This document shows, one piece after another, positions 1-64,000 of a stretch of 64,000 nt of DNA; position 1 is the stretch's first letter; every line of letters begins with the position of its first letter. Origin of the DNA: Atlanticothrix silvestris CENA357 (lineage in GTDB: Bacteria > Cyanobacteriota > Cyanobacteriia > Cyanobacteriales > Nostocaceae); assembly GCF_016056295.1 (NCBI RefSeq), contig NZ_JAECZB010000001.1, positions 1 to 64,000 of the forward strand, in the 5' to 3' direction. The notes below the pieces were generated by a model. It was not told the DNA's origin. It saw nothing but the letters and a program-made list of their open reading frames with translations, and did not search any database. Position numbers and translations under genes: made by a program.

Positions 1-61
1 CCGTTTCACTAATTTCCAACATATTGAGAGATGGTGGGAGATTATTTTTAGTGTTTATACG

Positions 62-349
62 ATGATTAGTTTAAATTCTCCAGTCTTCTTAGCCTTCAAT
101 CAATCTCGTCAACCTGAGACTGAGGCACAAGAAAATAGTCATGTTGATTTTTCTAATCATCAGCAATGGAATCATGAATCCGGGTGGAAGAATACTTTAA
201 ATAATCTGCGTCTCATTATCCAACCACTTTTACTATTTTGGTTAATTTATCCCTGGTTAAGTATTTTCCCTAATTCAAATTTGTTACTGGGATTTAATCA
301 TTTAATTGCAGCCATGAATCAATTTAAACCCTATTATGCTTCTGGATGA
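62..349 (+). CDS. Hypothetical 95-aa membrane protein
   Basis: I do not recognise this protein. The N-terminal half is polar (Asn, Gln, Glu, His rich). One hydrophobic stretch at about residues 52-75, rich in Leu, Trp and Pro, could be a single membrane segment. No ribosome binding site is evident before the ATG. It faces the next gene convergently and has no informative neighbour on its left because the window begins there. It may be a small inner-membrane protein or a chance reading frame. Confidence 0.35.
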   Translation: MISLNSPVFLAFNQSRQPETEAQENSHVDFSNHQQWNHESGWKNTLNNLRLIIQPLLLFWLIYPWLSIFPNSNLLLGFNHLIAAMNQFKPYYASG

Positions 350-415
350 TTTAGCTCCTGAACTACTTGCTTATTCCGGAAAGTGACAGAAGAGGGATAT
401 GTTTTTTTATGTAAT

Positions 416-832
416 TTATTCACTCATGACAGAAGCACATGCTTGAGCTTCCTGCCAAAGTTTGTGCAAACAGAACTCAGCGCGTGAAGCAAAGCTATTA
501 CTGTTATGCGAATCATTCATAGTGGTGACAAACACACCCACAACGTCCTCAGAACCATCCGATAACCAATAACCCTTCAGGCTAACTTCCACATACTCGT
601 GATCACAAACACACAAGGCAATAATTTCACTATCGTCTCGCTTCACTTCATCTGTGAGCAAATCCACTCCTGGTAAATCAACAGGTAGCAAAAAGGAAGC
701 AGTGCTGGGTTCAACGCACAAACTTTGTCCAACGCGTAGTGCCAAAATCACTCGCTGTGCCACCCATTCCTCTAGTGACTGAGTCAGATACTCTAAATAA
801 AAGCTCCCTTCGGTATAAGTTAATTTCAGCAT
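416..832 (-). CDS. Conserved-looking hypothetical protein, 138 aa
   Basis: This is an acidic, soluble-looking protein with no signal peptide or membrane segment. It alternates beta-like segments (residues 1-15, 42-52, 70-85, 95-108) with helices (17-35 and 115-135), so it is probably a small alpha/beta domain. The ATG has a good AGGAG element about ten bases upstream, which supports this start. I recognise no catalytic motif. The codon use and compact globular composition look like a real cyanobacterial gene of unknown function. It is separated from the next minus-strand gene by that gene's terminator, so it is probably transcribed on its own. Confidence 0.6.
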   Translation of the reverse strand: MLKLTYTEGSFYLEYLTQSLEEWVAQRVILALRVGQSLCVEPSTASFLLPVDLPGVDLLTDEVKRDDSEIIALCVCDHEYVEVSLKGYWLSDGSEDVVGVFVTTMNDSHNSNSFASRAEFCLHKLWQEAQACASVMSE

Positions 833-876
833 TCCTTATGCTCTCCTGTTATTCCAGGTTTGCTTGCACATCTTAA

Positions 877-914
877 TAAAAAACCCCGCTTCTTGTTTAG
901 GTGAAGCAGGGGTT
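877..914 (-). terminator. Rho-independent terminator
   Basis: Read on the minus strand, AACCCCTGCTTC and GAAGCGGGGTT form a stem with one bulge around an 8-base loop, followed by TTTTTT. It lies directly downstream of the small minus-strand gene ending at 941 and would insulate the gene at 416-832. Confidence 0.75.
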
Positions 915-940
915 AGAAATTGACCAAAAGTTTTTTGGTC

Positions 941-1189
941 TTATATCGGTACAGTATTCTTTCGTCTGTACTTCCCGCTTCTTTTATCCAGTTGTGGTTT
1001 TACATGCAGCACACCAATGCTGAGATATCTAAAATCATAATTAACTTTTCTAATTTGCCGATGATCTCGGCTACCATCACCCATAAATAAAGACTCCACT
1101 TCCACAGCGACTGATTCCCAACTGGCTCGGCAATTGGTAGCACTAAAAAAAGTAGAGATGGGGTAAATGGATTTCACAGAAAATTTCAC
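941..1189 (-). CDS. Hypothetical 82-aa protein
   Basis: The frame opens with GTG and is followed by a convincing terminator on the same strand, which supports a real transcript. The product is basic at its C-terminus (KRSGKYRRKN) and has no recognised domain. It is divergent from the ribbon-helix-helix gene at 1261, with about 70 bases between them, so the two may share a control region. A toxin/antitoxin-like pairing is possible from the layout only; the sequence gives no direct support. Confidence 0.4.
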   Translation of the reverse strand: MKFSVKSIYPISTFFSATNCRASWESVAVEVESLFMGDGSRDHRQIRKVNYDFRYLSIGVLHVKPQLDKRSGKYRRKNTVPI

Positions 1190-1260
1190 CTATTGAACAT
1201 TCCTTTAAACATACTACACTTGTATTACTATCCTGTCTATACCTTTAAGGAGAAAAAATC

Positions 1261-1596
1261 ATGCATACCATCGCTCGCACCCCAACTACCGACATGGAAG
1301 TTACCAGTATTCGCTTAGAGCGAGAACTTAAAGATAAACTCAAAGAGATAGCTGGCAATCAAGGGTATCAAGCTTTGATTCGAGATATCCTTTGGAATTA
1401 CGTCCAGCAAAAGTCAGGTGAGTGGAAACCCAGATTTTCACGAGCCGATATTCGAGCTAGTATAGCGGCCACAGCTCAGCAAGAAGAACGTTGCGTACTC
1501 ACAGGTCAACTAATTCTACCTCAACAACCGATGTTGTTAGGATTAACAAAGAACGGCGATATGGTTCCTCTCAGCGTCGAGAGTTTAAATGCATAG
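1261..1596 (+). CDS. Ribbon-helix-helix (CopG/Arc-like) protein, 111 aa
   Basis: Residues 12-50 read as a ribbon-helix-helix DNA-binding fold: a short beta strand (MEVTSIRL), then a helix starting ERELKDKLKEIA, a turn at GNQGY, and a second helix (QALIRDILWNYVQ). The C-terminal 60 residues carry no recognised motif. The start has a strong AAGGAG six to seven bases upstream. Proteins of this fold are dimeric repressors or antitoxins, often self-regulating, but no toxin gene lies downstream, so a regulatory role is inferred from the fold only. Confidence 0.7.
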   Translation: MHTIARTPTTDMEVTSIRLERELKDKLKEIAGNQGYQALIRDILWNYVQQKSGEWKPRFSRADIRASIAATAQQEERCVLTGQLILPQQPMLLGLTKNGDMVPLSVESLNA

Positions 1597-2312
1597 CCTT
1601 TAATTACGGTGAATGCAGCTCAGTTGCCTTCATTAGTAACTAGGCTGCATTCATGCTCTAAATCTAAATGCCACTTACAAAACTTATAAATTATGTAGTC
1701 ATAATACTTAAATAAAGCTATTCTTAGCCGAGTAGTTACACTTAATGAAATTAAATTTAAGTGAATGATTGTAGGAAATGTAGCCTAATCAAGGATATCA
1801 AGCAAATTATGAGCATTCTATCTTGATTGATCAACTGCCCAAAACTCAATATTTACACTGAGACAATAATTTACTATTAGTTGAGAGTACTTAGAAGGAT
1901 GGCTAGTATTTGAAGAATCTGTGCTAAAACTGAGACTCATTTTTATATTAGCACCAGTATTAGTGCGGGATTTTTTTTCCACTGTCGCCCCAATTCCAGA
2001 ATAATTACGGTTTATGTATACTTACAGACAGGATATCCTAGTCCAAGTTAATAAAGTGAGTCTGCATAAATCGCTTACATGTAAGTCTAATCAAGCAATT
2101 TGATGTATTTAAAATATTTTAATACGTGTGTAAGGGTTTATCTAAAGCACTAGTATATTGGTGATTTTTATAGAAAAAGGCTACAACAGCTAAAAGAAAG
2201 TTTTAATAGAAAATTTTTAATTCATCAAGTGGAGCGATACCACTAAAACAGAAGAATATGCCAAAAACTTGGGTGCAAAAAAATGGGGTCATTATCTAAG
2301 AGGGTGCCAGTA
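1597..2312. other. Gene-free stretch, 0.7 kb
   Basis: The stretch is AT-rich, with many stops in all frames. It must contain the promoter of the sensor kinase. I see no repeat array, tRNA or strong hairpin in it. Confidence 0.6.
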
Positions 2313-4346
2313 ATGAAAAAGCATTTATCACTGCCGTCACCATATCCAAATGACCTAGAGCAACTACAATCATACCCGGTCAAGCTGATGCAGCATCAGG
2401 AAGAACTAGCCCACCAGTTGACACAAAAGATTAACCACATTATTGCCAGTAGCCCAGCTACAGCGATAATGCTGCAAGAGATTGCTCAATTGTTAGGAGT
2501 TGCCTTCAAAGTAGATTGCTGCTGCTTAGTTACTGTGACGAGCGAAGTATCAGGCGAAGCTACTACTGCGAATTGGTGTTCTAATGAATATTTAGAGATG
2601 CCACACCCCAGTGAAATGTTCTCTATGGAACAGTTACTGATGGACTTACCAGTAGTACAATGTGCTGCTGAAACTTTGACTATAGAGGACATCTCCACAA
2701 TTCAAAACAGTTTGGTAGTTGGATGTCAATATTTACCACTACCAATTAAAGCAGTTTTGGCAATTCCTGCTCGGTTTGGGGGCAAAAATAATGGCGTAAT
2801 TAGTCTGATCAAATTCCAACCCTGTGATTGGAGTGAATCAGAAAAACAACTGTTAAAAGTGGTAGAGTCTTCTTGTGCGATCGCTTTTTCTCAGATAGCA
2901 CAAGCACAGTTAATTGCCAGTCAACAGCAGTTTCTGGAAAAGACGAACCAACATCAAAATTTGATCAAGCAATTAACAATACTAAGTCGTACTAACTTGG
3001 AGTTAAATCAAATGCTCCAGTTAGCGATAGCTTCTACTGCCGAATCTCTTCAGGCAGATCGAGGCTTGCTCATCCTGCTGAAATATACAGATCCATTATT
3101 TAGGTTTCAACCGAAAAAGCAAATTCCCAATGCCAAAGCTACTGTTGTTGGTGAATGGAATCGTGAATCGTCAACCATCCGTCGCCATAAAATAGATAAA
3201 TTAGAGCAGTCATTCTCCCTGTTAAATTGTGGTTTATGCCAGCGTGTGTTCACAGAAGTTGGAAAACCAGTCATCATCAATGACTATACAGCTCTTCCGG
3301 ATACGTCAACATCTGCTCCATTGTTTGTAATTGAGGTGTTACCTGCGGTGTTGTTAGTACCATTAGAAAACCAAGGCAGGATTTTAGGATTTTTGGTGTT
3401 ACAGCAAGCAGTAGCTCGCAATTGGCAACTAGCAGAATTAAATCTTGTGGAAATGGTCTGTGCCCAAGTAAGTAATGCCATAATTCAGTCACAGACATTG
3501 CGGCAAGTACAAACCCTGGTAGATGATCGCACGGCCAAGCTCAAAAGTAGTCTGGAACTCCAGGGAAAATTACATGAAAGAACACGGCAATATGTTGAGC
3601 AACTACGAGAACTTAACGAACTCAAAGATGAATTTCTCAGCAACATGAGCGATCGCTTGCGCTACCCTTTAACAAATATGCTGCTGTCAATCAAAAATTT
3701 ACGGCTGCCGGGAATAGGCCCAGAGCGTCAGGTTAGATACTTGGATATTCTAGAGCAAGAATGTACTAAAGAAATTAACTTAATTAATGATTTGCTGACA
3801 CTCCAGAAACTAGAGTCTCACCAAGAACCGCCGCAATTTGAAACTATTAATTTAAATCCGAAAATCCAGGAATTAAAGGTATCTTTTGATAAAAAGCTGG
3901 TAGATAAAGGGTTAAGCATAACGCTAGATTTGCCAGAGGAGCAGTTAAAATTACAAACCGAGCTAGATAGTTTTGACCGTATTCTACAAGAGTTGTTAAC
4001 TAACGCTTGTAAATACTCAGAGCGTGAGAGTATTGTCCACTTGGAAGCTTTTCACCAAGTTGAGAAACAAATCGATCAAGTTATTATTAAGGTAACTAAC
4101 ATAGGGCGTGGCATATCTGAAGAAGAAGCGACCTATATTTTTGATCGGTTCCGTCGTGGTAAAGGTCGCTGGACACCAGGTACTGGCTTAGGACTGGCTT
4201 TAGTTAAGTCTTTAGTACAGCATCTAAATGGCGAGATCACGGTTGAGAGTGTTTCAATCTCAGATTCTCAGTTGAGCGAAATTTGCTTTACCCTGATACT
4301 GCCCCAATTTTCTGACGACAGCAAACTATATTCTGAAAGTGACTGA
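2313..4346 (+). CDS. GAF-GAF sensor histidine kinase lacking the H-box histidine
   Basis: This 677-residue cytoplasmic protein has two GAF-like sensor domains (about 40-190 and 225-395) joined by coiled coil, then a dimerisation region (about 435-500) and a HATPase domain (about 545-665). The ATPase N box (ELLTNACKYS) and the GTGLGLALVKSL lid are present. The H box reads NMSDRLRYPL, so residue 447, where HisKA proteins have the phospho-accepting His, is Asp. The G1 box reads NIGRGI where DxGxG is usual, a variant known in other cyanobacterial kinases. The ATG at 2313 is preferred over 2283 because GAGGG precedes it. Its stop overlaps the next gene's start by eight bases, so the two are probably co-translated. 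A scaffold or ATP-sensing pseudokinase is possible. Confidence 0.85.
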   Translation: MKKHLSLPSPYPNDLEQLQSYPVKLMQHQEELAHQLTQKINHIIASSPATAIMLQEIAQLLGVAFKVDCCCLVTVTSEVSGEATTANWCSNEYLEMPHPSEMFSMEQLLMDLPVVQCAAETLTIEDISTIQNSLVVGCQYLPLPIKAVLAIPARFGGKNNGVISLIKFQPCDWSESEKQLLKVVESSCAIAFSQIAQAQLIASQQQFLEKTNQHQNLIKQLTILSRTNLELNQMLQLAIASTAESLQADRGLLILLKYTDPLFRFQPKKQIPNAKATVVGEWNRESSTIRRHKIDKLEQSFSLLNCGLCQRVFTEVGKPVIINDYTALPDTSTSAPLFVIEVLPAVLLVPLENQGRILGFLVLQQAVARNWQLAELNLVEMVCAQVSNAIIQSQTLRQVQTLVDDRTAKLKSSLELQGKLHERTRQYVEQLRELNELKDEFLSNMSDRLRYPLTNMLLSIKNLRLPGIGPERQVRYLDILEQECTKEINLINDLLTLQKLESHQEPPQFETINLNPKIQELKVSFDKKLVDKGLSITLDLPEEQLKLQTELDSFDRILQELLTNACKYSERESIVHLEAFHQVEKQIDQVIIKVTNIGRGISEEEATYIFDRFRRGKGRWTPGTGLGLALVKSLVQHLNGEITVESVSISDSQLSEICFTLILPQFSDDSKLYSESD

Positions 4347-4929
4347 ACAACACAACACTATAGACGATTTTGATCTCATCACCCCTGGTGAGGAAACAAG
4401 CCAAGAAGATTCTTTGACTGCTAATTTGGGTGAATTGCCAACTGTAGCAGTCAAAATTGAGAAAATAGCAGAACGACAACGGCAAATTACTGCTAATGTG
4501 CAAATTCCTCACCCTATTGAGCAAATTTGGAAGGTGCTTACAGATTACGAAGCCTTGGTTGATTTTATACCCAACCTTGCTAAAAGTCGCTTGCTTGAAC
4601 ATCCTAACGGTGGTATTCGACTTGAACAAATAGGCTCTCAGCGCTTACTCAATTTCAACTTTTGTGCGCGTGTGGTTTTAGATCTCGAAGAATGCTTCCC
4701 TAAAGCAATTAATTTTCAAATGGTAGAGGGAGATTTTAAAGGCTTTTCTGGTAGTTGGTGTCTAGAGCCTTATTTTTTTAGTGAGCATGTAGGAACAAAT
4801 CTCTGTTATACCATCCAAATTTGGCCTAAACGGACTATACCAGTGGGTATTATTGAACGTCGCCTCAGCAATGACCTGCGGTTAAATCTTTTAGCTATTC
4901 ACCAACGTGTGGAGCAGTTAGCCAATTAA
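4339..4929 (+). CDS. SRPBCC (START/polyketide cyclase-like) protein
   Basis: This 196-residue protein opens with GTG inside the end of the kinase gene. After an acidic N-terminal tail of about 45 residues it has the cyclase/COQ10-like SRPBCC pattern: VQIPHPIEQIWKVLTDYE, then IPNLAKSRLL, a central sheet, and a long C-terminal helix. This fold makes a cavity for lipids or other hydrophobic ligands. No catalytic residue can be named. The eight-base overlap with the sensor kinase suggests a shared operon, possibly a ligand-binding partner of the kinase, which is inference. Confidence 0.75.
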   Translation: MTEQHNTIDDFDLITPGEETSQEDSLTANLGELPTVAVKIEKIAERQRQITANVQIPHPIEQIWKVLTDYEALVDFIPNLAKSRLLEHPNGGIRLEQIGSQRLLNFNFCARVVLDLEECFPKAINFQMVEGDFKGFSGSWCLEPYFFSEHVGTNLCYTIQIWPKRTIPVGIIERRLSNDLRLNLLAIHQRVEQLAN

Positions 4930-5000
4930 AACTTTTAGAGCAAAATATTAAGTCTTTACTTGGGGAAAATTTATAACAAAAGCAAAGACTTAATAAAATA

Positions 5001-5039
5001 CAAAGCCTGGCTCTTTTGTTACCAGACTTTGACTTTTTC
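5001..5039 (+). terminator. Probable terminator after the kinase-SRPBCC pair
   Basis: CAAAGCCTGG and CCAGACTTTG pair with one mismatch around an 11-base loop, followed by a T-rich run on the plus strand. On the minus strand the same hairpin lies about 20 bases beyond tRNA-Glu, so it may act in both directions. Confidence 0.6.
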
Positions 5040-5048
5040 TTATTTAAA

Positions 5049-5121
5049 TACCCCCAGGGGAATTCGAATCCCCGTTACCTCCGTGAAAGGGAGGTGTCCT
5101 AGGCCTCTAGACGATGGGGGC
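5049..5121 (-). tRNA. tRNA-Glu (TTC anticodon)
   Basis: Reverse-complemented, the 73 bases fold as a cloverleaf: acceptor GCCCCCA with TGGGGGT, anticodon stem CCTCC/GGAGG around the loop CTTTCAC (anticodon TTC), and a T arm with the standard TTCGAAT loop. The discriminator base is A and CCA is not encoded. In cyanobacteria this tRNA also supplies glutamyl-tRNA for 5-aminolevulinate, hence heme and chlorophyll. Confidence 0.95.
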
Positions 5122-5318
5122 ATCAGACTCAGACCTTTTATAAGTTAACTAATTTTCTTCTTGATGTCAACAAATTCTGCAAAAAAAGTTTAGGAGGCAG
5201 CTAAGCTGTTGTTATTAGCGGGCGATCGCCAGTTAATATTCAAATAAGTTCTAGTTTTGAAATCGGAACTTCAGGAACACAGCGAAAAGGCAGATATTAT
5301 TATCCTGTTGTCTGAGCT

Positions 5319-7172
5319 TTATGGAGCAGGATCAGTAAGCTGTTGATTGATTGGCTGAGTTGGTGGAATCTGTTCAATAGGAATCAGTGCTTCCATCACC
5401 GACTTAACAATTGGTGCAGCGACAGTAGAACCATAAGCATTTTCTCCTTTTGGTTCATCTGCCAATGCCAAAACTACATACCGGGGAGATTCCACGGGTA
5501 AAATTGCCACGAAGCTAGTGATTCTAGCACCCTTGATATAACCACCAGAAGGGCTAGCTTTTTGGGCTGTACCAGTTTTACCCCCAATGCGATATCCCGC
5601 AATTTGAGCCGATTTACCACTCCCTTCAGAAACAACAGTTTCCATCATTTCTACTACCTTTTGGGCAATTGCACTAGAAAAAATTTGACGTGGTGCAGGG
5701 CGAGCAGGTGAATAATGCATCTGCCCTTTACTATCAATTAGCCCCTGAACTACATGGGGCGTGACTAGTTTGCCACCATTAGCTAAGGCTCCGTGCAATT
5801 GCACCAACTGTAAAGCGGTCAGAGAAAAGCCTTGCCCAAAGGAGCTAGTTGCTGGTTCAATGGGTGAGCCAATAAATTCTTCTTGAGTTTTGAGGCGACC
5901 GCTAACTTCAAAAGGTAAATCTGTATCTACTTTTTGTCCTAGACCCAAACGCTCTAACCAGTTGTAGTATACTGAAGGGCGCAATCGCTGGATAATTTGC
6001 ACCATGCCGACGTTGCTAGAGGTTTGAAGAATTTGAGCAATGTTAATTCGGCGATAACCATTGATCACAGCATTTTTGATGATCCGGTCAGCGACTTTAA
6101 TAGTACCGGGATCATCAAATACATCATCTGGTTTAATGACACCATTTTCTAGAGCGATCGCCACATTCAAAGGCTTGAAAGTTGATCCTGGTTCATAAAG
6201 ATCAGCTACTGTCCAATTTTTAAACAACGAAATATCTGCTTTCGAGTATTCATTGGGGTTATATGCAGGCTGAGAAACTAAAGCAAGTAGAGAACCATCC
6301 AAGGCATCCATCACGATTACCGCGCCGCGTTTCGCGCCAAACTTCTCCAATTGTTCTTTGAGAGCAATGCGAGCAGCCCTTTGTAGACGACTATCAATAG
6401 TCAGTTGTAATTGTAGGTCATCAAAATGCAAAAATCCTTCTGGTGCATGATCTGGCATCAAGGCCCCGTTACCCGCCCGACTCAGGCGCACCGTCTGCAT
6501 AGAACGTTCTAATAACTTCTCTTGACTATATTCCACCCCTGCTTGACCACGACGGTCAATATTCACATAGCCCACCACATCAGCGGCTAAATCTTCTGTC
6601 GGATAAAATCGTGAGTATTTTTGAATTAACTCCAAGCCATTTAAACGCAATGTGCTGATGCGATCGGCACTTGCTTCTGGTAAGGCAGCAGCAAGTGTAA
6701 TTCCACTTTTTCGGCTTTGAAAAGTTTTGACTAATTCAGCAGGGTTTTTGTCCAATATTGGGGCTAGTCGCTCTGCCATTTCTTCATTAGACTTTTCAAA
6801 CAATTTGGGATGAGCAAAAACTGTATATACAGGACGGTCAATTGCCAACACATTTTTATTCCGATCCACCATTAGGCGGCGAGGCGTAAAAGGCCGCAAA
6901 TTCACCATTTGTTGGTTTCGGGCCTTCTGCGTTAGCTTTGAACCTTGTATAATCTGTAGTCTGTATAAATTGATACTTAAACCCAAGCCTGCGGCAATTA
7001 ATATGCCCCATGCTATTAACACTCTCGATTTGGTGTTTGGAGTCTGGTCTTGGGTCTTAGAGGCAGGTCTCTCTATCCCCTCTGGCCTGGAAGACTTTGG
7101 TCGTCTCGTAAATGGTGGCTGCCAAAAATTTCTCAATTTTGATCTGTTTGGTGACTTCTGCATTAAGTTCAT
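5319..7172 (-). CDS. ftsI: Septal peptidoglycan transpeptidase FtsI (PBP3-type)
   Basis: This 617-residue class B penicillin-binding protein crosslinks septal peptidoglycan in the periplasm. It has a basic cytoplasmic N-terminus of about 48 residues, one membrane segment (about 50-70), the dimerisation/pedestal region (about 90-230) and a transpeptidase domain (about 270-585). The active-site motifs are complete: SxxK at Ser330-Lys333 (STFK), SxN at 385-387 (SSN) and KTG at 532-534. The FtsL-like membrane protein starts just upstream and is transcribed the same way, as expected for a division operon. A second ATG three codons in (7163) has slightly better ribosome-binding spacing. Confidence 0.95.
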   Translation of the reverse strand: MNLMQKSPNRSKLRNFWQPPFTRRPKSSRPEGIERPASKTQDQTPNTKSRVLIAWGILIAAGLGLSINLYRLQIIQGSKLTQKARNQQMVNLRPFTPRRLMVDRNKNVLAIDRPVYTVFAHPKLFEKSNEEMAERLAPILDKNPAELVKTFQSRKSGITLAAALPEASADRISTLRLNGLELIQKYSRFYPTEDLAADVVGYVNIDRRGQAGVEYSQEKLLERSMQTVRLSRAGNGALMPDHAPEGFLHFDDLQLQLTIDSRLQRAARIALKEQLEKFGAKRGAVIVMDALDGSLLALVSQPAYNPNEYSKADISLFKNWTVADLYEPGSTFKPLNVAIALENGVIKPDDVFDDPGTIKVADRIIKNAVINGYRRINIAQILQTSSNVGMVQIIQRLRPSVYYNWLERLGLGQKVDTDLPFEVSGRLKTQEEFIGSPIEPATSSFGQGFSLTALQLVQLHGALANGGKLVTPHVVQGLIDSKGQMHYSPARPAPRQIFSSAIAQKVVEMMETVVSEGSGKSAQIAGYRIGGKTGTAQKASPSGGYIKGARITSFVAILPVESPRYVVLALADEPKGENAYGSTVAAPIVKSVMEALIPIEQIPPTQPINQQLTDPAP

Positions 7173-7235
7173 CCGTTGTCTTTTGTCAGGAGTTAGAGTC
7201 TTGATGAAAACACTAATGATCCTTGACTCTCAACT

Positions 7236-7883
7236 TTAGTATCCTAGTGGCGAGGGAATATATTGTTGTGTTTCAGACTTTGGTGTTCCGTTAGAGGGCT
7301 TTGGATTAGAACCATGAGATGCTGGAGGTAAAAAAATTGTCTTTGCTGGAGTTGGGGACACTAATCCTGCGGTTGGTCGTTCTGCTTCCTCAGCCATTTT
7401 GTTAGTCAGAGTTGCGTTGGTTGTTGTTAGTTGTCGTTCATTACGTTGCAGATTTTGCAATCTGCGGTAATCTTGACCCCAAAGTTCTTGAGAATATACT
7501 GTCCAACCATAAACCACCAGAGTTGCTGCTACCAAAAAAAATGCCACAACTGAGGAATATTGATGTAAGTTGTACAGCCGCAGTAACCATAGAGGTGCTG
7601 CTTTAGAAGGAGATACTGTAGGTAGGGGGTGAGAGCCAGTCTCTAGCCTTTTCTGTGCCGTATTTGAATGCTCTTGGAGATTAGAAACTGTTCGCTTGCT
7701 CAGATCTTGTGTTCCACGGGTAGTAGGAAAGGATAATTTTTTTTCAGAACGCTGTTGTTTTAAAGAAGATAGAAATGAATTTTCAGTAGCGAGTGTAGAT
7801 ACACTACGTGTAGCTGAACCAAGACGCACAGAGCGCCGCTTCTCTACAGATGGGGTGTAATCTCGTTTGCGAGCAGCAGCCAT
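7236..7883 (-). CDS. FtsL-like single-pass membrane protein upstream of ftsI
   Basis: This 215-residue protein has a long basic cytoplasmic N-terminus (about 1-108), one membrane segment (about 112-130, VVAFFLVAATLVVYGW) and a short coiled coil just outside the membrane (about 134-165). A Pro- and Ser-rich tail follows. Topology, coiled coil and position 63 bases before ftsI are those of FtsL/DivIC septum proteins, which are too divergent for firm naming by eye. I infer a role in recruiting or activating FtsI. The very long cytoplasmic tail is unusual for FtsL and may bind other division proteins. Confidence 0.65.
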   Translation of the reverse strand: MAAARKRDYTPSVEKRRSVRLGSATRSVSTLATENSFLSSLKQQRSEKKLSFPTTRGTQDLSKRTVSNLQEHSNTAQKRLETGSHPLPTVSPSKAAPLWLLRLYNLHQYSSVVAFFLVAATLVVYGWTVYSQELWGQDYRRLQNLQRNERQLTTTNATLTNKMAEEAERPTAGLVSPTPAKTIFLPPASHGSNPKPSNGTPKSETQQYIPSPLGY

Positions 7884-8396
7884 AAGTTCTTTAGGATTAT
7901 TAGAAGTAATGTATTTTAGACCAATTGTCTATTTTTGCTAAGGTTAAAATCGCCTTTTGGGTGATTAGGACTTAGACCACCTTTAATATTTCTGATAGGT
8001 AGCTGTAGCGATGTTTGCATCACTTGGTGATTACAAGCCTTGCAATCGGCGAACAGCTATTGGAAAACTGAGTTATTAGAGGTATTGCATCTAAGTATGG
8101 CAACGTCATACGACAATGGCCAAGAGTTTGCAAAAACTAAGACAATTTTTGGTATGATAGCTCGATTAGCCACCAATCTTGATCATCTACATTCGGTAAC
8201 TAAGTTACTTTGTTCTCAGTTGGGAAGTCCAAGAAAGTAATCAGCCTAGTGCATAATAACTAAACTAAAAAAAATCATCCTAAAGTATTGCTTTTAAATA
8301 TGTAATCGCAAGGCCTTTAAAAAAAAAGCAACAAATAGGTTATCTTATTCAACAGGCGAAATATTTTTAATGCCGCAATTTGGTGAAAGAGGAGTT
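7884..8396. other. Gene-free stretch, 0.5 kb
   Basis: It holds the divergent promoters of the FtsL-like gene and the small lipoprotein gene. A 66-codon frame starting with TTG at 8040 has no ribosome binding site and is not accepted. No strong repeat or hairpin stands out. Confidence 0.5.
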
Positions 8397-8564
8397 ATGA
8401 GAACAAAAATCCTTGGTTTGGCTTTAATGTTAAGTCTGGCAGCAATTGTCGGAGCCTGCGAAAATACTAACGAACCGGCTGGAACTACTACTCCAGCACC
8501 TGGTGAACCAGCTGACACAGGAGCTACTCCTCCTGTTACTCCTAGTCCAACTACAACACCCTAG
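8397..8564 (+). CDS. Small lipoprotein, 55 aa
   Basis: The start at 8397 is chosen because AGAGGAG lies four bases before it and because it puts a lipoprotein signal at the N-terminus: MRTK, a hydrophobic core, then the lipobox IVGAC with the lipidated Cys at residue 21. The mature part is only about 35 residues of Thr, Pro, Ala and Gly with no fold. It should be anchored to a membrane through the lipidated Cys. Function is unknown; it resembles the low-complexity small lipoproteins common in Nostoc-type genomes. Confidence 0.65.
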   Translation: MRTKILGLALMLSLAAIVGACENTNEPAGTTTPAPGEPADTGATPPVTPSPTTTP

Positions 8565-8579
8565 TCGTGGTCTATCACG

Positions 8580-8639
8580 CCCAAAATTATGTTAGTGATG
8601 GAATCCATCACGGCGTAGCTTAAGGTAATTAATTTTGGG
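8580..8639. repeat. Nested inverted repeat
   Basis: CCCAAAATTA (8580-8589) pairs with TAATTTTGGG (8630-8639). Inside it lies a near-perfect palindrome, GTGATGGAATCCATCAC (8595-8611). It follows the lipoprotein stop by 15 bases, so it may protect or end that transcript, although only a short T-rich stretch follows. Confidence 0.6.
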
Positions 8640-9012
8640 TGTGTCCATTTTATGCTTTTGTCAGTAGATAAAAGCCTTAAGCTTGCTAAAGCATTCGTTA
8701 ATTTGGGGCTTTCAGGTATCAGGACACTTGTGAGAATGGTTATTACCGTAACTAAGTGTCCGCCTGTAATCATTGATTTGGGTAAATCTGAGCCACAACA
8801 TAGCAAGTTGAGGCCAGAGCTTACTAAGCTAACCATTTGAGCTAGCTGGGACTACTGAGAATTTGTCAAAATTCATCATGGTTATTTATTGAAAATTGCT
8901 GTTGAACATTCTCTATTATTCCCCTTCCTTATGTGGAAAAATTACCTGATCATATAGTTTTGCCTAATTGTATTTAGAAGTTTACAGGCGATATATTTAG
9001 CAAAGTAGTCTG

Positions 9013-9061
9013 GTGTGAAGTCTAATAGATAGCATTTTTACGCTGACTTCACACAATTTTT
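9013..9061 (+). terminator. Terminator-like stem-loop
   Basis: A perfect 10-base stem (GTGTGAAGTC/GACTTCACAC) with a 22-base loop is followed by AATTTTT. No protein gene lies directly upstream on the plus strand, so it may end a small RNA or a long lipoprotein transcript. Confidence 0.45.
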
Positions 9062-9323
9062 AAATTATCTGGATATCATAACAAGATCAAAAAATAATAA
9101 TTCCTGCTATTAGCTAACAACTAGCAACAAGCTAACGCTTAAATGCTAGAAAATTGATTGGATGAAAGCATTGGTATTACAGCTAAGTTTGTGTGCTATT
9201 GGGTTTGGCATTGGGAATGGCGAGAAATCAAGCGTAGTTGATTTTGTATATCATCATGTTGGTATCAGGTTTATAAAAGTTAAAAAATCTGTAATAGAGG
9301 ACTCATAATTTCAAGGAATAGTG

Positions 9324-9638
9324 ATGAAGCAGATAAGATTTTCTGTTTTGAGTATCAGCACTAGTATCTTGGTGTGGTTAAGCAGTCATTGGGGTACTGT
9401 AGTTATAGCGTTACCACCGCCAGAAGACATACCAGAAGAAATATTGCGGGCAGAGATTATTGTAGACGCGCGATCGCCTATTGATGGCAAGCCTCTAAAT
9501 GCTGCCGAATACGCACAATTGCAAGAGCAGTTGCAAGTAAGTCCACCGCCTAAGCTAAGTGCCAATTTACGCCAGACTATTTACCTGATACGGATACGTA
9601 ATGTTTTACGTCAGTTTTTCCCATTCTTAGATTTTTGA
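9324..9638 (+). CDS. Secreted or membrane-anchored hypothetical protein, 104 aa
   Basis: A hydrophobic N-terminal segment (about residues 5-29) looks like a signal peptide or anchor ending near VIALP. The rest contains a Pro-rich start (PPPEDIPEEILR), the motif DARSPIDGKPLNAAEYAQLQ and a hydrophobic end (IRNVLRQFFPFLDF). I do not recognise a family, but the composition is that of a conserved cyanobacterial periplasmic or membrane protein. It stands alone between the hairpin-rich stretch and glgB. The ATG at 9324 is preferred to the GTG three bases before it. Confidence 0.6.
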   Translation: MKQIRFSVLSISTSILVWLSSHWGTVVIALPPPEDIPEEILRAEIIVDARSPIDGKPLNAAEYAQLQEQLQVSPPPKLSANLRQTIYLIRIRNVLRQFFPFLDF

Positions 9639-9841
9639 CAAATTTTTCAACCCTCAATAGTCTATAGATATTTGCCTTATACTGTTTGTCCCTTTACTAT
9701 TCGACTATCCCAGAAGGACTGATGACTCATTCTGATGTACGATAACTGTGGCGACAAAATTGCAAATAAATGTAAAGAATATATATAGATATTACACAGC
9801 AGATTTAGTTAATCCCTTTATACTTAGATGTAGGTAGCTTC

Positions 9842-12145
9842 ATGTCCATGACCACGATTGCCCCTGAACAGGTTAACCGTATAGTAGGGAATCAACATCA
9901 CGATCCCTTTGAAATATTAGGTTCTCATCCCATAGAACAAAATGGCAAAAATGTCTGGGTTGTGCGAGCCTACCTACCAAATGCCAGCGCTGTATGGGTA
10001 GTCCTTCCCGAACAACGACAGGAATACCCAATGCAAACCGTGCATCATCCCCACTTTTTTGAATGCACGATTGAAATAGCAGAATTAACAAACTACCAAT
10101 TACGAATTAAAGAAGGAGAACATGAGCGTGTTACTTATGATCCTTACGCCTTTCGTTCCCCCCGTTTAACAGACTTTGATTTACACTTATTTTCTGAAGG
10201 AAATCATCACCGTATCTACGAAAAACTGGGAGCGCACCCTACAGAAATAGATGGTGTTAAGGGCGTTTATTTTGCCGTTTGGGCACCCAATGCTCGTAAT
10301 GTTTCTTTACTGGGAGATTTCAACCTTTGGGATGGACGTAAACACCAGATGCGTAAAGGGCCCACAGGTGTTTGGGAATTATTTATTCCCGAAATTGGCG
10401 TAGGGGAGCATTACAAATACGAAATCAAAAATTTTGAAGGACACATTTACGAAAAATCCGATCCCTTCGGTTTTCAGCAAGAACCTCGCCCGAAAACAGC
10501 ATCTATTGTCGCCGATTTAAATGCTTACGGTTGGGGTGATGAAGACTGGATGGAAAAGCGCCGTCATAGCGACCCCCTCACCCAACCAGTCTCGGTTTAC
10601 GAAGTACATTTAGGTTCTTGGTTACACGCTTCTAGTACAGAACCATCTAAACTACCCAGTGGCGAAAACGAACCTGTAGTTACTGTTTCGGAATTAAATC
10701 CCGGCGCACGCTTCCTTACCTACCGGGAACTAGCTGATCGCCTTATTCCTTATGTTAAAGAATTAGGATACACCCATCTGGAACTGCTACCCATTGCAGA
10801 GCATCCCTTCGATGGGTCTTGGGGTTATCAAGTAACTGGGTACTTTGCCCCCACTTCGCGCTTTGGTACTGCCGAAGATTTTATGTACTTTGTCGACAAA
10901 TGCCACCAGAACGGCATTGGCGTGATTGTAGATTGGGTTCCCGGTCACTTTCCCAAAGATGGTCATGGCTTAGCTTTCTTTGATGGTAGCCACCTATACG
11001 AACACGCTGACCCCCGCAAAGGCGAACACAAAGAATGGGGTACCTTAGTATTTAACTACAGTCGCCACGAAGTTAGGAATTTCTTAGTGGCAAATGCCCT
11101 CTTTTGGTTTGATAAATACCATATTGACGGAATTCGAGTTGATGCTGTCGCTTCCATGCTCTACAACGACTATTGTCGTAAACCAGGAGAATGGCTACCT
11201 AACCAGTATGGCGGTAGAGAAAACCTAGAAGCAGCAGAGTTCCTACGCCAGGTAAATCACATCATTTTCAGTTATTTCCCTGGTATTCTCTCAATCGCGG
11301 AAGAATCAACATCTTGGCCAATGGTATCTTGGCCTACCTACACAGGTGGACTGGGATTTAACTTGAAGTGGAATATGGGTTGGATGCACGATATGCTGGA
11401 CTATTTCAGCATGGATCCCTGGTTCCGCCAGTTTCATCAGAACAACATTACCTTTAGTATGTGGTACAACCACAGCGAGAACTTCATGCTAGCACTGTCC
11501 CACGATGAAGTGGTACATGGCAAGAGTAATATCATCGGTAAAATGCCAGGAGATACATGGCAGAAGTTAGCTAATGTGCGTTGTTTGTTTGCATATATGT
11601 TTGCTCACCCAGGCAAAAAAACCATGTTTATGAGCATGGAGTTTGGACAGTGGAGCGAGTGGAATGTTTGGGCTGATTTGGAGTGGCGTTTATTGCAGTA
11701 CGAGCCGCACCAACAGTTAAAAACATTTTTCCAAGATTTAAATTATCTCTACCGTTCTGAACCAGCCTTGTACACCCAAGATTTTGCGGAGCCAGGGTTT
11801 GAGTGGATTGACTGTAGCGACAACCGCCATAGTGTGGTTTCTTTCATCCGTCGAGACAAAGATTCTGATGGTTTCGTTGTCGTGATTTGCAACTTTACAC
11901 CCCAACCTCATTCTCACTACCGTATAGGTGTCCCAGAACAGGGATTTTATACTGAGTTGTTTAATAGTGATGCTCGTCCTTATGGCGGTAGCAACATGGG
12001 CAACTTAGGTGGTAAATGGACAGATCAATGGTCACTCCACAATCATCCTTATTCGCTGGATTTGTGTCTACCTCCTTTGGGTGTGTTAATTCTCAAGTTG
12101 GATCAGAAGAAGACAGCTGAAGCTTTAGGATCTTTAGGATCTTAA
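9842..12145 (+). CDS. glgB: 1,4-alpha-glucan branching enzyme GlgB
   Basis: This 767-residue enzyme makes the alpha-1,6 branches of glycogen. Two N-terminal beta-sandwich modules (about 15-105 and 125-215) precede the GH13 barrel (about 255-620) and a C-terminal beta domain. Family motifs are visible: [21 protein letters not shown] with the catalytic nucleophile Asp, the acid Glu in SIAEES, and SHDEVVHGK. Length and the two N-terminal modules are typical of cyanobacterial GlgB. The gene stands alone and ends in a strong terminator. A second Met two codons in (9848) is an equally possible start. Confidence 0.97.
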
Positions 12146-12326
12146 CCCTGTTCTGTCACTCTCGGAAAACAATAATCGAAGCAATATTCTGAAACTTTGA
12201 TTGAGCCAAGCTTTGAGGCTTTATTTTCTAACAGTAACTAAAATTTATAGCCAAAACTTAGAAATTAAAGCCTCGAAAGGCTTTCAGCGATTGGGTTCTC
12301 CCAAAGTGATAAAAGAGGGTTAATGT

Positions 12327-12361
12327 AAAGGGTGGGACTATTCTATACCCACCCTTTTTTT
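12327..12361 (+). terminator. Rho-independent terminator of glgB
   Basis: AAAGGGTGGG and CCCACCCTTT form a perfect 10-base stem with an 11-base loop, followed by a run of T. A weaker hairpin, AAAGCCT/AGGCTTT, lies about 40 bases upstream (near 12268-12284). Confidence 0.9.
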
Positions 12362-12496
12362 GGTTGACATTATTGGAAAGTAAAATTTTAAAGTAAACGT
12401 CGCAGCTAGTTGATTCTTAAGGCTTAAGTGACTTATGATCGCTTATTCAAAACACACATTTATCCAGACAAGATTATTTTATGAACAACAGCGACT

Positions 12497-13126
12497 CTAT
12501 TCCCTCCAGTCTAATGGCGGTTCAATTAAAGTCTGCTCTGAGTTACCAACGCGGACACCTGGTTTGTTAATAATTTTTACAGTGCTTGCTTGAGGCCCTT
12601 CCTCGCCCTGCTCCAAGGAAAAATGGACACCTGTACCGATTTCTAAGCGTTCAAAGTCGTCATGCAGCACACTATTGCAGTGGAAGTAAATTTCCCGGCC
12701 ATCCAAGGTTTTCAAGAAGCCATAACCTTGGTCTCGAAATAATTTAGTGACAAGTGCGGTGGTTTCTTGAACTTCTTCATAACTCTTGGAGCGATCGCTT
12801 TCATGCTGCTGTTTGGTAAGCTTGAAAAGTTGCTGACGAGCTGCATTAAAAGCATCTCTGATCACTACATCCAGAGGTTCGTATTGGTTACTCTCTGACG
12901 GATTGCTTTCTGCTACAAGTTCATGACCAGGTGGTACGGTCATATCAATCCGGACACGGTAGGGAGATCCACTGCGGGGGCGATCGTGTGCCTTTTCAAT
13001 CGCAATGTGACAGCTACTGATATAGTTGCAAATATGTTCTAACTTGGCAATTTTTTCATTAACTAAAGTATCAATCGCATTTGTTTTCTCTACATTGCGA
13101 TATGTAATTTCTGGTGGAATTTTCAT
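12497..13126 (-). CDS. HPF/RaiA-like domain fused to a cold-shock domain
   Basis: From the ATG at 13126 (the upstream TTG at 13162 is less likely) the 209-residue product has an N-terminal HPF/RaiA domain (about 1-110: MKIPPEITYRNVEK, then EKIAKLEHICNYISSCHIAIEK, then VRIDMTVPPGHE). HPF and RaiA bind the small ribosomal subunit in stationary phase. A cold-shock OB fold follows (about 125-190): RDQGYGFLKTLDGREIYFHCNS, then IGTGVHFSLEQGEEGPQA. The RNP-type aromatic residues (GYGFL, YFHC) are kept. The fusion suggests a ribosome-linked RNA-binding factor for stress or slow growth, which is inference. It follows the phosphoribosyltransferase gene on the same strand. Confidence 0.85.
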   Translation of the reverse strand: MKIPPEITYRNVEKTNAIDTLVNEKIAKLEHICNYISSCHIAIEKAHDRPRSGSPYRVRIDMTVPPGHELVAESNPSESNQYEPLDVVIRDAFNAARQQLFKLTKQQHESDRSKSYEEVQETTALVTKLFRDQGYGFLKTLDGREIYFHCNSVLHDDFERLEIGTGVHFSLEQGEEGPQASTVKIINKPGVRVGNSEQTLIEPPLDWRE

Positions 13127-13189
13127 ATTTTTGTCTAAATCCAAATAAGCAATCTGAAACAACTAAATTCCCAAACGCCAATTCTGGCA

Positions 13190-13879
13190 TTATGTACTCA
13201 GGAATAGTAGTTGATAATTTTTTGCAGCTTTTATAAGTAGTCTGCAAACTTCATCATCCGTAGTTTGTGGAAAGATTTCGTACCAACGACCAACACTATA
13301 AAAAGGATTGGGTGTGGCGGCGCAAACAATATTTTCTACCTTACTTTTTAACTCTTGGTAAGTTTCGAGCGCAGCAACTGGTACAGCAATGATAATACGA
13401 GCAGGTTGTTGTTGACGCACTGCCATCACCGCAGCCCTCATGGTTGCACCTGTTGCTAAACCATCATCTACTAATATGACAGTACGTGCCCACAAATCTG
13501 GGAAGGGGCGACTATCTCGATAAAGCTGTTCTCGTCGCTCTAGCTCTTGTTGTTCTTGGACAGCAACTCTGGCTATTATCTCATCGGAGATATTTAGTTG
13601 ATGCACAATATCTTCATTAAGTACTTGCACGCCACCAGATGTAAATTCCGTTTTAGGAAGCTTTGCTAACGCTCCCATTGCCAGTTCCTTATCATCAGGC
13701 ACACCTAGCTTGCGAACTACAAGCACATCCAAACTAGCATTCAATGCTTTAGCAACTTCAAAGGCAACGGGTACACCACCCCTAGGTAGAGCTAACACCA
13801 ACACATCTGGGCGATTAGCATAAGTTACTAGCTGCCCAGCCAAAAATTGACCTGCCGCTGTTCGGTCTTGAAATAGCAT
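13190..13879 (-). CDS. Phosphoribosyltransferase-family protein
   Basis: This 229-residue protein has the PRPP-binding loop VILVDDGLATGATMRAAV (about 133-150) and the early PRTase segment LALPRGGVPVAFEVAKAL. Its length and the RKLGVPDDKELAMGA segment fit the stand-alone PRTase-like proteins often found near stress genes. The substrate base cannot be told. It is about 60 bases upstream of the HPF/cold-shock gene on the same strand, so they may be co-transcribed. Confidence 0.85.
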   Translation of the reverse strand: MLFQDRTAAGQFLAGQLVTYANRPDVLVLALPRGGVPVAFEVAKALNASLDVLVVRKLGVPDDKELAMGALAKLPKTEFTSGGVQVLNEDIVHQLNISDEIIARVAVQEQQELERREQLYRDSRPFPDLWARTVILVDDGLATGATMRAAVMAVRQQQPARIIIAVPVAALETYQELKSKVENIVCAATPNPFYSVGRWYEIFPQTTDDEVCRLLIKAAKNYQLLFLST

Positions 13880-14450
13880 GGTGTTAAGCTCCTAATTGTT
13901 GTCTCAGAAAATCAGTTTTTAAGTATTAACGTGCATTTAATCCTTGGCTTTCTGCCTTAAACACGGAATTTGAGAACAAATATTGTTGACTTTACCTAGC
14001 TTTTGAGCTTTATCTTTATAATATTGATCATAGAAACCTAAACATTACGTGCCCTCTGACTAACGAGGCGACATCCTCAATCGATTAATCTACCTAATGG
14101 ATGAGTTATTGATCTGGCTGGAGTCCGGGCTAATACTTTTATTATTAAATAATTCATCAGTGCGTTAGCGTAGCTTACCGTAGGTATCGCCTCCATCTGC
14201 AAATTATTTGGGTCGATCAAAGCTCTTATGTATCTGAATATTGATACTCAGATTCACTTGTGGGTTTTTATCTAAATCTGCTAAATTCTTGACGTTTTCT
14301 CTTTTTTGCCTTTACAAAAACAAGCTGATTTGGTTTTTATATAGGTATTTGCCAAAGATATTAACTTTACGGGCAAAAGATAAAGTAATATTTACATCTG
14401 AAAGTGTTCCCGTATATCCCTTAATTTTTGGCAAAAACCGATCCAGTGCC
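13880..14450. other. Gene-free stretch, 0.57 kb
   Basis: It separates the divergent phosphoribosyltransferase gene and the TpsB gene. A dispersed repeat copy lies at 14159-14192. Frames upstream of 14451 in the TpsB frame start only with TTG and read as a hydrophobic, low-quality extension, so they are treated as non-coding. Confidence 0.5.
14159..14192. repeat. Copy of a dispersed GCGTAGC-type repeat
   Basis: GCGTAGCTTACCGTAGG with its flanks resembles the short palindromic repeat common between genes in Nostoc-type genomes. A related copy in the opposite sense lies at 46899-46969 in this window. Confidence 0.5.
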
Positions 14451-16241
14451 ATGCTCGATAAATACTCTCATAACTTTGCAGTGCGCTATTTACCGCTGAG
14501 TATATTTGTGTTGCTTAGCGGCTTGATTACTAGGCCTTTAAAAGCCCAAGCTATTGATACTACACAATTACCTAATAGCAGTTTCATATTGTCGCAGCAA
14601 CTTCCACCACCGCAAGATGTCCAACCACCTGTGCCTTCTCCTTTACCATCGCCTCAACTGCCACAGCAGCTCCCCCCACCAGCAGAACTACTTCCACCCT
14701 CTACGCCATCTACCACACCTGAGCAGCCATTACCTGAAAAAATTCCTCAGACTATCACTGTAGAAAAGTTTGAAGTCATTGGTAGTACAGTATTCAGTCC
14801 TGAAGAGTTAGCCCAAGTCACTGCTGAATTTACCAAAAAACCTATTTCTCTAGCTGAAGTTTTTCAAGCTCGTTCTAAAATTACCGATTTATATATCCAA
14901 AAAGGCTACATTACTTCTGGCGCTTATATTCCACCTCAAACAATTAAGTCTGGTGTAATTAAAATTCAAGTGGTTGAAGGTAAGTTAGAAGATATCCAGA
15001 TAACTGGTACTGCGCGACTCAACTCCAATTATGTACGCAGCCGCCTCGCTATAGCTACATCAGCACCGCTGAATCGGGAACGGTTGCTAGAGGCACTGCA
15101 ACTATTACAACTCAATCCTTTAATTCAAAATTTGTCTGCTGAATTGTCAGCAGGATCGCGTCCAGGCGAGAGTGTCCTACAAGTCGAGATCAAAGAGGCA
15201 CAATCCTTCAGTACTCAAATAGTTTTGGATAATGGGCGATCGCCTAGTGTGGGTAGCTTTCGTCGCCGATTACAAGTCAATGAAGCCAACTTACTAGGAC
15301 TGGGAGATGGTTTAAGTCTAGCTTACACTAATACTGATGGTAGCAATGCCTTTGATGCTAGCTATACGTTGCCTCTAAATCCTTATAATGGGACACTTTC
15401 TTTTAACTTTGGCACTGCATCAAGCAATGTCATCGAAGAGCCTTTCAACTTCCTAGATATCCAATCTTCTTCTCGCTACTACGAACTGACATTTCGCCAG
15501 CCAGTAATCCAAACTCCCACGCAGGAATTTGCTCTAGGTATAACAGCTTCTCGGCGTGAGAGTCAAGTATCTTCTCTACCTTCCCTAGAAATTTCTCCTA
15601 ATGAAATTTCACCTGGAGCTGATGCAGAAGGGCGCACACGTATATCTGCGTTGCGCTTTTTTCAGGAGTGGACATCTCGTAATAGTCGCGAAGTGGTTGC
15701 TCTGCGTTCTCAATTTAATCTAGGCGTAGGTGCTTTTGATGCCACGATTAACTCCGAAACTCCTGATAGCCGCTTTTTCGCGTGGCAAGGGCAAGCACAA
15801 TGGGCGCGTCTTTTAGCTCCTGAAACCTTACTGTTACTTCGTGCAAATACACAACTGGCATCTAGAGCGCTTTTACCTTTAGAGCAGTTTGGCATAGGTG
15901 GACTAGACAGTGTTAGAGGCTATCGTCAAGATTTATTGCTGGCGGATAATGGTACTTTTGCTTCTGCTGAAGTTCAAATACCAATTCTCCGTTTACCCCA
16001 AATAGATAGTACGTTGCAAATCGCTCCTTTTATTGATTTCGGCATTGCTTGGAATAACTCAAGTAGAGATAATCTCGACCCAAATACCCTTGCTTCTGTG
16101 GGCTTCGGCTTACGTTGGTTACAAGGCGATCGCTTCAGCGCTCGTCTAGACTGGGGCATTCCTTTGATATCTGTTCAATCAGAGGGAAGAACGTGGCAAG
16201 AAGATGGGTTGTACTTTTCCATACTTTATAATCCATTCTGA
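14451..16241 (+). CDS. TpsB-type outer-membrane transporter (ShlB/FhaC family)
   Basis: From the ATG at 14451 this is a 596-residue protein with a signal peptide (cleavage near LKAQA, about residue 34), a Pro- and Gln-rich linker (about 45-95), two POTRA domains (about 100-250; ITVEKFEVIGSTVFSPEEL is typical of the first) and a C-terminal beta barrel ending in Phe. The barrel has the GLDSVRGYRQD motif of the FhaC/Omp85 lid loop. Such proteins export a large TpsA exoprotein across the outer membrane. No TpsA gene is in the window. Cyanobacteria often carry orphan copies whose cargo lies elsewhere. Confidence 0.9.
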   Translation: MLDKYSHNFAVRYLPLSIFVLLSGLITRPLKAQAIDTTQLPNSSFILSQQLPPPQDVQPPVPSPLPSPQLPQQLPPPAELLPPSTPSTTPEQPLPEKIPQTITVEKFEVIGSTVFSPEELAQVTAEFTKKPISLAEVFQARSKITDLYIQKGYITSGAYIPPQTIKSGVIKIQVVEGKLEDIQITGTARLNSNYVRSRLAIATSAPLNRERLLEALQLLQLNPLIQNLSAELSAGSRPGESVLQVEIKEAQSFSTQIVLDNGRSPSVGSFRRRLQVNEANLLGLGDGLSLAYTNTDGSNAFDASYTLPLNPYNGTLSFNFGTASSNVIEEPFNFLDIQSSSRYYELTFRQPVIQTPTQEFALGITASRRESQVSSLPSLEISPNEISPGADAEGRTRISALRFFQEWTSRNSREVVALRSQFNLGVGAFDATINSETPDSRFFAWQGQAQWARLLAPETLLLLRANTQLASRALLPLEQFGIGGLDSVRGYRQDLLLADNGTFASAEVQIPILRLPQIDSTLQIAPFIDFGIAWNNSSRDNLDPNTLASVGFGLRWLQGDRFSARLDWGIPLISVQSEGRTWQEDGLYFSILYNPF

Positions 16242-16305
16242 AGTCTAAAAATTTGCTTATTGGCTAATTACGCATTTGCCATAACTGACATAATTCATAA
16301 AATAC

Positions 16306-16344
16306 AAACAAAAAAGCGGAAAAGTATTTCTGATTACTCTTCCG
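16306..16344 (-). terminator. Terminator of the GWSGG peptide gene
   Basis: On the minus strand CGGAAGAGTA pairs with TACTTTTCCG (one mismatch, 8-base loop), followed by CTTTTTTG. It is about 60 bases past the stop of the small peptide gene. Confidence 0.75.
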
Positions 16345-16347
16345 AAT

Positions 16348-16385
16348 AGCTGACTAAGCTAGGAGCTTTGATTGACAGCTTTTTA
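16348..16385 (+). terminator. Possible terminator of the TpsB gene
   Basis: AGCTG (16348-16352) pairs with CAGCT (16376-16380), with an inner hairpin AAGCT/AGCTT, followed by TTTTA. It overlaps the space between the two convergent genes. Confidence 0.45.
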
Positions 16386-16401
16386 TGTCGGTTAATTAAT
16401 A

Positions 16402-16656
16402 CTAATAGCCATGTTTAGAGTACCTTCCGCCGCCAGACCAGCCGCCACCAGACCAGCCGCCGCCAGACCAGCCACCACCAGACCAGCTACCACCAGACCA
16501 GCCACCACCAGACCAGCTACCACCAGACCAGCCACTAAAAAAACCACCCTCGATAGTTCCCATATCCTGAGTATTCAGTTCGCTGAGAAAATTTTCGGAA
16601 TCGTGAAATAGCTCATAACCACTAGGATACAACTCAAAAATTTTGATGTCAGCCAT
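16402..16656 (-). CDS. Gly-Gly-leader peptide precursor with seven (G/S)WSGG repeats
   Basis: The ATG at 16656 follows a near-perfect GGAGG by seven bases; it gives 84 residues. Residues 1-38 look like a leader: polar and acidic, ending LSELNTQDMGTIEGG, the ELxxxD...IxGG form used by peptides processed by C39 peptidase transporters and by many cyanobacterial modified peptides. The core starts FFS, then seven pentads GWSGG or SWSGG, then GRYSKHGY. The repeat is also visible in DNA as 15-base units at 16429-16533. No modifying enzyme, protease or transporter lies nearby, so it could be an orphan precursor acted on in trans or an unmodified secreted Gly/Trp peptide. It converges on the TpsB gene and has its own terminator. 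I know no exact family. Confidence 0.75.
   Translation of the reverse strand: MADIKIFELYPSGYELFHDSENFLSELNTQDMGTIEGGFFSGWSGGSWSGGGWSGGSWSGGGWSGGGWSGGGWSGGGRYSKHGY
16429..16533. repeat. Seven 15-base coding repeats
   Basis: Units of the form CC(A/G)CCAGACCAGC(C/T)(A/G) repeat seven times without spacers. They encode the (G/S)WSGG pentads of the small peptide gene. Differences between units are silent or switch Gly and Ser, so the peptide pattern is kept. This is not a CRISPR array. Confidence 0.9.
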
Positions 16657-17788
16657 TAGGCTTCCTCCTTTATTATCAAGCAAATCTTTTTCTAATCACA
16701 ACTAAAAATTAGACTATGTATTGTCTAACTTTAATTTCGATATTTACAAATTCAATTTTAAAAATCTATGCCTTTAAATTGATTATTTAGACATAAATAA
16801 TAGAATTCGGTCTAGATATTTTTTATATAGCCCTTGATTTATTAATAAATAAACGAGCAAAATTAAATTTTTAACATGCTAAGAGTTAATAGCAAAAATA
16901 TCTCCAGATTAAAATTTTGTATCAATAAATAGTCCTACGTTGCAGACTACGAGTTAAAAACAAAAACTGGTATATCTTTGATGTATTATTATTTACTGAT
17001 ATTTGTCTTAATTTTAACATCTCTACACAATTAAAGAGTTAAGCATAATTACTTGAGTTATGTCTCATAAAAGTGATGATAAGTTTGCTATTCATCAAAT
17101 GCACATCTCTAATAGCCAATAATCCATACTCTCTAGAATTATTGATAAAGCCAAGCATATTTAAATTCAAGGGAGTTTGATTATCATCTCAAAAGATCGC
17201 CCATACTCGTAATTATTATCTTTAGCTACTTTATATCCTAGTTCAGAAAAATCTGTAGTTATATAGTGTTTTTTATCACTTATTTCAGTAGTTACTATTA
17301 CTTTATACAAATCATACTTTTAATTAAAAAATCTTGGCAACCAGTATTATTTCATCAGTACATTTACTAATGTATTTTTTATAAGTTTACATATTAATTA
17401 GTTTAATAAAACGTAGTTGGAGTTTCTGAGTGGTTTCTCTCTATTCCGGATAAAAATCCGCATTTTTACCATGTATCATATTAGAGAAAAGAATTTATTC
17501 TAGATATTTAAGAAAAAATTCAATTGGAGTATAGTGACCAAAAGTTCTATATTTTCTAACTTTGATCATGAGTAAAGGAGAAATCTCGGACTCCTATATT
17601 GCGAAATTGGTTGGTAAGTATATCCTTGCAGACACTTAATCTTGCTAAAAACAATGGTGTTCACACCTGTACATTGTATTTTATCTAAAAAAGCTCCTTT
17701 TTCAGAAAATGGGGACTAAAAGTTAAGGCTTGTTTGAGTAATACTTTTTGATGGCAGATCCAAAGTCATGAGAGTTTGAGGAAGAGTG
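16657..17788. other. AT-rich gene-free stretch, 1.1 kb
   Basis: It is strongly AT-rich and has no credible frame on either strand. It lies between the divergent GWSGG peptide gene and the GGDEF/EAL gene, so it holds both promoters. I see no repeat array. It may be a decayed accessory segment or an unusually long regulatory region. Confidence 0.5.
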
Positions 17789-20434
17789 ATGGCAAGAAAT
17801 GAGCAGGAAAAGATACGCCATCTATTGGTTGTCCAAGACTTACAAGGGCAACGAACTATCCCTCTTCAAGAGACTACTTATTCTCTTGGGCGGGATTCTA
17901 GGAACGCTATCGTTCTTCGTTCTCGGTCAGTATCAAGACAACATGCAATATTATTGCGGATATCTATTCCAGAAACTGATCAATATGGCTTTCAAATTAT
18001 TGATGGCAATTTCAAGGGTAAAGGGAGTACTAATGGCTTATTTGTGAATGGCGCTAAATGCTTCTCTCATAACCTCAAACATGGAGATGTCATTGTATTT
18101 GGCGATAATCAAGCTAATGCTAAATATTATGCTATTTCTAACCTTTCAGAACAAGCATTTTCTGAATCTTGTGAGGCGGAAGACATAGTTGACTTTTTAT
18201 CAGAACAAGCATATTCTGCAAATCCCTTTCAAACTCTAGTTTTTGATCGTAATTTTGAAGCCGCTAGCGAAACTGCTTTAGCCCGCCTAGCATCCTTCCC
18301 TGAACTCATTCCCAATGCAATTATCGAGACAGATTTACAAGGAACAGTAACTTACCTCAATCCTGCCGCAGCTCTTAAGTTTCCTGAAATCAGGAAAGAT
18401 GCAAAGCAGCATCCTATGTTGATAGGACTAATAAGTGCGGTTAATAATCAAAAAATAAATCCTTTTATGCGGGAGGTAAAAGTTGGTCAAGAAGTTTTTG
18501 AGCAATCGGTGCATATTCTTCCTGAAAGTGACTTAATTAGAACTTTTATTGTTAGGGATATTACAGAGCAAAAGCAAGCCGAAGCCGAATTACAGCAACG
18601 CGATCGCTTGCTACAGGCAGTTGCGGAAGCTGCTAATTATTTATTAGTAGAAATGAATTACGAAACTGGCGTGGAAAAAGCTTTAGCTGTTTTGGGTGAA
18701 GCTGCTCAAGCCGATCGCGCCTATCTCTTCAAAAACCATCCTTATCCAGTGACGGGGGAAATGGCGTTGAGCCTACAGTTTAAATGGACACGCTCCCACC
18801 TTAAGCCTTCGAGCTACTATTGGCAAAACCAATCTTATCAGTCTCTAGAATTAGTACGTTGGTATAATGCCCTTTCTAATGGACAACCCATTAGTGGACT
18901 CACACGAGAATTTCCCTTAGCTGAACAAGAATTTCTCCTTCGAGAAAGTATTCAATCCCTACTTCTAGTACCCCTGCGACTAGATGACAAGTTTTGGGGA
19001 TGTCTTGGTTTAGCAGACTGCTCACAGGAACGTTACTGGTCACGCCACGAAGAGTCCACACTTTTGACAATGGCAGCCAGTATCAGTGGCGCTCAGCAGC
19101 GCCAGCAAGTAGAAGAAATAATTCGTCACCAAGCCCTCCATGATTTACTGACTGGATTGCCAAATCGTCTATTATTTAATGAGTTACTGGCTAAAACTCT
19201 ACCCAATGCGGTACGTAATCAAGAAAGTTTAGCCGTGATGTTCCTTGACCTGGATCGCTTCAAGGTGATAAATGACACTTTAGGACACACTTTGGGAGAC
19301 CGATTGTTACAAAATGTCGCTCAAAGATTAAAAGATTCCCTCAGAAGTGGAGATACCGTTGCTCGTTGGGGAGGAGATGAATTTACTATCCTATTACCCC
19401 GCGTGAATTGCCTCGATGAAGTAACCCAGGTAGCTTGGAGAATCCTCCAGTCTTTAGAGAATGTCTTTCATCTTGATGGGCACGAACTTTATGTAAGTGG
19501 GAGTTTAGGCATTGCCCTACTAGATGAAAATAGTCCTGATGCCGAAACTCTAATTCAACACGCAGATTCTGCTTTGTATTATGCTAAAGATCAAGGAAGA
19601 AATAACTATCAGTACTACACCACAACTCTCAGTACTAAAACTCCTGAACTCCTAAATTTAGAAAAAAGCTTGCGCTATGCCCTTGAACGGGGAGAATTTA
19701 TAGTATATTACCAGCCTCAAGTTAATATTGCTACGAGGCAAATTACTGGCATGGAAGCTCTGTTGCGCTGGCAACATCCTGAAATGGGATTAGTCGCACC
19801 CAATACTTTTATTCCTCTGGCTGAAGAAAGTGGATTAATTATTCCCATTGGTGAATGGGTGTTACGGACAGCCTGTATTCAGAATCGAGCTTGGCAACAA
19901 GCGGGATTACCTCCGATCACGATCGCTGTCAATCTTTCTCCCAAGCAGTTTCGTCAACCCAAACTTGCGGAAATTGTAGCCAAAATCTTACAAGAAACAG
20001 GTTTAGAATCGCACTTTTTAGAATTAGAAATTACAGAAACAACAGCTATTGAGGATTTGGAGTTTACCAAAACTGTATTGCTGGATTTAGAGAAGATGGG
20101 TATTCACCTCGCCATAGATGATTTTGGTACAGGTCATTCTTCCCTTTCGCGCCTACAACTGTTACCACTCCACAATCTCAAAATTGATCGCTCTTTTATC
20201 AAAGAATTGACAACGGATGTCAAAGTAGCTCATATTGTCACAGCGATCGTTACCTTGGCGAGAACCCTAGGGTTAAGACTGACTGCTGAAGGAGTAGAAA
20301 AGCAAGAGGAATTAGATTTTTTAAAATCTATTCACTGCGAGGATGTGCAAGGTTTCCTATTCTACAAACCGCTTTCTGCTGATAAAGCAACAGAGACACT
20401 CCAAAATGAATTAGTCAAGGGTGTTTTAAAGTAA
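17789..20434 (+). CDS. FHA-PAS-GAF-GGDEF-EAL cyclic-di-GMP protein
   Basis: The 881-residue product starts with an FHA domain (about 12-115: YSLGRDSRNAIVL, SRQHAIL, GSTNGLFVNG), which binds phosphothreonine. A PAS-like domain (about 165-265) and a GAF domain (about 275-440) follow. The GGDEF domain has an intact GGDEF motif at 528-532, with an RSGD inhibitory site five residues before it. The EAL domain begins at EAL 656-658 and keeps the DDFGTGHSSL loop. Both synthesis and breakdown of c-di-GMP look possible; which dominates cannot be told. The FHA domain suggests input from Ser/Thr kinases. No membrane segment is seen. GAGGAAGAG precedes the ATG at 17789. Confidence 0.93.
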   Translation: MARNEQEKIRHLLVVQDLQGQRTIPLQETTYSLGRDSRNAIVLRSRSVSRQHAILLRISIPETDQYGFQIIDGNFKGKGSTNGLFVNGAKCFSHNLKHGDVIVFGDNQANAKYYAISNLSEQAFSESCEAEDIVDFLSEQAYSANPFQTLVFDRNFEAASETALARLASFPELIPNAIIETDLQGTVTYLNPAAALKFPEIRKDAKQHPMLIGLISAVNNQKINPFMREVKVGQEVFEQSVHILPESDLIRTFIVRDITEQKQAEAELQQRDRLLQAVAEAANYLLVEMNYETGVEKALAVLGEAAQADRAYLFKNHPYPVTGEMALSLQFKWTRSHLKPSSYYWQNQSYQSLELVRWYNALSNGQPISGLTREFPLAEQEFLLRESIQSLLLVPLRLDDKFWGCLGLADCSQERYWSRHEESTLLTMAASISGAQQRQQVEEIIRHQALHDLLTGLPNRLLFNELLAKTLPNAVRNQESLAVMFLDLDRFKVINDTLGHTLGDRLLQNVAQRLKDSLRSGDTVARWGGDEFTILLPRVNCLDEVTQVAWRILQSLENVFHLDGHELYVSGSLGIALLDENSPDAETLIQHADSALYYAKDQGRNNYQYYTTTLSTKTPELLNLEKSLRYALERGEFIVYYQPQVNIATRQITGMEALLRWQHPEMGLVAPNTFIPLAEESGLIIPIGEWVLRTACIQNRAWQQAGLPPITIAVNLSPKQFRQPKLAEIVAKILQETGLESHFLELEITETTAIEDLEFTKTVLLDLEKMGIHLAIDDFGTGHSSLSRLQLLPLHNLKIDRSFIKELTTDVKVAHIVTAIVTLARTLGLRLTAEGVEKQEELDFLKSIHCEDVQGFLFYKPLSADKATETLQNELVKGVLK

Positions 20435-20574
20435 ATTGCTTTTGAGGAACAAAACAGCCCGATGATCATTTTCGTCTGGATTGTACAATTCTCTTGCTAA
20501 CATTAATAAGCTTGCCCCCACCTGCGGATGATGTTATCTACGGGTAGTAATGTTTTTAGGAGAAAAACTATACC

Positions 20575-21033
20575 ATGAAGCTCGGTAAAACCTCTCAAGG
20601 TACAACTTCCGAAGAATGTGCCGCCAAAGTAATGGATACAATCCCATTAGTGATGAGGTTTATCCGATCTAAAATGCGTGCCCATAATGCTGCTTTTCTA
20701 TCTGTGCCTCAGTTGCGATCGCTAGCATTTATTAATCGCAATCCTGGTGCTTCATTATCTGACTTGGCAGAGCATTTAGGTGTCACCCCTGCCACAGCGT
20801 CAGCAACAATAGAACGGCTAGTACAACGTAACTTGGTACAACGCTTACATCATCCCCAAGAGCGACGGAGAATAGTCCTCAATCTTACTGACGAGGGTAA
20901 GTACCATCTTCAGCAATCCCTCGATCACACTCGCTCTCATATTACCGACTTACTTGAAGATCTAACAGTCGAAGAAATTTCCCAAATTGAACAAGGCTTA
21001 GCTCTGTTAAAAAATGTCTTCGAGCCAACTTAA
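20575..21033 (+). CDS. MarR-family transcriptional regulator
   Basis: This 152-residue protein has the winged-helix pattern of MarR: a dimerisation helix (about 15-40), helix-turn-helix (SLSDLAEHLGVTPATASATIERLVQRNLV, about 60-88), a wing with QERRRIVLNLTDEG, and a C-terminal dimerisation helix. It has an AGGAG element about 12 bases before the ATG. It follows the GGDEF/EAL gene by 140 bases. Such regulators usually repress their own and adjacent genes in response to small aromatic or oxidising compounds; the ligand here is unknown. Confidence 0.9.
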   Translation: MKLGKTSQGTTSEECAAKVMDTIPLVMRFIRSKMRAHNAAFLSVPQLRSLAFINRNPGASLSDLAEHLGVTPATASATIERLVQRNLVQRLHHPQERRRIVLNLTDEGKYHLQQSLDHTRSHITDLLEDLTVEEISQIEQGLALLKNVFEPT

Positions 21034-21565
21034 CTCTGTAAGTGAGGCAAATATAAATATTGACAAGCGTTTGAATTTATAATCAAAATATGTGATGCGA
21101 TGAATTAGAGAAAAAAGCTTAACAATGTTTGAGAATAAATTGACCAAATCTTTAACTTCTCAAGCTTTATGATCGCGAGTTCGAGGCGATCGCACAATTC
21201 ATCACAAATTGTTGCAATGACTGGACAAAAGTTCTTGGTGTTGTACCTCAAGTTCTTTACTAGTCTCTCAAATATAAAATGTTCGTAGTACTAAAGTCGT
21301 GATTTCCTGAGCAAAGCACCATTGTCGCTCAGATTTTGATATAATTTTTGACTGAATATAAACAGTATCAAAAACTACAAAAATAGCATTTAGTAATTTT
21401 TATTAACTTTTCAATATAGTTGTCCAATTCTTAATCTTCATAAAGTTATAAATCCTCATATTAAGTTTTTAATAATACTTGTCTCAGCTTGTACTTCAAG
21501 TCGCAAACTGCCGCCGGAATTGTGTAATCTGGGAAAAGCTAAGCTAATGATTAAATTGAGGTCTA
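21034..21565. other. Gene-free stretch, 0.53 kb
   Basis: AT-rich, with one HIP1 site near 21188. No gene, array or strong hairpin is visible; it must hold the promoter of the 71-aa gene that follows. Confidence 0.5.
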
Positions 21566-21781
21566 ATGACTCCTAAAATTCTGCGTCAGCTTTGGTCTGT
21601 GGTTGAAAACTCTCAAACCAAGACCCTCTTGCAGATGGACGATGCTAGCTTGGTGCAATGGTTGGTAAAACAAACCACAACCCAAGCATTATTAGATCCC
21701 CACGAAACCGATTTTCTCAGTGGTTACATTGAATCTCGATTAACTCTCATACGTGATATTGCTTATGATCGCCAGTATTAA
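21566..21781 (+). CDS. Conserved-looking small soluble protein, 71 aa
   Basis: A compact, all-helical, soluble protein with no recognised motif (helices about 4-14, 24-40, 45-66). Its amino-acid balance is that of a real cyanobacterial gene, and it looks complete. It is convergent with ribD, with a short tandem repeat cluster between them. Function is unknown. Confidence 0.65.
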   Translation: MTPKILRQLWSVVENSQTKTLLQMDDASLVQWLVKQTTTQALLDPHETDFLSGYIESRLTLIRDIAYDRQY

Positions 21782-21825
21782 TAGTGAGCAGAACATTCAC
21801 ATGAGTCAATGATCAACAATTATTA

Positions 21826-21858
21826 CTATTGACCACTGACAACTGACCACTGACTATT
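21826..21858. repeat. Short tandem repeat cluster (STRR type)
   Basis: Units of TGACCAC, TGACAAC and TGACTATT are repeated here. This is the heptamer-based repeat known from heterocystous cyanobacteria. It fills the space between the convergent 71-aa gene and ribD and runs up to the ribD stop. Confidence 0.7.
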
Positions 21859-23062
21859 GGTTTCTTTGGGGTAAATAACCTTCAACTAAGCAATCAGAAC
21901 CTACCACACGCCAACGAACGCGTTCTAAAGAAAGAGCTTCCGTCATACTAGTCAAACCTAAATCACCTACAGGCGTGGGAGCATGACTACCACCAATGAT
22001 TTTAGGAGCAATAAAAGCCAGAATTTTTTGTACTGCCCCTTGAGCGATCGCACTGGCAGCTAACGTACCCCCACACTCCCACAACACGCTACAAAAACCC
22101 CGTTCATACAAGTGCGCCATTGCTGCCTCTGGTGTAAGGGATGTCAATTCCACTACTTCCACTCCTTGTGTCAGCAAAAACTTTTGAAAATCGGGTGAGC
22201 TTCCCAACTCTGTCAACACTAATGTAGGAACTTCCGCAGTTTCCCACAAACGGGCATCTTCAGGTAAGTTGAGATGACGACTCATCACCACCCGCAGGGG
22301 ATTATGTGCCCCTACCTGATGGCTAGTTAAATAAGGATTATCTTGCCGTACTGTATTACCACCAACAATTATGGCATCGCAGGCTGCCCGTAGTTGATGA
22401 ACTTCACTACGGGCATCTTGGTTTGTCACCCAAGCGCTATGACCGGAGGTAGTAGCAATTTTGCCATCTAAAGTCATGGCATATTTTAAAATACCCAAAG
22501 GTTGTTTATAGAGAATGCGATGAACAAAAGCTTCATTTAATCGCTGACAGGCTTCTGCTTCTACACCTACCAACACTTCTACCCCCGCCGCCCGTAAACG
22601 GGCAATGCCGCCACCAGCTACTAGGGGATTAGGGTCAACCATGCCTACCACCACCTTGGCGACACCAGCTGCTATTAACCCTTCTGAACAAGGGGGAGTA
22701 CGTCCGTAATGATTACAGGGTTCTAGGCTGACATACACTGTAGCCCCACGGGCTAAATCACCTGCGGCTTTCAGGGCAAAAACTTCTGCATGAGGCTCAC
22801 CTGCACGGGGATGAAACCCTTCCCCAACAATCTCACCATCTTTCACAACTACTGCTCCGACTAAGGGGTTGGGTGAAGTGCGTCCCAAGGCACGGCGGGC
22901 AAGTTCTAAACACCGCTGCATCATGCGGGAATCAAAGTCACTGCCTACCCTCTTTTTTGTTGGTGCATCAGATTCAACTGGCGATTGCACCAAGAGCTGA
23001 TTTTCCTGAGTGTAATTTGGTAGAGATGCATCTGCTTGAGCAACCACTGGGAAGTTATCCAT
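21854..23062 (-). CDS. ribD: Bifunctional riboflavin deaminase/reductase RibD
   Basis: This enzyme performs the second and third steps of riboflavin synthesis from GTP. The N-terminal deaminase domain has the zinc motifs HAEVFAL and PCNHYGRTPPC, preceded by GRTSPNPLVGAVVV. The C-terminal reductase domain starts near LGILKYAMTLDGKIAT and includes IIVGGNTVRQDNP. The start at 23062 (ATG, 402 residues) is preferred to a TTG sixteen codons upstream. About 45 residues before the deaminase domain are unique and poorly structured. The gene stands alone. Confidence 0.95.
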   Translation of the reverse strand: MDNFPVVAQADASLPNYTQENQLLVQSPVESDAPTKKRVGSDFDSRMMQRCLELARRALGRTSPNPLVGAVVVKDGEIVGEGFHPRAGEPHAEVFALKAAGDLARGATVYVSLEPCNHYGRTPPCSEGLIAAGVAKVVVGMVDPNPLVAGGGIARLRAAGVEVLVGVEAEACQRLNEAFVHRILYKQPLGILKYAMTLDGKIATTSGHSAWVTNQDARSEVHQLRAACDAIIVGGNTVRQDNPYLTSHQVGAHNPLRVVMSRHLNLPEDARLWETAEVPTLVLTELGSSPDFQKFLLTQGVEVVELTSLTPEAAMAHLYERGFCSVLWECGGTLAASAIAQGAVQKILAFIAPKIIGGSHAPTPVGDLGLTSMTEALSLERVRWRVVGSDCLVEGYLPQRNQ

Positions 23063-23442
23063 AATTTTGGGCAATACTGTAAATATTTTGCACGCGATGT
23101 CTGTCGACAAGAAGCAGAGCTTCTACGCGCTCTTATCGTGATAGTTAAACAGTAATATCCAGGCGCTATTGTTCATTCGTATTAACTCTAGCTTGAATCA
23201 ATATTGCCAGGGCTTGCCCAAATTCCATAAAAATTTAGGAGTGAGGGTTCAAGGTATAAACTTTGAATCCTCACTCCTCACTCCTACCTAGATTTACCAA
23301 GGCTTGTCTCCTCAGGCTGATCTAGACTATCCACACTCCGCACTAGAAGAAAGGCTGAAGGATAAAAATTTATTTCTAATCCACAAATAAATCCGGGGGT
23401 TAGACTTCATCCTTGATATTGTAAATGTCAGCCTTTAGTTGA
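23063..23442. other. Gene-free stretch with a long hairpin
   Basis: It lies between the mreD stop and the ribD start, both on the minus strand. It contains the mre terminator hairpin (23227-23278) and a palindromic stretch AGCAGAGCTTCTACGCGCTC near 23112 that resembles dispersed cyanobacterial repeats. Confidence 0.6.
23227..23278 (-). terminator. Terminator of the mreBCD operon
   Basis: On the minus strand AGGAGTGAGG (23278-23269) pairs perfectly with CCTCACTCCT (23246-23237); weaker pairing continues inside. AAATTTTTATGG follows. It lies about 165 bases beyond the mreD stop. Confidence 0.65.
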
Positions 23443-24057
23443 CTATTGCTCTAATAATCTCATCTTTTGCCACCAACGATTCAAGGGATAATAAACTACA
23501 GGTGCCCAAAGACTACTGAGAATAGCAGAAGCTAGAGCCACTCGCTGGTAGTATGCCCAAATGTATTCTACTTGGCGATCGCCTATTAAACTCAATTGCA
23601 ACCCGAAGATAGTTTCTGCCAAAATTGCCATTGCAAAGACAATTAAAGCAATAGAAATAAAATCTTCCTGGATAAAACGTTGCTTTTGAGTAAGGCCAGT
23701 CAAAAGTCCTGCCAGTCCTAGCGTTATGGCATGAGTCGGGTCAGGAGATGTCATAGCATCCTGAAGCATTCCCAGAACTATACCTGCTAGTAATCCTTCC
23801 AATACGCTACGCTTGACACTCCAAGCTACTACCCAAATTAAGAGCCAATTGGGGCCAATTCCCAGTAATTCCATACCAGGAAGGCGCGTTGGCAACAACA
23901 TTAAACATAACAGCGCTGACCCAACCGTCACCATCCAATCGAGCAGCTGACGCATACCAGGATGCCAACGAGAAAGAGGCTTGTTGGGGATTTTGAATTT
24001 TCGCTTTGACGACTGTGGCTTTTTTTGACTGTTGCCACTAGATGAAGGCATCTTCAT
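23443..24057 (-). CDS. mreD: Rod-shape determining protein MreD
   Basis: A 204-residue protein with a basic, disordered N-terminus of about 40 residues and about five membrane segments (near 42-60, 68-85, 88-108, 118-155 and 170-185). Hydrophobic pattern, length and position as third gene after mreB and mreC identify it as MreD, an inner-membrane partner of MreC that guides lateral wall synthesis. It begins about 25 bases after mreC. Confidence 0.85.
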   Translation of the reverse strand: MKMPSSSGNSQKKPQSSKRKFKIPNKPLSRWHPGMRQLLDWMVTVGSALLCLMLLPTRLPGMELLGIGPNWLLIWVVAWSVKRSVLEGLLAGIVLGMLQDAMTSPDPTHAITLGLAGLLTGLTQKQRFIQEDFISIALIVFAMAILAETIFGLQLSLIGDRQVEYIWAYYQRVALASAILSSLWAPVVYYPLNRWWQKMRLLEQ

Positions 24058-24080
24058 TGTTTTGAAAGATTTTTGAGAAT

Positions 24081-24890
24081 CTAATTAAACTTTTGGACTT
24101 TCTGTTTTGGCGATTCTTGGTTTTCCATTTCTTGATTTGTAGGCTTTGGATATACAGCCACCCAATCTAGTGACCTGATTGGTGGGAAAAGGTCAACTTT
24201 TGCCACTGATGTCGGGAGTTTCTTCAAATCTAGGGACTTCACCCGTCCTACCGCCAAGCCTGCTGGAAATTTCTGACTATAAGTAGATGTTGAAACTAAA
24301 TCTCCTACCCTGACATTAGGAACTTTTTCATAAAACTCCAATACAGCCTCCGCAGAAGAATCTCCACGCAAAACTCCCTTAGCTGAAGTGCGGCTAACGG
24401 TTACACCCACTTGGCTTTTAAGGTCACTAATTAATAGTACGCGGCTAGTATTAGGAGTTACACTCTCTACCAAACCAACTAATCCGCCATCAGCCTTGAC
24501 TACAAAGCCTTCTTGAATACCCATATTTGAACCACGATTGATGGTAACTTGTTGCCACCAGTGGTCAGCACTGCGTCCCACTACTCGTCCTGGAATTGGG
24601 CGCGATGAGAGTGGTTGTTTCTCAATGTAGCCTAATAAGTCTTGTAGCTTTTGATTTTGACTTTCTAAATCGGCTATGCGTGTTTGCAACTCTAAAAATC
24701 GAGCATCTTTAAGACGTTCTTCTGGACTTGGCCCTGTCTGCAACATTTCTAATGGACGAGTCATCACTTGGTAAACTTCCATCAGCAGTTGCCCTTGGGT
24801 CTGTCGTAGTACCCAAGCACTACCTAATATGAGAGCTAGTAACCCAATTTGTAATCCTTTGCGATCCCACCAACGACGTAGAGTAACCAT
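24081..24890 (-). CDS. mreC: Rod-shape determining protein MreC
   Basis: This 269-residue protein has a short cytoplasmic start, one membrane segment (about 13-32), a coiled coil (about 60-90, ending LLGYIEKQ) and the two-lobed beta domain of MreC (about 100-250: VVGRSADHWWQQVTINRGS, then GVTVSRTSAKGVLRG). It forms a periplasmic scaffold linking MreB to the wall synthesis enzymes. Position between mreB and mreD confirms the call. Confidence 0.93.
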   Translation of the reverse strand: MVTLRRWWDRKGLQIGLLALILGSAWVLRQTQGQLLMEVYQVMTRPLEMLQTGPSPEERLKDARFLELQTRIADLESQNQKLQDLLGYIEKQPLSSRPIPGRVVGRSADHWWQQVTINRGSNMGIQEGFVVKADGGLVGLVESVTPNTSRVLLISDLKSQVGVTVSRTSAKGVLRGDSSAEAVLEFYEKVPNVRVGDLVSTSTYSQKFPAGLAVGRVKSLDLKKLPTSVAKVDLFPPIRSLDWVAVYPKPTNQEMENQESPKQKVQKFN

Positions 24891-24984
24891 CTATACCTAT
24901 TTATATAATTTCAGAAGATATTGGATTCTATTTATATAGAACCCAAATAATAGGCAAATAGAACCCAATATCTCATATTTTTTT

Positions 24985-26028
24985 CTACATATTGCGAGAA
25001 CGCCAGCTAATAACTCGTTCTAGCTGTTTGAAGTTTTCTAACACACGACCTGTTCCTAGCACAACACAGCAGAGAGGATCAGCAGCAATGTGTGTGACAA
25101 TCCCCGTCTCATGGCTAATTAGAGTATCTATACCTTTGAGTAAAGCACCACCACCAGCCAGCATAATGCCTCTGTCAATAATGTCAGATGCCAGCTCCGG
25201 AGGTGTGCGCTCTAATGTCCGCTTCACAGCTTCGATGATTACTGATAGCGGTTCCAACATACTTTCACGAATTTCCGGCCCTTTGATGGTAACAGTTCGT
25301 GGAAGACCAGAAAGCAGGTGTAAGCCTCGGACTTCCATCATGGCATCCCCATCATCATTAGTAGGGTAGGCAGAGCCAAGCCGAATCTTAATATCTTCCG
25401 CAGTACGTTCCCCAATTACCAAGTTATGAACTTTCTTCATGTACTGGATGATAGAATCTGTGAGTTCATCTCCCGCAACACGTACTGATTCACTTAACAC
25501 AGTACCTTGGAGACTCAGTACCGCGACTTCTGTTGTACCCCCACCAATATCGATAATCATGTTACCAGTTGGTTCAATAACTGGTAGTCCTGCTCCAATT
25601 GCCGCTGCTACAGGTTCATCGATTAAACACACTTCTCTAGCCCCAGCTTGAGCTGCTGCATCCATCACAGCTCGTCTTTCTACCCCTGTGACACCACTGG
25701 GAATGCCAATGATAATTCGGGGTAAAACTAAAGATCTACCCTCATTTACACGATGGATAAAGCTTTTCAGCATCAATTCGGCTGTATCGAAGTCAGCAAT
25801 TACACCATCGCGCAAGGGGCGGAGGGCAATCACATTGTCAGGTGTGCGACCAAGCATTTTTTTGGCTTCTTCTCCCACAGCCAGTGCTACCTTTTCGTTT
25901 TGATCGATAGCAACTACAGAAGGCTCTTGGAGTACAATACCTTTACCAGATACATAAACAAGGGTATTGGCTGTACCGAGGTCGATACCCATATCCCACG
26001 ATGAGCGAAAGTTCCTAAAAAGACCCAC
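24985..26028 (-). CDS. mreB: Actin-like shape protein MreB
   Basis: A 347-residue actin-fold ATPase that polymerises under the membrane and directs lateral wall growth. Phosphate-binding loops are present: MGIDLGTANTLVYV near the start, IIDIGGGTTEVAVL in the middle, and LAGGGALLKGID near the end. The start codon is GTG; the following MGLFRNFRSSW is the usual amphipathic N-terminus. It is the first gene of mreB-mreC-mreD and is divergent from ssb. Confidence 0.97.
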   Translation of the reverse strand: MGLFRNFRSSWDMGIDLGTANTLVYVSGKGIVLQEPSVVAIDQNEKVALAVGEEAKKMLGRTPDNVIALRPLRDGVIADFDTAELMLKSFIHRVNEGRSLVLPRIIIGIPSGVTGVERRAVMDAAAQAGAREVCLIDEPVAAAIGAGLPVIEPTGNMIIDIGGGTTEVAVLSLQGTVLSESVRVAGDELTDSIIQYMKKVHNLVIGERTAEDIKIRLGSAYPTNDDGDAMMEVRGLHLLSGLPRTVTIKGPEIRESMLEPLSVIIEAVKRTLERTPPELASDIIDRGIMLAGGGALLKGIDTLISHETGIVTHIAADPLCCVVLGTGRVLENFKQLERVISWRSRNM

Positions 26029-26359
26029 GCGTCTCTACGCCCCTTATTTGCGATATTTTTTGATTACAACTATGAGAGTTAATTGTGCTGGATTTTATTA
26101 CGTTTTTTATCCTGAGTCCAGCCAATTAGGCGGTTTTTTTCAACTTTTGGCAGTCCTTATCAGGTCTCAGGTTTCTACGTTTTAAATTTTCTTTGGCTAC
26201 TTCAGTATATCCGTATAATTTTTCAGTTTCCCCAAATCATTTTCCACTTTTTGATACCAGATTAGATTGTTCAGTTTTTAACACATTTTCAATAGGTTCA
26301 CAATTCGCTATGATAAAAAACAGAATACGCAAGTACACATGTACTAAAAGGTGGTTCAC
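26029..26359. other. Divergent promoter region of mreB and ssb
   Basis: An AT-rich stretch between two divergent genes. A weak hairpin, GCC-AATTA-GGC followed by GGTTTTTTT, lies near 26121-26142. No other feature is supported. Confidence 0.5.
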
Positions 26360-26722
26360 ATGAGCATCAATATTGTCACTCTTGTTGGTCGTGTAGGCGG
26401 CGACCCAGATATTAAATATTTCGAGTCTGGTAGCGTTAAGTGTAGATTGACACTGGCAGTTAAGCGTAGATCCCGTAACAGCGATGAACCTGACTGGTTC
26501 ACTTTAGAACTTTGGGATAAAACAGCAGAGGTAGCGGGTAATTATGTACGTAAAGGCAGTTTAATTGGAGTTAAAGGTTCTTTAAAGTTTGACACATGGA
26601 GCGATCGCCAAACAGGAGCCAACCGTTCTACGCCAGTAATTAGAGTAGACCAATTAGAGTTGTTAGGTTCCAAGCGGGATGCAGAAGGCGGTATGTCAGA
26701 TATGTCTTCAGAACATTTTTAA
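26360..26722 (+). CDS. ssb: Single-stranded DNA-binding protein, short form
   Basis: From the ATG at 26360 (AAGGTGG eight bases upstream) this is 120 residues, one OB fold: MSINIVTLVGRVGGDPDIKYFESG, then KCRLTLAVKRR, DWFTLELWDKTAE, VRKGSLIGVKGSL. The C-terminus (DMSSEHF) is short and lacks the acidic DDxIPF-type tail that recruits repair enzymes in typical SSB. It could be a second, specialised SSB. It is divergent from mreB. Confidence 0.85.
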   Translation: MSINIVTLVGRVGGDPDIKYFESGSVKCRLTLAVKRRSRNSDEPDWFTLELWDKTAEVAGNYVRKGSLIGVKGSLKFDTWSDRQTGANRSTPVIRVDQLELLGSKRDAEGGMSDMSSEHF

Positions 26723-26724
26723 TT

Positions 26725-26870
26725 TGTCAGTTGTCAATAGTCAGTTGTTCGTTGTTTTTTTACTATTGCCCCCCTTAGATCTGACGCTCCTGCATCGCTA
26801 CCGCTGGCTCACAACTGACAACTGACAACTGACTAATAACTACTGACTAATAACTACTGAACTAATAACT
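26725..26870. repeat. Two STRR-type clusters in inverted orientation
   Basis: GTCAGTTGTCAATAGTCAG (26727 onward) faces ACAACTGACAACTGACAAC and TAATAACTACTGAC units (26809-26870). The two arms can pair and lie between the convergent ssb and SIMPL genes, so they may act as a transcription barrier. The second cluster runs into the last codons of the SIMPL gene. Confidence 0.65.
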
Positions 26871-27608
26871 AATTTGCAGCGTCACCGATGCTTCTACTTG
26901 CTGTTCACCTCCAATTACAGGGGTGGAAGCATCTTGGTTAGCTAATTTCGCAGTTTCAGCACGGTATAATACAGGCGGTGGAGGTGGGCTAGCATTATCA
27001 ATTTTAATACTTACTACCTCTTTGGGCTGAAAACCGAGGGCACTGAAAACGGCATCCGCTTGCTGTCGAGCGTCTTGGGTAGCTTCTTTAAGTGCTTGTT
27101 TTTGAGCAGCGGCGATCGCTTCATCAGTAGCGACAAAACTAATACCATTAATTTGCGTTGCACCTGCTTTCACGACTTCGTCTAATAATGTACCAGCTCT
27201 ATCTGTGGCAACACGAAAACTTACGGTATTACTAGCTGCATATCCAGTAATTCGTTGCACATTATCTGTGTAGCTATAAACTGGGTTCAGGCGAATACCT
27301 GTAGTTTGTAATTTGTCTACATTCCGGCTTCTGAGTAGAGTTACTACAGCCGATGACCTGCGGGCTGCCTCTTGTTGTACTTCTTGTGCAGTTTTACCTT
27401 GAACCTCAACTCCTAAATTAACTTCCGACAGGGTTGTAGGAATTGCTTCCATACCCCGACCGCTAACGGTAAGAGTTCGCCACAATTTTTCTTTCTCTTG
27501 GGCTAGCCCAGGCTGGACAAAAATCACAAATAGCAGTATAGCTAACGGTAAAGTTTTCCAAAAATTCCCAACATGAAACTGAGAACCGGATAAAGCGGCT
27601 CGATACAT
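26862..27608 (-). CDS. SIMPL-domain (DUF541) periplasmic protein
   Basis: A 248-residue protein with an N-terminal signal peptide (hydrophobic core about 18-35, cleavage near GLAQ) and the SIMPL pattern: RTLTVSGRGMEAIPTTLSEVNLGVEVQG, then TTGIRLNPVYSY, then GYAASNTVSFRV. Proteins of this family include E. coli YggE, linked to oxidative stress tolerance; the molecular role is not known. It is convergent with ssb. Confidence 0.88.
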   Translation of the reverse strand: MYRAALSGSQFHVGNFWKTLPLAILLFVIFVQPGLAQEKEKLWRTLTVSGRGMEAIPTTLSEVNLGVEVQGKTAQEVQQEAARRSSAVVTLLRSRNVDKLQTTGIRLNPVYSYTDNVQRITGYAASNTVSFRVATDRAGTLLDEVVKAGATQINGISFVATDEAIAAAQKQALKEATQDARQQADAVFSALGFQPKEVVSIKIDNASPPPPPVLYRAETAKLANQDASTPVIGGEQQVEASVTLQISY

Positions 27609-27846
27609 AGGATTTACACTCCTTTTGAAAAGTATTTACAGATGCTTTTAATAAAACGTATCTAGCAATTATCAGTTAACTGTCAACTATTAATAGTCAA
27701 CAGCTATCACGAGATTTACACAACTCAAAGGCAATTGATCGATACGATTTGTATGTTTTTACTTTGTCATTGCCATAATCAAAAGTTGCAATGGTTACAT
27801 TTTTGGAAACTAAAAAAATTACACCAAAACTTGTGGAGATTTTGTA

Positions 27847-28260
27847 ATGGCATATTGGCTATTGAAAACTGAGCCAGAAAATTATTCCTACTTTGATTTA
27901 GAACGAGATGGCAGTAAAGTTTGGGATGGAGTTAACAATGCCCTAGCTCTCAAACACATACGTACAATGCTTCCTGGAGATTGGGCATTGATTTATCATA
28001 CAGGTAAAGAACGGCAGATTATGGGTGTAACAGAGATAGTCAATCAACCTTATGCTGATCCAGCATTAAATGAAATTAAACGGGTTGTTGTAGATGTGCG
28101 GGCAGTGCGAAGAGTTTCTCAACCTGTCACTTTAAGTCAAATCAAGCAATATGACAAATTTAGAGACTTTGACTTGCTAAGACTACCCAGACTTTCTGTA
28201 GTCCCAGTGTCTGAACTTTATTGGCAGTATTTACTTGAGTTGACAGATAGCACAAGTTAA
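27847..28260 (+). CDS. EVE-domain protein
   Basis: The 137-residue product is a complete EVE domain: AYWLLKTEPENYSYFDLERDG at the start, DGVNNALALKHIRTMLPGDWALIYHTG and GVTEIVNQPYADPA. EVE is related to PUA and YTH folds and binds modified bases in DNA or RNA; it also appears in restriction systems. No nuclease is adjacent, so a housekeeping role is more likely. GTGGAGA lies about seven bases before the ATG. Confidence 0.93.
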   Translation: MAYWLLKTEPENYSYFDLERDGSKVWDGVNNALALKHIRTMLPGDWALIYHTGKERQIMGVTEIVNQPYADPALNEIKRVVVDVRAVRRVSQPVTLSQIKQYDKFRDFDLLRLPRLSVVPVSELYWQYLLELTDSTS

Positions 28261-28347
28261 TTGGTGCTGTCAGCAGTGCTTATATGGTGATTTTATAGTT
28301 ACTTTCAGAAAAGAGTAAAAATAAAGAGAAGGATTTTCACAGAAAAA

Positions 28348-29826
28348 ATGCAGTTTTTAGGTTTAATTAACTTCTCTTTTCCTCTGCTGGCTAGCACAAC
28401 AGAAGCCGCAGACAGTTCAATGGTAATAGAAGCAGTGCTACTGAGCTTAGTGGTAATTTACCTTGCTAGCAAAGTTGGCGGGGAGTTATCCAACCGAGTG
28501 GGTTTACCTCCTGTCTTAGGTGAACTTGTAGGTGGTGTGGTAGTTGGTACCTCTGTTTTACATTTGTTAGTGTTTCCAGAAGGTGGCACAGACAGTTCTA
28601 GTTCTATGATCATGACTTTCCTCCAAACCACTGCTGGTTTAACCCCTGAAGCAACTCCAGCAGTGTTTGAAGCGCAGTCGGAGGTCGTTTCTGTTTTAGC
28701 AGAATTGGGTGTGATTATCCTGCTGTTTGAAATTGGTTTGGAATCGAACTTAAAAGACCTAATGGCAGTCGGTGTGCAAGCCTTTGTGGTAGCAGTGGTA
28801 GGGGTGGTAGTACCCTTTAGTGCCGGTACTATAGGTTTGATGACTTTGTTTGGTATCGATGCTGTACCTGCAATTTTTGCTGGGGCGGCTTTGACTGCCA
28901 CTAGTATTGGGATTACTTCCAAAGTGTTGACAGAATTGGGACGACTCAATTCTAAAGAAGGGCAGATTATTCTAGGGGCTGCCGTAATTGATGACGTATT
29001 AGGAATTATCGTTCTGGCTGTTGTTGCCAGTCTAGCTAAAGATGGCGCTGTAGATGTGGGTAAAGTCATTTATCTGATTATCAGCGCTAGTACCTTTCTT
29101 ATTGGCGCGATCGTCCTAGGTAATATTTTCAATAAAACCTTTGTAGCGATCGCTAATAAACTTAAAACACGAGGTGAGTTGGTAATACCAGCATTCATTT
29201 TCGCCTTTGTGATGGCATATATTGCCGCTGTTATTCAGTTAGAAGCAATTTTGGGAGCTTTTGCCGCAGGATTAGTTTTAGAGGAAACTGATAAGCGCAA
29301 AGATTTGCAAAGGCAAATCTGTCCCATTGCCGATATGCTAGTGCCGATTTTCTTCGTAACTGTTGGAGCAAAAACCGATTTAGGAGTGTTGAATCCAGCA
29401 ATTCCTAGTAACCAGGAAGGACTCATTATGGCAACTTTCCTGATTATCGTAGCTATTCTCGGTAAAGTGATCACAGGTTTCAGTGTGTTTGGCCAACCTG
29501 AAATCAACCGTTTAGCGATCGGTGTCGGGATGATTCCTAGGGGTGAAGTCGGCTTAGTGTTTGCTGGTGTCGGTGCTGCCAGTGGCGCTCTTTCTAAACC
29601 ACTGGGGGCGGCAATTATCATGATGGTTATCTTAACCACCTTTTTAGCTCCTCCCCTGTTGCGTTTCGTATTTCCTGATCCAAAAACTCTGGCCGCAGAC
29701 TCAGAGAAACTGATTTTAGATGGTGCTTCTGGAGCATCGATGGCAATAGAATCACCTCAGTTGATAGTGTCAGAATCAAATGATATTAGTAGTCAACAAG
29801 CTAAGCCAGATTCTTTGGAAAATTAA
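28348..29826 (+). CDS. Cation:proton antiporter (CPA2; NhaS3-like)
   Basis: A 492-residue membrane protein with about 12-13 hydrophobic segments between residues 20 and 440 and a short polar C-terminal tail. GLPPVLGELVGGVVVG and AAVIDDVLGIIVLA, with the ion-binding Asp pair, are typical of CPA2 exchangers. It resembles NhaS3, the thylakoid Na+/H+ antiporter of Synechocystis, in length and order. There is no C-terminal RCK domain, unlike Kef channels. Substrate (Na+ or K+) is inferred. Confidence 0.88.
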   Translation: MQFLGLINFSFPLLASTTEAADSSMVIEAVLLSLVVIYLASKVGGELSNRVGLPPVLGELVGGVVVGTSVLHLLVFPEGGTDSSSSMIMTFLQTTAGLTPEATPAVFEAQSEVVSVLAELGVIILLFEIGLESNLKDLMAVGVQAFVVAVVGVVVPFSAGTIGLMTLFGIDAVPAIFAGAALTATSIGITSKVLTELGRLNSKEGQIILGAAVIDDVLGIIVLAVVASLAKDGAVDVGKVIYLIISASTFLIGAIVLGNIFNKTFVAIANKLKTRGELVIPAFIFAFVMAYIAAVIQLEAILGAFAAGLVLEETDKRKDLQRQICPIADMLVPIFFVTVGAKTDLGVLNPAIPSNQEGLIMATFLIIVAILGKVITGFSVFGQPEINRLAIGVGMIPRGEVGLVFAGVGAASGALSKPLGAAIIMMVILTTFLAPPLLRFVFPDPKTLAADSEKLILDGASGASMAIESPQLIVSESNDISSQQAKPDSLEN

Positions 29827-30513
29827 TCAACATCTTGCTGTTCAAAGGGACTAGTGCCGCTACATGGAAGTCAAAAAGCTTTTATGCTCAGCTTTGTGGC
29901 TATTTTGGATGTAGCTTTATTTTTGCTGTGCTGCACTAGGATTTAGGGGTTGGGAACAGGGAAAATATTTCCCACAATCCAATACCCTATCCCTTTACTA
30001 GTCAATGGAAACTTCTATCCTTTAATTTCCGTCCCCTAAGTTAGTTTTTGTCTCATTCCTACTAGCATTCCGAATGTTATTTTTTTGCCAGTTATACCTC
30101 ATCTTCTAGTCATAATTTCGACATTTTTTAGTAATTAGGAAGTAGTAACTGCAAGTTTTATTACATCATTTACAAGTAGTTAAATTTTTTCACATAGGAT
30201 ATCAATTGCCGACAATCAAACAAATCAACATTCATCTTTGGCTAAGTCAAGTATCATCACCTGAGGTTGACTGAATGCGGTTAATTTTAGCGATTTTTGT
30301 CGCATTTGATGCTGTTCAGACAGAATTTTTATGCCCTGATAATAAAACACAACTAGAGGGCATCGTAGAAATTTACGCAGTTAATTGCATTGTGATAACA
30401 GCATAGAAATCAAAAAAATATCAGATCTTTAAGATTAGGTGATGATGGTGTGACGATTTACCAATATGTTGAAATATTGACGGCCCCATGAACGTGAATT
30501 AGGAGAAAAGACT
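29827..30513. other. Long leader region upstream of amiC1
   Basis: The first 110 bases hold a hairpin-like element (29851-29939). The last 330 bases are recognisably related to the region before amiC2, so a promoter and leader were duplicated with the gene. The part from 30440 to the start codon is nearly identical in both. Confidence 0.6.
29851..29939. repeat. Possible miniature inverted-repeat element
   Basis: The ends CTAGTGCCGC and, inverted, CTAGTGCAGC bracket 89 bases. The interior is AT-rich with several AGCTTT-type inverted motifs. No clear target duplication is seen, so it might be a terminator-like hairpin of the antiporter gene instead. Confidence 0.3.
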
Positions 30514-32391
30514 GTGAAATTACACTGGTTACTACCCAGTACTATTGGAACTATCTTCTTAGTATCATCGCCTGCTGTAGCAGCGAAACTAGAATCTTGG
30601 CGTTTTGATAGTAATCAAAACCGTCTAGAAATTAATACTTCCGGGGCTGTTCAACCTCAGGCACAACTTGTTTTCAACCCTACACGTTTAGTAATTGATT
30701 TACCAGGTACTATATTCGGGCGATCGCAGTTAACGCAACAGGTAGGCGGGGCGATTCGTAATATTCGTGTGGGACAGTTTGACCCGCAAACAACACGCAT
30801 AGTTGTCGAACTTTCTCCTGGTTATACCCTTGACCCCAATCAAGTAAAATTTGTCGGCGTTACAGCCAGTCGTTGGACAGTACAATTACCAACCCCAAAA
30901 GCACAGCAAGCAGAGTCTCCTCCCAGAGATATTTACAATGTGGTCACTATTGACTCTGATACCAAACCGGAGTTCTCTAATAATGTTGTCAGTGCCGCAC
31001 CAGGAACAACTCAAATTGAGAAATTACAAGTAACAGGGGACGGATTTTTTATCCGTACTAATGGCGGCAAGCCCCAAGTGAAAGTAAATCGAAGCAGCGA
31101 TCGCGCTACTATTTTCATGGATATCTCTGGCGCAACTTTATCCTCACAGTTGGCGCAACGAAATGAAGTATCAATTAACAAATATGGTGTGAACAGCGTT
31201 GGATTTACCCAGTTGCGAACCCAACCATCTGCTGTTCGCATGACTTGGCGAGTAGACAAAAATAGCCCAGACTGGCGGGTAAGTCAAAGTAGTGCTAGTG
31301 GTTTAGTAGTTTTGCCCAGTCGTGTGGTCAGATTACCTAGCAATAATCAAAACGACTCACAAACAGATCAGCCAAAACTTCCCATTGTTTCCAACAGACC
31401 ATCTGCTAACAACTCACCAGCAACTATTCAAGCTGTAGAATTGGCTAACAATGGTACACAATTACTTATTAGATCTAACCAACCTGTATCTGCTACCAGT
31501 GGGTGGGACAGATCCTCTGGTCTATTCCGTATTGCAATTACCAATGCTAACTTAGCTGCCAATGTTACAGGCCCTACTTTTAATGCCAATAGTCCTATTC
31601 TGCGGGTGCGTCTGCAAAAACAAGAACCCAACACTGTGATTGTCTTGGTACAACCAGCAGCAGGAGTACAAATTGGCCAACTAAATCAAATCAGCGACCA
31701 GCAGTTGGCTCTACAATTACAAGGTTCTCGTCGAGTTGCTGTTGCCCCTGGCACGCCTCCTTTACCTCCACTTCAAGGACAATTACCAGTTCCAACAGAT
31801 AGAATCCAGCCAACCCAACCAACCCAGCCACAGCCTAGTCCAATTCCTAGAGGAAGAGTAGTAGTGATGATTGACCCAGGACACGGTGGCAAAGATCCAG
31901 GAGCAGTTGGTATTGGAGGAACGCGTGAAAAGGATATAATTCTGCCTATTAGCAAACGAATAGCACAAGTTTTGCAGCAAAATGGCGTGCAAGTAAAAAT
32001 GACACGCGACTCCGATTATTTCGTCAGCTTACCGGGAAGAGTGAATTTAGCCGAAAAAGCTAACGCTGATGTATTTATTAGTATCCATGCTAACTCCCTT
32101 GGTCTTGGTCGTCCAGATGTTAGTGGTTTGGAAACGTATTATTACGACAGTGGTCTGAGCTTGGCTCGTGCCGTCCATAACAGTATTCTCCGAAGTGTGA
32201 ATGTTAAAGATAGGGGAGTGCGGCGAGCCAGATTTTACGTGCTCAGAAAAAGCTCCATGCCCTCTATTCTCGTAGAAACAGGTTATTTAACTGGTCGAGA
32301 GGATATCGCTAAATTAAGAAGTTCAGCTTACCAAAATCAGATGGCAGATGCGATCGCTCGTGGTATTCTCCAGTACCTCAAACGAAAATAA
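30514..32391 (+). CDS. amiC1: N-acetylmuramoyl-L-alanine amidase, AMIN type (AmiC1-like)
   Basis: A 625-residue periplasmic amidase with a signal peptide (about 1-23), three AMIN-like segments (about 25-125, 165-265, 305-395) that target peptidoglycan, a Pro/Gln linker, and an Amidase_3 domain (about 448-622). Zinc and catalytic residues are present: His457, Glu472, His525 and Glu588. In Anabaena sp. PCC 7120 the tandem amiC1 and amiC2 (alr0092, alr0093) drill nanopores in septal wall for cell-cell communication and are needed for heterocyst differentiation. The start is GTG with AGGAG eight bases upstream, as in amiC2. Confidence 0.92.
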   Translation: MKLHWLLPSTIGTIFLVSSPAVAAKLESWRFDSNQNRLEINTSGAVQPQAQLVFNPTRLVIDLPGTIFGRSQLTQQVGGAIRNIRVGQFDPQTTRIVVELSPGYTLDPNQVKFVGVTASRWTVQLPTPKAQQAESPPRDIYNVVTIDSDTKPEFSNNVVSAAPGTTQIEKLQVTGDGFFIRTNGGKPQVKVNRSSDRATIFMDISGATLSSQLAQRNEVSINKYGVNSVGFTQLRTQPSAVRMTWRVDKNSPDWRVSQSSASGLVVLPSRVVRLPSNNQNDSQTDQPKLPIVSNRPSANNSPATIQAVELANNGTQLLIRSNQPVSATSGWDRSSGLFRIAITNANLAANVTGPTFNANSPILRVRLQKQEPNTVIVLVQPAAGVQIGQLNQISDQQLALQLQGSRRVAVAPGTPPLPPLQGQLPVPTDRIQPTQPTQPQPSPIPRGRVVVMIDPGHGGKDPGAVGIGGTREKDIILPISKRIAQVLQQNGVQVKMTRDSDYFVSLPGRVNLAEKANADVFISIHANSLGLGRPDVSGLETYYYDSGLSLARAVHNSILRSVNVKDRGVRRARFYVLRKSSMPSILVETGYLTGREDIAKLRSSAYQNQMADAIARGILQYLKRK

Positions 32392-32983
32392 GTAATTTTG
32401 GGATAGGAGATTTAGACAAAACCTCTACTGTTGACTACTTTTATCTAATTTAGTGACCTTGATAACAGTAATTACACTAGTATTCGTGACAGAAAGAGAA
32501 TCTACAGTACTGACACGGATTAAAATCCATGCAATAGTAATAAATCTCATCTATAGCACTTGACAAAAACAGCCATGAATATTGGGAACAATATCGGTGT
32601 GTAGCTGTCACCAGCTTTACTACGAAATTTGACAGTAGTGGTAATTTTTTTAGCAGTGCATCAATTACAGCCAATCAAACACTTCAACACCAATCCCTGC
32701 TTGATCTTAAATGTGATTGACTGGGATTGACTGTGTATGGTTAATTTTGATTAGCTTTTGTTTGGTGTGATCTAAATGTCGTGTGGTCAGAATTTTTATG
32801 TGATCTACAGCATGGCAAAATTACAGGGGCGTGCTAAAATTTTACACCATTAGCTATGCCCCTAATACCAGTAAAAATTATTTTGCTGCATCAAAGCTAA
32901 TGTTTGCTCGGTGACGGTGTGAGAATTTACCAATATGTGGAAATATTGACGGTTCCCATGAACTCGAATCAGGAGAAAAGACT
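32392..32983. other. Leader region of amiC2
   Basis: The last 330 bases match the region before amiC1 in order (ATCAATTxC...CAATCAAACA, GGTTAATTTT, CAGAATTTTTATG, then the near-identical leader from about 32910). No gene is credible on either strand. Confidence 0.6.
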
Positions 32984-34909
32984 GTGAAATTACACTGGTT
33001 ATTACCCGGTACTATTGGAACTATCTTCTTACTATCGTCGACGGCAATGGCTGCGAAATTGGAATCTTGGCGTTTTGATAGTAATCAAAATCGTCTGGAA
33101 ATTAATACTTCCGGGGCTGTTCAACCCCAGGCACAACTTGTTTTCAACCCTACACGTTTAGTAATTGATTTACCAGGCACTATATTCGGGCGGTCGCAGT
33201 TAACGCAACAAGTCGGTGGGGCAATTCGTAATATTCGTGTGGGACAGTTTGACCCGCAAACAACGCGCATAGTTGTCGAACTTTCTCCTGGTTATACCCT
33301 CGACCCCAACCAAGTAAAATTTGTCGGCATGAGCGCTAGCCGCTGGATGGTACAGTTACCAACCCCAAAACCTGAAGGTGTAGCTTCATCCCCAAAACTA
33401 GCATTGGGGGCAGAAGAACCATCTAATCCCTCAGAAAACCCTACAAGGGCATCTGCTCCAGCGCTGTCCCCCAGAAGTATTTACAATGTAGTGACAACTA
33501 AGCCAGTCACGCCAATTACTAACCAAGAAACAGTTGTCAAAACCGCAGCATCTGTAACTCAAGTTGAGAATTTACGAGTTACAGGCGATGGTTTTTTTGT
33601 TCGCACCAATGGTGGTAATCCTCAGATTCAGGTAAATCGCAGTGGGGACAAGAAGACAATTAATGTTGATATTTCTGGTGCATCTTTATCACCTAATCTA
33701 GAGCAACAGGATTTACCGATTAATCGTTACGGTGTTAGCCGTATTCAATTCACCCAACTGCAAAACAAACAACCAACTGTTCGCATGACACTACAGGTGG
33801 ACAAAAATAGTCCAGACTGGCGAGCAAGCACGAGCAGTATAGGTGGGTTTGTGGTTCTACCCAATCGCACCACTGGCAGATTACCCAGAGATAATGACCT
33901 TAGTCCTACAGCATCTACTAGCGGCTCACCCACAACCATTCAGTCTGTGGAATTGGCTGGCAATAATGGTACGCAACTTCTGATTCGAGCCGACCAGCCA
34001 TTATCTGCTAAAGGTGGTTGGGATAGATCTTCTGGTTTATACCGTATTGTTATTGATAATGCTAAGTTATCTCCTAGAGTTACAGGCCCCGCTTTTGATG
34101 CTACTAGTCCTATTCTGCGGGTGCGTCTGCAATCACAAGAACCTAATACAGTCATTATTTTTGTTCAACCAGCGGCGGGTGTACAAATTGGGGAACTTAA
34201 CCAAGTCGGCGACCAATTACTGGCTCTGCAACTACAGCGTTCTCGTCAGATAACACCGCCAGTTGCTTTACCGCCTCTATTACCACCAAACCAAGCTCAA
34301 CTAACAGACCCAAATATAGAAAATCCTCGCCCCATATCACAGCCAGCACCACGTTCTCCAGCTCCTAGAGGAAAATTGTTAGTAGTTATTGACCCAGGAC
34401 ATGGGGGTAAAGACCCAGGCGCTCCCGGTCTAGGTGGACTACTAGAAAAGGATGTAGTCTTGCCAATAGGCAAAAGAATCGCGTCTATTTTAGAGCAAAA
34501 TGGTGTACAAGCAGTACTCACACGGGATTCTGACTATTTTGTAGAACTTCAGGGACGGGTAGACATTGCTGAGCGAGTGAATGCGACTTTGTTTGTTAGT
34601 GTCCACGCTAATTCGGTTGATGGTCGCCCTGATGTCAATGGCTTAGAAGTTTACTATTACGATAGTGGTTATGCTCTAGCTGAAGCAGTCCGCAGTAATA
34701 TTCTTCAAAATATTGGTACTCTCAAAGACCGAGGAACGCGCAAAGCTAGATTCTACGTTCTAAGAAAAAGTTCTATGCCGTCGATTTTAGTAGAAACAGG
34801 TTATATGTCTGGTCGAGAAGATAATCCCCGCTTGGGAACACCCGAATACCAAAATCAGATGGCAGAGGCGATCGCTTATGGTATTCTCAATTACTTAAAG
34901 CAAAGATAA
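32984..34909 (+). CDS. amiC2: N-acetylmuramoyl-L-alanine amidase, AMIN type (AmiC2-like)
   Basis: A 641-residue paralogue of the preceding gene with the same order: signal peptide, three AMIN-like segments, linker, Amidase_3. Metal and catalytic motifs are kept (DPGHGG, GGLLEKD, SVHAN, LVETGYM). The first 115 residues are almost identical to AmiC1, even at silent codon positions, while the middle and linker have diverged; residues about 125-160 contain an insertion. The GTG start overlaps the TGA of a ten-codon upstream frame. By analogy with Anabaena it is the septal nanopore amidase; the two may act together. Confidence 0.92.
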   Translation: MKLHWLLPGTIGTIFLLSSTAMAAKLESWRFDSNQNRLEINTSGAVQPQAQLVFNPTRLVIDLPGTIFGRSQLTQQVGGAIRNIRVGQFDPQTTRIVVELSPGYTLDPNQVKFVGMSASRWMVQLPTPKPEGVASSPKLALGAEEPSNPSENPTRASAPALSPRSIYNVVTTKPVTPITNQETVVKTAASVTQVENLRVTGDGFFVRTNGGNPQIQVNRSGDKKTINVDISGASLSPNLEQQDLPINRYGVSRIQFTQLQNKQPTVRMTLQVDKNSPDWRASTSSIGGFVVLPNRTTGRLPRDNDLSPTASTSGSPTTIQSVELAGNNGTQLLIRADQPLSAKGGWDRSSGLYRIVIDNAKLSPRVTGPAFDATSPILRVRLQSQEPNTVIIFVQPAAGVQIGELNQVGDQLLALQLQRSRQITPPVALPPLLPPNQAQLTDPNIENPRPISQPAPRSPAPRGKLLVVIDPGHGGKDPGAPGLGGLLEKDVVLPIGKRIASILEQNGVQAVLTRDSDYFVELQGRVDIAERVNATLFVSVHANSVDGRPDVNGLEVYYYDSGYALAEAVRSNILQNIGTLKDRGTRKARFYVLRKSSMPSILVETGYMSGREDNPRLGTPEYQNQMAEAIAYGILNYLKQR

Positions 34910-35058
34910 AAATACAACTAGAGTAAAGTTATAGTGCAAATTACTAATTAAAGAGGTGGTATTTAGACTGCTGTTGTATACAGAATTTTGTGGTCAGTTA
35001 ACCAAATGTCTGCTAGATTCTGTATTTTAAATCCAACAACCTAAATTAATATCTGCCT

Positions 35059-35925
35059 GTGTATTCATCTTCCATCCTTGACGGTAATCTTTACGATTTC
35101 TCCGATAAAGAACCTCAACGTGCCCCAATCGGTGTTTTTGACAGTGGTGTGGGTGGGTTAACGGTATTGCGACAACTCTATCGGCAACTACCCAATGAAT
35201 CAATTATCTACTTTGGAGATACAGCTAGACTTCCTTATGGCATTCGTTCACAAACAGAAATTTTACAGTTTGTGCGCGAAATTATCGTTTGGCTGCAACA
35301 GCAAGGCGTAAAAATGGTGATTATGGCTTGTAACACCAGCTCTGCCTTAGCACTAGAAATAGTGCGCGAGGAATTTAGCATCCCAATTTTGGGAGTTATC
35401 CTTCCAGGAGCAAGAGCAGCAGTGCAACAAGGAAAGCGTATTGGTGTGATTGCTACCCCAGCAACAGCAAAGAGTAATGCCTATCGACATGCCATTTTGG
35501 AAATTGATCCGAATGTCCAAGTTTGGCAAGTCGGTTGTCCTGAATTTGTACCATTGATTGAGCAGAATCGCATTCACGACCCCTACACTACCGAAGTCGC
35601 ACGTTCTTATCTGGAGCCTTTACTACAGCAAGAAATTGACACCTTAGTCTACGGCTGTACCCATTATCCCCACCTTGCACCAGTACTGCGATCGCTTCTC
35701 CCTTCTCAAGTTAAACTAGTTGACCCAGCTGTTCATACTGTGACAGCTTGTGCCCAAGAACTTGAACTACTTGACTTAACCAATACTCATCCCCCACTAC
35801 CAACTCGCTTCGTTGTCAGTGGTTGTCCACAACAATTTGCTCAGTCTGGAGTGCAATGGCTAGGTTGTACTCCAATGGTTGAAGTCGTGGACTTTACTGA
35901 TGTCGTTGTCTCTCAACTTTATTGA
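35059..35925 (+). CDS. murI: Glutamate racemase MurI
   Basis: This 288-residue enzyme supplies D-glutamate for the peptidoglycan stem peptide. The substrate motif IGVFDSGVGGLTVLRQL and both catalytic cysteines, Cys91 (ACNTSS) and Cys200 (GCTHYP), are present. It starts with GTG, follows amiC2 on the same strand by about 150 bases, and adds to the wall-synthesis theme of this stretch. About 20 extra residues lie before the usual N-terminus. Confidence 0.96.
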   Translation: MYSSSILDGNLYDFSDKEPQRAPIGVFDSGVGGLTVLRQLYRQLPNESIIYFGDTARLPYGIRSQTEILQFVREIIVWLQQQGVKMVIMACNTSSALALEIVREEFSIPILGVILPGARAAVQQGKRIGVIATPATAKSNAYRHAILEIDPNVQVWQVGCPEFVPLIEQNRIHDPYTTEVARSYLEPLLQQEIDTLVYGCTHYPHLAPVLRSLLPSQVKLVDPAVHTVTACAQELELLDLTNTHPPLPTRFVVSGCPQQFAQSGVQWLGCTPMVEVVDFTDVVVSQLY

Positions 35926-35935
35926 GACTTTTCTA

Positions 35936-35981
35936 GTCAATAGTCAATGGGTAAGAACTCTTAAAACTATTGACTATTGAC
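35936..35981. repeat. STRR-type inverted repeat between convergent genes
   Basis: GTCAATAGTCAAT (35936-35948) pairs perfectly with ATTGACTATTGAC (35969-35981). It lies between murI and the small minus-strand gene, and runs into the end of the latter. It may work as a two-way transcription barrier. Confidence 0.7.
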
Positions 35982-36164
35982 TACCTCAGTTACTTGTGAT
36001 GTTACCGTGACATTTTGCGAATCATTTCCTTTAGTAGTCGTAGGAAAACTTCTAGGAGCAGATTTTCGTCCGGTTCGTTTTGCTAGCGCTAACAACAGAT
36101 AAACTGCGAACAAATATCCAGCAGCTAGAATAAAAATCATCATAGGCATATTTCCGTAAATCAT
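35967..36164 (-). CDS. Small single-pass membrane protein, 65 aa
   Basis: A hydrophobic segment at residues 7-28 is followed by a basic stretch (AKRTGRKSAPR) and a polar tail. This is the form of a small inner-membrane protein with a cytoplasmic C-terminus. The last codons are formed by the STRR repeat, so the tail may vary between strains. A small gene in the same place is found in Anabaena as I remember it. Function is unknown. A Met six codons in is an alternative start. Confidence 0.6.
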   Translation of the reverse strand: MIYGNMPMMIFILAAGYLFAVYLLLALAKRTGRKSAPRSFPTTTKGNDSQNVTVTSQVTEVVNSQ

Positions 36165-37428
36165 TGTTCTCCCAGCACTTTCTTCAAAAGAATATGAAAT
36201 TTCATAAAATGAATAAAATCTCAGCCAACCAAGTACGTGCTTGATGGCTGTAGCTTGTTATGCCAAATTATTCCGTAGAGATCTATTCTCTTCGGTCAAT
36301 CAACTAAATTATTGAATTAAGTTTTTCGCAGACCACACATCCCACATCAGTTAAAAAATTGCCAAACGACATTTTTTAACTGCACTCCTCAGCAGTTTAC
36401 CTAGTCTGCATTATTTTTATACTTACTTCTTTCTATGAGCAATATGAGCCTTGACGCTAAATGCATAATCAAGACTCGTAGCAAACATCCACAAGGATAT
36501 TGCATAGCTCTATTACCAGAAGCTAATTTGCCATACAAAAAGCGGAGGAATCACTTCCTAAATTCCGATTGTATAGCAGCTAGTTATTCTAGACTCGCAA
36601 CCCCATAAAAGTAAAATCACTTAATAGCGATTTTCTAACTTCGGTATATAGCGGCGAGTCATTCTAAACTCCCAACCTCGCACAAGTAAAATTACTTAAC
36701 AGTAATTTACTTTTGAAGGATGAATACTTGAAAAATTTAAAATTCCTATATTTTAGCGTAACACAACAGTCCTGAATTTTAAGCCGACTTTGGGGCTAAA
36801 TTTTAAAATTTCTGGATTGCTAAATCTCAGGCTAGTCAAGCTTAGTATTCATTTCAAGATAACCAGTGTGTAAAAGCTAAATCATCCAGAAAAAGTGGAA
36901 TATTGATATATTGTGCTTAATATTACTTATAGTATTTATGTCTAAAAATAAATTACTAGCAACAATAAACCTATATTCTATTGTTGCGAGTTCAGCGAAC
37001 CAAAAATTTGTATAATTTAATTCAAAAATATAAGCCGACTACTGAAAAAACTTAAGTATGTTTTGTTTAGTTGAGAAAAGTTTTTTAAACAACTCAAAGA
37101 TCTATTGAGCTAATTAACTTAGAGAATTTCTCCTCAGAAAAAGACAATTATGAGAAAATTTTCCTCATCACAACATACCACTGCCACAAAGTAGTGCATT
37201 TGTACTAACCAACATATAAACAAAATCTAAAAATGAGGCTTGGCTGTAATGTAGCTTTGACCCCATCCACAAAGATTTATCAAACTTATGCTTTTCCATA
37301 CGCTCAAAGCTCTGTAAAGGTCAGCAAACGAGTATTATCTAATCAAAACTTTGCGCTGGCACAGGGTTATCTTAAAATGAGTATAGGATATGTAAACTTT
37401 CGTAACCTAAGCCAGAGTCCGCCCATCC
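36165..37428. other. Gene-free stretch upstream of sds, 1.26 kb
   Basis: It contains two tandem, imperfect copies of a 65-base stem-loop element (36571-36710). A 57-codon frame at 36435-36608 overlaps the first copy and has no ribosome binding site. The rest is AT-rich. Frames entering sds in another phase are shadows. Confidence 0.55.
36571..36710. repeat. Two tandem copies of a stem-loop element
   Basis: Copy A (36571-36634) and copy B (36644-36710) share GTATA-GC-GC-AGT-ATTCTA-ACTC-CAACC, then AAGTAAAAT-ACTTAA-AG. Each ends in a hairpin: AAAATCACTT with AGCGATTTT, and GTAAAATTACT with AGTAATTTAC. The hairpins differ in sequence but keep pairing. Confidence 0.6.
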
Positions 37429-38400
37429 ATGACCCCAGCCACCTCTCTGTTTACCCCTGTGGAAGCAGACCTGCAACTACTAGCAGAAAACCTCAAGCAG
37501 CTAGTTGGAAATCGCCACCCCATTCTCTTTGCAGCAGCCGAACATTTATTCGGAGCTAGGGGAAAGCGTATCAGACCAGCAATTGTTCTGCTGATATCGC
37601 GGGCCTCAATGTTAGAACAAGACATTACACCACGTCACCGCCGTTTAGCAGAAATCACGGAAATGATTCACACTGCAAGCTTGGTACATGACGATGTTGT
37701 AGATGAATCAGAGGTGCGACGAGGTGTTCCCACCGTTCACAGTTTATTTGGCAATCGGATTGCCATATTAGCGGGAGACTTTCTCTTTGCCCAATCTTCA
37801 TGGTATTTGGCAAATTTAGATAATTTGGAGGTGGTAAAACTACTCTCAGAAGTCATTATGGATTTGGCTACTGGAGAAATCCAACAGGGAATGAATCGTT
37901 TTGATGCTAGCATCTCAATCGAAACTTACCTCAAAAAGAGCTATTACAAGACAGCCTCCTTAATTGCCAACAGTTCCAAAGCAGCTGGGTTACTTAGTGA
38001 AGTTTCTTCAGAAACTGCTGAACATCTGTATAGCTATGGTCGTCATCTAGGTTTAGCATTCCAGATTGTGGATGATATTCTCGATTTCACGAGTACAGCA
38101 GATACTTTAGGTAAACCAGTGGGTTCTGATCTCAAAAGTGGTAATCTCACTGCACCTGTTTTATTCGCCTTAAGGGAAAAACCTTATCTAGAAGTGTTGA
38201 TTGAGCGAGAATTTGCCCAAGAAGGTGATTTAGAGCAAGCACTAAAGCTAATTCAAGACAGTCAAGGTATACAACAAGCTAGGGAATTAGCGGCTCAACA
38301 TGCTAAGTCAGCTGCTGAGCATCTAATAGTTCTTTCACCTTCAGAATCATACCAGGCATTAATGAATATGACTGACTATGTACTGAGTCGGCTTTACTAA
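37429..38400 (+). CDS. sds: Long-chain trans-prenyl diphosphate synthase (solanesyl type)
   Basis: A 323-residue all-helical synthase with both aspartate motifs, LVHDDVVDESEVRRG (first) and FQIVDDILDFT (second), and the GKRIRPAIVLL start of the IPP site. In cyanobacteria this enzyme makes the C45 side chain of plastoquinone. The choice of chain length rests on similarity of form to Sds and cannot be read from the residues alone. It ends in a strong two-way terminator. Confidence 0.92.
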   Translation: MTPATSLFTPVEADLQLLAENLKQLVGNRHPILFAAAEHLFGARGKRIRPAIVLLISRASMLEQDITPRHRRLAEITEMIHTASLVHDDVVDESEVRRGVPTVHSLFGNRIAILAGDFLFAQSSWYLANLDNLEVVKLLSEVIMDLATGEIQQGMNRFDASISIETYLKKSYYKTASLIANSSKAAGLLSEVSSETAEHLYSYGRHLGLAFQIVDDILDFTSTADTLGKPVGSDLKSGNLTAPVLFALREKPYLEVLIEREFAQEGDLEQALKLIQDSQGIQQARELAAQHAKSAAEHLIVLSPSESYQALMNMTDYVLSRLY

Positions 38401-38433
38401 ACAATTTTAGATTTTAAATTTAAAATTTTTAAA

Positions 38434-38489
38434 TTTGGAGTTGGGATTTTTGATTGTATCTAATAAATCCCAACTCCAAAATTTATTTA
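38434..38489. terminator. Bidirectional terminator between sds and the next gene
   Basis: TTTGGAGTTGGGATT (38434-38448) pairs perfectly with AATCCCAACTCCAAA (38466-38480), with A- or T-rich flanks on both sides. The convergent genes end at 38400 and 38487. Confidence 0.85.
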
Positions 38490-38999
38490 TGCAATATCGG
38501 GGGGTACTTGTTTAGGCTTCTGTTGTTTTTTTATCTGTTGTTGCATGAGTTTTTGCAATTCATTTCGCTGCACTTCTACGGTATGAGTGGTCTGACCCGG
38601 CGTTTCCAAAAAAACGATACTATCTACGGGTTCTAATGCCACCAACTGGAACAAAATGTGGGTAACAGGAAGAGGTTTCGCTACGATTTGAGGGTCAAGC
38701 CCAGCAGATGGAATTAGGGAAACATCCTGTATGGTAGAAAAAGCGTAAATCACACGCTTTTCTAATCCTGGATTTGCACGGTTACTCAATGTAGTTAGCA
38801 CCCACTCTGACTCCAAATTCTGGAGAATATAGTATTGGGAATGGCGTAATCTTTGAGCGATTGCACTAAGCACAGGAGAAATTGCTGCGACAATATTTGG
38901 TGTTATACCATCGTGGGGTGCATTGTCAATCAGCAATTGAATTTGTCTTTCTAAATCCATAATGACTTGTAAACGACTCTTGGGTAATGGCAATAACAT
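38487..38999 (-). CDS. Conserved-looking hypothetical protein, 170 aa
   Basis: A soluble protein of mixed alpha/beta content with no motif I can name. The first 140 residues look like a compact domain (WVLTTLSN, RVIYAFSTIQDV, ILFQLVALEPVDSIVFLETPG); the last 30 are Gln- and Lys-rich. It is divergent from hetZ, about 170 bases away, so the transcript leader of hetZ may run antisense through it. A Met at 38960 is an alternative start. Confidence 0.65.
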   Translation of the reverse strand: MLLPLPKSRLQVIMDLERQIQLLIDNAPHDGITPNIVAAISPVLSAIAQRLRHSQYYILQNLESEWVLTTLSNRANPGLEKRVIYAFSTIQDVSLIPSAGLDPQIVAKPLPVTHILFQLVALEPVDSIVFLETPGQTTHTVEVQRNELQKLMQQQIKKQQKPKQVPPDIA

Positions 39000-39169
39000 A
39001 AAAGTTAAGTGTGAACAATCCCATAAGAATTGGGAACAATAAAATAAGCCACATCCTAAACGCAGGATTGGCCTGTTGCATTTAGCTTATACGCAAAACC
39101 CAAAAAGCCAATACCCACGGTCGTACAGGTTGTATTTAAGCATGTTAGGGTCTTTTGAAAACCGAGACT

Positions 39170-40390
39170 ATGAATTCAGCCGCAACCGCAACAATTCCAA
39201 CCACAACAATTCCAACCCCAACAATTCAGGGAGAAAATTCTATCGGCGTGGAGGTGATATTTCAACTCCTATTCCAGGAGCTTCAGCAGTCAACCAAAGC
39301 TTCAGCCCAGAATTGCCACGATGTAGCTACACGAATTACCACCGAAGTATACCGGATTTGTAGTGAAAGTAAACGTATCCAGGCTTCCGGTGCGATCGAA
39401 AACTCGGCAATGACTCTAGCTCGGCATCGACTGCAACAGTGTCTGAGATACTATCAGTTGGGTTCAAATCGGGGCAGAGTAGAATTGCACAGTACTCTGA
39501 GTGCAATTATTTATCGTTACATTAATCCTCCTCAGCGGCAGTTGAGCTATCAAGGACGATTGACGATTATTGAAGATTTTCTCCAAGGTTTTTATTTGGA
39601 AGCTTTGAACGCTTTCCGGCGGGAGAGCCAACTTGGCCCCACTTATCGCCCCCAAACTCTTCTGGAATTGTCAGAGTACATGGCATTTACCGAACGCTAT
39701 GGTAAGCGGCGGATTCCTTTACCAGGTCGTCAGCAGCAGCTAATTATTCTGCGGGCCCAAACTTTCTCTCAACAGCAACCTCCAGAAACCAACGTAGACA
39801 TCGAACAAGCCGCAGAAGGTAGCAGCAACGAAGGTGATGGTTCTTGGGAAGAGCCAGCAGTACAGCAGTTGCGCTCAACAATGGCGACGCAAGCAGCACC
39901 CGAACCAGAAGAAGATACTTTGCGTTCGGTTGTAGTTACAGAATTAATGGATTATCTGGAACAACGGCAACAATCTGATTGTGCTGACTATTTTTCCCTC
40001 CGCCTCCAGGATCTATCGACACAGGAAATTGAGTCAGTTTTGGGTTTAACTCCTCGCCAGCGTGATTACTTACAGCAACGCTTTAAATATCATTTAATTC
40101 GGTTTGCCTTGTTGCATCGCTGGGAATTAGTTCATGAATGGTTGGAAGCTTCATTAAACACCAATTTGGGCTTAACTCCCCAGCAATGGCAAGTATACAC
40201 AGAACAGTTAGACGATAAACAACGATCGCTACTGGAGTTGAAGCAACAAGGACAGCCAGACGAAAAAATTGCCAAGACTTTAGGGCTATCAACAGCCCAA
40301 CTACAAAAAAGGTGGTTTAAAATTCTTGAGCAAGCTTGGGAAATTCGTAACTCCTTAGTGTCCGGATCAGGTGCATCTACTCATGAATAG
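39170..40390 (+). CDS. hetZ: Heterocyst differentiation regulator HetZ
   Basis: The start at 39170 gives 406 residues. An N-terminal Thr/Pro-rich stretch is followed by a helical domain (about 25-200) and, after an acidic linker, a C-terminal part with two helix-turn-helix-like segments (LSTQEIESVLGLTPRQRDYLQ and DEKIAKTLGLSTAQLQKRWF). Length, N-terminus and the following patU identify HetZ, known in Anabaena sp. PCC 7120 (alr0099) as an early, HetR-controlled gene needed for commitment to heterocyst formation. Its last eight bases overlap the patU start. Confidence 0.88.
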   Translation: MNSAATATIPTTTIPTPTIQGENSIGVEVIFQLLFQELQQSTKASAQNCHDVATRITTEVYRICSESKRIQASGAIENSAMTLARHRLQQCLRYYQLGSNRGRVELHSTLSAIIYRYINPPQRQLSYQGRLTIIEDFLQGFYLEALNAFRRESQLGPTYRPQTLLELSEYMAFTERYGKRRIPLPGRQQQLIILRAQTFSQQQPPETNVDIEQAAEGSSNEGDGSWEEPAVQQLRSTMATQAAPEPEEDTLRSVVVTELMDYLEQRQQSDCADYFSLRLQDLSTQEIESVLGLTPRQRDYLQQRFKYHLIRFALLHRWELVHEWLEASLNTNLGLTPQQWQVYTEQLDDKQRSLLELKQQGQPDEKIAKTLGLSTAQLQKRWFKILEQAWEIRNSLVSGSGASTHE

Positions 40391-41363
40391 TGACTCAGAA
40401 TCCTTACAAGACCGTTTGCTCGATTGGTTGTTGGCAAATCATGTCAATACCCACGAGCAGAAATTGGTAGATTGTAAGGAAATTGACGGGGTGGATAACC
40501 CTCCCAAGGAAGCAACTACATTAAAAAGTAGTGAGCTAGAGTTGGGAGGAACCCCCCAAACCTTTCAATTGGGAGAAATTCCTACTGTGCAAGAACGTTT
40601 CCAAGCCGTCCTCAAGCGTCGGTTACAAATCCAAACCGAAAACCACCCTCCGTTATTCCCCTGGGAATCACAAATAGTAGAGTATCCAGATTGTGTTGAA
40701 GAGCGATCGCTAGCACTCAGTCCTACCTGGGGATGGATGGCACAGCGTTCAAAGCTGAGCCTACCTATTCCCCTACCGGAGAATATTTTCCGGGAATTAC
40801 TAGAACAGTGCCAAACGCTGATTACATCTTCACTACCGCTAGGGGCAAAATTAGTTCAAATAGTTGAGGGCTTTTTCCCTAGTGAGTCTCAAACGCTCAA
40901 TGATATAGCTGGATTGGTGCTGAGAAGCACTTATCGGTCTGTAGACACCTTGGGTATGATGCCTAATATTCAGAGCGACTACTCTGATTTACAACCGCGT
41001 CAACAAATGGCATTGTCGCTACTGGCTGCTAAACAACTGCTAGAAAATCTGACTCTACCAGTATCACCATCGCATCCAGTAGTTGAAAGACAATGGCTAA
41101 CTAGTGCGGGTCTTCTAACCCTGAGGGTAGAATACATATCTCAGGGTCAGTGGACACAGTTACACGTTCATAGTGATTTGCCTACTAAAGGTATTTTGAA
41201 ACTGCAAGGCAGCGGTACTAAAGCCACAGCAAAATCTTCCGGTTCAGGAAACTTGAGCGTAGAACTACACTGCCAGCAACTTAACCCGACTTATACTCTG
41301 GAAGTTGAGTTTCCAGAACTAGACCAACAGTCGTTGTTGTTTGTGATTAATCCCACGATCTAG
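40383..41363 (+). CDS. patU: Heterocyst pattern protein PatU, undivided form
   Basis: From the ATG at 40383, overlapping the hetZ stop by eight bases, the product has 326 residues. The first 100 are polar and less ordered (SLQDRLLDWLLANHVNTHEQ); the rest is a helical region followed by a beta-rich C-terminus. In Anabaena sp. PCC 7120 patU is split into patU5 and patU3; here it is one continuous frame, as in Nostoc punctiforme. PatU3 opposes HetZ in pattern formation. The overlap suggests translational coupling with hetZ. Confidence 0.83.
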   Translation: MNSDSESLQDRLLDWLLANHVNTHEQKLVDCKEIDGVDNPPKEATTLKSSELELGGTPQTFQLGEIPTVQERFQAVLKRRLQIQTENHPPLFPWESQIVEYPDCVEERSLALSPTWGWMAQRSKLSLPIPLPENIFRELLEQCQTLITSSLPLGAKLVQIVEGFFPSESQTLNDIAGLVLRSTYRSVDTLGMMPNIQSDYSDLQPRQQMALSLLAAKQLLENLTLPVSPSHPVVERQWLTSAGLLTLRVEYISQGQWTQLHVHSDLPTKGILKLQGSGTKATAKSSGSGNLSVELHCQQLNPTYTLEVEFPELDQQSLLFVINPTI

Positions 41364-41458
41364 CCACTAACTATATCCATCGCTAGCATTCTAGATTGAT
41401 CAACGCCGACAAATTAAGATGATTTTCTTGGTTTTGCACCTGATCTTTTTTTAATAAC

Positions 41459-41507
41459 CGATCATTAGGGTTTCTACTTTTTTGCAAACGATCATTCGGG
41501 TTTCTAC
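41459..41507. repeat. Direct repeat, 19 bases, spaced by 30
   Basis: CGATCATTAGGGTTTCTAC (41459-41477) and CGATCATTCGGGTTTCTAC (41489-41507) differ at one position. They lie between patU and its terminator. Confidence 0.6.
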
Positions 41508-41548
41508 GATCAACAGCAATTAAAAAGACATAATGTACGAGATACTTA

Positions 41549-41587
41549 AACTCCCAAAGGCTTCCTTCGGGGAGTTCCTGTTTTCTT
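41549..41587 (+). terminator. Terminator of hetZ-patU
   Basis: AACTCCC pairs with GGGAGTT; an inner hairpin AAGG/CCTT extends the stem. CCTGTTTTCTT follows. It is about 190 bases past the patU stop. Confidence 0.6.
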
Positions 41588-41689
41588 AAGAGGGGCTTCC
41601 CGAAAAATAGAGGCTGAAAGCAGGGTAGTCAGTTGACATCCCCAGCATTGTGTTATTGCATCTACATCATCAGGTTGCTTACACTCTCA

Positions 41690-44008
41690 ATGTTTAAATT
41701 ATCCAGGATGAATCGGTTTTGGCCTCTATCTATGGGTCATGTTTGGCGACAAAATACGCAGGGTTCGTCTTTGAAAGAAGCGGAAGATACAATTTCCTTG
41801 CGTGTGCTAGTGCTAGCGTTGGTAATTATCGGAATTGTGGCAACAGATATTGCCACCGAGACGATATTTAGTCTTTGGGCAGTACCGCCAAGTATAGTCG
41901 GTGCGATTTGGAGTTACTACCGTCGTCGCCATGCCAATATTACCGTTAAGTTCTGCATCGCCATAGGAATGTTAATTGCACTGGGTGCTTTTTTTGGGCG
42001 ATTGCTGGGAGAATTGAACGATACGCGATTGGCATTGGCAGAGTTATTAATTCAACTCCAGATACTCCACAGTTTTGATATGCCCCGTCGTAAAGACTTG
42101 GGCTATTCCATAGTCATAGGCATAATTTTATTGGGTGTAGCAGCAACACTGAGCCAAACTTTAGCATTTGCACCAGTGTTGTTATTATTTTTAGCGATCG
42201 CCCTACCGACTTTAGGATTAAACTACCGTTCGCAACTGGGACTAAAAAAGTCAACAGTCTTTGACCAAAAGTCAAATGAAATTAAATTATCTTCACGTAT
42301 ACCTGTTTATTTTTTACTTTTTACTTTAGTTGTTGGTTTAGGGCTAGGGATTTTTGCTGTTTTGCCTCGATTCCCTGGCTATCAACTGCGGACGTTTCCT
42401 GTCAGTTCTCCTATTGAGGTGAAAGGCGGGTTTACAGGTCGTAGTATTATCAATCCTGGTTATGTCCGTCAAGGTAATGCTAATAATCAAGGTAGTGGTA
42501 GCAATGGTGATGGACAAAGCCAAGCAGGTCAGCCAGGACGCTTAGATAACGGTTTTTATTACGGTTTTAATAGTCAGATTAACCAAAACCTGGGCGGAAA
42601 GATGAAACCCAAGGTAGTAATGCGGGTGCGATCGCAGGCGGAGGGCTTTTGGCGAGTCTTGGCATTTGATCGTTATACAGGTAAAGGCTGGGAAATTTCT
42701 CGTAATGAAAAAGTCAGGACTATCAAGCGATCGCCTTGGTCTTACCAAATTTACGTAGCTACACCAGATACCCTTGCTAAAACTAGAGATGTCGTCCAAA
42801 CTTATACGATGGTTTCAGATTTACCTAATTTGATTCCAGCTATGACTTTTCCGCAAGAAGTTTATTTTCCCACACCAATCATTGCTATTGATCAAGAAGA
42901 TGGGTTGCGCGCACCTGTTGGACTATCCGAAGACCTTACCTACACAATTATTTCCAAAGTACCGTACCGCGATCGGGCTGCGTTAGGTAAAGCTTCTACT
43001 AACTACTTAAAAAAAATTACAGATTATTATCTGCAAATTCCTCCCGAAATTGAGCAAAAAGTCAGGGAACGTACTGAAGAAATTCTTGCCAACTACAACC
43101 GCGAAAGGGTCGGGAAATCTTTAAAAACCCTGGATTCGGCTTACGAAAAGGCTCTTTATCTCGCTCAGTACCTCAAACAAAACTACTCTATTCCTCAAAA
43201 TCCCTTGGATCTGCCTTATTTAGAAGAAAAAGACGACTTAGTAGAAGCGTTTTTGTTCAAATACAAGGGCGGGTATCCAGACCACTTCTCGACAGTTCTG
43301 ACAGTAATGTTACGTTCTATTGGCATCCCTGCGCGGTTAGTGGCGGGGTTTGGGGCTGGGGAATTTAATCCATTTACGGGGATGTACGTTGTCCGTAATA
43401 CAGACGCTTACGCGATGACAGAAGTGTATTTTCCCAAATATGGCTGGTTTGCTTTTGATCCAATTCCCAACCATCCTTTGATTCCTCCCTCAATTGAAGA
43501 TACTCAAACCTTTAGCGTCTTACGCCAGTTTTGGCATTGGGTTGCTGGGTGGCTACCTTCTCCAATCACGGGTTTATTGAATAATGTATTTGGAATAATA
43601 TTTAGTTATGTGAGTCGAGCGATCGCTTGGTTTTTAGCTTTATTTGCTCAGGGTTGGCTAGGTGTATTAACGGGCTTAATCTTGGCAACTACAGCAACCT
43701 TCTTGGGTTGGTTAGGTTGGAACCAGTGGAGAGAATGGAGCAAGCGTCGTTGGTTAGGTAAATTACCGCCTATGGAAAGTCTCTATCAACAAATGTTGCA
43801 ATGGGCAGCCCAAAAAGGTTTAGGTAAACATCCAGCACAAACACCCCTAGAGTATGCAAGCGTATTACATCAGCATCATGACCAAGCTACGGCTCAGGTA
43901 ATAGATGAAATTTGTCAAGCTTACGTGGGTTGGCGTTATGGTGGTCATACGCCTAACTTGAAACAACTGCGACAAAATTGGCAAGGTCTGAAAAAGACTG
44001 CTAAATAA
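41690..44008 (+). CDS. Membrane transglutaminase-like protein without catalytic Cys and His
   Basis: From the ATG at 41690 (no clear ribosome binding site; a Met at 41708 is also possible) the product has 772 residues. About five or six membrane segments lie between 40 and 215, then a large periplasmic part with a transglutaminase-like core (about 430-610), one more membrane segment (about 640-675) and a cytoplasmic C-terminal tail with a DUF4129-like segment. This is the TgpA layout. The usual GxCxHxA motif reads GYPDHFS, with Pro530 in place of Cys, and DAHAWxE reads DAYAMTE, with Tyr in place of His. It is probably a non-enzymatic protein. The gene is separate from hetZ-patU. Confidence 0.85.
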   Translation: MFKLSRMNRFWPLSMGHVWRQNTQGSSLKEAEDTISLRVLVLALVIIGIVATDIATETIFSLWAVPPSIVGAIWSYYRRRHANITVKFCIAIGMLIALGAFFGRLLGELNDTRLALAELLIQLQILHSFDMPRRKDLGYSIVIGIILLGVAATLSQTLAFAPVLLLFLAIALPTLGLNYRSQLGLKKSTVFDQKSNEIKLSSRIPVYFLLFTLVVGLGLGIFAVLPRFPGYQLRTFPVSSPIEVKGGFTGRSIINPGYVRQGNANNQGSGSNGDGQSQAGQPGRLDNGFYYGFNSQINQNLGGKMKPKVVMRVRSQAEGFWRVLAFDRYTGKGWEISRNEKVRTIKRSPWSYQIYVATPDTLAKTRDVVQTYTMVSDLPNLIPAMTFPQEVYFPTPIIAIDQEDGLRAPVGLSEDLTYTIISKVPYRDRAALGKASTNYLKKITDYYLQIPPEIEQKVRERTEEILANYNRERVGKSLKTLDSAYEKALYLAQYLKQNYSIPQNPLDLPYLEEKDDLVEAFLFKYKGGYPDHFSTVLTVMLRSIGIPARLVAGFGAGEFNPFTGMYVVRNTDAYAMTEVYFPKYGWFAFDPIPNHPLIPPSIEDTQTFSVLRQFWHWVAGWLPSPITGLLNNVFGIIFSYVSRAIAWFLALFAQGWLGVLTGLILATTATFLGWLGWNQWREWSKRRWLGKLPPMESLYQQMLQWAAQKGLGKHPAQTPLEYASVLHQHHDQATAQVIDEICQAYVGWRYGGHTPNLKQLRQNWQGLKKTAK

Positions 44009-44167
44009 CTCATTGATAAATTACATAATTTATAATCTTTACAGCATCAGGCTTTTAACAAAAACTTGATTTCAGGCATTCTGTGAGAAAATTAGCACTC
44101 AAATTCTTGCTCTGTCTACAGGTGAAAAATTGGCTCTTATTTTTATTTAGAGGGGTTAAACAACGAT

Positions 44168-44207
44168 ACAAAAATACCCTAGTTTTAGGCATTAGCTAAA
44201 ACCAGGG
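44168..44207 (-). terminator. Terminator of the ndh-nadK cluster
   Basis: On the minus strand CCCTGGTTTTAG pairs with CTAAAACTAGGG (one mismatch, short loop), followed by TATTTTTG. It lies about 30 bases past the nadK stop. Confidence 0.8.
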
Positions 44208-44238
44208 AATGTCAAATTTCAAACGCTGGAAAGAATAA

Positions 44239-45159
44239 TCAATTTCGGTGATTATTAGTGTAGCGAACCCTAGTGCCTGCCCAAAGCAACTTCTCTCGCA
44301 GCGTCTGATAATATGAATTGTTCTCCCGCAAAATAATAAACTTAGCCCGACAATCAGCCATTCGCACATCAACACGATGTCCAGGCCAAATTGAAGTAGC
44401 TAATACCCCATCTGTCCATAGCTTTGTACTCAAATCATAATCGCCCAAAGGCCAAACACTAACAACCACACCAGGAGGTAAAACCAAAGGGCGACTAGAA
44501 AGACTCATGGGACAAATGGGAGTGATGGTAATTGCTTCCATACCATCGTGCATAATTGGGCCGTTAGCAGAAACAGTGTAACCCGTAGAACCCGTAGGGG
44601 TAGAAATAATCAATCCATCTCCTACATATTGATCGACTACCTCACCGTCAATTTCCATCTCTAGAATTGAGGTAATCATGCGATCAGCGGAAGCCGGTTT
44701 GACACAAAATTCATTCAAACCCAGGTAGCGTTCAGTTACAGGTTCTAAATTTGTACCATGACCCTCGTACACGGCTGCTTGTACCATCATCCGTCGCTGA
44801 ATAGCATAGCGATCCTCAAACAGCCGATCCCAAACTTTTTCTGTATCTTGAAACTCATCTACTGACTCGGTTAGAAAGCCCAGATGGCCACCCACGTTCA
44901 CTCCCAAAATGGGTATACCAGCTGGGGCTAAATGTCTGGCACTAGTTAGAACAGTACCATCACCACCAAGTACTAAAGCCAAATCGATGGGTTGAGCCGC
45001 TGAAGCCAAAAATACCGGATAAGGGTTATCTTTAGGCCCACTAGGCCCCATCAGAACTTGGCAATTGCGATTTTCCAGTTGTTTAGCGCAGAGTTCTGCC
45101 CAGCGTTTACTCTGGGAATCTCGCGCCTTATAAGCAATGATTACCTGCTTGAGTTGCAC
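44239..45159 (-). CDS. nadK: NAD kinase
   Basis: A 306-residue enzyme that makes NADP+ from NAD+. LVLGGDGTVLTSAR carries the GGDGT motif, NVGGHLGFLTES and the PTGSTGYTVSANGP substrate site are complete. The start is taken as GTG at 45159, six bases past the ndhE stop; a TTG at 45165 is directly adjacent to that stop. The close spacing makes it the last gene of the ndhAIGE operon, a sensible place for an enzyme that supplies the photosynthetic electron acceptor. Confidence 0.95.
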   Translation of the reverse strand: MQLKQVIIAYKARDSQSKRWAELCAKQLENRNCQVLMGPSGPKDNPYPVFLASAAQPIDLALVLGGDGTVLTSARHLAPAGIPILGVNVGGHLGFLTESVDEFQDTEKVWDRLFEDRYAIQRRMMVQAAVYEGHGTNLEPVTERYLGLNEFCVKPASADRMITSILEMEIDGEVVDQYVGDGLIISTPTGSTGYTVSANGPIMHDGMEAITITPICPMSLSSRPLVLPPGVVVSVWPLGDYDLSTKLWTDGVLATSIWPGHRVDVRMADCRAKFIILRENNSYYQTLREKLLWAGTRVRYTNNHRN

Positions 45160-45165
45160 ACGCAA

Positions 45166-45471
45166 TTACCACTTCAGGAGATTAAACTGCTCCATATCGA
45201 CGGTATCACGGTTGCGATAAATGGCAAGCACGATCGCCAAACCTACCGCCGCCTCAGCAGCTGCCACGGTAATCACAAATACGGTGAAAACCTGACCCTT
45301 AATTAATATTGAGTCAAGGAAGTTGGAAAATGCCATTAAATTCAGATTAACGGCATTGAGTAATAACTCAATTGACATCAGCACCCGTACAGCATTGCGA
45401 CTGGTAATTAAACCATAAATGCCAATACAGAACAAAGCTGCTGCAAGTAATAAAAAGTACTGGAGTTGCAT
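45166..45471 (-). CDS. ndhE: NDH-1 subunit NdhE (NuoK-like)
   Basis: A 101-residue membrane protein with three membrane segments (about 4-22, 28-48, 58-82). [17 protein letters not shown], with the conserved Glu in the second segment and a second Glu in [11 protein letters not shown], is the NuoK signature. It belongs to the proton-pumping membrane arm of the photosynthetic NDH-1 complex, used for respiration, cyclic electron flow and CO2 uptake. Confidence 0.95.
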
Positions 45472-45560
45472 GAATTTTATGTCAGTTGTCAGTTGTCAAA
45501 AGGTAAGAGTCAGTGGTTATTTTCCTGCAATAGCAATTTTCTAGCCCCTAGTTCAGTCAT
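45472..45560. repeat. STRR-type spacer between ndhG and ndhE
   Basis: GTCAGTTGTCAGTTGTC at about 45481-45497 is a short run of the CAGTTGT repeat within the operon spacer. Confidence 0.6.
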
Positions 45561-46211
45561 TTATTCGCGACGAGAACCACCACGGTGAATATCAGGATCA
45601 TTTGATGCAGTTTTAGTGCTTGTCGATACTAGTTCTCTAGGACGTTCTGGTAAAGTCAAAACGGTTTGTGGCAATTGTGAAGGTGTTAATTGCTCTGGCA
45701 AATACTCGCGGCGGGCCAAAATAATTGCTCCTACCATTGCCATTAGCAACAAAATAGAAGCAAGTTCAAAAGGTAGCAAAAAGTCGGTAAATAAATGCTC
45801 ACCAATCAAAATTGTGGAACTTTCACCAGCCACAACAGGAGCTGAGTATGCCCAAGGAGTCGCTAAAACCATCGTACTCAAAAGCGCAAATAATCCTAAA
45901 CTGACTATAGCGGTGAGTATCTTGCGGACTCCAGCGCTAGGAAATGGCGCAAAATCCTGGCGTTTATTCACCAACATAATGGCAAACAAAATCAGCACAT
46001 TCACTGCTCCAACATAAATCAGCACTTGTGCTGCTGCTACAAAGTCAGCATTTAGCAGTAAATACATTCCTGCCATACTGATGAATACGCCTCCCAGCAT
46101 AAAGGCAGAGTAAACGATGTTTGAGAACAGCACTACACCTATGGCTGCACCAATCATCATCACACCTAATATGCCAAACGAAACAAACTGTACTCCTTCC
46201 GCTAGATTCAC
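45561..46211 (-). CDS. ndhG: NDH-1 subunit NdhG (NuoJ-like)
   Basis: A 216-residue protein with five membrane segments in the first 170 residues and a polar tail (about 175-216, ending RRE). FVAAAQVLIYVGAVNVLILFAIML is the typical NuoJ segment. The start codon is GTG. It lies in the order ndhA-ndhI-ndhG-ndhE. Confidence 0.94.
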   Translation of the reverse strand: MNLAEGVQFVSFGILGVMMIGAAIGVVLFSNIVYSAFMLGGVFISMAGMYLLLNADFVAAAQVLIYVGAVNVLILFAIMLVNKRQDFAPFPSAGVRKILTAIVSLGLFALLSTMVLATPWAYSAPVVAGESSTILIGEHLFTDFLLPFELASILLLMAMVGAIILARREYLPEQLTPSQLPQTVLTLPERPRELVSTSTKTASNDPDIHRGGSRRE

Positions 46212-46269
46212 TCTTTTTGTCCTCTGCTCAATTGTTAGTTGTCATTTGTCAGTTACTAATGACTATTGA
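46212..46269. repeat. STRR-type spacer between ndhI and ndhG
   Basis: GTTAGTTGTCATTTGTCAG and TGACTATTGACTA units fill the 58-base spacer. Confidence 0.65.
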
Positions 46270-46854
46270 CTATTTTTCAGTTTGTTCTACAAGGTCTTCA
46301 GGACGTGAACCAGCGCGAGGCGCATCAGCAGGCAGGTCATGGGGATCCATGACACCCTTAGGTAAGTAAACTAGTTCACGTAATGGTGTAACCATTGGGT
46401 CATTTGTGACTTTGTAGGGCAGGCGACCGAGCGCTACGTTGTCATAGTTCAATTCGTGGCGATCGTAAGTGGAAAGCTCATACTCTTCTGTCATCGATAA
46501 ACAGTTAGTTGGGCAAAATTCCACACAGTTACCGCAGAAAATACAAACCCCAAAGTCAATACTGTAGTGCTTGAGCTTTTTCTTTTTGTTAGCTTTCTCG
46601 AATTCCCAATCTACTACAGGTAGATTAATCGGACAAACTCGAACACAGACTTCGCACGAAATGCACTTATCAAACTCAAAGTGAATTCTGCCACGAAACC
46701 GTTCGCTAGGAATCAGTTTTTCATAAGGGTACTGCACTGTAACCGGTCGCCGCCGCATGTGGTCAAAAGTGACAGACAGCCCTTCACCAATGTAGCGACC
46801 GGCTTGCACTGCTTCTTTGGCGTAATCACCAACTTGCTTCAGGAACTTTAACAT
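46270..46854 (-). CDS. ndhI: NDH-1 subunit NdhI (two 4Fe-4S clusters)
   Basis: A 194-residue ferredoxin-like subunit with two CxxCxxCxxxCP motifs ([12 protein letters not shown] and [12 protein letters not shown]) that carry the two 4Fe-4S clusters linking the hydrophilic arm to the membrane arm. The C-terminal 60 residues are specific to the cyanobacterial and chloroplast subunit. Confidence 0.97.
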
Positions 46855-47013
46855 TTTCGTGTTTCTCTCTTTATTTAGTTGTCAATTTTCAGTTGTCAGC
46901 GATGCACTGAGCTTGTCGTAAAGCCTGCGGCATAGCTACGCTTAACGCGGAGCGTCTCGTAGAGAAGTGTTGTCAGTTGTGAATTATCGGCTTCTACTAC
47001 TGACTACTGACTT
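46855..47013. repeat. STRR and dispersed repeat between ndhA and ndhI
   Basis: GTTGTCAATTTTCAGTTGTCAG (about 46879-46900) and GTTGTCAGTTGTG with TACTGACTACTGAC (about 46969-47009) flank a 70-base palindromic repeat (46899-46969) containing AGCTACGCTTAACGC and GTCTCGTAGAGAAG. Related to the copy at 14159-14192 in inverted sense. Confidence 0.65.
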
Positions 47014-48132
47014 TTATCCACCAAAGGCGACTGGAAAGGCTAGTTTTAGGGCTGCGGTTAATAAAAGATTAACCAAACCAACTGGTAGCAAAAACTTCCA
47101 TCCTAAATCTAACAGTTGGTCAATCCGAACCCGTGGTACTGTCCAGCGTAATAGGATAGCGATAAACACCAGAAAGTAGGCTTTGATTACAGTCATGAGG
47201 ATGCCCAAAGAGGCAGTAACTACTTGTAATACAGGATTTACTTCATTGATTCCCAGCCAACTAGCGATGATGTTGATAGGAATAGGAAAATCCCAACCAC
47301 CCAGGTATAAAACTGCTACCAGTAAGGCCGAAAGCACTAAATTGACATAAGAACTGAGATAAAACAGTGCAAATTTCATCCCAGAGTATTCAGTCTGATA
47401 GCCTGCTACTATTTCTTCTTCTGCTTCAGGGAGGTCAAAGGGCATTCGTTCACATTCAGCAAGGGCGGCTATCCAAAAGATGAGGAAACCTACTGGTTGT
47501 CGCCAAATATTCCAGCCGAGGATGCCATAACCAGATTGTTGATTGACAATATCAACGGTGCTGAGGCTGTTAGACATCATGACGATCGCTAGTACACTCA
47601 GCGCTAGAGGAATTTCATAACTAATTGACTGTGCTGCTGCCCGCAACCCTCCTAAGAGTGAGTATTTATTGTTAGATGCGTAGCCAGCCATTAATAATCC
47701 AATCGGCTGAATGCTAGACAAAGCAATCCACAAGAAAATACCTGTTCCCACATTTGTAATGACGATGTTCTGTCCAAAGGGAACAATTAAATAAGAAAGA
47801 AATACTGGTAATACAACAATGATGGGGCCTAGAGTAAATAGCCATCGATCAGCCTTAGCTGGCACAATATCTTCTTTAAATACCAGCTTTAGACCATCTG
47901 CTACTGGAGCTAGTAAACCCAAAGGCCCAATATACTCAGGCCCAATCCGCTGTTGTGCTGCTGCCGAAATTTTCCGTTCTAGCCAAACACAAACCAGTAC
48001 CCCCACTGTTGCTCCAATGAGCATTAGTATCATCGGCAGAGGCATCCAAATAGCTTTGGCTGTACCTGCTGGTAGTCCTAAATCCATTAAGGATTCAATA
48101 AAAGTTCCTTGGAGGTCAATTCCTGAATTCAT
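47014..48132 (-). CDS. ndhA: NDH-1 subunit NdhA (NuoH-like)
   Basis: A 372-residue protein with eight membrane segments. Conserved features include [32 protein letters not shown], and [27 protein letters not shown], the loop that lines the quinone channel. It is the first gene of the ndhA-ndhI-ndhG-ndhE-nadK run. Confidence 0.97.
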
Positions 48133-48523
48133 GTTTCTGCTCTTTAAGTCAACTGAAGTATGAAATATAAAATTTCAGTCTGGACTAACGCTTTGTTACG
48201 CTAACATCCTTAAACCTTCATGCTGTAACCTTGCGTGATTGAAGATTTTTTTGCAAATTCCCATGCCTAGTATATCGTTGGATGGTTTTTGGCTCTTGAA
48301 ACTATAGGAGAACTTCTAGTTATGGTAGTCATTGAGATTCATCGAAAGTGGGTATGGAGAATTGGAGACAGTTTCTTTCCCCAATTCTCCAATTCTCCCC
48401 TGCTCCCTGCTTCCTAGCCCATAGGATCTAGCTCTTAGCCCAAAAAGGCAAGATAAAATTCCCGTCTCCATTTTGGTAACGGTTTTCTAATTTCCCATAG
48501 CTGGAGGCTAAAATGACTGCTAG
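48133..48523. other. Gene-free stretch between gltA and ndhA
   Basis: It must contain the ndhA promoter. An inverted repeat, GGAGAATTGG (48356-48365) with CCAATTCTCC (48381-48390), followed by a second AATTCTCC, could form a hairpin; there is no T-run. Confidence 0.5.
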
Positions 48524-49660
48524 TTAACGTTGGTCGATGGGGAGATAAGGAATTTCGTGCTTACCGTTATAAATCTGGGTAGGACGGAAAATCCTATTTT
48601 CTGCTAATTGTTCTTTCCAGTGGGCTAGCCAACCAGCAACACGGGCGATCGCAAATATTGGTGTAAACAAGTCTGTAGGAATCCCCATTTTCCTGTACAC
48701 TAAACCCGAATAAAAGTCAACATTGGGATAAATCCCTTTGCCACTGAGTTTTTCTGCGACTACTCGCTCCATCTCTTGAGCAATTTCATAGTATTTGTCT
48801 GCCCCAAACTTGTCAAACAACTGTTCTGCCAAGGTTTGTAAGATTGTGGCTCGTGGATCTTTGACTTTGTAGACACGATGCCCAAAGCCCATAATCTTGG
48901 CTTTGCGTTGCAACAGATCTTCTACATAAGGACGTACATTTTCTACAGAGCCAATTTCTTCCAACATCTGGATCACTTCTTCATTGGCTCCACCGTGCAA
49001 TGGGCCTCCTAAAGTTCCGACTGCACTAGCAACCACGGCATAAGGGTCAGTTAAGGTCGAAGCCGTCACCCTAGCACTGAAGGTGGAAGCATTCATTGTA
49101 TGCTCGACATGAAGTATCAAGCAGATATCAAAAATTTTCGCCGCCAACGGATCAGGTTCTCGCTCATTGAGCATGTATAGAAAATTGGCGGAGTAGTCCA
49201 AGTCATCACGTGGCTTTACAGGGTCATTGCCTTTTCGCATTAACTGGAATGCCGCTACCATCGTGGGAATGGTTGCTATTAACCGCACCACAGAATCTCT
49301 AATGTAGGCAGGGTTATGCAAATCTCTCAGCGAATAAAACAAGCCTAAAGCAGCAGCAGAGGCTTGTAGAGCATCCATTGGGTGACCGCTTTCTGGAAAG
49401 CATTTCATCATGTCCCGAATGCGGTATTTTATTCGTCTGTGGTAGCGAACTTCATGCTCAAACGCTTCCAATTCTTCTTTACTTGGCAGTTCACCCCAGA
49501 TTAAGAGATAAGCAGTTTCCAAAAAGGTACTTTTTTCTGCTAGTTCCTCAATCCGGATGCCACGATATTCTAGAATTCCCTTTTGCCCATCTACATGACT
49601 GATACTTGATTGGGCTGCGGGAATGCCTTCTAAACCAGGCTTGTATTCGCACACCATCAT
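48524..49660 (-). CDS. gltA: Citrate synthase
   Basis: A 378-residue citrate synthase of the short, prokaryotic type. Catalytic residues are in GGPLHGGANEEV (His), ILHVEHTMNAS (His) and the region VDFYSG (Asp). It feeds 2-oxoglutarate, the carbon signal for nitrogen starvation in cyanobacteria. The second Met (49657) is an equally good start. It stands alone. Confidence 0.96.
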   Translation of the reverse strand: MMVCEYKPGLEGIPAAQSSISHVDGQKGILEYRGIRIEELAEKSTFLETAYLLIWGELPSKEELEAFEHEVRYHRRIKYRIRDMMKCFPESGHPMDALQASAAALGLFYSLRDLHNPAYIRDSVVRLIATIPTMVAAFQLMRKGNDPVKPRDDLDYSANFLYMLNEREPDPLAAKIFDICLILHVEHTMNASTFSARVTASTLTDPYAVVASAVGTLGGPLHGGANEEVIQMLEEIGSVENVRPYVEDLLQRKAKIMGFGHRVYKVKDPRATILQTLAEQLFDKFGADKYYEIAQEMERVVAEKLSGKGIYPNVDFYSGLVYRKMGIPTDLFTPIFAIARVAGWLAHWKEQLAENRIFRPTQIYNGKHEIPYLPIDQR

Positions 49661-49772
49661 GGCAACACCATTTACTTTGTGAAATATCCGATCACGTTAA
49701 TTTACCAGAAATTATTTTTGCTATGACAGTAGCCGATCTAACAACAATTCTTTGAGAAGAGTTGAAAACCTG

Positions 49773-50267
49773 TTACAGCAAGTACTTGGGTGGTGTCAAC
49801 CAAAACATCTGACTATGACCCACAGGCGAGCCTGTTTCTGGTAGTTTTACTCCGATCATACCTGCTTTTTTCAAGACAAAACTGCCTTTGGCTTCTCCCC
49901 AAAGGAGAATTTCTGCCCAATTGCTTAAACAAGGTTCATGTCCAACCAAGGCAAGTTGGGTATTTGGGGAATAATTTTTGGGTTTTAGCCAGTCAATTAG
50001 CCAACTAGAAATATCGCCATCAGGTGTAAGGTGGGCAGATTCTTCCAACTGAGAACTGAGTCCAGCTGCTATGAGAATTTCAGCCGTTTGACGGGCGCGA
50101 ACTAAGGGACTGGTGACAATCAAATCAAACTGCAAACCTAGTTTTTGAAGGCGCTGGGCAACTTTTTCTGTTTTTTGCCGACCTTCTTTAGTGAGCGATC
50201 GCTCTTCGTCCTTTATACTGCTTGTCTGTTCTTCGGCGATGCCATGACGAATTAAATAAAGTTCCAC
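49773..50267 (-). CDS. sixA: Phosphohistidine phosphatase SixA-like
   Basis: A 164-residue histidine phosphatase with the catalytic LIRHGIAEE (RHG), the TSPLVRARQTAEIL segment and a second His in LVGHEPCLSNW. Length is that of SixA, which removes phosphate from histidine in phospho-relay proteins. The substrate here is not known. Confidence 0.9.
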   Translation of the reverse strand: MELYLIRHGIAEEQTSSIKDEERSLTKEGRQKTEKVAQRLQKLGLQFDLIVTSPLVRARQTAEILIAAGLSSQLEESAHLTPDGDISSWLIDWLKPKNYSPNTQLALVGHEPCLSNWAEILLWGEAKGSFVLKKAGMIGVKLPETGSPVGHSQMFWLTPPKYLL

Positions 50268-50316
50268 AACTAGAGTCCTAAATACTGGGTTATAAGTGCT
50301 ACAGCATTTATAAGCA

Positions 50317-50709
50317 TTAAATATATGGCAATAGGTTTAAACCTTGAATAAACCTATAATCCCTTTGATTTTTTGTAATGAACGCGTAATTCCACATGAT
50401 TGCTGTAGCTGCAATAAGACTATCAGCAATCAGCAAGCCATGACTTAGACGATAAGACCGCAATAAATCAACTGCTCTGTCTGACACAGGTTGATCAATC
50501 TTAATAATGTAAAATTGCTTGAGGAAATTTTCTAGGGTTTGTAGTTATGCTTTGTTAGCACAACCAACCATCAGCTTCATTTGTGTGACTATGCTAATTG
50601 CCAAGCCGCCAGAACTTACTTTTAGGTTTTGCAAGGAGGTTACTGCTTCAATAACACCACGACCAACATCAATTAAAATATCAGTATCAACAATAGTTGA
50701 GTTAGTCAT
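50317..50709 (-). pseudogene. vapC: vapC-type PIN toxin gene with an in-frame stop
   Basis: The frame runs from ATG at 50709 for 130 codons with one TAA at codon 55 (50547-50545). Both halves read as a PIN-domain toxin: VDTDILID with the first acidic residues, then after the stop LENFLKQFYIIKID, SYRLSHGLLIADSLIAATAI with the third Asp, and YAFITKNQRDY. There is no frameshift. The second active-site acid, usually Glu in QMELMxG, is Lys (residue 45). A G-to-T change in a GAA codon would explain the stop. The start overlaps the antitoxin stop by eight bases, as in intact vapBC pairs. The toxin is probably inactive. Confidence 0.85.
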
Positions 50710-50947
50710 GCGGCTGTGACCACTCATTTTCTCGAACACCACGTACCCAAGCAGTGCTATCGGTTAAATCTTGGCGATCGCGCCACATCCCAATAAAACT
50801 ATCATTTGTCAAGTCAAAATCTGGTGACTGAGAGTTAGGTTCAACTACTGAATATCTTTGTCGTAAAAAAGCAATAAAGTCGATTACTTGACGCTGTGCT
50901 TCAGCAGGAAGAGATAAAAATTCATTCAACAACTCTTGCTGTGTCAT
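50702..50947 (-). CDS. VapB-like (DUF2281-type) antitoxin
   Basis: An 81-residue protein with the start MTQQELLNEFLSLPAEAQRQ and VIDFIAFLRQR typical of the DUF2281 antitoxins, followed by an acidic, flexible tail that would bind a PIN toxin (GMWRDRQDLTDSTAWVRGVRENEW). It is intact, although the adjoining toxin gene is broken. It may still regulate its own promoter or neutralise related toxins elsewhere. Confidence 0.8.
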   Translation of the reverse strand: MTQQELLNEFLSLPAEAQRQVIDFIAFLRQRYSVVEPNSQSPDFDLTNDSFIGMWRDRQDLTDSTAWVRGVRENEWSQPHD

Positions 50948-51445
50948 TCTTACATCTCTCTAAATGAAAGCAGTTTTGAATTATTAAATATCTTGACACT
51001 ATTTACACTGCCTAAACCTCTTTTTCAAAAAATTTTCGTTGGGACGTTTTCATTCTTTCGATACCCTACACCCGATTTTTTGTCAAAGGTACAGAACTAC
51101 CCGTTCAATATTCAGTTAAATTTTTCAATCTTGCTTAACGATATCTATGCCTACGCCTACGCCTCGCATCTAAATGTGACTTTCCTAGACTAGCTATGAA
51201 AAACTAATGTTTGATATAACGTCAAACCATTGTATAGCAAGAGACTCAATCAAAGTATCTTGTATTCAAAACTTTATTCTATTTTATTAAAACCTTGTTA
51301 TATCAATTGTTTTAGCCTATTTTTAATATTAACTTATCATCTCAAATCTGGGAGAGCCATAAATATTAGTTCTCTCTTATGAGGAAATGGAAGCACTAAT
51401 TTTATGTTGACAGAGATTGTTTACACAATATGATTACTGCAAGGT
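50948..51445. other. Gene-free stretch, 0.5 kb
   Basis: Holds the antitoxin promoter. GCCTACGCCTACGCCTCGC near 51148 resembles dispersed GC-rich repeats. The 85-codon plus-strand frame here overlaps the antitoxin start and has no ribosome binding site. Confidence 0.5.
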
Positions 51446-51706
51446 TTAGGCATCCAAAAAATTAGTCAGTGCAGGTAGGTAAACATAGGGCTGAAGGATA
51501 GAAGGTTTCCAACCTGTAGCTTGCTGAATAAATCCACCCTTGTCAGCACGTTTAGAATTCCATAGTTTATCGTTTACTGGAACATCAAGCCAATTTATAG
51601 GCTTACCCGTTACAGAGTCCACAGGATGCGTAAAGAAAGTTACAAAATTTTCATGAGGTAAATCATCATTATAGTGTTGAAATTGGAAGGGCATTTCCTC
51701 AGCCAT
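51446..51706 (-). CDS. Hypothetical 86-aa protein downstream of a gene remnant
   Basis: From the ATG at 51706 the product is a soluble, aromatic-rich protein (VTFFTHPVDSVTGKPINWLDVPV, then DKLWNSKRADKGGFIQQATGWKPS). I do not recognise the family. It starts eight bases past the stop of the truncated frame at 51715, so the two once formed an operon. Small soluble proteins paired like this are often immunity or toxin parts, but nothing in the residues proves that. An ATG at 51739 is an alternative start. Confidence 0.5.
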   Translation of the reverse strand: MAEEMPFQFQHYNDDLPHENFVTFFTHPVDSVTGKPINWLDVPVNDKLWNSKRADKGGFIQQATGWKPSILQPYVYLPALTNFLDA

Positions 51707-51714
51707 AGCACACT

Positions 51715-51939
51715 CTACTCTTGACAACTCACAGACCATTCGATAGGAATTAAATTATTTGGGTATTTCTTCTGAACCAATCTGACCCATTGCTCAAACA
51801 GCTCCCCAGCGCCAATTTCTTGAGGAGTATAGTTATCACTAATTGAGTCATAACTTACCTCCCAGTATGCCCCAGGGCAAACGCATCTAAAGTATAAGAA
51901 TCCTTCAATGGCAAGGATTTCGGCGTTTTCTAATTTAGC
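51715..51939 (-). pseudogene. 5'-truncated gene remnant
   Basis: On the minus strand an open frame of 74 codons after a stop at 51942-51940 has no ATG, GTG or TTG until near its end, but reads as normal protein (EGFLYFRCVCPGAYWEV, then EIGAGELFEQWVRLVQKKYP and LIPIEWSVSCQE). It looks like the C-terminal part of a gene whose start was lost. Inverted copies of CAGGGC(A/G)AACGCA at about 51873-51886 and 51990-52003 suggest a past rearrangement. Confidence 0.45.
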
Positions 51940-52232
51940 CTATTTTTTCATCAAGATCCTTGTCCAGTAGGGGTTTCGGAAATCCCGTGCGTTCGCCCTG
52001 CAGTATGCCCTAATTAGACCTTTGGATTGATAAGAGGATTGGCGTACTTTCCAAGTTTGTGTTTGCTTCTGTCTTTTATGCATGTCTTCCCTCAAACTTG
52101 TAAACTAACCCGACAGCTTTTTTCGATGATCATAATATTACCCTTTCCTCATAGATTGAAGAAAGGGCAGCATTAAATCTGACAAGGATTTAGATTAAAT
52201 CTCTTACGGGGTGAGGAGTTTTCCCCATCTCC
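51940..52232. other. Gene-free stretch with repeat remnants
   Basis: It contains TGCGTTCGCCCTGCAGTATGCCC, which is partly an inverted and partly a direct copy of the sequence near 51866. A small hairpin, GGGGTTTCGGAAATCCC, lies near 51976. No frame is credible. Confidence 0.4.
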
Positions 52233-53525
52233 TTACTCAGACTGAATCGGGTTATCTTTGGGATTGACCAACCTCAGTAGCTTTTGCTTAATTTGAGAAT
52301 CGTAGACTTCCCATTTCATTTTTGCATAGGCAGAATTTTCGTTGCTGCCTGATAAGAAACCCATTGGAATTTCAAAACCCCCGGCGCTTGTACGTCCACC
52401 ACCAAAAAAGCGCCCGGTGCTATCTTGGCCAAAGGCTTCTTTAATGAACTCATCGGGGTCAAGAGTGAGTTTAGTAGTTCTCAACGAGCCAATGACTACC
52501 TCTAGTTCATCATCTTCATCGTGAACAATACCGTAAACTACTGCGGTGTGGACGTTTTCTTCAGTAACTAGAAAGTCTGCTGCTTGGGGAATAGCATCGC
52601 GGTCATCGTAGCGCAGATAACCAACCCCAGCAATAGAAAAGTTGTTTTGCACAATGCGATTTTTTAGCGATCGCTCGATTACATCCATCACCCGCTTAGA
52701 ACGATTTGCCTGTAAAATCGCGTTTAGCAGTTGAGCATCATAAAATCGACTCAGGTAAGCAGCAGCCATAAAGTCGTCTTCTTGCGCTTGCATCAGCCGA
52801 TTAGTATCTGATCGCAAACCATGCATTAAAGCAGTAGCACATTTGACGTGTTGACCAATGCTGCTATCTAAGGTTAATAACCCCGCCTGGAGATATTGGG
52901 TAAAAATCGTTGCAGTTGCTCGTACATAAGGACGGACATCTACAAACTCTGACTTCAGTTCTGCCTGTAAACTGTGATGGTCAATAACTGCTATCAGGGG
53001 AATACCTGCTTGCTGTACCGATGATAGTAATTGACTTGTGGTTCCTTGGTTATCTATTAAAACGAAACCTTGGTATGATGATAAATCTTTACTTTTCAAG
53101 GTTTGCAATGTCCAGCGCTGAGCAGGTAAACCAGTGAGCTTAACCAAAGCAATATTCTCTTGGTGGCTTAAAGTCCCAGCGTAAATAATTTCACATTTGA
53201 TATCGTATTGCTGAGCAATTAACTGGTAAGTCCAAGCACAAGAGAGCGCGTCAGGATCAGGAAAATCTTGCAAAATGATCAACTGACGTTCGTGTTGATG
53301 AGTTAAAAAATTCTTTTGCAGCTCTTCTGACTTCTGAAAAGCTAAGGAATTGCTACGCTGACCAATATAAACACCCATTCCTTCGCCTGTAGATGAGAGG
53401 GATGGCCTAGTAAATGGTACTTCAATTACTTCTTGATCTATCTCACCATCATCAGGGTTAGGCTCTGTAGTCAATGACAAACGCTTAGACTGCTTAAAGG
53501 AAGAATTCAATTGCATGGGGAACAT
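52233..53525 (-). CDS. DHH-family phosphoesterase (NrnA-like)
   Basis: The 430-residue protein has a disordered N-terminus of about 75 residues, a DHH domain (about 80-240: FPDPDALSCAW, LIDNQGT, VIDHHS) and a DHHA1 domain (about 290-410) with GGGRTSAGGFEIPMG. Members degrade very short RNA or pAp using Mn2+. The first DHH motif has lost the usual His (DFPDPDAL rather than HxxPDxD), as in some cyanobacterial relatives. Substrate cannot be told from sequence. It stands alone. Confidence 0.88.
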   Translation of the reverse strand: MFPMQLNSSFKQSKRLSLTTEPNPDDGEIDQEVIEVPFTRPSLSSTGEGMGVYIGQRSNSLAFQKSEELQKNFLTHQHERQLIILQDFPDPDALSCAWTYQLIAQQYDIKCEIIYAGTLSHQENIALVKLTGLPAQRWTLQTLKSKDLSSYQGFVLIDNQGTTSQLLSSVQQAGIPLIAVIDHHSLQAELKSEFVDVRPYVRATATIFTQYLQAGLLTLDSSIGQHVKCATALMHGLRSDTNRLMQAQEDDFMAAAYLSRFYDAQLLNAILQANRSKRVMDVIERSLKNRIVQNNFSIAGVGYLRYDDRDAIPQAADFLVTEENVHTAVVYGIVHDEDDELEVVIGSLRTTKLTLDPDEFIKEAFGQDSTGRFFGGGRTSAGGFEIPMGFLSGSNENSAYAKMKWEVYDSQIKQKLLRLVNPKDNPIQSE

Positions 53526-54348
53526 CTTTGATAAGTGTGAAGCTCCATTGATTTATTGAGAAATATTACAACCAGCACTTTACTGATTTAGCTACACACT
53601 CTGATCTTCGCAAAAATATAGAATCCTGTGGATACATATCTGGGTCTATTTTTTGTCCAGAAAATTCGGTCTACAATTTGCCAAATTACGTCAAAATGCA
53701 TACAAGTGCTGATAAAAAGATTATTAGTTCCTAGGACTCCATCTCAAGGAGATATAAATCTTTTTATTCTCTGTAGATAAATAAACAAGGCTGTGATTTA
53801 AAACTATGTGTTAATGTCAGACTTTACAAAAATGAAAATCTAGTGAAATGCAGGAATTGGGTACTATAAGATTTGCTGTTTGCTTAGTATTCCTAACCGA
53901 ACGTGCTTTTTTACAGTCCCCAGATTTATCAAGTTGGGGTGTAATTTGAACTTCATACTCCACTTTGTGCCTCAATTGACAGATGTATGCGGTCAATCGT
54001 TCTCATCCTGACGACTATGAATAAATTTGATAATTATTTATATTTTTCACTAAAAAGGCATTTTTCGCATCTGTCTAAACAATTATGAATATTTTATAAA
54101 TAATTTGGGTATAAATCCAGTTATTCATCAGCTATGAAATATAATGAAAAACTGTTGATTTTGCTTGAATAAATATTGGTACGCTGTCGTAGCAGCTAAA
54201 AATCGAGAATTTTCTCGATAAATTGTTAAGTATATTTACTCCAAGCTAAAGGTTCCCAGATGCGTAAGTCGTTTACCTGAGTGCCACGATGTATCACCTA
54301 GGCATAGGTGATAAATTTACTGGACGTTTACAGCTTCTGTGCTGAAGC
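53526..54348. other. Gene-free stretch with two palindromes, 0.8 kb
   Basis: Two near-perfect inverted repeats: ATCGAGAATTTTCTCGAT (54202-54219) and TATCACCT with AGGTGATA (54292-54313). The second is 36 bases past the end of the HNH gene, but no T-run follows on the minus strand. No gene is credible. Confidence 0.55.
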
Positions 54349-54846
54349 TCAAAGACCTATGACATATTTTTGCCACTCTGTGTGGAGTCCACTTTTAAGA
54401 TGTTTGCTGACCTCAAAATATAGGCTGCTATAAGGTTGACGAGGAGAATGACGCAAAGGCATGTGAGCTTCGTGAGGTGTGCGGTTGCCTTTTTTAACAT
54501 TACAACGGACGCAAGCCGTAACAATGTTCTCCCAGGTATCACCACCGCCCCGCGATCGCGGTATTACATGATCTAAGGTCAACTCATCCCCTGTATAACC
54601 ACAATATTGACAACTATGACTGTCACGATGCAAGATATTTCGGCGAGTCAGAGGCATTTCTTTATAAGGGACGCGTACATAGTGACGCAACCTAATAACA
54701 GTCGGCAAGGGAAAATCCGAGTACAGGAATTTGCCGTTGTGTTCAATACGTTCTGCCTTGCCCTTAATTAACAAAACCGCAGCGCGACGCCAGCTCGTGA
54801 TATTAAGCGGTTCGTAAGAGGCATTTAGGACTAAAACCTTCCCCAT
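54349..54846 (-). CDS. HNH endonuclease
   Basis: A 165-residue protein with a complete HNH fold: two zinc Cys pairs (CQYCG and CVRCN), the catalytic LDHVIPRSRGG and ENIVTAC. The N-terminal 60 residues (KVLVLNASYEPLNITSWRRA) are shared by the family of stand-alone HNH proteins widespread in cyanobacteria. No methylase or toxin neighbours occur, so it is probably a housekeeping protein of uncertain role rather than part of a restriction system. Confidence 0.93.
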   Translation of the reverse strand: MGKVLVLNASYEPLNITSWRRAAVLLIKGKAERIEHNGKFLYSDFPLPTVIRLRHYVRVPYKEMPLTRRNILHRDSHSCQYCGYTGDELTLDHVIPRSRGGGDTWENIVTACVRCNVKKGNRTPHEAHMPLRHSPRQPYSSLYFEVSKHLKSGLHTEWQKYVIGL

Positions 54847-55392
54847 TGATTAGTGCTCAAGGTATTAGTTTTACATATATTAACACAAATATACTCTGCT
54901 TGGGAGATGAGAAGAAATTATACTTTCGGAATAATTAAGAAACTATTATAAGTAGCAACTAATAATTTTTCGCAAACCCTGAGTGGGGTTACATTTAAGC
55001 CAATTACTCAAAAATAAGAGAAAATATTTACTTTTGTTGTCATCAACCATAAGTAGTAAAAATAATTTATGACTGTTGACGGATAACTAACGTTATGTAA
55101 ACTATCGTTAACAGAAAATCTAATATTTGGTTGGATTATCATTTTGACAACAAAGCGAGATTGCAGCATTCAGAGAATAAAGCGTGATTTTAAATTGAAA
55201 TAAGCCTCCTGGGTTCAATACCTAGCTAAAAGTCCTGTCCAGTTCCTTTCAAGATCTGCATCCAGGAATCTTGTACCAATCGCACGACGAACGGAAAACT
55301 TTCTGATTGACTCTGATGTGGTAACTGAAACCGTGGATAAAGACAATAGATTATATGCAAGCTTAACAGTGGTGTGATAGGAGAAAGTAAAA
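54847..55392. other. Gene-free stretch between HNH and alr
   Basis: AT-rich divergent promoter region. A 63-codon minus-strand frame overlapping the alr start is not accepted. Nothing else is visible. Confidence 0.5.
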
Positions 55393-56580
55393 ATGTTAAG
55401 TCGCAAGCAAACCCCCAGTGTTGCTTCTAATCAACAGTGCGATACTTACGCCTGGTTTTCACAACGTGCCTGGGTCGAAATTGATCTAAAGGCTTTATCG
55501 CACAATGTACAGCAACTGGTAAAGTATTTATCACCACGTACCCAGTTGATGGCAGTAGTCAAAGCTGATGCCTATGGGCACGGAGCAGTAACAGTTGCCC
55601 AAACAGCACTGCAATCGGGAGCTAGCTGGCTAGGAGTTGCTACAGTTCCAGAAGGAATTCAATTACGGGAAGCTGGGATTGAAGCTCCGATTTTGATTTT
55701 AGGAGCAACTCATACACCAGAGCAAATTCATGCGATCGCTCACTGGAAACTACAGCCAACTCTGTGCAGTCCTAAACAAGCCTTAATTTTTTCTAACGTT
55801 TTAGAAGCGATTAATTATGGTTCTCCTGTGCCCATACATATTAAATTGGACACAGGAATGTCTCGATTAGGAACTGATTGGCAGCAAGCCGCTGAGTTTG
55901 TTCAATTAGTGCAGCGCTTACCTCATCTTGCTATTGCCAGCATTTATTCTCACCTAGCCACAGCAGATAGTCTTGACCCTAGGGTGATGCAAGAACAGCA
56001 CCGAAGATTCGAGGAAGCGATTGCTCAACTCAAAGGCATGGGAATTAAAATACCCTGTTTACACCTAGCAAATTCCGCCGCTACTCTTACAGATTCAGCC
56101 TTGCACTATGACATTGTACGAGTTGGTTTAGCAGTTTATGGACTTTATCCAGCTGCTCATTTACAAACTGCAATTGATTTGAAACCTGTTTTGCAACTGA
56201 ACGCACGAGTTACCCAAGTTAAAACAATTGCCGTCGGCACTGGTGTCAGCTATGGTCATCAATTTATCGCCCCCCACGAACTTCGCCTTGCTGTTGTGGG
56301 AATTGGTTACGCTGATGGTGTACCACGCAATCTTTCTCAAAATATGCAAGTATTGATTCGCGGTCAGCGAGTGCCACAAATCGGCACAATTACAATGGAT
56401 CAGTTAATGCTGGATGCCAGTGCTATTCCTGATTTACAAGAAGGAGAAATAGTTACTTTATTAGGAGAACAAGGGAAAGAGCAAATATCTGCTAACGATT
56501 GGGCAGAAAGATTAAACACCATTTCTTGGGAAATTCTTTGCGGGTTTAAGCATCGTTTGCCTCGTGTTGCTGTTATGTAA
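55393..56580 (+). CDS. alr: Alanine racemase
   Basis: A 395-residue PLP enzyme that makes D-alanine for the cell wall. Lys57 in VVKADAYGHG carries PLP, Tyr287 in GVSYGHQF is the second catalytic base, and LDTGMSRLG and VRVGLAVYGLYP are conserved. The N-terminal 25 residues are extra. It adds to the wall-synthesis genes of the window (murI, ftsI, mre, amiC). AGGAGAAAG lies about eight bases before the ATG. Confidence 0.96.
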   Translation: MLSRKQTPSVASNQQCDTYAWFSQRAWVEIDLKALSHNVQQLVKYLSPRTQLMAVVKADAYGHGAVTVAQTALQSGASWLGVATVPEGIQLREAGIEAPILILGATHTPEQIHAIAHWKLQPTLCSPKQALIFSNVLEAINYGSPVPIHIKLDTGMSRLGTDWQQAAEFVQLVQRLPHLAIASIYSHLATADSLDPRVMQEQHRRFEEAIAQLKGMGIKIPCLHLANSAATLTDSALHYDIVRVGLAVYGLYPAAHLQTAIDLKPVLQLNARVTQVKTIAVGTGVSYGHQFIAPHELRLAVVGIGYADGVPRNLSQNMQVLIRGQRVPQIGTITMDQLMLDASAIPDLQEGEIVTLLGEQGKEQISANDWAERLNTISWEILCGFKHRLPRVAVM

Positions 56581-56657
56581 TTGGGCACTGGTGATTAAAT
56601 TTGTTCCCTATTCCCTATTCCCATCCCAGATTTGCTGTGCTATTATAGTATACTGAT

Positions 56658-56739
56658 GCGGATGTGGCGAAATTGGCAGACGCGCTAGATTTAGGTTCTA
56701 GTTCCGAAAGGAGTGAAGGTTCAAGTCCTTTCATCCGCA
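56658..56739 (+). tRNA. tRNA-Leu (TAG anticodon)
   Basis: The 82 bases form a class II tRNA: acceptor GCGGATG/CATCCGC, anticodon stem CTAGA/TCTAG around TTTAGGT (anticodon TAG, reads CUN codons), a variable arm and the T loop TTCAAGT. Discriminator A; CCA is not encoded. Confidence 0.95.
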
Positions 56740-56909
56740 CTTAATAAAGATAAAAATATTCAGTAATACTATGCTGTTGTGAACTTGTTAACTGCATGTC
56801 ATTAATAAATACCCTTGTAACTGTTAATTTCTCATATTGAAAAATTAACAGTCATTAACTTATTTTATAAGTCAGGCAAATTTTTAAGCATAAGCCAAAG
56901 TATCTTTGT

Positions 56910-58715
56910 TCAATTTAATGGCTCAACTATGCTTCTTAAACCATTGCCACTAAGTTTTTTCAACATTTCATCGGCGTTATAGCGGTTGCTAAAAACTCCC
57001 GCTTGCATTACTCTTCGACCTTGCCAAATTGTGGGAAACGCTTCAGGAGCAAAGAGGCGCACTAAATCTCGCTCTCTATCACTTGCTACTTCTACCACCA
57101 CACGGTAACGGACATCCTGCATTTGCTTAGTTCTAGTAGGGGGTAAAAAACCTCCACCATAAGCAGTGGTATAAGTTTGAGGGACTTGTACATTGGTGAT
57201 GGGCGAAATAGCTGAATTACCAAAAGAAGGAGTTTCTGGTATGGGCGATAATTGCCTTTGCTCCGTTCTTCTTAGTGCTGCTGACTGTGATGACTGTTGG
57301 GGTGCAACAAACTCAATTGTGTTGGTATCAACATGTACATAATTCATTTGTCGCGTATCAGATTGAAGTGCTGGCAATGGAGTTAATTTTTGCCTAGAAG
57401 CTTGTGTGTTTGCCGATGCTTCTCTAGCTGCCAAGCTACTGGGAATCGGAAACCCACCCACTCTTGAAGTTGGCGGTTGTTGATTATATGTAGGTACATT
57501 CAGTGGTAACTTTGCGGTCTGCAATGGTAGTAATTTACTGTTCAGTTGTCCAGAATTACTGCGATCGCGGGCAATACTAGTACTAGATAATGGCTTGGTA
57601 GCAGTATTTGATGGAACTGGAGCAGAGAAAGTAATTTCTCCATTAACGGGAATTTGGGAAATTGCACTATTACTTAAAGTGGTAGGTTGAGAATTATTCA
57701 CTGCGATCGCTGCTTGAGCGTTGGTATTGATCTGACCAGCGATGCGGTTACTAGAAAGAGTATTGCCAACAGCAGCAATTACTTGCTTGGCAGCACTAGC
57801 ATTAATGTCATAACGAGCATTGTTACGAAATTCGTTTCCGCCGACTTCGGTAGCGTTACCCAAATCTGGCATAGCTTGGGCGATCGCTACTAAACCATCT
57901 TCTTTACTACCCTGAATTAAATTATTCCGCAGGATTGGGCGAGCATTGGCTTGGACTAAAATTCCAGAACGGTTGTCTTGAATTTGATTACCTACCACCA
58001 CTGGAGCCGCATTTTGGGTAATATTAATTCCAAAGCCGGTGTTTTCAAAGACATTTTCTTGCACTTGGGGTTGAGAACTACCGCCAATTGTGATTCCATT
58101 TGCCCCATTGTGATGAAAGTAATTTTTGCTAATTGTGGGTGAACCTTTACCAGTCACAGAAATTCCATCCTGGGTATTACCAGTAAATGTATTTTCTGCA
58201 ATTACTGGATTACTCGATTCAATCCATAAACCATAACCACGGGCATTAGAGTTTGTGACTGTCACCCCAGTCAACCTTCCTTGGTTGGCTCCGATGATGG
58301 TGACATTTTGCCCACCGAAGCTACGACTGAGGTATTCACCTCCTCCTTGAATCGTAATCCCGCTGCCTTTGTTGGCAGTGTCTCCTTGAATGGAAACACC
58401 CGGTTTTAATATCAGGGGAAATACTTCTCCAGTTTCCGCACTATAAGTGCCTGGGGAGAGCATAATTACTGTATTGGGTGTAGCTACTCGCAACGCCTGG
58501 GTAATTGTTTTTAAAGGGGCACGTTCACTACCATTACCACTAGTGTCATCTCCGACACTTGGGTTGACAAATAGCACACGAACCTGAGACATTGTTGTTT
58601 CACCTAGGGGCATCTGAGCAACGACGCTACTAAGGTTGGCATCTAGCAATGTCAGGGTTGTCAATCCCATGCTAAGCGCGAGACACAACACTGAAAAACG
58701 GGAAACTGAAGGCAT
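56910..58715 (-). CDS. Secreted DUF1565/beta-helix protein with SPOR-like C-terminus
   Basis: From the ATG at 58715 (601 residues) a signal peptide (about 1-34) is followed by the DUF1565 segment (VNPSVGDDTSGNGSERAPLKTITQAL, about 50-130) and a right-handed parallel beta-helix with NxF/GI repeats (about 130-320). A long Ser/Pro/Gln-rich linker leads to a C-terminal domain (about 530-600, RYRVVVEVASDRERDLVRLF and GVFSNRYNADEMLKKL) that resembles SPOR, a septal wall-binding module. It is probably periplasmic and wall-bound. The frame continues upstream to 59123 but that part overlaps the divergent thiE gene and reads poorly. Confidence 0.83.
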   Translation of the reverse strand: MPSVSRFSVLCLALSMGLTTLTLLDANLSSVVAQMPLGETTMSQVRVLFVNPSVGDDTSGNGSERAPLKTITQALRVATPNTVIMLSPGTYSAETGEVFPLILKPGVSIQGDTANKGSGITIQGGGEYLSRSFGGQNVTIIGANQGRLTGVTVTNSNARGYGLWIESSNPVIAENTFTGNTQDGISVTGKGSPTISKNYFHHNGANGITIGGSSQPQVQENVFENTGFGINITQNAAPVVVGNQIQDNRSGILVQANARPILRNNLIQGSKEDGLVAIAQAMPDLGNATEVGGNEFRNNARYDINASAAKQVIAAVGNTLSSNRIAGQINTNAQAAIAVNNSQPTTLSNSAISQIPVNGEITFSAPVPSNTATKPLSSTSIARDRSNSGQLNSKLLPLQTAKLPLNVPTYNQQPPTSRVGGFPIPSSLAAREASANTQASRQKLTPLPALQSDTRQMNYVHVDTNTIEFVAPQQSSQSAALRRTEQRQLSPIPETPSFGNSAISPITNVQVPQTYTTAYGGGFLPPTRTKQMQDVRYRVVVEVASDRERDLVRLFAPEAFPTIWQGRRVMQAGVFSNRYNADEMLKKLSGNGLRSIVEPLN

Positions 58716-59084
58716 TGCTAATTCCAGCCTAGAATTTAATTTTTGACGCTGGACAATTAGTTTTATTGGCAGAATATCTGCTCTGCGATATTTAGCAAAC
58801 ACAACAGGGGGAATCAACTTTACACCACTCCTTAGAAATAACAATAAATTCTTATACTTTCGGAAATAATAGATATGTCGATAATGTAATCTACATATTG
58901 ACCTATTGGCTATCTTGAATACAAAGTAATTAATAAAGGGACTAGGGGCTAGGGAGATACCCAATACCCAATGCCATGTACCAAATTCCCGATACCTCAT
59001 CTCTAGTAAATTAACGATGCAAAGAACATTGCAACTATGAAAGAGGCTGGCTGTTACGATGAAAGCACTAATGGGGTTGTTGTA
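58716..59084. other. Divergent promoter region of the beta-helix gene and thiE
   Basis: No tRNA, array or strong hairpin was found. Frames from both neighbours run through it, but their upstream parts lack ribosome binding sites and have unusual composition. Confidence 0.45.
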
Positions 59085-60143
59085 ATGGTCGAGCCATACA
59101 GCCCAAAAGAGCAAATCCAGCAAGTTGTTTACCGCATTTTAGATGCCAATTTAGATCGTGCCCGTGAAGGCTTGCGAATTATCGAAGAATGGTGTCGCTT
59201 TGGATTAAATAGCGGCCAATTTACTGAGGAGTGTAAGCGTCTGCGGCAAGAGGTAGCTATGTGGCATACTTCTGAACTCAGGGCAGCGAGAGACACTCCA
59301 GGTGATACTGGTACTGAATTAACCCATCCTCAAGAAGAACATCGCTCAAGCGTTAAATCTTTATTGCAGGCGAACTTTTGCCGTGTCCAAGAAGCATTAC
59401 GAGTATTGGAAGAATACGGCAAACTTTACCACCCAAATATGGGGTCAGCATTTAAGCAGATGCGCTATCGGGTTTATACCCTAGAAAGTAATTTAATGGG
59501 TTATCAACGCCATCAACTTTTGTGGCGATCGCGTTTATATCTTGTTACTTCTCCGTCAGAAACTTTGATAACTACTGTAGAATCTGCTCTCAAAGGTGGA
59601 TTAACCCTTGTGCAGTACCGTGACAAAACTGCTGATGACACTTTGCGTCTGGAACAGGCAACAAAACTGCGGCAGTTGTGCCATTCCTACGGCGCTCTGT
59701 TCATTATTAATGATCGGGTAGATTTAGCTTTAGCAGTGGATGCAGATGGTGTACATCTAGGACAGCAAGATATGCCTATTGCTACTGCCAGACAATTACT
59801 TGGCCCCCAGCGCCTAGTAGGTCGTTCAACCACAAATTCAGCAGAAATGCAAGCAGCAATCGCTGAAGGTGCAGATTACATTGGTGTCGGCCCAGTTTAT
59901 GAAACTCCTACTAAAGCGGGTAAACCTGCTGCTGGCTTAGCTTATGTCAGCTACGCAGATCAAAATAGTTCAATTCCCTGGTTTGCAATTGGGGGCATAG
60001 ATGCAAATAATATCAATGATGTGATTGATGCAGGAGCAAAACGTGTGGCGATAGTGCGATCGTTGATACAAGCTGAACAACCTACCCTTGTGACACAATA
60101 TTTGCTGTCTCAACTTAATCGCGTGCAACCAGAATCTTACTAA
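59085..60143 (+). CDS. thiE: Thiamine-phosphate synthase with N-terminal extension
   Basis: From the ATG at 59085 the product has 352 residues; one at 59037 would add 16. The last 200 residues are a complete ThiE barrel (LYLVTSPSE, LVQYRDKTADD, FIINDRVDLALAVDADGVHLGQQDMP, GRSTTNSAE, YIGVGPVYETPTKAG, AIGGIDANNI). The first 145 are a helical domain starting VYRILDANLDRAREGLRIIEEW, characteristic of the cyanobacterial enzyme; its role is unknown. It joins the pyrimidine and thiazole halves of thiamine. thiS follows by about 35 bases. Confidence 0.94.
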   Translation: MVEPYSPKEQIQQVVYRILDANLDRAREGLRIIEEWCRFGLNSGQFTEECKRLRQEVAMWHTSELRAARDTPGDTGTELTHPQEEHRSSVKSLLQANFCRVQEALRVLEEYGKLYHPNMGSAFKQMRYRVYTLESNLMGYQRHQLLWRSRLYLVTSPSETLITTVESALKGGLTLVQYRDKTADDTLRLEQATKLRQLCHSYGALFIINDRVDLALAVDADGVHLGQQDMPIATARQLLGPQRLVGRSTTNSAEMQAAIAEGADYIGVGPVYETPTKAGKPAAGLAYVSYADQNSSIPWFAIGGIDANNINDVIDAGAKRVAIVRSLIQAEQPTLVTQYLLSQLNRVQPESY

Positions 60144-60178
60144 ATTCAAAATTACCATCGGCACATCTGTGACGGCTT

Positions 60179-60391
60179 ATGTCTAATCAAATTACGCTTG
60201 AGGTAAATGGGGAAACTCTTACTTGCTCATCCCAAACTCATTTACCAGAACTGCTTCAGCAATTGGGTTTTAATCCCCGCTTAGTGGCTGTGGAATATAA
60301 CGGCGAAATTTTACACCGCCAATTTTGGTTACAGACAATGGTGCAGCCGGGCGATCGCCTAGAAATTGTCACAATTGTCGGTGGTGGTTAA
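60179..60391 (+). CDS. thiS: Sulfur carrier protein ThiS
   Basis: A 70-residue ubiquitin-like protein ending in Gly-Gly-Gly; the terminal Gly is adenylated and carries the sulfur for the thiazole ring. VNGETLTC, LVAVEYNGEIL and RLEIVTIVGGG are typical. It is co-directional with thiE and probably in one operon. Confidence 0.95.
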   Translation: MSNQITLEVNGETLTCSSQTHLPELLQQLGFNPRLVAVEYNGEILHRQFWLQTMVQPGDRLEIVTIVGGG

Positions 60392-61501
60392 GTTCTGTGA
60401 ATTGACTTCTACACTGACAGGAGTACCCGTTAAATTTGGGCAGATGCCAATTTTAAATCGTTAGAACATTTTTTTGCTACGGACAAATGGATTGTATCAA
60501 AATTGAACTTATTTTATTGATAACTAGATAGCAAATAGCACCGCAGCCTAAAAGCCCTGGGCTAAACACATAAAGCTTGTCTATCCCACTTGTGTTGCGC
60601 TAAGCGCACCACGCAGGGTAATTGCAACTTCATATAAAAACGCTATAAGAAAAAAATAAGTGCAGAAATGCCAAATTAACTGTTACCTGAAAAGGTAGGC
60701 AGTTTTTTTCATTTATAAGGCTACTTTAATTACGAATTGTTGCGATAAATAATAATTTCAGCAATTGTTAAGAAAATTGTATACGCGGATCATGCCGTGT
60801 TTGTTTAAAGACTGTCCGCTAAAATCCCAGAAGTCAAAGTGCAAATAACAAAATAGAGGATTTTCGGCATTTTAGGATGTAGAAATAGTAACTAACTTAC
60901 CGTACACGATACTCAGTTTCCTTATGGCTATTCGCGATCGCCTGACCTGATAAGTCCGAGTAAATGCTGAATTGTATGAGGTATTTATCAAGTTCATGTA
61001 TTTCTCTCATTTTAAAATGAAATCATTGTATTCCTTATTTAACAAGGCTTTAAAGCGTTTTTTGGTACAATTGTACTAAAAAAACTTAAGATTAGAAATT
61101 TCTATGATTTACATCAAAAAATTAATAAAAAACTAAGAACCTTCCATAAAACACTTAAGTAAATTAAAATACGTGTAAACAAATATAAACAAACTGATTT
61201 GTAGCTTAATAAGGTCTGAAACACGCTTAGATTCCCTTAGTATCCATGTTTTAATTATTTCTTCTGAATTTTTTTGAAACATTAGTCTATACAGGTTTAA
61301 ACGCTTTTTTAGCTTATTGGGCAACAAGTCTTACTCATAAACCAATGCGGCTTCAGTGGTTAAATACCTAAAAGTTGCAGAAAAAAAACAAATGTGGAAA
61401 AAGAGACACATGGTAAACCAGTCTTTAGGCTGGTTCGTTTTGTGGCATACCTCCACGAAGAAGCAAGCTATTCCTGAACATGTCCAAAAGACAAGATTGC
61501 A
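60392..61501. other. Gene-free stretch, 1.1 kb
   Basis: It contains several hairpins (AGCCC/GGGCT near 60550, GCGCT/AGCGC near 60599) before a terminator at 60678-60709, which may be the thiES trailer or a small RNA. The minus-strand frames at 61133-61525 lack start signals and have random composition. An AACCAG/CTGGTT hairpin lies near 61415-61434. Confidence 0.5.
60678..60709 (+). terminator. Rho-independent terminator
   Basis: AACTG, ACCT, GAAA loop, AGGT, CAGTT form a stem with a small internal loop, followed by seven T. It is about 290 bases beyond thiS. Confidence 0.75.
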
Positions 61502-62938
61502 ATGCAACTGATGAAACTGGAACAAACAAAAACTAGACGAAGACGGGGAGTCATACTAACTCCTACGGGGCTAAAGCGTTTACAAACAGCGATTCAGACT
61601 GTAGAGACAGTAGAAAAAAGAGGGGAAACTTTTACTTTAGAAGAACTAAGCGATCGCATTAATATTTCTACCAAAACCCTGAATCGATTATGGTCATTAA
61701 GCACAGGCGTTGACCAAAAAACTTTAATACAGTGCTTTAAAGCCTTTAAGTTGGAATTGCGTAGAGAAGACTACTCAATTGTGAAGGGAGTGAACAAAAA
61801 TGAAACTTCTCAAACGCTTTCATTAAGTTTAAAAAGAGCAGAAGAAATAAATTCTTTTGAATCTTTATCTGTAAATTCATTTGATCATGAACAGCATGAC
61901 CAATTTAAACATCTTTGGTCATACCCAGATGGCTCTGTACCTTTAGATTCTCCTTTCTATATCGAACGTCCTCCGATTGAGGAACTGGTCTATCGGGAAG
62001 TCATTCAACCAGGTTGTGTGATTCGGATTCGGGCCCCTAAAGAAATGGGTAAAAGTTCCCTGGTATTGAGGCTTTTAGACTTTGCCCAAATGCAAGGATA
62101 TAGCACTGTACATCTCAATTGTGATCAAATTGATTCTGATTGTTTGACTGACTTAAACAAGCTATTGCGTTGTCTTTGTTGGCAAGTTGCCAGAGAATTA
62201 GGCATTGAACCCAACTTGGATGATAAATGGGATAAAGAAATTGGTTGTAAGTTAAGTTGTAGTTTTTACTGGCAAAGCTATTTGCTCAAGCAGATTCAGA
62301 ATCCAGTAGTTTTGGTATTAAACGAAGTCGACCGCTTTTTTGAATATCCTCATATTGCTCAGGAGTTCTTTGCCTTGTTGCGTTCGTGGTGCGAAGAAGC
62401 ACGACAAGATACTAACTGGCAAAAGTTTAGGCTTGTAGTAGTTTACTCTACAGAAGAGTATGTCACCCTAAACATCAACCGTTCCCCATTTAATATTGGA
62501 CTACCAATTCGTCTGAGCGAATTTACTCAGCAACAGGTAGAAGATTTAGCTAGACGGCATGGGCTAGACTGGACTGCTGGTAAAGAATCTGCCCAACTAA
62601 TGTCGCTTGTAGGTGGTCATCCAGCATTGATTCGGATTGCTTTCTATTATCTTTGTTCTCAAGTACTCACCCTCGAAGAACTGCTAGAGGAGGCGATCGC
62701 CAACGGCGGCATTTACCACGATCATTTATGGCGATACTGGGTGAAGCTGCAAGAAAAACCCAGGCTGGCCAAAGTCTATGCTGAAATTGTGACAGCAAAG
62801 CTAAGTACTTCTTTTGATCCTATTGATGTTTATAAGCTCGAAAGCTTAGGGTTGATTCACTGTGAGGGCGATCGCATCTTACCGCGTTGTGAACTTTATC
62901 GTGCTTACTTTGAAAAACAACTAACTACAATTATGTAA
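61502..62938 (+). CDS. HTH protein with AAA-like (AAA_35-type) ATPase
   Basis: This 478-residue protein starts with a basic tail and a helix-turn-helix (about 42-75: FTLEELSDRINISTKTLNRLW), then a 60-residue linker. The ATPase begins at FYIERPPIEELVYREVIQPG; its Walker A is APKEMGKS (178-185) and the Walker B-like LVLNEVD (271-277). A winged-helix-like C-terminus follows. The type is common in multicellular cyanobacteria, often next to caspase-like, vWA or WD40 effectors. None is present here. DNA binding with ATP-driven switching is likely; the role is unknown. Confidence 0.85.
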   Translation: MQLMKLEQTKTRRRRGVILTPTGLKRLQTAIQTVETVEKRGETFTLEELSDRINISTKTLNRLWSLSTGVDQKTLIQCFKAFKLELRREDYSIVKGVNKNETSQTLSLSLKRAEEINSFESLSVNSFDHEQHDQFKHLWSYPDGSVPLDSPFYIERPPIEELVYREVIQPGCVIRIRAPKEMGKSSLVLRLLDFAQMQGYSTVHLNCDQIDSDCLTDLNKLLRCLCWQVARELGIEPNLDDKWDKEIGCKLSCSFYWQSYLLKQIQNPVVLVLNEVDRFFEYPHIAQEFFALLRSWCEEARQDTNWQKFRLVVVYSTEEYVTLNINRSPFNIGLPIRLSEFTQQQVEDLARRHGLDWTAGKESAQLMSLVGGHPALIRIAFYYLCSQVLTLEELLEEAIANGGIYHDHLWRYWVKLQEKPRLAKVYAEIVTAKLSTSFDPIDVYKLESLGLIHCEGDRILPRCELYRAYFEKQLTTIM

Positions 62939-63249
62939 AGATTAAGACTAGGCTAAAGTTCCTTTGTGCAGATGTCCTATTAATGACTAAAAGCCTTATT
63001 CAGCAATAAATACAGATCTTAATAATTCAATAATATTATCTATATAATTTCAAACTTTAATTTAGTATTTCTTATATATTTAGGCATTTACGGTTAAACC
63101 TATCTCAACCTGTTGAGCTAATATTTTGGATTTACGTTAATGCTCTTATTTTCAAAGGCAGATAGCAATATCCATCCACGAGGTAGAAGAAACTACTTAC
63201 AAAATTCAGTATTGTAAGACCTAGTGTCTTCAAATTAGGAAAAGCGCCT
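62939..63249. other. Gene-free stretch, 0.3 kb
   Basis: AT-rich promoter region of the rhomboid gene. No structure or frame worth naming. Confidence 0.5.
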
Positions 63250-63969
63250 GTGGTTCCCATTCGAGATAATAATCCTATTCAAATCACACCTTATGTAACT
63301 TATGGACTGATTGCTGCTAATGTCCTGGCCTTTCTTTATGAAGCTAGTCTTCCTCCCCAAGCATTAAATGGATTTTTACATCTTGCCGCTGTAGTTCCGC
63401 GAGAACTCACTTTAAGCTTTGGCGGAGTTTCTGTAAATCAACCAGTACCAGAGTGGGCAACTTTAATCACCGCCCAATTCCTGCATGGTGGCTTTTTGCA
63501 CTTAGCTGGTAACATGTTGTTCTTATGGATCTTTGGCAATAATGTTGAAGAAAAGTTAGGTCATGCCAAATATTTATTGTTCTATTTGTCTTGCGGTATT
63601 TTGGCATCCTTAACCCAGTGGTTCTTTGCTCAAGATTCTAACATTCCTTCTTTAGGAGCAAGTGGTGCGATCGCAGGTGTTATGGGAGCATACATTCTCC
63701 GCTTTCCCAAAGCCGAAATTCTCGGTGTAGTGCCTTTAGGATTTTTCTTTCCCACTTTTCGCGTTCCAGCTTATTTCTTTTTAGGATTTTGGTTTATTCA
63801 ACAAGCTTTCTATGGACTCGTCAGTTTAGAAGCGCCTACCAACATTGGTATGGAAAGCGGTGGTATTGCCTATTGGGCCCATTCAGGTGGTTTTTTGTTT
63901 GGGGCAATTCTCGGCCCATTGTTGGGTTTATTTAGCGACAAATCTGAAGAAGAATCGTGGTCTAGTTAA
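63250..63969 (+). CDS. Rhomboid-family intramembrane serine protease
   Basis: A 239-residue protein with six membrane segments. The catalytic pair is present: Ser138 in LGASGAIAG and His211 in YWAHSGG. HGGFLHLAGNMLFLW carries the conserved Asn88 of the oxyanion site. It cleaves single-pass membrane proteins within the bilayer; the substrate is unknown. The start is GTG. It is likely the complete gene, with 31 bases left before the window ends. Confidence 0.95.
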   Translation: MVPIRDNNPIQITPYVTYGLIAANVLAFLYEASLPPQALNGFLHLAAVVPRELTLSFGGVSVNQPVPEWATLITAQFLHGGFLHLAGNMLFLWIFGNNVEEKLGHAKYLLFYLSCGILASLTQWFFAQDSNIPSLGASGAIAGVMGAYILRFPKAEILGVVPLGFFFPTFRVPAYFFLGFWFIQQAFYGLVSLEAPTNIGMESGGIAYWAHSGGFLFGAILGPLLGLFSDKSEEESWSS

Positions 63970-64000
63970 TTTTTGAGGGTATCCCAAAAACTTGTGATCA

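What the first reader, a model, noticed from the sequence alone, without database searches (positions are those of the whole stretch)
16402..16656. Orphan Gly-Gly-leader peptide with seven (G/S)WSGG pentads
Seen: strong GGAGG start, a 38-residue leader ending IEGG, and a core of seven near-identical pentads (Trp-Ser-Gly-Gly with Gly or Ser before), then GRYSKHGY, with a dedicated terminator. Known: this leader form marks peptides cut and exported by C39-peptidase ABC transporters, many of them modified. Inferred: an exported Trp/Gly-rich peptide, perhaps a signal, surface or antimicrobial product. No maturase or transporter is adjacent, so processing in trans is needed. The repeat differs by silent changes and Gly/Ser swaps, which suggests selection on the peptide.
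Basis: partly seen in the sequence, partly recalled or inferred. Interest (0 to 1): 0.65.

Follow-up and report, generated by a model that had tools for sequence, protein, structure and literature searches.

The report
Stand-alone Trp-Ser-Gly-Gly repeat export peptide
A filamentous cyanobacterium encodes, far from any export machinery, a small peptide with a repeated Trp-Ser-Gly-Gly tail whose address tag and gene-control region match those of peptide genes that sit in export and modification clusters elsewhere, so it is most likely switched on with them and processed by their shared equipment.

Summary
In detail: an 84-aa ORF (16402-16656, minus strand) with GGAGG start, a 38-residue Gly-Gly leader, seven (G/S)WSGG pentads and a hairpin-T terminator. 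It is not a lone curiosity. Its leader belongs to a large cyanobacterial leader family, matching the published description of HopA1-associated 'Family 1A' precursors, found beside C39-peptidase ABC exporter, HlyD, SurA, kinase (APH) and HopA1 genes. A Nostocaceae-restricted branch (56 of 217 genomes) is encoded away from such clusters and has extreme Gly/Ser/aromatic/His cores ending in W, Y, F or C. New here: these stand-alone genes, including the window's, share with cluster precursor genes a promoter block (TTATGTCTA-N17-CCTTGATTT, about 140 bp before the ATG; 40/61 and 44/226 versus 5/1052 random genes) followed by a hairpin with strong covariation that is absent from Rfam. The window's genome has three long exporters with intact C39 motifs. 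Best reading: a trans-encoded, co-regulated precursor, cleaved after Gly38 and exported. The end function (surface/matrix peptide, modified peptide, or signal) is unproven; matrix-like is my first choice. An NblA-family gene in the same genome carries the upstream part of the block.

The parts
16402..16656 (-). 84-aa double-glycine precursor ORF (stop codon 16402-16404)
   Evidence: Translation; homologues
16543..16656 (-). leader, residues 1-38, ending IEGG (L-12, D-8, M-7, I-4, G-2, G-1)
   Evidence: alignments; leader consensus
16405..16542 (-). predicted exported core, residues 39-84
   Evidence: cleavage site inferred from the GG rule
16429..16533 (-). seven (G/S)WSGG pentads, residues 42-76
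16405..16428 (-). C-terminal tail GRYSKHGY (residues 77-84); 91% of stand-alone relatives also end in W/Y/F/C
16664..16668 (-). Shine-Dalgarno GGAGG
   Evidence: SD-like motif in 60 of 61 relatives
16705..16732 (-). conserved hairpin AAAGTTAGAC-AATACATA-GTCTAATTTT, probably near the 5' end of the transcript
   Evidence: window fold; helix list; covariation on 47 sequences; no Rfam match
16739..16745 (-). candidate -10-like TAAATAT
   Evidence: position in the shared promoter alignment; inference
16762..16770 (-). second promoter box (GCATAGATT here; family consensus CCTTGATTT, -35-like)
16788..16796 (-). first promoter box TTATGTCTA, 17 nt before the second box
16658..16807 (-). whole conserved upstream block (model R1, 75 bits, best match in the genome)
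16317..16344 (-). intrinsic terminator-like hairpin with T tract

Best explanation
This is a trans-encoded member of the cyanobacterial HopA1-associated 'Family 1A' double-glycine precursor family. Shown: its leader is homologous to that of precursors inside clusters with a long C39-peptidase ABC exporter, HlyD, SurA, an APH-type kinase and HopA1, and its upstream control block (bipartite promoter box plus a covarying hairpin) is shared with those cluster precursor genes. Inferred: it is transcribed together with them; the leader docks on a long exporter elsewhere in the genome (contigs C23, C17, C68); the C39 domain cuts after Gly38; and the 46-residue Gly/Trp/Ser core is exported. Most likely the core acts outside the cell as a low-complexity, self-associating surface or matrix peptide, with aromatic residues as stickers and Gly/Ser as spacers, comparable in logic to the EbfG proteins of Synechococcus. 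Dehydration of its serines by a kinase/HopA1 pair in trans is possible but not shown.
For: Leader homology: 67 of 99 Nostocaceae genomes, 44 of 56 genera; own-genome paralogues at C75, C37, C23 and C55, most of which lie beside kinase and HopA1 genes. A relative with a Gly/Ser/Trp core (L060) lies inside a cluster with exporter, HlyD, SurA, HopA1 and APH. Stand-alone branch in 56 of 217 Nostocaceae genomes, in at least four different gene contexts, with synteny kept inside clades. Shared promoter: TTATGTCTA-N17-CCTTGATTT 115-150 bp before the ATG in 40/61 compositionally selected peptides (54 of them stand-alone), 44/226 other family precursors, 5/1052 random genes. Own genome: of the five best matches of the whole block, the best is the window gene, three precede other GG peptides (one of them next to a long exporter) and one precedes an NblA-family gene. 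Hairpin covariation: 82% of cells paired, 82 double changes against 37+-7 in shuffles, score 0.43 against 0.25 shuffled and 0.14 or less when slid. Long exporters with Cys/His/Asp motifs intact. All 56 stand-alone-positive genomes have 2 or more HopA1 genes against 111/161 negatives, Fisher 5e-8.
Against: No expression, processing or secretion data. The HopA1 association is confounded by phylogeny (genus level p=0.048). The shared upstream block may partly reflect descent from a duplicated cluster gene rather than present co-regulation. About a third of the selected peptide genes and most cluster precursors do not reach the box threshold (many of the latter may be downstream genes in an array, not tested). 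The matrix role rests on composition and on analogy with EbfG, whose cores are not known to be homologous. Cores differ greatly between sister species, which could equally mean antimicrobial diversification or weak constraint.
Confidence: 0.6

Rival explanations
1. It is a true modified peptide (RiPP) made in trans: an APH-type kinase and HopA1 lyase encoded elsewhere phosphorylate and eliminate the serines of the WSGG pentads, giving a dehydroalanine-rich, perhaps antimicrobial, product.
For: Same leader family as kinase/HopA1 cluster precursors; such pairs dehydrate Ser/Thr in class V lanthipeptides and thioamitides (PMC9486802; PMC8153245); one serine after Trp in every pentad; in-cluster relative with a similar core (L060).
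Against: Eyles et al. report that Family 1A cores lack conserved Ser, Thr or Cys. The stand-alone branch swaps serine-rich for His- or Tyr-rich cores freely. No cyclase is linked. An APH/HopA1 pair also lies, with no precursor found near it, at C86 of this genome, and 214 of 217 family genomes have at least one HopA1, so presence alone says little.
Confidence: 0.2
2. It is an exported intercellular signal, for instance a substrate of a HetC-like long exporter, acting in filament differentiation or starvation responses.
For: Strong matches to the stand-alone branch were found only in Nostocaceae among 388 genomes of the class; HetC's substrate is unknown (PMC10986499); an NblA-family gene (phycobilisome degradation) carries the upstream part of the control block.
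Against: Cores are hypervariable and present in only about a quarter of Nostocaceae genomes, unlike a core developmental signal. No NtcA-site enrichment upstream (3 found, 2.4 expected).
Confidence: 0.12
3. The ORF is a decaying or barely used copy whose repeat array is slippage noise.
For: Few informative changes among the pentads; no close orthologue of the exact core was found.
Against: Intact start, SD, leader, promoter block, hairpin and terminator; best genome-wide match to the control block (the window was one of the 30 sequences the model was built from); leader under constraint in relatives (median dN/dS about 0.41); extreme core composition kept across 54 relatives.
Confidence: 0.06

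Closest known systems
HopA1-associated Family 1A precursor peptides of cyanobacteria (Eyles et al. 2021, PMC8153245)
   Same: Conserved leader ending in Gly-Gly, hypervariable core; the leader homologues found here lie beside HopA1 and phosphotransferase genes
   Different: The window gene and its branch are encoded away from HopA1 clusters and have low-complexity Gly/Ser/aromatic/His cores; the shared promoter and hairpin were not found described in the papers read
Double-glycine 'bacteriocin' precursors of cyanobacteria (Wang, Fewer and Sivonen 2011, PMC3140520)
   Same: Short precursors with GG motif; long C39 exporter with CAP_ED domain, HlyD, SurA
   Different: Those were found by screening around clusters; a gene far from any cluster would be missed
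EbfG1-4 of Synechococcus elongatus PCC 7942 (PMC4997328, PMC9981879)
   Same: Small GG-motif proteins secreted via a C39 exporter (PteB); detected EbfG1/2 fragments rich in Tyr, Ser and Pro; matrix/amyloid role shown
   Different: Encoded next to the exporter gene; mature EbfG proteins reported to have no homologues in other cyanobacteria; no homology to this core is claimed
Class V lanthipeptides (cacaoidin, lexapeptide)
   Same: APH-type kinase plus HopA1-type lyase are associated with the leader family
   Different: No conserved Ser/Thr/Cys pattern, no linked cyclase or decarboxylase, and a GG leader with C39 export

Membership tests
C39-processed double-glycine precursors | Leader motif with hydrophobic -12, acidic -8, hydrophobic -7 and -4, Gly-Gly at -2/-1 | tested here: met
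   L-12, D-8, M-7, I-4, G-2, G-1; same pattern across relatives
C39-processed double-glycine precursors | A C39 peptidase exporter with intact catalytic residues in the genome | tested here: met
   Long exporters at C23, C17, C68 with Cys, His and Asp motifs
C39-processed double-glycine precursors | Cleavage after GG and secretion | not testable with these tools
   Needs mass spectrometry of medium and sheath
HopA1-associated Family 1A precursors | Leader homologous to precursors lying beside HopA1 and phosphotransferase genes | tested here: met
HopA1-associated Family 1A precursors | Encoded next to HopA1 and phosphotransferase genes | tested here: not met
   Neighbours are a TpsB-type protein and an FHA-GAF-GGDEF-EAL protein; hence 'trans-encoded relative', not a cluster member
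Other curated precursor families (plantaricin C lantibiotics, HxsA and any other NCBIfam or Pfam model) | Match to a curated family model above its cut-off | tested here: not met
   No Pfam match and only a sub-threshold plantaricin C match in NCBIfam
Class V lanthipeptides | Dehydrated Ser/Thr closed to lanthionine with Cys | tested here: not met
   The core has no Cys, so no lanthionine within it is possible; dehydration alone is not testable here
EbfG proteins | Homology of mature part and linkage to the pteB exporter gene | tested here: inconclusive
   No linked exporter here; EbfG sequences were not compared directly; the source paper reports no homologues in other cyanobacteria

The most novel reading that the evidence does not exclude
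A dispersed regulon of double-glycine peptides, defined by a bipartite promoter and a new covarying hairpin, joins unlinked stand-alone aromatic/Gly-rich peptides, cluster-encoded peptides and an NblA-family gene, so that one shared exporter and modification system serves precursors scattered over the chromosome in response to a common (perhaps nutrient-stress) signal.
Probability: 0.4. Interest if true: 0.72.

Novelty: new variant of a known kind. Interest (0 to 1): 0.56.

Why it matters
Genome mining finds RiPP and bacteriocin precursors by looking next to exporters and maturases. If this reading is right, dozens of Nostocaceae genomes carry precursors that such mining misses, and the shared promoter plus hairpin offers a way to find them. 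It also gives candidates for the missing substrates of long C39 exporters such as HetC, and an entry to what controls this large peptide family. The low-complexity aromatic/Gly cores would be candidate building blocks of the cyanobacterial sheath or biofilm.

Tried and rejected
Conserved neighbours of the window gene: none of the flanking genes recurs next to relatives. Curated families: Pfam and NCBIfam gave no match above cut-off. Literature search for the leader string: no paper. NtcA sites upstream: not enriched. RNAalifold on the 150-bp upstream alignment of stand-alone genes alone found no structure and pair counting there was weak; only adding cluster precursors, whose arms differ, revealed the covariation. 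Even there RNAalifold's energy is near zero, so the case rests on covariation, not stability; the window hairpin alone folds only slightly better than shuffles (z -1.3). A first list of hairpins was chosen for having a helix and was set aside as circular; the 47-sequence set was chosen by promoter score, redundancy and position. The dN/dS of cores was computed but alignments of repeats are unreliable, so it is not used. The HopA1 co-occurrence was first counted on a sample chosen for lacking the leader, which is biased; the full family count replaced it. G205 was included by mistake; it is not counted as positive.

Full report
Observation. The ORF at 16402-16656 on the minus strand is exactly as described, with a strong GGAGG, a 15-bp tandem array and a terminator-like hairpin at 16344-16317. 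It stands in a 1.5-kb gap between a convergent TpsB-type (ShlB/FhaC) gene and an FHA-GAF-GGDEF-EAL gene. The pentads differ at three nucleotide positions only, two silent and one Gly/Ser, which is too little to argue for selection from the array itself.

Homologues. Searching 99 Nostocaceae genomes with the whole protein gave matches in 67. The conserved part is the leader, consensus M-A-N-I-x-I-x-E-L-x-P-x-G-Y-x-L-F-x-D-S-E-S-F-L-N-E-L-x-x-Q-E-x-x-x-I-x-G-G. A profile built from the aromatic/Gly-rich members found the branch in 56 of 217 Nostocaceae genomes; over 388 genomes of the class, all strong matches were inside the family. Cores of 54 stand-alone members are 27% Gly, 20% Ser, 16% Tyr, 9% His, 6% Phe, 4% Trp, with Ala+Val+Ile+Leu+Met under 2%, and 49 of 54 end in W, Y, F or C, against 113 of 236 other family members. 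Sister species often have quite different cores, for example WSHGG, GYGYSGG, HSCHSH or SGSVSGSV types. The leader is under constraint (median dN/dS about 0.41 over 1205 pairs; pairs are not independent).

Genomic setting. The stand-alone genes lie in several unrelated contexts, stable inside clades: 21 loci are convergent with a small membrane protein, mostly followed by a fasciclin-like gene, 10 lie near a cytochrome c-like gene, and four near an MnmE-like gene (these neighbour names are read from the sequence and were not checked against Pfam). None of the flanking genes of the window recurs. In the window's own genome the small-membrane-protein site exists at C105 without a peptide gene, so the gene has moved or the lineages are old paralogues.

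Machinery elsewhere. Other members of the leader family lie in clusters with a long C39 exporter (cyclic-nucleotide-binding domain, C39, ABC membrane and ATPase domains), HlyD, a PpiC/SurA-type protein, an APH-type kinase and HopA1. This fits the published description of Family 1A precursors (570 peptides in 183 clusters) and Wang's cyanobacterial clusters. The window's genome has precursor plus kinase/HopA1 sets at C23, C55 and C75, and three long exporters (C23, C17, C68) whose Cys, His and Asp motifs are intact. One in-cluster precursor, L060, itself has a GGWS/GGSWSTGG core, bridging the two groups. All 56 positive genomes carry at least two HopA1 genes, against 111 of 161 negatives; this agrees with a need for the cluster but is confounded by descent.

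Shared control region. Upstream regions of 61 compositionally selected genes (54 stand-alone) are strikingly enriched for common words. The shared block spans about 150 bp. A sequence model of it finds in the window's whole genome, as its five best matches, the window gene (2.6e-20), an NblA-family gene (4.7e-8; Pfam NblA 5e-14) and three GG-peptide genes, one divergent from a long exporter (weaker, 0.006 to 0.22). It also matches upstream of cluster precursors in other genera. The bipartite box TTATGTCTA-N17-CCTTGATTT, nearly always with exactly 17 nt between, starts mostly 130-142 bp before the ATG: 40/61 selected genes, 44/226 other family precursors, 5/1052 random genes. A weak -10-like stretch follows. 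In the NblA-family gene the box lies about 165 bp before the ATG and the hairpin part matches poorly.

Hairpin. Just downstream of the presumed -10 lies a hairpin whose arms differ between loci but remain complementary: GGTTAGAC/GTCTAATC, AGGATTAAAC/GTTTAATCTT, CAGTTAAGC/GCTTAACTG, CGGTTGAG/CTTAACCG. On 47 sequences chosen by promoter score, not by helix, 82.1% of cells pair, 82 cells show changes on both sides (shuffles 37+-7) and the covariation score is 0.43 (shuffles 0.25, slid versions 0.14 or less). G-U pairs are common, which speaks for RNA rather than a protein-binding palindrome. Rfam has no matching family. Limits: the alignment mixes related sequences, RNAalifold sees almost no stability, and no transcript start is known, so placing the hairpin in the 5' UTR is inference.

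Mechanism. Shown: intact gene, shared leader, shared control block, intact exporters in the genome. Inferred: co-transcription with cluster precursors, docking on a long exporter in trans, cleavage after Gly38, export of a 46-residue core. Of the possible roles, a low-complexity surface or matrix peptide fits best with the extreme composition, aromatic spacing, tolerance of core change and the EbfG precedent (efficient secretion needs the C39 cysteine; EbfG1-3 form amyloid). A dehydrated product made in trans by kinase and HopA1 is the main rival; a signal role is third.

Verdict. Real, and more interesting than first described, because the stand-alone peptide is tied to a known family of clusters by leader and by a common control element. 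It is a new variant of a known kind; the promoter-hairpin element itself appears undescribed in the papers searched, which is not proof that it is new.

Noticed in passing
L243 (own genome C75:142535-145641), element 1501-1607, ORF 1681-1860: An NblA-family gene (phycobilisome degradation; Pfam E 5e-14) carries the upstream part of the same promoter block as the peptide genes, hinting at a stress-linked regulon.
   Followed up: partly
L216 (own genome C86), 4689-7183: An APH/HopA1 pair lies among ordinary genes with no double-glycine precursor found nearby; HopA1 occurs in 214 of 217 Nostocaceae genomes and genomes without the leader family mostly have exactly one copy, suggesting a separate ancestral role.
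   Followed up: partly
L190 (G072), 3711-4635: Three tandem stand-alone precursors with three different cores (WGGGGYGWGG...CCCCCC, GGWGYGGWGG...CC, and SGSVSGSV repeats), a natural series of core diversification.
   Followed up: no
window 12497-13162, minus strand: Protein with a ribosome-hibernation type (S30AE) domain followed by a cold-shock domain in one chain.
   Followed up: no
window 14241-16241, plus strand: TpsB-type (ShlB/FhaC) outer-membrane protein convergent with the peptide gene; no TpsA partner was looked for beyond the nearest genes.
   Followed up: no
L050 10948-11241 (own genome C37): A 97-aa double-glycine peptide with core GYGYGYGYGYGYPRTRT followed by a long polar tail, preceded by the shared promoter block.
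   Followed up: no
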